Positions 1-25,898 of a stretch of DNA of 25,898 nt are shown here, one piece after another; within the stretch, counting starts at the first letter, position 1; every line of letters begins with the position of its first letter. This DNA is from a virus. Where the stretch lies: positions 1 through 25,898 of IMG/VR virus record IMGVR_UViG_3300047667_000345. The stretch is one strand, 5' to 3'. Under the pieces are notes generated by a model that ran no database searches, was not told where the DNA came from, and was given only the letters and a program-made list of their open reading frames with translations. The position numbers were made by a program, and so were the translations under genes.

Positions 1-1
1 T

Positions 2-634
2 ATAGAAGAAGGAATATTTACTATTGAAGATAAGAATATTTGTATAGATTTTCTTAACGAACAGTTATCAGAATTTGATAATGTTAGCGATCAAAACAGT
101 AAGAACGCTAAAATTAGATGGGAGAAGCACCGCCAACAAAAGGATACAAGCGAGCGCAATGCGACCGCATCAATTCCGCAATGCGAAAACGATGCCATAA
201 GAGAAGAGAAGATAAGAGAAGAGAAGATAAAAGATACTAAAGTATCTATGTCGATTGATTTTGATAAGCTTTTAAAAGCCTTTAATGAAATTACAAATAA
301 AAATTGTAGAGTAGTAAACTCCAAAACTAGGGCGCAACTTAAAGCAAGGTTAAAAGATGGCTATACAAAGCAAAATATTAAAGATGCTATAATAAACTGC
401 TACAACGATAAGCACCACAAAGAAAGCAATCACAAGTATTTAACTTTAGAGTTTATCACAAGACCTGACAAGCTAGAGCGATACAGTCAGGCAGTTGTAT
501 CATCTCAAATAGTTACTAAAGGAAAAGGAATAGGCTTAAAAGCTGGCGACTTTTTTGAAGGCACTACTTTATTCGTTTCGTTTATAAGCGATGAGGGAAC
601 TGCAGTATGGAAGAACACAAAAGATATGTTATGA
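2..634 (+). CDS. Phage replication initiator-like protein with conserved phage C-terminal domain (5' partial)
   Basis: The reading frame is open from base 2, so the gene begins upstream of the window; the internal ATG at 248 is unlikely to be the real start. The C-terminal part (LLKAFNEITNKNCRVVNSKT, then a GYTKQNIKDAI motif and a YLTLEF motif) matches the phage-specific C-terminal domain (Phg_2220_C type) found at the end of DnaD/primosome-like phage replication proteins. Such proteins recruit the helicase to the phage origin. Upstream lies a basic stretch (NSKNAKIRWEKHR) and a charged linker built from a repeated five-codon unit (IREEK IREEK). The stop TGA overlaps the ATG at 631 of the following ATPase gene, as ATGA, which suggests translational coupling within a replication operon. 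The N-terminal DNA-binding domain is outside the window, so the exact class is inferred. Confidence 0.75.
   Translation: MEEGIFTIEDKNICIDFLNEQLSEFDNVSDQNSKNAKIRWEKHRQQKDTSERNATASIPQCENDAIREEKIREEKIKDTKVSMSIDFDKLLKAFNEITNKNCRVVNSKTRAQLKARLKDGYTKQNIKDAIINCYNDKHHKESNHKYLTLEFITRPDKLERYSQAVVSSQIVTKGKGIGLKAGDFFEGTTLFVSFISDEGTAVWKNTKDML
197..226 (+). repeat. 15-bp tandem duplication inside the replication gene
   Basis: A 15-base unit (ATAAGAGAAGAGAAG) occurs twice in direct succession, at 197-211 and 212-226, with a partial third copy after it. It is in frame and encodes IREEK twice, making a charged flexible or helical linker before the conserved C-terminal domain. Such repeats expand and contract by slippage. 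No regulatory role is apparent. Confidence 0.8.
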
Positions 635-1668
635 TAGAATATAATCCAGAAATATCAGCAGAGCAAACGGAAGTATTGCCAGATAATATACTAAGCTTAA
701 AAGAAGATGAGAAATCATGGCTAGATTTAGTCTTTGCAAATAAAGTACCTCAAGGGTATGGCATGGGTTCAGATACATTTGATGAGCATTTTAGATTAAA
801 GCGTAAAACTTTAGTCGGTGTCTTTGGAATGGATAACGTAGGAAAGACAACCTTCTATTTATTTATGATAATGTGCTACGCTAAAAAGCATGGTTTAAAA
901 TTCTTAATACTTGCTAGGGAAAATGAAAGCGCAAGTGTTAGACAGTCTTTGATTGAGTTATTTCTTGGTAAGTACGCTTATCAATGTACACAAGAAGAAC
1001 AACAAGAAGCGGTTAAATTTTGCTATAAGTTCTTTGACATAATTAAACTAGATGTAAACGTAAACAAAGAAAACATCTTTGATATACTAGATAAAGCCTA
1101 TGCTAAGAATGATTACTTTGCGTGCTTTATAGATCCATACAACGCAGTTCAACACGAGCAAAGTCCAAATAGCAACTACGAGTTTTTAGATAGCCTTAGA
1201 CGTTATCAAAACAAGATTGACACAAGCTTTCATATATCTATGCACATTAGTACTGAGAAGGCAAGGAACTATGTTTATACTGCTAATGAAAAATTGACTA
1301 ACTTTGAAGGATTTGAAATTGATGTAACAGGACAAAACAAAGTGCCAAGGAAAAACCACGTGGAAGGCGGGCAACCAATAGCGAATAAGCTTGATGATAT
1401 TATAGTAGTTAACAGAATTTACAAGGTAGACGAACTTAAAAACTACACACTAATATCTATCGAGAAGGTAAAAGAAACTAGAACAGGCGGAACAACAACT
1501 TATGAGAAGCCGATAATGTTTAAGAAGGAACTAGGTTATATTACTTTTATAGATGACAAGTTAAAAAACCCTCTTAAATATAGTGAAGTAGTAAAAGCAA
1601 AGGAAGTAATAAAGCCGGCTAATGCAGAACAAGCATTTGGTATTTATGATGATGGACTTGCATTTTAA
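631..1668 (+). CDS. RecA/DnaB-type replicative helicase ATPase
   Basis: This is a RecA-fold ATPase of the DnaB/Twinkle helicase superfamily, probably the phage replicative helicase. A Walker A loop (GMDNVGKT) lies about 70 residues in, and a Walker B strand ending in FIDP about 100 residues later. A HISMHISTEKAR motif follows, where DnaB proteins carry their nucleotide-sensing segment, and a C-terminal ISIEKVKETRTGG segment matches the end of the helicase core. At about 345 residues it lacks the DnaB N-terminal domain and a primase domain, which fits a short phage form loaded by the initiator upstream. The frame could also start at ATG 607; 631 is preferred because it forms an ATGA overlap with the upstream stop. 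A non-helicase DNA-repair ATPase is the main alternative. Confidence 0.75.
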   Translation: MIEYNPEISAEQTEVLPDNILSLKEDEKSWLDLVFANKVPQGYGMGSDTFDEHFRLKRKTLVGVFGMDNVGKTTFYLFMIMCYAKKHGLKFLILARENESASVRQSLIELFLGKYAYQCTQEEQQEAVKFCYKFFDIIKLDVNVNKENIFDILDKAYAKNDYFACFIDPYNAVQHEQSPNSNYEFLDSLRRYQNKIDTSFHISMHISTEKARNYVYTANEKLTNFEGFEIDVTGQNKVPRKNHVEGGQPIANKLDDIIVVNRIYKVDELKNYTLISIEKVKETRTGGTTTYEKPIMFKKELGYITFIDDKLKNPLKYSEVVKAKEVIKPANAEQAFGIYDDGLAF

Positions 1669-1678
1669 TAAAACAAAT

Positions 1679-2179
1679 ATGAAAACAGACAAAGCGATAC
1701 ACAGACTTATTACTAGGTTCTCAGGTGGTAACTCCATAACTCCTAACGATTCAGACAGAGATGCTTTAAAATCTATTGTAGCATATTACAACGATAAGGA
1801 AAGCAATATAAACTACTCACAAGAACCTTTTGCAAAGTTGTATTTGTTCTTATACTGCGAACTTCTAGCAATGCGTGAGCATCAAGATAAGAATATCAAG
1901 CCAGCAAACTTACTGTCAAAAATATTAAACAGTCCGTTTAGCTTTCAGATACAAGACATTCAGGCAAGGCTTAACGGTTACAAGCAAAATGAGTTCATAG
2001 CATCAACGCTAAAGGCTAATAAGATCACTAGCGATATGACAGAAGAACAATACAACAAAGCTAAGGAAGAACTTAATAAGGTTGATCTAGGGAAGATAAC
2101 AGATAACCAACTCAGCTATGATGAAGTAAAGAATGCTTTATTTAATGAGGTCAATAAACACTTAGAAAACTATAATTAA
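1679..2179 (+). CDS. Hypothetical protein of the replication module
   Basis: A 166-residue protein without a recognised domain. The frame is open from 1622, but the ATG at 1679 is a better start: it lies 10 bases past the stop of the ATPase gene and gives a clean amphipathic N-terminus (MKTDKAIHRLITRF). The protein is soluble, helical and charged, with a hydrophobic central helix near FAKLYLFLYCELLAMRE. Its position directly after the helicase gene makes a helper role in replication plausible, but nothing in the sequence shows it. Confidence 0.6.
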   Translation: MKTDKAIHRLITRFSGGNSITPNDSDRDALKSIVAYYNDKESNINYSQEPFAKLYLFLYCELLAMREHQDKNIKPANLLSKILNSPFSFQIQDIQARLNGYKQNEFIASTLKANKITSDMTEEQYNKAKEELNKVDLGKITDNQLSYDEVKNALFNEVNKHLENYN

Positions 2180-2244
2180 TAATTTCGTATATTAGTAACT
2201 TAAAATAAAAAAAGTTATTATAATAATTAAAAAAATTAAAAGAT

Positions 2245-2427
2245 ATGAAAGCATTTACAGATAGACCAAAATTTAGAAATACAAAGTTACATAAATACAT
2301 GAACGTAAAATTTGGTTTATACAATTATTTGTGGCGTTTTTATACTCATCATTGTCCTAATTGCGGAAATACTTTGTGTGAATGGAGAGGTGTGCATGAT
2401 ACTTGCGGAAAATGCGACTTACTATAA
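2245..2427 (+). CDS. Small zinc-ribbon protein
   Basis: A 60-residue basic protein. The C-terminal half carries two Cys pairs, CPNCG and CGKC, about 18 residues apart, which is the spacing of a zinc ribbon. The N-terminal half is basic with aromatic residues (KFGLYNYLWRFYTHH). A 65-base A-rich leader with no Shine-Dalgarno sequence precedes it, and TATATTAG at 2188-2195 resembles a Bacteroidetes -7 element. Small zinc-ribbon proteins in phages often bind nucleic acid or host RNA polymerase; here that is only a possibility. It opens a run of four tiny genes. Confidence 0.6.
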   Translation: MKAFTDRPKFRNTKLHKYMNVKFGLYNYLWRFYTHHCPNCGNTLCEWRGVHDTCGKCDLL

Positions 2428-2447
2428 ATACAAAAAAACTATAACTA

Positions 2448-2630
2448 ATGGAAATTAACGAAGCACTAAGCAAATGTTTTAAAAAGAAAATCAAAGTATA
2501 TCCTGAGATAAAAGGCTCAGAGTATAGAGTAGTGATAAACATAACAGGTAATGAAACAATAGGCAAGAAGACATTTAGTCAGAAAACTATTGTGAAAGCG
2601 ATAGAAAATACTTATCTTTATTTGGCTTAA
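2448..2630 (+). CDS. Small hypothetical protein
   Basis: A 60-residue basic protein with no recognised family. It shows a short helix (MEINEALSKCFKKK), two predicted strands around an EYRVVINITGN segment, and a C-terminal helix, so a small alpha-beta fold is likely. It starts 20 bases after the zinc-ribbon gene. Its TAA stop is the first part of the repeated motif TAACGyATTGTGTATG that also follows the next gene, which suggests that gene and repeat travel as one unit. Confidence 0.5.
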   Translation: MEINEALSKCFKKKIKVYPEIKGSEYRVVINITGNETIGKKTFSQKTIVKAIENTYLYLA

Positions 2631-2653
2631 CGCATTGTGTATGCCACGTTGCG
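2628..2653 (+). repeat. Cassette-boundary-like repeat, copy A (compact hairpin)
   Basis: The stop codon of the upstream gene runs into TAACGCATTGTGTATG (2628-2643), followed directly by CCACGTTGCG. Bases 2631-2639 (CGCATTGTG) pair with 2645-2653 (CACGTTGCG): seven Watson-Crick pairs, one T-G pair and one T-T mismatch, around a 5-base loop. The 16-base left part recurs at 2910-2925 with one change. Integron attC sites are also imperfect hairpins that begin at or near a stop codon, so a recombination-site role is conceivable but unproven. Confidence 0.55.
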
Positions 2654-2678
2654 AATTAATAACTTAAAAATATAAATT

Positions 2679-2912
2679 ATGAATGATTTTCAAATGTACG
2701 AAGAAGGCAGAAAAGAAGCAGAAGCCAAGCAATGTGATATACACGTTGTTAGCGTTTCGTTTATTGAGCAAATAAAAAAGCAAATAGAATACCACAAAGA
2801 ACAAGAAGCCACAAGGGCAAGCGTAAAAGATTACGGACAAGCAATATACCACAATAACAGACGAGGTGCTTTAGAAGACTTGTTAGTATGGATAAAACTA
2901 AATGAACGCTAA
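2679..2912 (+). CDS. Small hypothetical helical protein
   Basis: A 77-residue charged protein, probably all helical (IEQIKKQIEYHKEQEATRAS, then GALEDLLVWIKLNE). No family is recognised. It is bounded on both sides by copies of the TAACGyATTGTGTATG repeat: copy A ends 25 bases before its start, and its own TAA stop begins copy B. This makes it the clearest gene-plus-repeat unit in the cluster. The start follows an AACTTAAAA-type leader that is also seen before the next gene. Confidence 0.55.
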   Translation: MNDFQMYEEGRKEAEAKQCDIHVVSVSFIEQIKKQIEYHKEQEATRASVKDYGQAIYHNNRRGALEDLLVWIKLNER

Positions 2913-2925
2913 CGTATTGTGTATG
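2910..2925 (+). repeat. Cassette-boundary-like repeat, copy B (left arm)
   Basis: TAACGTATTGTGTATG matches copy A at 15 of 16 bases and likewise starts with the stop codon of the gene before it. The bases after it (AATAGTAAAGCGTG) differ from copy A and form no compact hairpin. A possible partner arm, ATACACGTTGTTG, lies at 3214-3226 beyond the DUF551 gene; it can pair with GTGTAT and the outer AAC bases. Confidence 0.5.
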
Positions 2926-2962
2926 AATAGTAAAGCGTGTTAAAAAACAAAAACTTAAAATT

Positions 2963-3202
2963 ATGGAATGGATTAACGTAAATAAGCAGTTGCCAATTGT
3001 AGATATAGAAGATGGTGATTTTAAAACGAGCAAAAAAGTAATAGCATTTTTTAGAAATGGAAATGAATATTGGTGTGAATCAGTGACTTTGAAATTGTGG
3101 TATGAAGATGATAAACCTGAATGGTATTACGACTATGATAGCGAAAGAGTTGAAGGTAATAAAATAACCCATTGGCAACCTTTAATTGAAGCACGTTTAT
3201 AG
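2963..3202 (+). CDS. DUF551-type small protein
   Basis: A 79-residue protein with the pattern of DUF551 proteins: MEWINVNKQLP at the start, a valine-rich strand (KKVIAFFRNGNEYW) in the middle, and ITHWQPLIEARL at the end. DUF551 proteins are common in phages and mobile elements and have no known function. The acidic Tyr/Asp-rich centre (DKPEWYYDYDSE) is not unusual for the family. It lies between repeat copy B and the complementary arm at 3214-3226, so it may be cassette cargo. Confidence 0.7.
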   Translation: MEWINVNKQLPIVDIEDGDFKTSKKVIAFFRNGNEYWCESVTLKLWYEDDKPEWYYDYDSERVEGNKITHWQPLIEARL

Positions 3203-3213
3203 CTTTATTATTT

Positions 3214-3286
3214 ATACACGTTGTTGTAGCATCGTTTTAATGTGCTACAACATAGGTATATTAAAACGTTTCAATGTTTAATATAC
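3214..3286 (+). promoter_or_regulatory. Leader with three overlapping inverted repeats upstream of the Mom-like gene
   Basis: Three perfect inverted repeats lie in 73 bases. IR1 pairs 3222-3231 (TGTTGTAGCA) with 3243-3252. IR2 pairs 3233-3241 (CGTTTTAAT) with 3260-3268. IR3 pairs 3256-3265 (GTATATTAAA) with 3277-3286. The left arm of IR2 lies in the loop of IR1, and its right arm overlaps the left arm of IR3. IR1 plus IR3, and IR2, are therefore alternative folds. No T-run follows IR3, so it is not an intrinsic terminator. The element ends 34 bases before the ATG at 3321. A switch controlling the modification gene, a protein-binding site or a recombination site are all possible. Confidence 0.5.
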
Positions 3287-3320
3287 AAAGTTAAGATTTA
3301 AAATTATAAAAACTAAACAA

Positions 3321-4004
3321 ATGGAAGTAAAAAAAATAACATATAAACAAGCAATGAAATGGTGTTTAGAAAAGCACTACGCAAAACGAAAGCCTATGTT
3401 TCAATTTGCCTTTGGCTTGATAGTAAATAAAAAAATAGAGGGTATTGTGGTTTATGGAAGACCGCCAGTACAAATAGAAAAGAATGTTTTTTTAGAACCT
3501 ATAAGAAGTAATTTTAAAGTTTATGAACTAACTAGATTAGTAATACAAACAGAACAAAAAAACGCTGCTTCTTTTTTAGTTGGAAACAGTTTAAAAATGC
3601 TACCTAAAAATAATATTGTGGTTAGTTATGCTGATAGTGGGATGGGTCATTGTGGGATAGTTTACCAAAGTACAAACTGGATTTATACAGGAGGGAACAA
3701 AGCACACGACTGTGAGTATATTGTAGATGGCAAGAAAATGCACCCTAAATCTATAACTGAAAGATTAGGAATAACATCAATAGCAAAGTGGGCAAAAGAA
3801 AATAATATAGAAAGGATAAAACCAAAAATAAAATATAGGTATTTTTTTATAAATGCAGATAAAAACACTAAAAAGGATATGATTAAAAAACTTAGATACC
3901 CTATAATAAAAGACTATCCTAAATGTGATAAAAAAATGTATAATGATGGTGATAATATATTAATGAATTACCAATTAGATAATATTCAGCAATTAATATT
4001 TTAG
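3321..4004 (+). CDS. Mom-like DNA adenine modification protein
   Basis: A 227-residue protein resembling phage Mu Mom, a GNAT-related enzyme that converts adenines in phage DNA to a carbamoylmethyl-type modified base and so blocks host restriction enzymes. The key match is the block VSYADSGMGHCGIVYQSTNW at about 101-120, followed by IYTG, which is the diagnostic core of Mom proteins; FQFAFGLIVNKKIEGIVVYG (28-46) and YELTRLVI (68-75) also fit the fold. Length is close to that of Mu Mom. It is preceded by a structured 118-base leader. In Mu, expression of mom is tightly controlled because it is toxic, so regulation here would be expected. A different GNAT acyltransferase is the main alternative. 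The donor substrate cannot be read from sequence. Confidence 0.75.
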   Translation: MEVKKITYKQAMKWCLEKHYAKRKPMFQFAFGLIVNKKIEGIVVYGRPPVQIEKNVFLEPIRSNFKVYELTRLVIQTEQKNAASFLVGNSLKMLPKNNIVVSYADSGMGHCGIVYQSTNWIYTGGNKAHDCEYIVDGKKMHPKSITERLGITSIAKWAKENNIERIKPKIKYRYFFINADKNTKKDMIKKLRYPIIKDYPKCDKKMYNDGDNILMNYQLDNIQQLIF

Positions 4005-4046
4005 TCTTATAGCTAAAAAATTTAAAATTTAAACTTATAAAATATT

Positions 4047-4148
4047 ATGAATAAATTAGAAAAGACAATAAATATTTTATTAGATGTAATTCTATTACTT
4101 ATATTTTTTATTGTTGGTGTAATGTTATTTACAAACTTACATAAATGA
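4047..4148 (+). CDS. 33-residue single-span membrane peptide
   Basis: A short gene encoding a peptide with a polar N-terminus (MNKLEKTIN), one hydrophobic helix of about 20 residues (ILLDVILLLIFFIVGVMLF) and a short polar tail. Its TGA overlaps the ATG of the NinG-like gene as ATGA, which argues that it is translated and coupled. One Asp lies in the hydrophobic stretch. Its role is unknown; small phage membrane peptides may act in lysis, superinfection exclusion or membrane anchoring. Confidence 0.55.
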   Translation: MNKLEKTINILLDVILLLIFFIVGVMLFTNLHK

Positions 4149-4738
4149 TACAACACAAGAAGCACAAGTGCAAAGGAACTGGAAAGGCTTTAGGTTATGG
4201 CTGCGGAACTATGACAATGTATAGAGTTTATGGTTTGTGTAAGATGCACTGCTATCCTGATTGGTTACTTAATAGCGAGCAAGGAAAGATTGTACTTTAT
4301 AAAGCACAGATAAAAGCAACTCAGCCAAGAATAGACCTAGAGAAAGCACAGCAAGAACGAAAGCAAACAACTACACTAAGCAACCTAATACAAAGCACAG
4401 TCAATGTATGTCATAAGTCTATAAGAGAACGAGATAAGCATAAGCCTTGCATTTCTTGCGGTGCAAATTGGAATGAGCATTTTCAAGCGGGACACTTTTA
4501 CAAAGCAGAACTTTATAGCAGTCTAAGATTTGACGAGCTTAACATTAACGGTCAATGCAGAATATGCAACCTACACAAAGACGGTAACTTTCAAGGCTAT
4601 CGTGAAGGATTTATTAAACGGTATTCAATAGAACAACTTGAAGAACTAGAAAGCAAAGCAAGAGAATATAAACACCAATCTTTTAAATGGGATAGGGAAG
4701 AATTAAAGGAGAAAAGAAACTACTATAAAAATAAATAG
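4145..4738 (+). CDS. ninG: NinG/Rap-like recombination protein
   Basis: A 197-residue protein of the lambda NinG (Rap) family, which acts on branched DNA and supports phage recombination. The C-terminal block is diagnostic: RDKHKPCISCGA, then QAGHFYKAELYSSLRFDELN, NGQCRICN, and GYREGFIKRY. Cys102, Cys105, Cys138 and Cys141, with His117 and His144, make a probable zinc-supported HNH-like site. A second Cys/His cluster at the N-terminus (Cys9, Cys20, Cys32, Cys36) looks like a separate zinc finger. The central part (55-95) is a charged helix. The start overlaps the stop of the small membrane peptide as ATGA. Confidence 0.85.
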   Translation: MIQHKKHKCKGTGKALGYGCGTMTMYRVYGLCKMHCYPDWLLNSEQGKIVLYKAQIKATQPRIDLEKAQQERKQTTTLSNLIQSTVNVCHKSIRERDKHKPCISCGANWNEHFQAGHFYKAELYSSLRFDELNINGQCRICNLHKDGNFQGYREGFIKRYSIEQLEELESKAREYKHQSFKWDREELKEKRNYYKNK

Positions 4739-4768
4739 TTGCATATTAAATAAAAAATAGTATATTTG
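4739..4768 (+). promoter_or_regulatory. Bacteroidetes-type promoter
   Basis: TTG (4739-4741), a 19-base spacer, then TATATTTG (4761-4768) match the Bacteroidetes consensus TTG / TAnnTTTG at the usual spacing. The gene at 4785 starts 16 bases after the -7 element. The region around TTG (ATAGTTGCATAT, 4735-4746) is nearly identical to that of the promoter at 7837-7866. Confidence 0.75.
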
Positions 4769-4784
4769 AGAAAAATATAATAAC

Positions 4785-4976
4785 ATGAATACACTTGCTT
4801 TAATTATTGGTTACTTCTTTTTAATAGTAAGCACCATTATTGTAGTTCTTTTTTTAATCAATCCTATAATTGATTTGTTTGTTGAAAAAATAAATAGATT
4901 TAAACTGTTTTATACTTATGTAATAGACCACGAAGAAATCAATGAAAGTATAAAAGATAAAGATTTAAAAGCCTAA
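4785..4976 (+). CDS. Small single-span membrane protein
   Basis: A 63-residue protein with a hydrophobic N-terminal segment of about 30 residues (LALIIGYFFLIVSTIIVVLF and onward) and a charged C-terminal tail (DHEEINESIKDKDLKA) probably in the cytoplasm. It is the first gene behind a consensus promoter and lies 2 bases upstream of the next gene. No family is recognised. It is far from the tail genes, so calling it a holin is not justified. Confidence 0.6.
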   Translation: MNTLALIIGYFFLIVSTIIVVLFLINPIIDLFVEKINRFKLFYTYVIDHEEINESIKDKDLKA

Positions 4977-4978
4977 TA

Positions 4979-5431
4979 ATGACTAAAGAAGATCAAAGTA
5001 GATTTAAAAGAATAGACTCAATAGTTGCTGATCATTTTGATTGTGCAATTGAAGACATTATTAATCGATCTAAAGTTACTGCTGAAGATCATTACAAAAG
5101 GAAGGTTCTATTTTTAATCTACTTTAGACTTCTAGATGAAAGTTATAAAAGAATAAACGAGTACCACTACAATAAAGAAGATAAAAATTCAGAGTCCAAC
5201 ATTAAGTACCATCTTTCCAACGCTAAAGATGAGATAATCTACGACAGAGCTTTTAAAAAGGATTTCGCTATACTTGTGGCAAAGATAAAAGAACAAGACC
5301 AGCAAATAACTATGCAGTTTGGATGGGATAGTGAGGGGTTAAAGCTTATCAAAGACCTTCAGGAGTCATATCATAACATGGATAAGAAGAAATTCATTAA
5401 GGATATACTTGATTTTATAGCTATTATATAA
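4979..5431 (+). CDS. DnaA domain IV-like DNA-binding protein (tentative)
   Basis: A 150-residue protein whose first 100 residues recall the C-terminal DnaA-box-binding domain of DnaA: IDSIVADHFDCAIEDIINRS at about 12-31, a helix with RKVLFLIYFRLLDESYKRIN at 41-60, and SNIKYHLSNAKDEI at 73-86 where DnaA has its DHSTV signature. The order and spacing fit that helix-turn-helix, but the DHSTV residues are not kept, so box specificity would differ. The AAA+ ATPase domain is absent. It starts 2 bases after the small membrane protein gene and shares its promoter. It could bind the phage origin or compete with host DnaA. If the resemblance is chance, this is an unknown helical protein. Confidence 0.45.
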   Translation: MTKEDQSRFKRIDSIVADHFDCAIEDIINRSKVTAEDHYKRKVLFLIYFRLLDESYKRINEYHYNKEDKNSESNIKYHLSNAKDEIIYDRAFKKDFAILVAKIKEQDQQITMQFGWDSEGLKLIKDLQESYHNMDKKKFIKDILDFIAII

Positions 5432-5459
5432 AATATTAGAGTAATAAATAAATATTAAA

Positions 5460-6032
5460 ATGATAGAAAGAAATCAATTAGCTGAATTAATAATTGATGA
5501 TGGTCAACCAGCTAGAGCTATGATAACTTATTTATCTGAAGCAATGGAACTATTACAAGACTTTGAATGTGTTAATGACTATTCAAGTGCTGACTTAAAA
5601 GTATCTAAGTTTAAAATGGATGATAACGTTTTTTTAAGTTCTCTTTCTTGTGCGTTAGTTCAATTAACAAACAAAAGGTTTGATTTAATCGATCTATATT
5701 TAAGGTTTAACTATTATTTTGATGATAATGATGATGAATTTGATCAATCTGAAGATGAGCCTTGCATTGGTTTTTACTTAGTTACCTCTAACGATAAAAG
5801 AGCATGTTCTAATTTTATAATCATACCAAACGTAGGAGAGCCTTTTTTAGCAAGTATAAACGTTGATTATTACAATGAGTTAGATAGTAATAAATACAAT
5901 GGTAAAAGATTTGTTTTTGATAATGACATTAATCAACAAATATACTTTTCTGTTTGTGGCACTAATGGAAATGAAATAATAGATTACAACTCAAAAGACA
6001 TAAACGAAATAGTTCCTTTGGACTTAATATAA
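5460..6032 (+). CDS. Hypothetical acidic protein
   Basis: A 190-residue acidic protein with an aspartate-rich segment at about 91-102 (DDNDDEFDQSEDEP). The N-terminal third is helical (LAELIIDDGQPARAMITYLS), and the rest alternates strands and turns. No domain is recognised. It follows the DnaA-like gene after a 28-base AT-rich gap and probably belongs to the same transcript. A strongly negative surface is common among phage DNA mimics, but nothing else supports that role here. Confidence 0.55.
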   Translation: MIERNQLAELIIDDGQPARAMITYLSEAMELLQDFECVNDYSSADLKVSKFKMDDNVFLSSLSCALVQLTNKRFDLIDLYLRFNYYFDDNDDEFDQSEDEPCIGFYLVTSNDKRACSNFIIIPNVGEPFLASINVDYYNELDSNKYNGKRFVFDNDINQQIYFSVCGTNGNEIIDYNSKDINEIVPLDLI

Positions 6033-6042
6033 AATTAATATA

Positions 6043-6138
6043 ATGACAATAACACACGATAACGACGAAGCACCTCAAGAATTTAGTAAGTGCATTTGCA
6101 TACTAGATATGGGTGACTGTAATTGCGTAAAGGAATAA
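6043..6138 (+). CDS. 31-residue Cys-rich peptide
   Basis: A short frame with ATG at 6043, 10 bases after the previous stop, and TAA at 6136-6138, 3 bases before the terminase small subunit start. The peptide is acidic at the N-terminus (THDNDEAPQEF) and has two CxC pairs (CIC and CNC) 6 residues apart, a plausible single metal site. The tight fit between neighbouring genes favours translation. No function is known. Confidence 0.4.
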   Translation: MTITHDNDEAPQEFSKCICILDMGDCNCVKE

Positions 6139-6141
6139 CAG

Positions 6142-6540
6142 ATGACTGATAAGACCTTTGAGAAATATAAATTAGTTATAGATGAATGGCTAGTAAATGG
6201 ATTTAATGGCACTAAAGCTTATCAAAAGTTTTATCCTAAATCTGATAAGGTAACCGCAGATGGTAACTTTAGAAAGATACACGAAATTACACGAGTTGCT
6301 GAGTATGTAAAACAAAAGCAATCTAAAACATCAAATAAGCTACAAATAACGCTAGAGAAACAACTTTTAGAGCTTGATAGGTTCAAAGATATATCTGAGC
6401 AATTAAAACGTCCTAGCGACGCTATAAATGCTATTAAGGAACAAAACAAATTATTAGGTCTTTACGAGGTAGACAATAAACAAAAGACAGATACTAAACC
6501 CGCGCGAATAACATTTACAAAACGAGATGGAAATAAGTGA
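6142..6540 (+). CDS. terS: Terminase small subunit
   Basis: A 132-residue protein typical of small terminase subunits, which recognise packaging sites on concatemeric DNA. The N-terminal helix-turn-helix region shows the family motif GTKAYQKFYP, with later conserved helices ending in VAEYVKQKQ. A central helical part (LEKQLLELDRFKDISEQL) would form the oligomerisation core, and the basic tail (PARITFTKRDGNK) may contact the large subunit. It overlaps the large subunit gene by 14 bases. Confidence 0.8.
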   Translation: MTDKTFEKYKLVIDEWLVNGFNGTKAYQKFYPKSDKVTADGNFRKIHEITRVAEYVKQKQSKTSNKLQITLEKQLLELDRFKDISEQLKRPSDAINAIKEQNKLLGLYEVDNKQKTDTKPARITFTKRDGNK

Positions 6541-7774
6541 GAACCTACAACCTCTATTTGAATTACTAGAAAATTTACATCCAGAAGTTGATACTGTTAT
6601 TATTTCAGGTGGTAGACTAGCATCCAAATCTTATGGAGTATCTACCTTTGTGACTGAGGCATTAGTTCAACACGATTGGTCAAGTCTATACACTAGATTT
6701 ACAAACGTATCTGGTCAAGATTCAACAGTTCCTGAAGTACAAGAAAAGATTGACTTACTTAACTATTCTGATTATGTTAATGTAAAAGGCAATAGAATAG
6801 AAACACCAGCGGGAGCAAAGATTGTATTCAAAGGATTAAAGGCGGGTTCAGGTACTCAAAGCGCAAATCTTAAATCATTAAAGGATTTTAATCTATGGGT
6901 CAATGATGAAAGCGAAGAAATACCAGACTACAAAACATTTAGGAAGATATTCTTATCTATAAGACATCCAGAAAAAAGAAATTTAACAATACTTATTTTA
7001 AACCCTACAATAAAAGACTTTTGGATTTATGAAAAGTTCTTTGAGCCTTATAATATACCGGACTTTTACAACGGTATAAGGGATAACGTAATGTATATTC
7101 ATACGTGCTATCTTGATGTGCCGCGTGAAGTAATACCTGACAACATATTTGCTGACTATGAGCGAATGAAACTAACACACCCTGACGAATACGAGGAAGT
7201 CATTTTAGGTACATGGATAACCGCAAAAGAAGGAGCTTTATACAATAGGCGTGAGCTTCAATATTTCGACGCTAAGACGCTTAATATAGACAATTCAGTA
7301 ACTAGGTTTGCATTTGTAGACGTAGCAGATGAAGGTGAAGACTCCTTGTGTATGGTTATAGCCTATTTAATAGATCAACACCTTTATATTGTTGATGTTA
7401 TTCACACAAAAGAAAATAGCGATTATACAATACCTCTAGTGGCTGCAAAGATCAAAGAGCATAAGTTAGACTATTGCGGAATAGAAACCAATGGCATGGG
7501 TGCTATGTTCTTTAAAGGAGTACAAGAGCGCACAAGCAACACCACTAAACTATTACCTATCATAGCAAAAGCAAATAAGCATGGTAGAATCATTGGTAAC
7601 GCTCATGTAACTAGGCAGTTTGTTAAGTTTAGCAATAACTACGAGCATGGAAGCGACTACGATAAGTTTATGCGTGAGATATTTGCCTATACTAAAGATG
7701 GCAAGGTTAAAAACGATGACGCGCCTGACGCGGTAACCGGACTGGTTGTGTTAGGTCGTGAGTTGTACGGATAG
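6527..7774 (+). CDS. terL: Terminase large subunit (PBSX-like)
   Basis: The 415-residue DNA-packaging motor. The N-terminal ATPase has a Walker A variant GGRLASKS (28-35) and a Walker B region ending NDESEE (about 126-131). The C-terminal nuclease of RNase H fold shows its acidic residues at Asp265 (FAFVDVAD), Glu320 (CGIE) and Asp398/Asp401 (NDDAPDA). Length and motif order fit PBSX-type terminases. In the Walker A loop, Leu-Ala replaces the Gly-Ser often seen there; the lysine and serine are kept. The start overlaps the small-subunit gene, so the two are coupled. A weak terminator-like hairpin follows. Confidence 0.93.
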   Translation: MEISENLQPLFELLENLHPEVDTVIISGGRLASKSYGVSTFVTEALVQHDWSSLYTRFTNVSGQDSTVPEVQEKIDLLNYSDYVNVKGNRIETPAGAKIVFKGLKAGSGTQSANLKSLKDFNLWVNDESEEIPDYKTFRKIFLSIRHPEKRNLTILILNPTIKDFWIYEKFFEPYNIPDFYNGIRDNVMYIHTCYLDVPREVIPDNIFADYERMKLTHPDEYEEVILGTWITAKEGALYNRRELQYFDAKTLNIDNSVTRFAFVDVADEGEDSLCMVIAYLIDQHLYIVDVIHTKENSDYTIPLVAAKIKEHKLDYCGIETNGMGAMFFKGVQERTSNTTKLLPIIAKANKHGRIIGNAHVTRQFVKFSNNYEHGSDYDKFMREIFAYTKDGKVKNDDAPDAVTGLVVLGRELYG

Positions 7775-7777
7775 AAA

Positions 7778-7807
7778 TATGCTACCCGCACAAATGAGGT
7801 AAGCATA
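7778..7807 (+). terminator. Weak terminator-like hairpin after terL
   Basis: TATGCTACC (7778-7786) pairs with GGT-A-AGCATA (7798-7807): nine pairs with one bulged A. The following sequence (AAATAATTTAAAATAATTTG) is AT-rich but has no solid T-run. It may end or weaken transcription before the promoter at 7837. Confidence 0.35.
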
Positions 7808-7836
7808 AAATAATTTAAAATAATTTGTTTTTATAG

Positions 7837-7866
7837 TTGCGTATGTGCATAAAGGTTGTATATTTG
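7837..7866 (+). promoter_or_regulatory. Bacteroidetes-type promoter
   Basis: TTG (7837-7839), a 19-base spacer and TATATTTG (7859-7866) give a full consensus promoter. It lies downstream of the ATG at 7845, which rules out that ATG as the start of the next gene and points to 7890. The 12 bases around TTG (ATAGTTGCGTAT, 7833-7844) differ at one position from those of the promoter at 4739. Confidence 0.75.
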
Positions 7867-7889
7867 AACTCACAATTAAAACAAACATT

Positions 7890-8162
7890 ATGACAACTCA
7901 ACTTTTTAAATCAAACGAATTAAACGCTAAGAACCTTAAGCAAGAACTTAATAAATTAGGTGTTAAAGTTCTTAGGGCAAGACAAAATACTAATGGTGTT
8001 CTTTTAACTGTTTGCCCTTTAAGCACAGATAAGGCTAATGAATACTTAAACTCAAAAAACATAGGTATTTACGCTAATGTAGTAAACACATTAGAGGCTG
8101 GCAATAAAAATCATGCTGATTACGGAACTTTATTTCAATGGGTAAAACCTATAAACGCATAA
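7890..8162 (+). CDS. Hypothetical small protein
   Basis: A 90-residue protein. The frame is open from ATG 7845, but that codon lies upstream of the promoter -7 element, so ATG 7890, 24 bases after it and behind an A-rich leader, is the likely start. The sequence suggests a compact alpha-beta fold (LKQELNKLGVKVLRARQNTN, then a strand with GVLLTVCPL, then a helix ADKANEYLN-like segment). No family is recognised. It sits between packaging and head genes, where phages often place accessory genes. Confidence 0.55.
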   Translation: MTTQLFKSNELNAKNLKQELNKLGVKVLRARQNTNGVLLTVCPLSTDKANEYLNSKNIGIYANVVNTLEAGNKNHADYGTLFQWVKPINA

Positions 8163-8214
8163 ATTATGGAATTAATTAAATTAGTTTTATATTTACAGAT
8201 AAATAAAAAATATT

Positions 8215-8367
8215 ATGAAAAAACATTATAAAAAAACTAATAACAATGCATTTAATAAATTGTTATCTTTACTAGTATATAAGATTAAAATACTATTTTT
8301 AAAAGAAAAAAAAATAAAAGAGGATATTTACTTTGATGTTTTAAACGAAGAAGAGTTTGATTATTAA
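8215..8367 (+). CDS. 50-residue hypothetical protein
   Basis: A short frame from ATG 8215 to TAA 8367. The N-terminal half is basic (MKKHYKKTNNNAFNK), followed by a hydrophobic/basic helix (LLSLLVYKIKILFL) and an acidic C-terminus (DVLNEEEFDY). The charge split and helix would suit membrane-surface binding. It is too short for family assignment; the gap between neighbours and the absence of other frames support it moderately. Confidence 0.4.
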   Translation: MKKHYKKTNNNAFNKLLSLLVYKIKILFLKEKKIKEDIYFDVLNEEEFDY

Positions 8368-8407
8368 ATTAAATATTATTTGTATATTAACAACTAAAAC
8401 AAACAAA

Positions 8408-8476
8408 ATGAAAAAACTAATTTTATTACTTGCATTTCCTTTGAGCATGATGGCTCAGCTAATTGTTGTATATTAG
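8408..8476 (+). pseudogene. Orphan signal peptide or 22-residue secreted mini-peptide
   Basis: ATG 8408 opens MKKLILLLAFPLSMMAQ, a textbook Flavobacteriia signal peptide ending in the usual AQ junction, but only five residues follow (LIVVY) before TAG at 8474. Either this is the remnant of an exported-protein gene whose body was deleted, or a tiny secreted peptide. The leader (ACAACTAAAACAAACAAAATG) looks like a normal Bacteroidetes start region, and a TATATTAA element lies at 8383-8390. Confidence 0.35.
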
Positions 8477-8494
8477 CAATATAAAATAAAGACA

Positions 8495-8809
8495 ATGAAA
8501 CTAACAGGAAAGTGTAAAGAAGATTTTGAGAAGTGGTTATATGGATTTGGTAGAGGAATAATTAGGTATAGTTATAAAGGTTTTAGAGAATTAGAACCAT
8601 CAATGCAATACGGTGTTTACGAAGATTTTTTTGATAGTGTTAATTTATTTATTGAAGTAATTGTTGTAGATGTTAATGATTTTTCATTTCAAATATTTAA
8701 AAAAGAAAGTGCTAAAGTATTGTCAGTTGGTTCAGTTTTTAATATAAAATCAGAAGCAAGAACCGCAGCAATAGAAAAAGCAAACGATATATACAACTCT
8801 AAAGGATAA
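8495..8809 (+). CDS. Hypothetical conserved phage protein
   Basis: A 104-residue protein beginning MKLTGKCKEDFEKWLYGFG and ending AAIEKANDIYNSKG. This layout (an N-terminal GKCKEDFEKW, a middle FFDSV segment, and a final helix with AIEKAN) recalls a small protein recurrent in Bacteroidetes phages, with no known function. TATATTAG at 8469-8476 lies 18 bases before the start and may be a -7 element, though no TTG stands at standard spacing. A terminator follows after 32 bases. Confidence 0.55.
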   Translation: MKLTGKCKEDFEKWLYGFGRGIIRYSYKGFRELEPSMQYGVYEDFFDSVNLFIEVIVVDVNDFSFQIFKKESAKVLSVGSVFNIKSEARTAAIEKANDIYNSKG

Positions 8810-8841
8810 CACAATGACAATAAACACACCTTCAACAACTA

Positions 8842-8872
8842 AACCCCTTGCTTAATTGTAAAGGGTTTTTTT
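8842..8872 (+). terminator. Intrinsic terminator before the structural operon
   Basis: CCCTT (8845-8849) pairs with AAGGG (8861-8865) around an 11-base loop and is followed at once by seven Ts (8866-8872). Outer A-T pairs can lengthen the stem in an alternative register with one mismatch. It separates the small accessory genes from the portal gene. Confidence 0.7.
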
Positions 8873-8928
8873 ATAGGGTATAAATAACAACTAATTAACA
8901 CTAAGCAATAAACGTAAATTGCTACGGT

Positions 8929-10161
8929 ATGGATTGGAATGGTTTTTTAGATAAGATGAGATTTAGTGCCACAAGAAATGTTGATGGTTCTATATGGTAC
9001 GATCTAGGGAGGCAAGCTGCTTCTTTTGACGGATATACTTCTGTAAGCGTTGCAATGAACAACCCTGTTATCTTTGGGTTAATTGACCGGATAGGCTCTT
9101 TAGCCAGTCAAGTAGAGTTTTATCAAGGCGATGACCCAGCAAACAACGAAACCGATTTAATTGAGCTTATGGAAATGCCTAACGCGTTCCAATCAAAGCA
9201 AGACTTTATCAAAGAGCTAACATGGCAGCGTTTTGTCAATGGGTTTGTTTACACTATTCCTGTTCATCCAGAAGGTTTTACAGATTTAGATTCATTAGAC
9301 AGTCTTTACAACCTATCCAGCCAACATATACTTTATAGAAAAGAATTTCAGACAAAACTACTTTTAAGGTCTGAGTTTGATGAGGTAAAAGATAAGCAGT
9401 TTAATTATTCAATAGACGGCAAAGAAAAGCTTTTTAACGTAGGTGATGTTATAGCAATGTATGACGTTGCGAATGGACTTACTGAAGACTTCTTACTTAC
9501 AAGCCCTAGCAGAATAGACGCGTGTATTAAGCCAGCGGTTAACATGATTAAGGCTTTAGAGGCTCAAAACGTTATCATTAATTCAAATGGTAGGGAATTG
9601 TTTAGTTCAGCACAAAAGAGCGGCAAAACTGGTGAAATGGCTTTTGCTGGCGGTTTACCAATGGACGGTAAAGATAAAGAAGCTATTAAAAGAGTAACTG
9701 AAGGTTATGGCTTAACTGCTGGTAAAACTAGATCAATACACACAAATCAACAGGTAAGTTGGGAGTCATTGCACATACCTTTAAAAGATTTAGGATTAAA
9801 GGAGACAATTGACTTGTGCGCTGCTTTAGTTGCCACAACCTTTAATGTACCTAAAGAAGCTATTCCAATGTTTGGAGATAGCACTTATGAAAATAAAAAG
9901 TTCGCTGAAATATTTCTAATTCAAACACCTATTAAGCAATTAATGGATGACTTTGTAACTTCTTTTAACAACCGTTATGATCTTAAAGGTGAAGAACGTT
10001 TGAACTATTCTTTTGATCACTTAGAAGCAATGCAAATGATTGAAGAAATGAAAGCGAACAAGGCATTTAAAATATCACAAGCACTTAAAAACTTGAAAGA
10101 TTACGGAATGGATAACGCTGAAAGTTTAGAGTTCTTAGAGAGTTTAGGAATTAAAATATAA
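8929..10161 (+). CDS. Phage portal protein (HK97-like)
   Basis: A 410-residue portal protein, the dodecameric ring at the capsid vertex through which DNA passes. It shows the HK97-family layout: an N-terminal segment with NPVIFGLIDRIGSLASQVEF, then LIELMEMPNAFQSKQDFIKE and WQRFVNGFVYTIP, a central SIDGKEKLFNVGDVIAMYDV strand region, and the conserved VPKEAIPMFGDSTYEN followed by helices at about 310-370. It begins the structural operon after a terminator. A small hairpin (AGCAAT at 8904-8909, ATTGCT at 8918-8923) lies 5 bases before the start codon. No promoter was recognised in the 56 bases between terminator and gene. Confidence 0.88.
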   Translation: MDWNGFLDKMRFSATRNVDGSIWYDLGRQAASFDGYTSVSVAMNNPVIFGLIDRIGSLASQVEFYQGDDPANNETDLIELMEMPNAFQSKQDFIKELTWQRFVNGFVYTIPVHPEGFTDLDSLDSLYNLSSQHILYRKEFQTKLLLRSEFDEVKDKQFNYSIDGKEKLFNVGDVIAMYDVANGLTEDFLLTSPSRIDACIKPAVNMIKALEAQNVIINSNGRELFSSAQKSGKTGEMAFAGGLPMDGKDKEAIKRVTEGYGLTAGKTRSIHTNQQVSWESLHIPLKDLGLKETIDLCAALVATTFNVPKEAIPMFGDSTYENKKFAEIFLIQTPIKQLMDDFVTSFNNRYDLKGEERLNYSFDHLEAMQMIEEMKANKAFKISQALKNLKDYGMDNAESLEFLESLGIKI

Positions 10162-10171
10162 AAGCGATCAA

Positions 10172-10273
10172 ATGACTAAAGAAGAAATTAAAAAAATAAA
10201 AAAGATTAAGGAAATAAAAGAAATTAATCTTAAAGAATCTAAGGATATACTAAAAGGAGATAAAAATGATTAA
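10172..10273 (+). CDS. 33-residue Lys/Glu-rich peptide
   Basis: ATG 10172 to TAA 10273, starting 10 bases after the portal stop and overlapping the protease start by 8 bases. The peptide is almost wholly Lys, Glu and Ile (KKIKKIKEIKEI), a strongly amphipathic or coiled helix. The conserved slot between portal and protease, and the overlap, favour a real gene, possibly an assembly factor; low-complexity A-rich sequence could also give such a frame by chance. Confidence 0.4.
   Translation: MTKEEIKKIKKIKEIKEINLKESKDILKGDKND
10254..10260 (+). promoter_or_regulatory. Strong Shine-Dalgarno sequence for the prohead protease
   Basis: AAGGAGA lies 5 bases before the ATG at 10266. Bacteroidetes genes rarely use Shine-Dalgarno sequences, and the neighbouring genes show only A-rich leaders, so this site stands out. 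It also fixes the start of the protease inside the end of the small peptide gene. Confidence 0.6.
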
Positions 10274-11096
10274 ATGTGAAGCATTAAACAAGGATTTTTC
10301 TACTAAGGAAGAATTATTTGCAGCACTTAAAGAAAATAAAAGTGATATAATTTCTCTTAAAAAAGCTCAGGTACAAAAATCATTTGAAAAGGGTTCTAGT
10401 GTAAAAAGTAGAATGATAGATATTAGTAAGCACTTAGAAACAATTAAGAACTTAACATTAACTGCTGACTGTTATTATATAGTGGTAAACACCACAAATA
10501 TACTGGATAGTCACATGGACGTACACTTAAAAGGTATATGGAATAAAACGGTTCAGGAGCAAAAAGGTAAAAATTATCTAGTTGTTGATCATAAGTTAGA
10601 GGTTGAAAAGGTTGTGGTAAGAAAAGAGCATGTTGAGATGATCATTGCAGAAATACCTTTTAGCTCAATTGGCAAAAGTTACGATGGCAGCACACAAGCA
10701 TTGATATACAAAGTACCTAAAGACAAGGTTAAGAATGAATTTATCAAAGAATGGTTAGAAAGTAAGGATGAAATTGAAGCTAGTGTAAGAATGCAATATG
10801 TTAAAATAGAACTAGCTATGAACAGTGATGATGTAAATGATAAAATAGAAAAGGCTAACTATGACACTTACATTAATGAAATTGCTAATAAAGATGACTT
10901 TGAAGAAATTAACTACTTTTTTATAGTACAAGAGGCAAAGAATATAACAGAAAGTAGTTTGGTTGTAGCTGGTTCAAATAGCTCAACTGGAATTATGAAC
11001 TATAAACATCAGCCGTCAAAAGACACTGTTGAGATTGAAAGGGCAGCCGCTAAAGCACTGCGAACAAAAGAATATTTTATTAACTTAAATTCATAA
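10266..11096 (+). CDS. Prohead maturation protease
   Basis: A 276-residue protein in the protease slot between portal and capsid. It has the signature of Bacteroidetes-phage prohead proteases: YYIVVNTTNILDSHMDVHLK (about 71-89), LVVDHKLEVEKVV with candidate catalytic His109, and EIEASVRMQYVKIEL with candidate Ser173. This order (His, then Ser about 65 residues on, between strands) agrees with the HK97-type serine protease fold, though overall identity to classic members looks low. The C-terminal region beyond 230 (SSLVVAGSNSSTGIM) may be trimmed or scaffold-like. It cleaves scaffold or delta-domain segments so the capsid can mature. Confidence 0.7.
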   Translation: MIKCEALNKDFSTKEELFAALKENKSDIISLKKAQVQKSFEKGSSVKSRMIDISKHLETIKNLTLTADCYYIVVNTTNILDSHMDVHLKGIWNKTVQEQKGKNYLVVDHKLEVEKVVVRKEHVEMIIAEIPFSSIGKSYDGSTQALIYKVPKDKVKNEFIKEWLESKDEIEASVRMQYVKIELAMNSDDVNDKIEKANYDTYINEIANKDDFEEINYFFIVQEAKNITESSLVVAGSNSSTGIMNYKHQPSKDTVEIERAAAKALRTKEYFINLNS

Positions 11097-11099
11097 ACT

Positions 11100-12383
11100 A
11101 TGAATGAATGGAACAGTTTCCTTACAGAAAAGGAACACACAAAAGAAACGTTTGCAGCACTTGACGCGGACAAAATGGCTGAACTTACTAGCGAATTTCA
11201 GACAAAACAACTAGACGCGGTAAAAGATGCCGTAGCTAAATCTTTAAAAGCTGATGATGTAACTAAGCAAATTGAAGAAGGTATTAAAGGACTAGCAAAT
11301 CAAAAAGCTATTGACGACCTTATTGCAATTGTAAAGACACAAGGCGAAACCCTAACAAAAATGAAAAACAAAGACGGTTTTCAAGCCGAAAAAGTTCAGT
11401 CCATTTCACAAGCCCTTAAAAGCGCAATTGAAGCTGACAAAGATGCCTTTAATTCTATTAAGGACAACATGAACGCGGGACTTTCCACAACTACAAAAGC
11501 TGCGGGAACAGTTTTAGTGTCTACTAACACAACTGGACGCGTTGCAAGTTTTGAGCGCGATACTGACCGTTCTAAGGTTCAAAGAAGAAACCCTTTTCTA
11601 TTAGAATTAGTAAACGTATCATCAACAAATGCGGCTAACATTACTTATGTAGAAATGGAAAATCCTGATGGCGCACCAGCTATGACCGCTGAAGGTGTTA
11701 TTAAGCCACTTATTGACTTTGACTATGTAGAAAGAACGGCAGCAGTTAAGAAAATGACCGCAGCCGTTAAGATGTCAAAAGAAATGATGGATGATGTTGA
11801 TGGTTTTGTATCTGATACTGAAGATGAATTGATTGAGCGTTTAGAGCTTTTATTTGACGAACAAATTCTTTCTGGTACTGGTACTGGTAATGATTTAATT
11901 GGAATTGAAGTTAACGCAGTACCTTTTGCAGCTGGATCATTAGCTCTTAGTGTAGATGACGCAAACAACTTTGACGTTATTAGAGTAGCCTCTAATCAAA
12001 TTAGGCTTAACAACTTTGACGCAAGTGTTGCATTGGTAAACCCTTCTGACGCTGCTCAAATGGACTTGACTAAAGCAACTGATGGACACTATGTAATGCC
12101 TCCTTTTACAAGTGCTGATGGTACTGTAATAAAAGGTATTCGTATCATTGAAAACAACGGTATAACTGCTGGTGACTTCATTGTAGGTGATCTTTCAAGA
12201 TTCAAAGTAAAGGTTCGTGAAAACATTAATATTTCTTACGGTCATTCTGATAATGATTTCCGATTGAACTTGTTAACCGCACTTTGTGAAGGTAGAGCAG
12301 TTGCTTATATCCCAACAAACTACTTTGGAGCTATCGTTAAAGGTACGTTTACCGCTGCAAAAGCTGCATTGGAAACCGCATAA
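11100..12383 (+). CDS. Major capsid protein (HK97 fold)
   Basis: A 427-residue HK97-family capsid protein. Residues 1-110 are a charged coiled coil (for example LANQKAIDDLIAIVKTQGET) acting as a delta-like scaffold domain, likely removed by the protease encoded 3 bases upstream. The fold proper starts near TTGRVASFERDTDRSKVQRR; later come TAAVKKMTAAVKMSKEMMDD, DTEDELIERLELLFDEQILS (E-loop and spine helix region), a glycine-rich SGTGTGNDLIGI, and a C-terminal VGDLSRFKVKVRENINISYG. These are standard for the family. The gene uses more regular GC-containing codons than nearby small genes, as expected for a highly expressed product. Confidence 0.9.
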   Translation: MNEWNSFLTEKEHTKETFAALDADKMAELTSEFQTKQLDAVKDAVAKSLKADDVTKQIEEGIKGLANQKAIDDLIAIVKTQGETLTKMKNKDGFQAEKVQSISQALKSAIEADKDAFNSIKDNMNAGLSTTTKAAGTVLVSTNTTGRVASFERDTDRSKVQRRNPFLLELVNVSSTNAANITYVEMENPDGAPAMTAEGVIKPLIDFDYVERTAAVKKMTAAVKMSKEMMDDVDGFVSDTEDELIERLELLFDEQILSGTGTGNDLIGIEVNAVPFAAGSLALSVDDANNFDVIRVASNQIRLNNFDASVALVNPSDAAQMDLTKATDGHYVMPPFTSADGTVIKGIRIIENNGITAGDFIVGDLSRFKVKVRENINISYGHSDNDFRLNLLTALCEGRAVAYIPTNYFGAIVKGTFTAAKAALETA

Positions 12384-12416
12384 TAATAGTAATTTAATAA
12401 TTTAAAAACGTAAAAG

Positions 12417-12593
12417 ATGGCAGATAAAGATAGCAGTGCAAAAGCAACTAAGACAGTAGCAAACGGATTTTTTAAATCTAACACAGTTGAAATTGAAATT
12501 GATGGCAGAAAGGTCAGAGTATTTGATCAAGAAGCTAAAATGATTCAAGAGAGACTTGTGGCAATCGCTGCAAAAGCAAAAGGTAAAAAGTAA
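12417..12593 (+). CDS. 58-residue hypothetical protein between capsid and connector
   Basis: ATG 12417 to TAA 12593, followed 3 bases later by the connector gene. The protein has a basic N-terminus (MADKDSSAKATKTVANGFFK), a short beta hairpin (TVEIEIDGRKVRVFD) and a C-terminal helix rich in Ala and Lys. The tight spacing and well-formed sequence support a real gene. Its position suggests a capsid-associated or neck role; no family is recognised. Confidence 0.6.
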   Translation: MADKDSSAKATKTVANGFFKSNTVEIEIDGRKVRVFDQEAKMIQERLVAIAAKAKGKK

Positions 12594-12596
12594 ATT

Positions 12597-13256
12597 ATGT
12601 CAATCATTAATCCTACATATTTTGAAAGCGGTTTGTTATACATTCCACAACCAAAAGCCCAATATAGCGCTAACGAGTCAAACAATGACTTAAAACAAGC
12701 TATTACACTGTGGGAGGCTGATTTGATTGAAAACGCTTTAAAACCAGGATTTTACAGACTAATTTTAGAGCAAATTGATCCAATAACAGGGGATGTACTA
12801 GTTGACGCCCCTGATTGGATTAAGAATATAGTTGATGGAGAATTGTATTCATATGAAAATGAAGAAAAACACTTCAAAGGTCTTAGAAAAATAATTCCAG
12901 CTTATGTTTTTTGTAGAAACATGGCAGATACTTATATTGATAATGGTATAACTGGAGCAAGACGACTTAAAACGTCAAGTGCTGAACCGGTAAGTGCTAC
13001 ACCTTTATTTGTTAGAGCTTGGAATGTTTTTGTTAGAAATTATCAACAAGAAATATTTTCTTTTGATAATCTACCAATATTTAAAACATTTAGATATGGT
13101 ACTCTAACAGATTACTATTTTAATAATGATAATGAAGATGTTTATACTCCTTTTTTAGAATATGTACGACAGATGACTGAATTAGTTCCTGAAGTTTATG
13201 TGCTTAAACAATTAAATATGAAAACTTATAAGCTGAAGAATGAATTTGACTTCTAA
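12597..13256 (+). CDS. Head-tail connector-like protein
   Basis: A 219-residue protein immediately after the capsid block, where siphoviruses place the first head-completion (adaptor) protein. The middle is helical (FKGLRKIIPAYVFCRNMADT), as are the parts around ATPLFVRAWNVFVRNYQQEI and FLEYVRQMTELVPEVYVLKQ, as expected for an adaptor that docks below the portal. Sequence alone does not match a named family with certainty; position is the main evidence. It overlaps the next gene by 17 bases. Confidence 0.5.
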   Translation: MSIINPTYFESGLLYIPQPKAQYSANESNNDLKQAITLWEADLIENALKPGFYRLILEQIDPITGDVLVDAPDWIKNIVDGELYSYENEEKHFKGLRKIIPAYVFCRNMADTYIDNGITGARRLKTSSAEPVSATPLFVRAWNVFVRNYQQEIFSFDNLPIFKTFRYGTLTDYYFNNDNEDVYTPFLEYVRQMTELVPEVYVLKQLNMKTYKLKNEFDF

Positions 13257-13743
13257 CATACCAGAACAAACACTTGGTTACATCATCAAACAAATGCCTA
13301 ACGTAAAGGAACGTAAAGTTTCATATCATTTCGGGTCTTATGATGAATTAGTCAGATACTTAGGTATCTACAAAGAAAGTAATTATCCGTTAGTATGGTT
13401 GTTACCTTCTTCAGATACTGTTTCAGTTGATAAGATAGATAAAAGTTGTGAATTAATTGTTTGCATAGATTTTGACAAAGATCAAGAGGACGTTTTAAAT
13501 CCTACTCGTTTTGATTTTACATTTACTGAAACTCTTTATCCAATAGCCGACTACTTACTTGAAGGTATTAATATAACACAAGGAATCTCTTATAATAGCG
13601 AAAGCTTTATTATAGATAAGTTTCCTAATTATCAAGAAACCGAAAGTAAAATACCACACCTTTGGGATGCAATTAAAATCACCCTAGATGTTCAGTTTTT
13701 AAATAATAAATGCTTAAAACCTATAAGAAAATGGCAAAGCTAG
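13240..13743 (+). CDS. Head closure or tail completion protein (tentative)
   Basis: A 167-residue protein overlapping the previous gene by 17 bases. Beta-strand-like segments (YPLVWLLPSSD, CELIVCIDFDKD, FDFTFTETLYPIADYLLEGI, WDAIKITLDVQFL) suggest an alpha-beta tail terminator or closure protein of the kind that joins head and tail. The genomic slot between connector and tail tube supports this. The family is not recognised directly. Confidence 0.5.
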   Translation: MNLTSNIPEQTLGYIIKQMPNVKERKVSYHFGSYDELVRYLGIYKESNYPLVWLLPSSDTVSVDKIDKSCELIVCIDFDKDQEDVLNPTRFDFTFTETLYPIADYLLEGINITQGISYNSESFIIDKFPNYQETESKIPHLWDAIKITLDVQFLNNKCLKPIRKWQS

Positions 13744-13898
13744 ATAAAAAACCCACTATTGAAGTGGTAGCACCTAAACAAGTGCCTTATACATCACATA
13801 AACTTATCCGTAACTATGGAGATAAAAAAGTTGGTGAAGTTGTAAAGGCTGGTTATAAGGGTGTTCAATTTTTAAAATTAAATAAATACATTAAATAA
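13731..13898 (+). CDS. Small basic hypothetical protein
   Basis: A 55-residue lysine-rich protein (MAKLDKKPTIEVVAPKQVPY at the start). The frame also has an earlier ATG at 13710, but 13731 overlaps the upstream gene by only 13 bases and gives a more usual N-terminus. The last base of its TAA stop is the first base of the next start (TAATG). High charge and the position beside the tail tube gene suggest a structural or assembly accessory; no family is recognised. Confidence 0.5.
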   Translation: MAKLDKKPTIEVVAPKQVPYTSHKLIRNYGDKKVGEVVKAGYKGVQFLKLNKYIK

Positions 13899-14806
13899 TG
13901 GCATTAAATAGCATAGTAAACACAATTGTTTGCGGTGGGAATGGGTACTTAGGTACTGGTTTAGCCAACTGCAAATTTGACTTTGATAACATGAGCGGTG
14001 GCGGTGTGGGTCTTTTAAAGGTAGGTACAAATATTGGTGCTGCTGCATCAATGGCTGACTTTAGAGCGTTGCAAGTGGCAGGTTCTTTTCTACCAATTCA
14101 AGGAATCTTTAACGTTGAAGATCAAGGATCAGAAGATCAATTTGAAACTTCTGAATCAGGTCTTGAAGCATTATCAACAAAGGGACTTTTTAAATACAAA
14201 GTTGACTTTACAAATGGTCACATGTATCACAAAGTACTTGCAAGCCTAGAGGGAAACAACCGTTGGGAAGTTGTAATGTGGGATGCTGCTGGTAACTTAG
14301 ACTTAAGAGAAACCTCAACAGGTGAATTAAGAGGTTATTCAACTTCACACGTAACAGTAGGAAAGCCAACAAGTAAGAGTGGTGGAACTACTGCAAAGCA
14401 AAGTTTAATCTTTCAACTATCTAATAGAGCGCAAAAAGATAAGCAATTGTCTTATATAAATGTTGACCAATTAGAAGCTCAAGGAATTTCTTTATTAGAA
14501 TTAGAAGGTGTTAATGAATTGGAAATATATTTTTCTCCAGTATCAGTAGGCGCAACGGTTATTATTGGAACTTTAAGAAGTCCTTTTGACAATACTTTGA
14601 CTGAGCCAACTTTAGCATTAGCTGACTTTACTTTTACAGGTTTAACACCAACGACTTTTAGTATAAGTCAAACTGGAGTAATAAACATTACAGTTCCAGC
14701 GGTTAGTTTAGATGATGTATTTACTGCAAGTATTACTGGAGTATTTGAAAACTCAACTGATCAACTTTTTAAATCCAATATTGGAAAAGTTATAGTAACT
14801 GCATAA
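13898..14806 (+). CDS. Probable major tail (tube) protein
   Basis: A 302-residue protein in the slot of the tail tube protein, upstream of the tape measure gene. It is rich in Gly, Ser and Thr, with alternating strands (for example HMYHKVLASLEGNNRWEVVM), and its C-terminal third (from about 235: LALADFTFTGLTPTTFSISQ and SLDDVFTASITGVFE) looks like an added Ig-like or beta domain, common on siphovirus tube proteins. It is followed by a strong terminator-like hairpin, in keeping with a highly expressed product. Start overlaps the previous stop as TAATG. Assignment rests on position and composition. Confidence 0.55.
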   Translation: MALNSIVNTIVCGGNGYLGTGLANCKFDFDNMSGGGVGLLKVGTNIGAAASMADFRALQVAGSFLPIQGIFNVEDQGSEDQFETSESGLEALSTKGLFKYKVDFTNGHMYHKVLASLEGNNRWEVVMWDAAGNLDLRETSTGELRGYSTSHVTVGKPTSKSGGTTAKQSLIFQLSNRAQKDKQLSYINVDQLEAQGISLLELEGVNELEIYFSPVSVGATVIIGTLRSPFDNTLTEPTLALADFTFTGLTPTTFSISQTGVINITVPAVSLDDVFTASITGVFENSTDQLFKSNIGKVIVTA

Positions 14807-14829
14807 GTTTTAATTTTAACTTAAATATC

Positions 14830-14861
14830 AAAGCCTATCTAATCACTTAGGTAGGCTTTTT
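14830..14861 (+). terminator. Strong intrinsic terminator inside the tail operon
   Basis: AAAGCCTATCT (14830-14840) pairs with AGGTAGGCTTT (14849-14859): eleven pairs including one T-G, an 8-base loop, and a run of five Ts at 14857-14861. The next start codon is at 14866, with no room for a promoter in between, so downstream tail genes need read-through. It may set a high tube-to-tape-measure ratio or protect the upstream mRNA end. Confidence 0.75.
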
Positions 14862-14865
14862 AATT

Positions 14866-15324
14866 ATGGGAACAATCAAATCAGTATATGACAAAGTGCA
14901 TTTTGCTTATCGGTATTTACCCGATGAGATTGACAGTATAGTGATGCGATTATCAAAACAAATACTTGATTTAAACAGGGAAGATCAGTTATTTGAAGGT
15001 ATGCTTAATGATGGTAGAAAATTACCTAAATACGGTAGAGCAACTGAAGAAATAAGTAGAGGGACAACTGGAAAAGGTTATCCAAAAAGGCAAGGGGATG
15101 TTTTTAATATGTATGCAACCGGTAGACTATTTAAAAGTATAGATGCTATTTATACACAAGAGCAATTGATTTTTAAAACTACTGACCCTAATCATCCATT
15201 TATAAGACAAAGACCTGAATTAGCTAAAAAGTTGTTTGGACTTACTAAAGAAAACCAAAAAAAACTTAATTACGAATTAATCCTACCAATGATAAGAAAA
15301 TGGGTACAAAGCACGATGAAGTAG
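14866..15324 (+). CDS. Small tail/neck morphogenesis protein (tentative)
   Basis: A 152-residue basic protein. Features include a helical N-terminus (DEIDSIVMRLSKQILDLNRE), a Gly/Lys-rich middle (RGTTGKGYPKRQGD), and a segment with GRLFKSIDAIYTQEQLIFKT, then NHPFIRQRPELAKKLFGLT. The last parts resemble those of virion morphogenesis or tail-completion proteins that end in a small beta domain, but the match is loose. The start lies 5 bases after the terminator T-run. It overlaps the next gene by 25 bases. Confidence 0.45.
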   Translation: MGTIKSVYDKVHFAYRYLPDEIDSIVMRLSKQILDLNREDQLFEGMLNDGRKLPKYGRATEEISRGTTGKGYPKRQGDVFNMYATGRLFKSIDAIYTQEQLIFKTTDPNHPFIRQRPELAKKLFGLTKENQKKLNYELILPMIRKWVQSTMK

Positions 15325-15911
15325 TATTAGGCAATTGTAGTAAATTAAACGTTGATAGATTTGACAAAATAAGCACTACTGGCGATATGTTTTGGCTTTT
15401 AGAGCGATATAAGGGCGATATAATAGAAACAAGCATTGACTTAAAAGAAGTATGGCAAAACCTCTTAGATGAGTTTAGTGAGGTTGTAGGGAATGATAGC
15501 GGTAAGATTATAGCAAACAAACAAATAAGGCTTACTGAAATGATAGCAAAAAGTTATCGCGTTGCTAATGGCTTAAAACATTATTATAGTGATGCAATGA
15601 AGGATGAATTTAAAGAATCCCTTAGCGCATTGTTAAAGGCAGATGGATTTGATCCAGAAACAAACAAAGAAGACAAATTGCTTTTAAAATTAAAGTCTTT
15701 AAAGAATAAAATTAAATGGAGTAAGTCAGATTTAAAATCTATGATTCCAGAAGCCACACAAGGCAAGAAAATTGATGTAATAGAACAATTGCTTTCTTTA
15801 GAGCGGGTACTAGATTTAAAATATCAATTAGATAGTGAAAGTTTATCAGTTAAAAAATATGCTTTTTTAATAAAGGCAGCAAATAAAAAAGCAGAAAAAG
15901 ATGGCAAATGA
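15300..15911 (+). CDS. Possible tail assembly chaperone
   Basis: A 203-residue, mostly helical, soluble protein directly upstream of the tape measure gene, which it overlaps by 11 bases. This is the usual place of tail assembly chaperones that coat the tape measure protein. No conserved chaperone motif is recognised. A frameshifted second product is common for such genes; I checked the A-run at 15885-15891 and it is out of register for a -1 slip and the two frames do not fit. The chaperone call is by position only. Confidence 0.4.
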   Translation: MGTKHDEVVLGNCSKLNVDRFDKISTTGDMFWLLERYKGDIIETSIDLKEVWQNLLDEFSEVVGNDSGKIIANKQIRLTEMIAKSYRVANGLKHYYSDAMKDEFKESLSALLKADGFDPETNKEDKLLLKLKSLKNKIKWSKSDLKSMIPEATQGKKIDVIEQLLSLERVLDLKYQLDSESLSVKKYAFLIKAANKKAEKDGK

Positions 15912-18900
15912 TATTGTAGACATTGTAGTAAGTAAAAAGGCAGTCGATGAAGTTTATAAACTCGATAACGCCCTACAAGAAGCCTATAAAAGCTTTTTAC
16001 AATTCTATGAACTAAGCGTTAAGGCTGGTAAAGTTCCAACTGCAAGCAACACCACACCGAAAGCACGTAAGCAGCTTAACGAAATGGAAAAGGCGATGTT
16101 ATCGCTTGAAGCTACTGAAAAAAAATTATCAATTGCACAAAGTGATGTTAACAAAAAACTAATAGAAAAAAGGGAACTATTAAGAGTTTCTAATCTAAAG
16201 GTGAAACAAGCAGCACAAGAAAATAATAAGTTGCTAGGTGCTTACGCTAATCTAGGCGCAAAGTTAGCGCGTTTAAGACGTGAATACAAAGATGTAGCAG
16301 CGTCGGAAGGTGTAGCAAGTAAAAACGCTAGAAGACTAGCAAAAGACGTTGTTGACTTAGACAACAAAATGAAAAAGATTGATGGCAGCGTTGGTCAATT
16401 TGGGCGTAATGTAGGAAACTATTCTAGTGCTTTTGGTGGTTTGTCTAGGAACTTAAGGCAAGTAGCTGGTGCATTTGGTTTTGTAGGTGGTATTTATTTA
16501 TTTGCTAATGCAATAAGGGATTCCTTCAATAGAATAAGAGAATTTGATAAAGCGATGCAAAACATTGCGGGTGTAATGAGAACTACAAGAGGTGACATAG
16601 CTGATCTTGAAAGGGAAATTACAACAGTTGCGGGGTCAAGTGTTAAAACCTCTAGAGAGGTTGCAGCATTAGCGGAATCTTTAGTAACATTAGGTAAAAC
16701 TAAAAACGAAGTTAAGGACTTATTAAAGCCAGTAGTTGATTTGTCAATTGGTTTAAATGCTAGTGCTGATGAAGCGGGTGAATTTCTTGTGCAAATGCTT
16801 AACACATTTGGAGAGTCTACAACAGAAGCAACAAGATACGCTGATACTATTGCCACAATTAGAACGTCTACAACATTAGACTTTCAAAAAATGCGCGATT
16901 CATTCCAATATTTAGCTCCAATTTCTAGGGCTTTAGGTAAAGATATTGCCTATACTGGTAGTCTTATTGGTATTTTAGCGGATAACGGTATAAAGGCTGA
17001 AAGGGCTGGTAGATTATTAGGTACTGCCCAACAAAAGTTAGCCACAAATAGCATGACTCTTGATGATGCTTTAGCACAAATTAATCAAAAAGTTTCTAGT
17101 GGTGCTACTGAAATAGAGGTTTTAGCTTTAGCGAGTGAATTGCTAGGTAAGCAATCGGCTTCATTGGGTCTTGTGTTAGCTAATAATGCTGAAAACATAG
17201 AGAAACAAGCGGAAGCTATAAGAAGCAATTCAGGCGCATTAGATGACTTAGTAAATCAACAATTAGAGTCTTTAGATGCTAAACTTAAAATATTAGATTC
17301 TACATGGGAAAGTTTTGTTTTAGGTATATCAAATGGTGAAGGTGCATTAGGTAACTTCTTTAAAAACGCAATTGAATTTGCAACGGATTTTTTAAAGATG
17401 ATGAATCAATTTAATGAAACTCCTGAAGATAAAAGATCAAACGCAGAAACTAAAGGACTTAAAGCGGGAAAACAATTTATTGATATTACTCAAAAATCTG
17501 GAATGAGTGATGAAAATAAACAAATAGCCATTGACGAATATAGACTAGAAAAACAAAAAGAGTTTAATGATGTTTATTCTAAAAGAAGAAAACTAGCAAA
17601 TGATATTGCAATTGCTGAAAGAAAGCTTGGTAAAACTGGTAACAGTGCGGGTGTTTTAGGTGGTGATTCATTAGAGCAAACTAAGTTTAAAAAAAGCGTT
17701 GAGGATTCAAATACTGCTTTAAGTGACAACGCTATTAAATTAAATGAGATAAGAGCTGAGTTAGTTGCTATATCTGAATTTCAATTAGTAGGAACAGAAA
17801 CAGAAGCGGGAGTTACTGAAGCCGAAGCAATTAAACTAACTGAGAAACAAGGTAAGAAAGTAGCAGAAGAAAAAGATCAACGTTTAAAAGATTCCTTTGC
17901 TCTTAAAAAGTACTTACTAGAACAAGAGATTGAGTTAAATAATGAAATTGCAGAAGATGAAAAAAACTACAACGCATCAAGAACCAGCGCATTAGAAGAG
18001 TCTTTGATGAAGTCTTTTGAATTAAAAGAACTAGAAAGAGATCAAGAATTAAAAGGATTAAAAGAAGGAAGTGACGCGGCTAAGTTAGTTTGGGTAAAGT
18101 ACTATGATGAAGTTTCTGATTTAAACAAGGATTTTTCAGAAAGAATGAAAACAATATCTTTTGATATAGTTGATACCACTCCTGATGCGGTTATACAATT
18201 TGATGACACTGCTGGAATTAGATCATTAGCTGAACAATTAGGGTTTGATCCTGATGAGTTACTTTCTGAATATGAAAAGTTCAATGCAGAAATGCGTAGG
18301 CTTTATGGTGATGATGCAAAATCTTTTACTGAGTTTCAAAAATTAAAAGAAGAAGGAGCTAAAGAAGTAGCAGAAAAAAGAGAACAATTTGAGCAAGATT
18401 TAGCTGAGTCAATAAAGACAATTGCACAAGGTCTTTTTGATAATCAAATTGATAAATATGACGATCAAATAGAAGCAAATAATGAGTTTTATGATCAAAG
18501 ACTAGACAATGAAGAATTAAGCGAACAACAAAGGGATGCTTTAGAAGCCGAGCGCGATGCTAAAAATAGAGATTTAGAAAAAAAGAAAAGAGAAACACAA
18601 AGAAAATCATTTTTATTGCAACAAGCAGCAGCACTTGCTGAGGTTTTAATAGATACTTTTAAGTCAGTTGCAGCAATAAAAGCACAAGCGGCAATACTTG
18701 CGGCAAATCCATTAACTCTACCTTTAGCGGGTGCGGCACTTGCTCAAATACCTTTTGTTATTGGTTCGGGCGCGGCTGCTGGTGCTGCCATAATAGGAAC
18801 ATCAATACAAGCTTTTAAATATGGTAAAGATGAAAACAACAACTACGAAGGTATGGCATTACTTAACGACGGTGGACGCGATGAAGTAAGGCTTAAATCT

Positions 18901-19197
18901 GATGGAACTGCTGAACGTATAAAAGGGCGTAACGTTGTGGATTTTGTAGGTAAAGACGATGTAATATATCCTAGTGTAAGCGCGTTTAACTCTGAAATGG
19001 GTCAAGTATTAAATGACAACGCGATAAGTTCTAGTAAGGTTTTTACTATAAATAAAGAGGTTAAACCAAATAACGAAAGACTAGAAAGAAGTATTGAAAA
19101 GGCAATCAACAAAGGTTTTAAAAGTGCTAAAATAACTAATGTGCAAAACTTTAAAGGAAATGATTTAGATTCTTATATAAGATCAAAGATGCACTAA
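15901..19197 (+). CDS. Tail tape measure protein (TP901 type)
   Basis: At 1098 residues the longest gene in the window. The N-terminus (1-160) is coiled coil; residues about 213-420 form the PhageMin_Tail/TP901 core, with FDKAMQNIAGVMRTTRGDIA, EVAALAESLVTLGKT, ADEAGEFLVQMLNTFGESTT and LGTAQQKLATNSMTLDDALA. Long charged coils fill about 640-900. A hydrophobic stretch at about 904-970 (ending GSGAAAGAAIIGTSIQAF) probably enters the host membrane. By the usual rule of about 0.15 nm per residue, tail length would be near 165 nm, which with the absence of sheath genes indicates a siphovirus. The C-terminal part after 975 is a separate small domain. Confidence 0.93.
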   Translation: MANDIVDIVVSKKAVDEVYKLDNALQEAYKSFLQFYELSVKAGKVPTASNTTPKARKQLNEMEKAMLSLEATEKKLSIAQSDVNKKLIEKRELLRVSNLKVKQAAQENNKLLGAYANLGAKLARLRREYKDVAASEGVASKNARRLAKDVVDLDNKMKKIDGSVGQFGRNVGNYSSAFGGLSRNLRQVAGAFGFVGGIYLFANAIRDSFNRIREFDKAMQNIAGVMRTTRGDIADLEREITTVAGSSVKTSREVAALAESLVTLGKTKNEVKDLLKPVVDLSIGLNASADEAGEFLVQMLNTFGESTTEATRYADTIATIRTSTTLDFQKMRDSFQYLAPISRALGKDIAYTGSLIGILADNGIKAERAGRLLGTAQQKLATNSMTLDDALAQINQKVSSGATEIEVLALASELLGKQSASLGLVLANNAENIEKQAEAIRSNSGALDDLVNQQLESLDAKLKILDSTWESFVLGISNGEGALGNFFKNAIEFATDFLKMMNQFNETPEDKRSNAETKGLKAGKQFIDITQKSGMSDENKQIAIDEYRLEKQKEFNDVYSKRRKLANDIAIAERKLGKTGNSAGVLGGDSLEQTKFKKSVEDSNTALSDNAIKLNEIRAELVAISEFQLVGTETEAGVTEAEAIKLTEKQGKKVAEEKDQRLKDSFALKKYLLEQEIELNNEIAEDEKNYNASRTSALEESLMKSFELKELERDQELKGLKEGSDAAKLVWVKYYDEVSDLNKDFSERMKTISFDIVDTTPDAVIQFDDTAGIRSLAEQLGFDPDELLSEYEKFNAEMRRLYGDDAKSFTEFQKLKEEGAKEVAEKREQFEQDLAESIKTIAQGLFDNQIDKYDDQIEANNEFYDQRLDNEELSEQQRDALEAERDAKNRDLEKKKRETQRKSFLLQQAAALAEVLIDTFKSVAAIKAQAAILAANPLTLPLAGAALAQIPFVIGSGAAAGAAIIGTSIQAFKYGKDENNNYEGMALLNDGGRDEVRLKSDGTAERIKGRNVVDFVGKDDVIYPSVSAFNSEMGQVLNDNAISSSKVFTINKEVKPNNERLERSIEKAINKGFKSAKITNVQNFKGNDLDSYIRSKMH

Positions 19198-19247
19198 AGG
19201 GTAAAGATTAACTAATAAATACTACACAAAAACATTAAGTTTACCTT

Positions 19248-21329
19248 ATGCGTAAAGTCAGATACATACTAACAACCAAATCAAGCGGGGTTGTAACATT
19301 AACAACCGATCCAGACGGATGGAAGGATGATGAGCGTCAAATTGTTAGGGACTCAAAGTACTATGGACTTATATATGAGTTTGCTGGTGAACTTAATTTT
19401 TCGCAAGATGGTTATGATATAATAACTCAAGAACTTTTAACCAACGGACACAACGCAAATATATTACTAAGGCGCGATAGATTAAACTATAACGATGAAT
19501 GGGAACTTGATTACATAGGCGCGTTAGACGTTACAACAAAGAAAGAAAATGATAGCACCATTTCTTTTAAATTATCAGACGCTGGACTTACCAAAACAAT
19601 TAAGGCTCAATTTAATGAAAAGTTTGAACTTGATAGATTAGATTCTGTTAACGGTACAACTATAACTGATTTAACTTACGACACAATAACTTTAACTGGT
19701 AGAAATTTATTAATTGATAGTAAACTTGATGATTTAGAGGCAAAAAGCCCAATACTTTCAAACTTTTTTAATACAACCGTTGAGATAGACCACATACCTA
19801 GTGTTAATAAGGTTTTTAGCGGTGATGAAAAAATAGGTAGTGTATTTCCTTTTCCTCAATCTCTTTTTTCTTTTCAAGGAAACTCAACGCCGTTTAACTC
19901 AACTCATTTTTTTTATCTTAATTCTGATATTGAAAAAACTATTGAAGTAAAAGTTAAATATAATGCAGACGTAATAGCGGAAAATGCTGGTGATGATTAT
20001 AGTATATTTTTTCAATTATATACATATAACTTTGATGGAAATAATTATGTTTTTAAAAATAGAACAACGTTAGACTCTGTGATCAACTCACAATCAACAA
20101 TAGCAACGCTAAGTGTTGATTCAATTTCTAGTGTTAATTTAGAAACTGGTGATTGTCTTGTTTTATCTCTTAGAATAATTCAGCTAATTTATCCAGTACA
20201 AACTCAACTTTTTAGAGAATATCAATTAAATCAAACAAGTTTTTCAATTGAAACAAGTGAGGATTCTAAATTTAGACAAACAACATGCAAGGGGATTTCT
20301 GTATATAATGCAATCAATAGACTTACAGAGATTATAACAGACAACCCTCTTGCTAATTCATTAGGATTAAGTAACGAATGGAAAGAACTATATATTACAA
20401 ATGGCTTTAAAATAAGGGGTTTTGATGAAACCATAACCATATCTTTAAAAGAAGTAATGGAGTCAATTAAATCGGTTCTAGGCTATCACTACGGAATAGA
20501 AAGCAACCTTTTTAGGGTTGATTCCTTTAGTACTTTTTTTAACCTTGATCCTTTAATGACTTTGCAAATAAACGACATTGAAGAAACTTATAACGATTCT
20601 TTAATATTTAATTCTATTGAAGCGGGATATAAAGACGACACCGATTATGAAGAACGTCAAGGATTAGATGAATATAACATTGGAGCAATATACAATCATG
20701 GCTTTCAATCTACTGATAAAAAACTTGATTTAATTAGCGAAATAAGAGCAGATAGCTATGGTATTGAATTTGCAAGGCGTAGACAATTTGAAGACTTTCC
20801 AACAGAAGACACTCAATATGACAAAGATAATTTTTTTATTGACTGCAAAGTAGATGGATTTTTGCAACCTAGAATATGGAGTGATGACTATTCAGTTCTT
20901 CCTACTGGTGTTTATAGCCCTGAAACCGCTCAAAACCTACGTCTAAGCCCTTCATCAAACATTTACAGACTAAGTAACACTTTTGCACAAATATCAGATT
21001 ACAGAAGCGGTGTCACACGGTTTACATCAACTGAAGGAAACAGTAAACTAGCGACTACTTTAATAGGTGGTTTTCAAATAAAAGAAAATGAAGACATCCA
21101 AAACAACACTTTAGAGTATCCTATTGTGCAACCTATTGAAGTGAGTGGAGTTATAAAGCTTACAGAACCTCAATTTGATTTGCTTAAGGGAACTACTAAC
21201 GGACAAATGAACGCTTACAGATCAATAAGGTATTTTTATAGGGGGCAAGAACAACTAGGGTTTTTAAAGTCATATAATAATGAAGGTGATGGATCAATTA
21301 AATTAATAAAAGCAAATCTTAGAAGATAA
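19248..21329 (+). CDS. Tail tip / distal tail protein
   Basis: A 693-residue protein following the tape measure gene by 50 bases. The N-terminus (VRYILTTKSSGVVTLTTDPD, then GWKDDERQIVRDSKYYGLIYEFAGELNFSQDGYD) resembles the post-tape-measure tail protein common to Bacteroidetes siphoviruses, whose conserved opening is a GW-D segment and an RDxKYxGxxxEF motif. The remainder is beta-rich without a recognised enzyme motif. It probably forms the distal tail hub that connects tube and fibres. The last base of its stop starts the next ORF as TAATG. Confidence 0.65.
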   Translation: MRKVRYILTTKSSGVVTLTTDPDGWKDDERQIVRDSKYYGLIYEFAGELNFSQDGYDIITQELLTNGHNANILLRRDRLNYNDEWELDYIGALDVTTKKENDSTISFKLSDAGLTKTIKAQFNEKFELDRLDSVNGTTITDLTYDTITLTGRNLLIDSKLDDLEAKSPILSNFFNTTVEIDHIPSVNKVFSGDEKIGSVFPFPQSLFSFQGNSTPFNSTHFFYLNSDIEKTIEVKVKYNADVIAENAGDDYSIFFQLYTYNFDGNNYVFKNRTTLDSVINSQSTIATLSVDSISSVNLETGDCLVLSLRIIQLIYPVQTQLFREYQLNQTSFSIETSEDSKFRQTTCKGISVYNAINRLTEIITDNPLANSLGLSNEWKELYITNGFKIRGFDETITISLKEVMESIKSVLGYHYGIESNLFRVDSFSTFFNLDPLMTLQINDIEETYNDSLIFNSIEAGYKDDTDYEERQGLDEYNIGAIYNHGFQSTDKKLDLISEIRADSYGIEFARRRQFEDFPTEDTQYDKDNFFIDCKVDGFLQPRIWSDDYSVLPTGVYSPETAQNLRLSPSSNIYRLSNTFAQISDYRSGVTRFTSTEGNSKLATTLIGGFQIKENEDIQNNTLEYPIVQPIEVSGVIKLTEPQFDLLKGTTNGQMNAYRSIRYFYRGQEQLGFLKSYNNEGDGSIKLIKANLRR

Positions 21330-23374
21330 TGAGATCAGTAATACAAATAGATTTTACTGGAGCAGTTCCAGCAGTTAACGACTTTATAAGGCTTTTTGAT
21401 CCTGAATTATTTGGGTTAAATGGATTGACTACATTTAATTTTCAAAGATTAAGACCTACTGAAAGCACAAGAGTTAATGGTGATGCGCCTCAAACTGCTG
21501 CAAATTACGCACTTGCTTTTAACTTAGATTATAACGCAAGCGGCGTCTTTTTGATTACGGTAGATGATGAGGTTGTAACTATTAAAGTCGATCAAACAGA
21601 TGCTTTTGATGGTTACATAAAGACTTCTTCATGGACTCCAACAATTACAATAACCTCTGAAAATATTGACACTGATTTAGAGTTAACAGATGTTCAATAT
21701 GGCTTAGACAACTCAGACCCTTGCAATCTAGTAAAGGTTTTTTTAACATTTAATAAAAACGTTTTAGACTTAACTATTCCAGCGGTAGTTTCAACAATAG
21801 GCGGCGTGGTAGATTTTAGTTATGATAGGGGACTAAACTACCCTATTGAAGCTAATGTAGGTGTTGACGTCTTTACTTCTAGCCAAAACCTACACAAGAC
21901 ACCCGCTAAATTATTAGCAGCGAATATAAGCACAAGGACAACGGCAACACCTAGCGGATCAACTTTAATTGCAAGTTATTTAGCAAGTACATTTTTGCTT
22001 TCCTTAGAGTATTCACTAGACGGAATCACATATCAATCATCAAATATTTTTGGTGGTCTTCCAGATGATGATTACATTATTTATATTAAAGATCAATATG
22101 GTTGCTCAGTAAATAAAACAATAACAATATCTAACTTAGTAATAGGTGAAGAAGAAGTGCCTAATTATTTTTATTTAAGTGAGGCTAATCCATTTATATT
22201 TGCTAATGATAACGGAACTGGGTTAAATTCAAAACTAAGTTTTAACGAGGGAACAGATGTTAATTACTCAGCCTTACACATAGTAACAGACACAGATGCT
22301 CCAACGGTTCAATTCAAAACAAATTTAAGTGATGTAACGGTTGACATATTAAATTGTGAAGGTGATTCAGTTAAATCTTTAACAGTTGTTAAAAAGACCG
22401 CAAACATAAACTATTTTGATAAAAGGGACGCGGTTAAATATACAGTTGAAGAAAGAGGTCTTAAATACATTAATATTTACTTTGAGGGTGGTAACATTTA
22501 TGATATTTTAAACGCTATTACAGGCACTTATACGGACACTAAAAGCGTTCCGGTTGGTTATGATCAAGGTAAATTTGTAGTTTTTGAAGGTAATACTGAA
22601 ATAATAGTTAAACTGGTTTACAACCAAACCTTTAGCAGATTTGAAATACAAACAAGTTTAATTTCTGGCGTTGATATTTTACCAACAAACATACAAATAA
22701 GTACTTATTACAACATTCAAGATTATGACGTTTACGAAGCAACAACAGATTTTACAACTTTAGACGGTTATTATCAAATAAAAATAAACGCTAAAAAAGA
22801 AGACTTAACAGAATTTGCAAACTATTTAAGTGAAAGCATATTGGTATCAATTGAATCTGATCTGCCTAAACATCATTTAGTTGAATATTCAGGTACAAGG
22901 AACAGTGACTTGTTATTTTCTAGGGGATTAAGAAACATTATAAGAGTGCCTTACGATATTACTCCTACAATAGAAATGACTGGTGAAATTGAAACATATC
23001 AAACAGATACAAAATTAGTATCTATTGAAACTAGAAACTATGACAATAGATTTTTTAATTTTGGAGCGGGGGAAAATCCTTTAACAACTCAACAAATTAA
23101 ATGGTTAAGTTTGATATTGTCACACGATGTTATATTTATAGATGAAGATAATTACCTTAAAAAAGAACAAGGCGAAAGTTCAAGGCTAGGAAGTTCTAAC
23201 GCGTATAGGTTTATTCAATTAATGCAAAGGGAATTTATCTTTTCCAGTATTGAGGGAGTCTATAACACTGAAAACGCGATTGACACTATCAACATTAACA
23301 CACCTACTTACGCCTATGTCATCACTGGTAACAACTTGATTGATAGTAATGGACTGATGGTAAACGGTAACTGA
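21329..23374 (+). CDS. Tail protein with SprB-repeat-like module
   Basis: A 681-residue beta-rich protein coupled to the previous gene. Residues about 223-267 match the SprB repeat pattern of the flavobacterial gliding adhesin: EYSLDGITYQSSNIFGGLP followed by DDYIIYIKDQYGCSVNKTIT, with the YS-DG, F-GL, Y-I-I-D and GC landmarks. The N-terminal part (YALAFNLDYNASGVFLITVD) and C-terminal half contain more strands without assigned family. It is likely a tail-tip adhesion component. The remainder of its length is unassigned, so a receptor role is inferred from the module and position. Confidence 0.6.
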   Translation: MRSVIQIDFTGAVPAVNDFIRLFDPELFGLNGLTTFNFQRLRPTESTRVNGDAPQTAANYALAFNLDYNASGVFLITVDDEVVTIKVDQTDAFDGYIKTSSWTPTITITSENIDTDLELTDVQYGLDNSDPCNLVKVFLTFNKNVLDLTIPAVVSTIGGVVDFSYDRGLNYPIEANVGVDVFTSSQNLHKTPAKLLAANISTRTTATPSGSTLIASYLASTFLLSLEYSLDGITYQSSNIFGGLPDDDYIIYIKDQYGCSVNKTITISNLVIGEEEVPNYFYLSEANPFIFANDNGTGLNSKLSFNEGTDVNYSALHIVTDTDAPTVQFKTNLSDVTVDILNCEGDSVKSLTVVKKTANINYFDKRDAVKYTVEERGLKYINIYFEGGNIYDILNAITGTYTDTKSVPVGYDQGKFVVFEGNTEIIVKLVYNQTFSRFEIQTSLISGVDILPTNIQISTYYNIQDYDVYEATTDFTTLDGYYQIKINAKKEDLTEFANYLSESILVSIESDLPKHHLVEYSGTRNSDLLFSRGLRNIIRVPYDITPTIEMTGEIETYQTDTKLVSIETRNYDNRFFNFGAGENPLTTQQIKWLSLILSHDVIFIDEDNYLKKEQGESSRLGSSNAYRFIQLMQREFIFSSIEGVYNTENAIDTININTPTYAYVITGNNLIDSNGLMVNGN

Positions 23375-23491
23375 TGGTTCTTTTATAGGTTTGTTTTTAG
23401 GTGTAAATAAGTCAAATATTGACATGAATAAAAACCTACCAATAAGCCCTGAAAGAATAAGTAATAAAATTAAAATAATAAATACCGTCAT
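23219..23491 (-). CDS. Opposite-strand small membrane protein (uncertain)
   Basis: A 90-residue reverse-strand frame. Its first 39 residues come from the intergenic gap: a 20-residue hydrophobic helix (VFIILILLLILSGLIGRFLF), then MSIFDLFTPKNKPIKEPS. The other 51 are antisense to the end of the tail gene. The N-terminus has the look of a real membrane anchor with a charged linker, similar in style to small holin-like phage proteins. But no clear promoter was seen (a TATCTTTA lies too near the start), and half the frame may be fixed by the sense gene. It is listed because the intergenic part codes well. Confidence 0.35.
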   Translation of the reverse strand: MTVFIILILLLILSGLIGRFLFMSIFDLFTPKNKPIKEPSVTVYHQSITINQVVTSDDIGVSRCVNVDSVNRVFSVIDSLNTGKDKFPLH

Positions 23492-23546
23492 AGGGTATAA
23501 AGATAAATAAAAAAAGCGTATAAATTAATTATATATTTATAATGAT

Positions 23547-25898
23547 ATGAGTATTGAACAAAGATTAATAAAATTAGAAAATGCCATTGGCAATACGGTT
23601 GCGCCAAATGACTTGCCAGCTAGTGCTTCAGTGCCTTTAAATAAAGAATCTGTTTTTATAGACCCATCTTTAAACGAGTTTGTTAAAGTTGCATCTAGTG
23701 TTGCTCTTGCAGATAATTTTGACAGTACAACAGAGGTTTTTGCCCTTCAAGCGGGTAGTAAAGTTCTTATTAAAACAAATTCAGGACAAACCGAAAAGAT
23801 AGATTCTAGTTTATTAGGGTCTGGGGGTGTTAATAATTTGCACACAACTTTAACAGGATTAACTGAGGGCGGTTTTTTAAGCGTTAATACAGATAATACA
23901 AAGTTTGACGTAGCTTCTGGAATTGGTTACATTGTAGATGGTCACACAGACGTAGAGCTTCCAACCTCTACAAGAGTTCCTTTTGCTCAAAAAATAGCAG
24001 TAGTACCGCAATTTTTAGCAACTCACAATGCTAGTTATGTTGCAATAGATATTAATGGTGATGTTTTTCAAACTGCTATTCCTCTTACGGCAACACAAAG
24101 AAGGAATTACATAAGACTAGGTTTATTGGTTCACCCGAACAGAACTACTATATTTATTACCAACAACAAACCAACCATAAACATAGAGTTAGGTGGTCAA
24201 GTTCAAGATATTCTTGATGCTTTAGGATTTAGGTCTTTAACTGGAAATCGAGTACTTCCAGCCGCATCTACTGGAATGCAAATAAAAAAAGAGATAGGTA
24301 CTGCATTTAAACAAGGTGCGAACTTTGACACGCTTATTACTCAACCTCATTCTTTTATACTAGCAGCACAAAACCCCATAACATTTAGGTATCGTTTACA
24401 AAATGGTGATGAAGGAAGTGATAGAACTACTTTAAATCCACAAATTTACGATTTAAACGGTGTTGAAACTGCCATACCTCCAACTGCTACTCTTGCAAGT
24501 GTTCAGCAAGTTTATATCTTTCAAGAAGGAGATGTAAGAATACAACCGGGACAAAAGTATTACAACAACTTAACAGAAGCAGTAACTGGTCTTAATTCGG
24601 CAGCATTTGTAACAGAAGAAAACATATCAAACAACGGCTTATATTTAGGTTCTATTGTAATGATTTACGGTACTACTGATCTTGATAACATACTACAAGC
24701 TATCTTTGTACCATCACAAGGAACTACAACAAACGGATCAGCACCAACTCCCCCTTTAGGATATACGGCAGAAGATGAAGCAAATAAGCAAAACAGTCTT
24801 GTAGTTGATGGAACTGGTTTAAAATATCCAACTGTTGATGCTGTAAATGCTGCAAACGATATACAAAATACAGAACTAAAATTATCACAAAAGTTTACTT
24901 CTTTTGGAGAATCTTATGTAAATAATTTTAGAAGTAGCATGTTAGATTTGGGGGATGAATTTTTCACAAGTTCAGCGGGTTACCAAATAGGTAAAAACAA
25001 GCAGCTAGGATTAGAGCCTAGTTTGCAAATGTTGCCTATATCTGGTCAAGCTGGAAAGTTAAGAAGTATAGGATCAAATAGGGTAAATGATTTTACAGTC
25101 GCAAGGAACAGTACCGCAACTTATATTGATGAGGATGGACTTATTAAGACCGCTTTAGCAAACGTGCCTAGATTTGATTATTACGATAGTCTTGACCCTA
25201 GTTTATTACTAGAGCCACAGAGTACTAATTTATTTACTTATTCTGAGGATTTTACTGATGCTTATTGGAATAAAACAAATATCATAGTAGTTGAAAACGA
25301 TATTATTGCACCCGATGGAAATTTAATTACCGATAAAATTACACCTACAAATACAACATCGGTACACTCAATAAAAAGAACTTTAGGAACATTAACAGGA
25401 ACTTATACACAATCTATTTTTGCGAAAAAAGGAGAGTATAAAAATTTGCTTTTATGGGATGACGGTTTATCAACAGGAATTGGAGTTAATTTAGATGATT
25501 TATCAATTTTTAGAAATGTTGGTGGTTTAAATTATAAAATAGAAAGTGTTAATAGTTTTTATAAGATAAGCGTAACAAGAACATATTCCTCACAATCACC
25601 AAACCTTGCGTTTTATATTTATGATAATTCTAATACACCACAAATTTCTTTTGCAGGAAATGGCACAGATGGTTTGTATCTTTGGGGCGCACAAGCAGAA
25701 CAATCATCTTTTACAACCTCTTACATACCTACAAGCGGGTCAACAGTCACAAGATTAGCGGATGTAGTAGATGGAGCGGGAGACGTTAATACTTTTAATA
25801 GTGAAGAAGGCGTACTGTATGCAGAAATTGATGCTTTAGCAAATAATGGTACATTTAGACAAATTTCTATAAATAATGCTACTAATAGTAATATGATA
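23547..25898 (+). CDS. Phage fibre/spike protein (3' partial)
   Basis: The frame is open from ATG 23547 to the window end, 784 codons without a stop. It starts with a short coiled coil (MSIEQRLIKLENAIG), fit for trimerisation. Residues about 490-535 (RVNDFTVARNSTATYIDEDG), 553-575 (LLLEPQSTNLFTYSEDFTDA) and 711-741 (LWGAQAEQSSFTTSYIPTSG and TVTRLADV) match the repeat-like block of phage head-spike/fibre domains, a lectin-like beta fold found on many receptor-binding proteins. Such proteins often have a variable C-terminus that sets host range; that end lies outside the window. A weak TATATTTA element at about 23532 could be its promoter. Confidence 0.8.
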   Translation, partial: MSIEQRLIKLENAIGNTVAPNDLPASASVPLNKESVFIDPSLNEFVKVASSVALADNFDSTTEVFALQAGSKVLIKTNSGQTEKIDSSLLGSGGVNNLHTTLTGLTEGGFLSVNTDNTKFDVASGIGYIVDGHTDVELPTSTRVPFAQKIAVVPQFLATHNASYVAIDINGDVFQTAIPLTATQRRNYIRLGLLVHPNRTTIFITNNKPTINIELGGQVQDILDALGFRSLTGNRVLPAASTGMQIKKEIGTAFKQGANFDTLITQPHSFILAAQNPITFRYRLQNGDEGSDRTTLNPQIYDLNGVETAIPPTATLASVQQVYIFQEGDVRIQPGQKYYNNLTEAVTGLNSAAFVTEENISNNGLYLGSIVMIYGTTDLDNILQAIFVPSQGTTTNGSAPTPPLGYTAEDEANKQNSLVVDGTGLKYPTVDAVNAANDIQNTELKLSQKFTSFGESYVNNFRSSMLDLGDEFFTSSAGYQIGKNKQLGLEPSLQMLPISGQAGKLRSIGSNRVNDFTVARNSTATYIDEDGLIKTALANVPRFDYYDSLDPSLLLEPQSTNLFTYSEDFTDAYWNKTNIIVVENDIIAPDGNLITDKITPTNTTSVHSIKRTLGTLTGTYTQSIFAKKGEYKNLLLWDDGLSTGIGVNLDDLSIFRNVGGLNYKIESVNSFYKISVTRTYSSQSPNLAFYIYDNSNTPQISFAGNGTDGLYLWGAQAEQSSFTTSYIPTSGSTVTRLADVVDGAGDVNTFNSEEGVLYAEIDALANNGTFRQISINNATNSNMI

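Follow-up and report, generated by a model that had tools for sequence, protein, structure and literature searches.

The 25,898-base virus sequence IMGVR_UViG_3300047667_000345, analysed here over its whole length and called the window, probably derives from a Bacteroidota phage and carries a short array of two or three gene cassettes with hairpin sites. We consider it similarly probable that this array belongs to an integron-like system of Flavobacteriaceae and their phages, in which a XerA/IntI-like recombinase acts on folded sites. The system is widespread, common to Flavobacteria and their viruses, and apparently undescribed; our literature search, which left subscription papers mostly outside its reach, gave a weak negative, finding no description of it in Flavobacteria. 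The contig encodes helicase, Mom, NinG, terminase, portal and capsid genes and most closely resembles phages of marine Flavobacteriaceae, its terminase being 52% identical to that of Olleya phage Harreka_1 across part of the length. It may be a fragment. NinG as a query returned one distant relative and nothing else, and two composite DNA patterns scanned against viral contigs gave no match.

Sites and cassettes in the window

The preliminary description of this DNA reported two copies of TAACGyATTGTGTATG, each beginning at the TAA of a small gene. Both observations held: TAACGCATTGTGTATG is exact at 2628-2643 and TAACGTATTGTGTATG at 2910-2925, and they start at the stop codons of the ORFs at 2448-2630 and 2679-2912. 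The two copies are the left halves of complete hairpin sites, A and B. We scanned for the pattern AAC-5 nt-arm ... arm-3 nt-GTT, naming the orientation found in the window P and its reverse H; the window contained no (5,3)-spaced sites other than A and B, and five shuffled windows contained none at all. A chance likeness of two short AT-rich repeats could be argued from there being two exact copies only, with one further match within the window at up to three mismatches, and from at least three such matches arising in 3 of 100 shuffles. We give this explanation practically no weight and count it as already refuted, since both copies form part of paired sites that show the G/A pattern of a wider family, no such sites arise in shuffles, and the same structure occurs at over a hundred places.

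Site A (2629-2750, plus strand), delimited by the pattern scan and by motif-chosen arms, consists of AAC at 2629-2631, the spacer GCATT, a left arm at 2637-2652, a right arm at 2729-2744, the spacer GTT and the GTT core at 2748-2750. Its left core, (T)AAC, is provided by the stop TAA of an upstream 60-aa ORF (2448-2630, plus strand); a complementary cassette start sought upstream of this ORF was not found, and the ORF is not counted as a cassette. Fusion of this leader ORF to a foreign cassette was considered and dropped on breakpoint evidence at the left core. The stem has G/A non-pairs at positions 7 and 12, the same as in the rest of the site family. The closing arm, GCAATGTGATATACAC at 2729-2744, lies within the next ORF and had been overlooked at first, when copy A was proposed to close into a local hairpin with CCACGTTGCG. 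That hairpin is present in the predicted fold, but we rejected it as the conserved structure because it is built on variable spacer bases. CCACGTTGC is the continuation of the left arm of copy A. For site A alone, fold energy did not predict the long hairpin (z -0.84 for the top and -0.35 for the bottom strand).

Cassette unit 1 carries a 77-aa ORF (2679-2912, plus strand) with a weak match to phrog_25863 (E 0.004). Because there is no Met codon after the right core, the ORF starts in the loop of site A, reads through the right arm and core, and stops at the TAA of the site B core. The two ends of the cassette between A and B are perfectly complementary over 9 nt, GTTAGCGTT at the start of the body (R box; 2748-2756, plus strand) and AACGCTAAC at its end (2905-2913, plus strand).

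In site B (2911-3225, plus strand), GTGTATGAATAGTAAAGC at 2919-2936 pairs with GCTTTATTATTTATACAC at 3202-3219, followed by the GTT core at 3223-3225. A matching arm, ATACACGTTGTTG, had been assigned to copy A at 3214-3226; the sequence is there, but it is part of the closing arm of copy B. The bottom-strand DNA fold of 2900-3260 recovers the site B arms, with positions 7 and 12 unpaired. The hairpin encloses the whole 79-aa DUF551-family gene of cassette unit 2 (2963-3202, plus strand; PF04448 at 25.8 bits, cut-off 22; phrog_924). Site B is much longer than known attC sites, which counts against reading it as an attC-type recombination site.

Two more hairpins lie at 3223-3251 and 3256-3286; folded together, they give z = -3.9 / -4.3. 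The first is the ORF-less mini body of unit 2 (3223-3251, plus strand), a GTTGTAGCA-TCGTTTTAATG-TGCTACAAC hairpin. The second probably belongs to a short site C (3249-3292, plus strand) at the start of unit 3, composed of AAC, a 4-nt spacer, the hairpin 3256-3286 with loop CGTTTCAATG, a 3-nt spacer and GTT; the assignment is tentative, as the left spacer of 4 nt and the missing G/A at position 7 depart from the pattern. The Mom-like DNA modification gene that follows (3321-4004, plus strand; PF25680 at 124.9 bits, phrog_1384 at 166 bits) is the probable cargo of unit 3, and Polaribacter phage P12002L also has a site directly upstream of Mom. A similar layout of gene-in-hairpin, mini body and second hairpin was read by eye in the isolated Cellulophaga phage phi39:1, where the scan had missed it. 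The loop CGTTTYAATG is found repeatedly, on hairpins whose stems are unrelated, in the window (3233-3242 and 3267-3276) and at many viral loci; the left side of the stem is often longer by one base.

The close phage relatives of the window differ mostly by ordinary gene insertions without sites, so that no clean pair of occupied and empty loci is available for this array. The region appears to be variable, as the comparison of two relatives supports: L272 carries a 47-nt short site (2082-2128) at the stop of a gene conserved with window 1622-2179, then an MT-A70-like methyltransferase gene, whereas L273 has neither the site nor a methyltransferase-like gene after the same conserved gene. Insertions at window 628/629 and about 1675 in L270-L273 were considered as G^TT insertions and discarded; they have no sites and represent ordinary phage mosaicism. 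In these relatives, methyltransferase-like and other genes are inserted between core genes, at gene borders and without a hairpin site.

The site family and its cassette units

Motif scans of viral and genome contigs yielded at least 230 loci, many from Flavobacteriaceae; as the loci were fetched by motif, site frequencies are not population estimates. Among the loci listed, we found 133 sites, compared with 1 in the reversed control sequence. Stem positions 7 and 12 are G/A in 93% and 92% of the 133 sites, and the remaining positions except 8 are 86-100% Watson-Crick. The G/A corresponds to a G-T wobble on the P strand and to a C-A mispair on the other strand. Because the site scan demands pairing, we repeated the analysis with arms picked by sequence motif only, and 472 of 612 untested positions paired; 200 shuffles of the partners averaged 253 and did not exceed 281. 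The arms of the family covary. In this selection, positions 7 and 12 were never Watson-Crick, the non-pair at position 7 being fixed by the motif itself, and position 12 was G/A in 81%.

The motif recurs beyond this contig, in phages and in Flavobacteriaceae, with small, unrelated and varying genes, one per site, and the same architecture at related phage and host loci, in agreement with the preliminary description. The isolated phage P12002L has about ten such sites, whose arm sequences differ and whose non-pairs are identical. The exact motif is present in 25 of 80 Flavobacteriaceae genomes; two host genomes hold 47 and 40 copies (G001 and G002) as against 0 of the reversed motif, and host arrays reach 40 or more sites.

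We compared the nucleotides after the GTT of each site with the complement of those before the AAC of the next site, requiring at least 4 nt. The ends matched in 22 of 30 host and 9 of 19 viral neighbour pairs, while random pairs matched in 3.7% and the two flanks of one and the same site in 5/66 and 3/69 (8/135 together). In hosts the matches often reach 6-7 nt and are followed by a G/A difference. Since the complementarity joins a start to the next site and not the flanks within one site, it is the signature of a cassette unit and not of a simple hairpin repeat. The hairpin anatomy, the position at stop codons and the recurring terminal CGTTTTAATG loops would also suit a non-autonomous repeat (MITE- or REP-like) or a regulatory RNA at gene ends. 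We regard such an origin as very improbable, given how the cassette ends pair, the order of recombinase, attI and array in hosts, and an Rfam search of the array that gave no match in either gathering or E-value mode.

The orientation of the genes differs between hosts and phages. Among cassettes with matching ends, all 22 from hosts have their longest ORF on the H strand, and 11 of the 12 from phages have it on the P strand, one being ambiguous; phage cassettes therefore have the site 5' of the gene. This opposite polarity relative to the site looks new. The core TAA terminates an upstream open frame that is 50 codons or longer at 23 of 77 phage sites and 5 of 81 host sites.

Where near-identical DNA occurs in different surroundings, the shared stretch begins or ends at the left (AAC) core. 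Two loci (L022 and L038) are 99% identical to L050 for 354 bp beginning with the T of TAAC, and further left-core breakpoints were found between L044 and L084/L051, L272 and L270, and L284 and L116; in four loci compared with L270, the shared DNA starts 8 nt inside the left core. Contrary to this pattern, L051 and L084 break from L009 at the right core. The left-core breakpoints indicate that a site and the following gene form one unit, and from them we infer a crossover at AA^C, which equals G^TT in the H orientation, as in integrons.

Some phage units carry their gene inside the hairpin loop of the site, an arrangement that looks new. In sites of 100-130 nt, an ORF starts within the loop and continues across the right core in 14/25 phage and 4/50 host cases, the window ORF 2679-2912 among them. 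A whole gene lies between the arms in site B of the window and at L003, L047, L078, L092, L278 and L117, each encoding a different small protein. A body of 28-29 nt with a TTTTAA loop follows directly at 4 of 7 scored long-loop sites as against 1 of 83 other phage sites, which are small counts; L117, missed by the scan, has one as well. On these small counts, our reading is that the unit is a dumbbell with the gene in either loop.

Linked recombinases and attI regions

A linked tyrosine recombinase, which the preliminary description had proposed to look for, was found in hosts and in some phage contigs; none was recognised among the examined ORFs of the window. A long TIGR02249 relative is present in 12 of 13 host genomes, 374-402 aa where complete, with one cut at a contig end, and 61 of 80 Flavobacteriaceae genomes encode a protein that matches at E 1e-60 or better. 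Sites follow the host recombinase on the same strand in eight loci (L256, L257/258, L259, L261-L264 and L267). Six loci contain the expected first cassette start (9-10 nt) at 42-178 bp downstream of the recombinase stop codon, in many cases preceded by a palindrome such as GTATATAGAACATATGTTCTATATAC; in L257 the best first-cassette match is 681 bp away, and in L264 only 6 nt matched. An attI adjoining the recombinase gene is thus found in hosts and is not present in this window. In phages, a related recombinase of 267 aa directly follows a P-oriented array in three contigs (L013, L054 and L072); L277 has a weaker match.

Several further features were observed around these genes. Nearly all host loci have, upstream of the recombinase and divergent from it, a small gene with a CLxCEKELxGRxDKKFC-like motif (L262:16817-17224, with equivalents at L256, L257, L259, L261, L263, L264, L267 and L268); neither of the two examples scanned matched Pfam or NCBIfam. 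Upstream of the first cassette in L262 and L267, the attI regions appear to hold two tandem palindromes, possibly accessory binding sites. The array beside the phage recombinase of L054 includes a variant site with the 6-nt left spacer GGACGA (AACGGACGAGTRTA), which the site scan misses.

The best profile matches of the recombinases are XerA-type models. The host proteins score 192-206 bits against TIGR02249, for which the cut-off is 265, leaving about positions 180-240 unmatched, and 2a3v aligned to the recombinase in two pieces. From the KGxKxR box to HxLRH there are 59-65 residues in the host and phage recombinases and 107 in Vibrio IntIA. All compared host and phage recombinases lack the IntI-specific insertion. 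In a small and thinly sampled tree, the phage recombinases stand beside one host clade (89/96), IntI falls in the same broad group as these recombinases, and two host Xer proteins lie far off.

Alternatively, the phage might have picked up ordinary integron cassettes (CALIN) from a canonical integron, to be used by a classical IntI. Phage CALINs are known, including those of P12002L, one site of which is used by IntI1 in E. coli (PMC9892861), and the GTT core and complementary cassette ends are shared with integrons. We nevertheless consider this origin unlikely, because no IntI scoring above the TIGR02249 cut-off was found in the 13 host genomes, though two hold at least 40 sites, because GTTRRRY occurs in about 8% of cores, and because the linked recombinases lack the IntI insertion.

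A possible mechanism and comparison with known systems

The integron-like reading would make the mobile unit one site plus one gene, starting and ending at the AAC core. A tyrosine recombinase resembling XerA and IntI, which either the host or a part of the phage outside this contig would supply, would bind the folded single (bottom) strand, in which the outer R stem (GTT-N7) and the inner L stem (GTGTAT-type) may form a pseudo-symmetric, dif-like core whose 5/3-nt centre stays unpaired. Strand exchange would occur at AA^C, or G^TT on the other strand. A cassette inserted at the stop codon of an upstream phage gene would let operon reading continue, and the excised circle would be a dumbbell with the gene in the R loop, as usual and in unit 1, or in the L loop, as in unit 2 with DUF551. 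The catalysis, the strand used and the continued mobility of this phage's cassettes are inferred. We see an even chance that Flavobacteria and their phages have a system separate from IntI integrons, with an I2-less recombinase, folded sites marked by the two mispairs, reversed polarity in phages by which cassettes drop in at stop codons, and a dumbbell cassette with the gene in either loop.

According to PMC7790495, it was probably the acquisition of the I2 helix that gave integrons single-strand recombination. If our reading is correct, an I2-less recombinase tied to foldable cassette sites would represent an intermediate or an independent route, and the origin of single-strand recombination would become directly testable. 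Gene-cassette exchange would be routine in Bacteroidota and their phages, which would help to explain the variable small-gene content of these phages; the phage cargo includes anti-restriction genes (Mom, DNA methyltransferases).

Qi et al. (2023; PMC9892861) described attC sites and CALINs in phages, including P12002L, and assayed two attC sites of that phage, one of which recombined with IntI1 in E. coli. P12002L and the present contig are alike in being Bacteroidota phages with the same site architecture and DNA-modification genes as cargo. Beyond that study, we describe about ten P12002L sites, the opposite polarity of phages and hosts, sites with a gene in the loop, a host platform with attI, and phage-encoded recombinases in other contigs.

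Xer-dif is a single double-stranded dif site for dimer resolution. The present system resembles XerA and XerCD-dif in its XerA-type best matches and in two arms around a short centre, but its site is a foldable imperfect palindrome in many copies with gene cargo, tens per genome, and its recombinases branch far from the two host Xer proteins in the small tree.

With chromosomal integrons it shares a recombinase with an adjoining attI, tandem arrays of mostly one-ORF cassettes, GTT-core hairpin sites and complementary ends. It differs in that the R box is about 10 nt and cassette-specific, the G/A non-pairs are conserved, and the host array lies downstream of the recombinase and co-directional with it. 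The defining feature of IntI is an additional domain (patch III / I2 helix), which an integron-like recombinase subgroup is said not to conserve fully; here the recombinase lacks it, and the host proteins are extended at the N-terminus. Integrons from Bacteroidetes are very scarce in the results of IntegronFinder 2.0. By our own site definition, and not the standard attC or IntegronFinder models, paired R and L arms with conserved asymmetry are observed, and the 25.9-kb contig, with two sites and no recognised recombinase, may be a CALIN, a term for at least two attC sites with no integrase nearby. The likeness to the R and L boxes of attC noted earlier thus extends to paired arms, GTT core and complementary ends and stops at GTTRRRY, found in only 26/322 cores; GTT itself belongs to the site definition used, and breakpoints fall at GTT cores. 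Likewise, the suggested gene-capture system of phages and hosts is borne out by cassette ends, arrays and the linkage of host recombinase and attI, short of strict integron membership. Because the additional domain and the GTTRRRY core both failed, we call the system integron-like rather than canonical: it functions in the manner of an integron, and its cassettes are present in the window.
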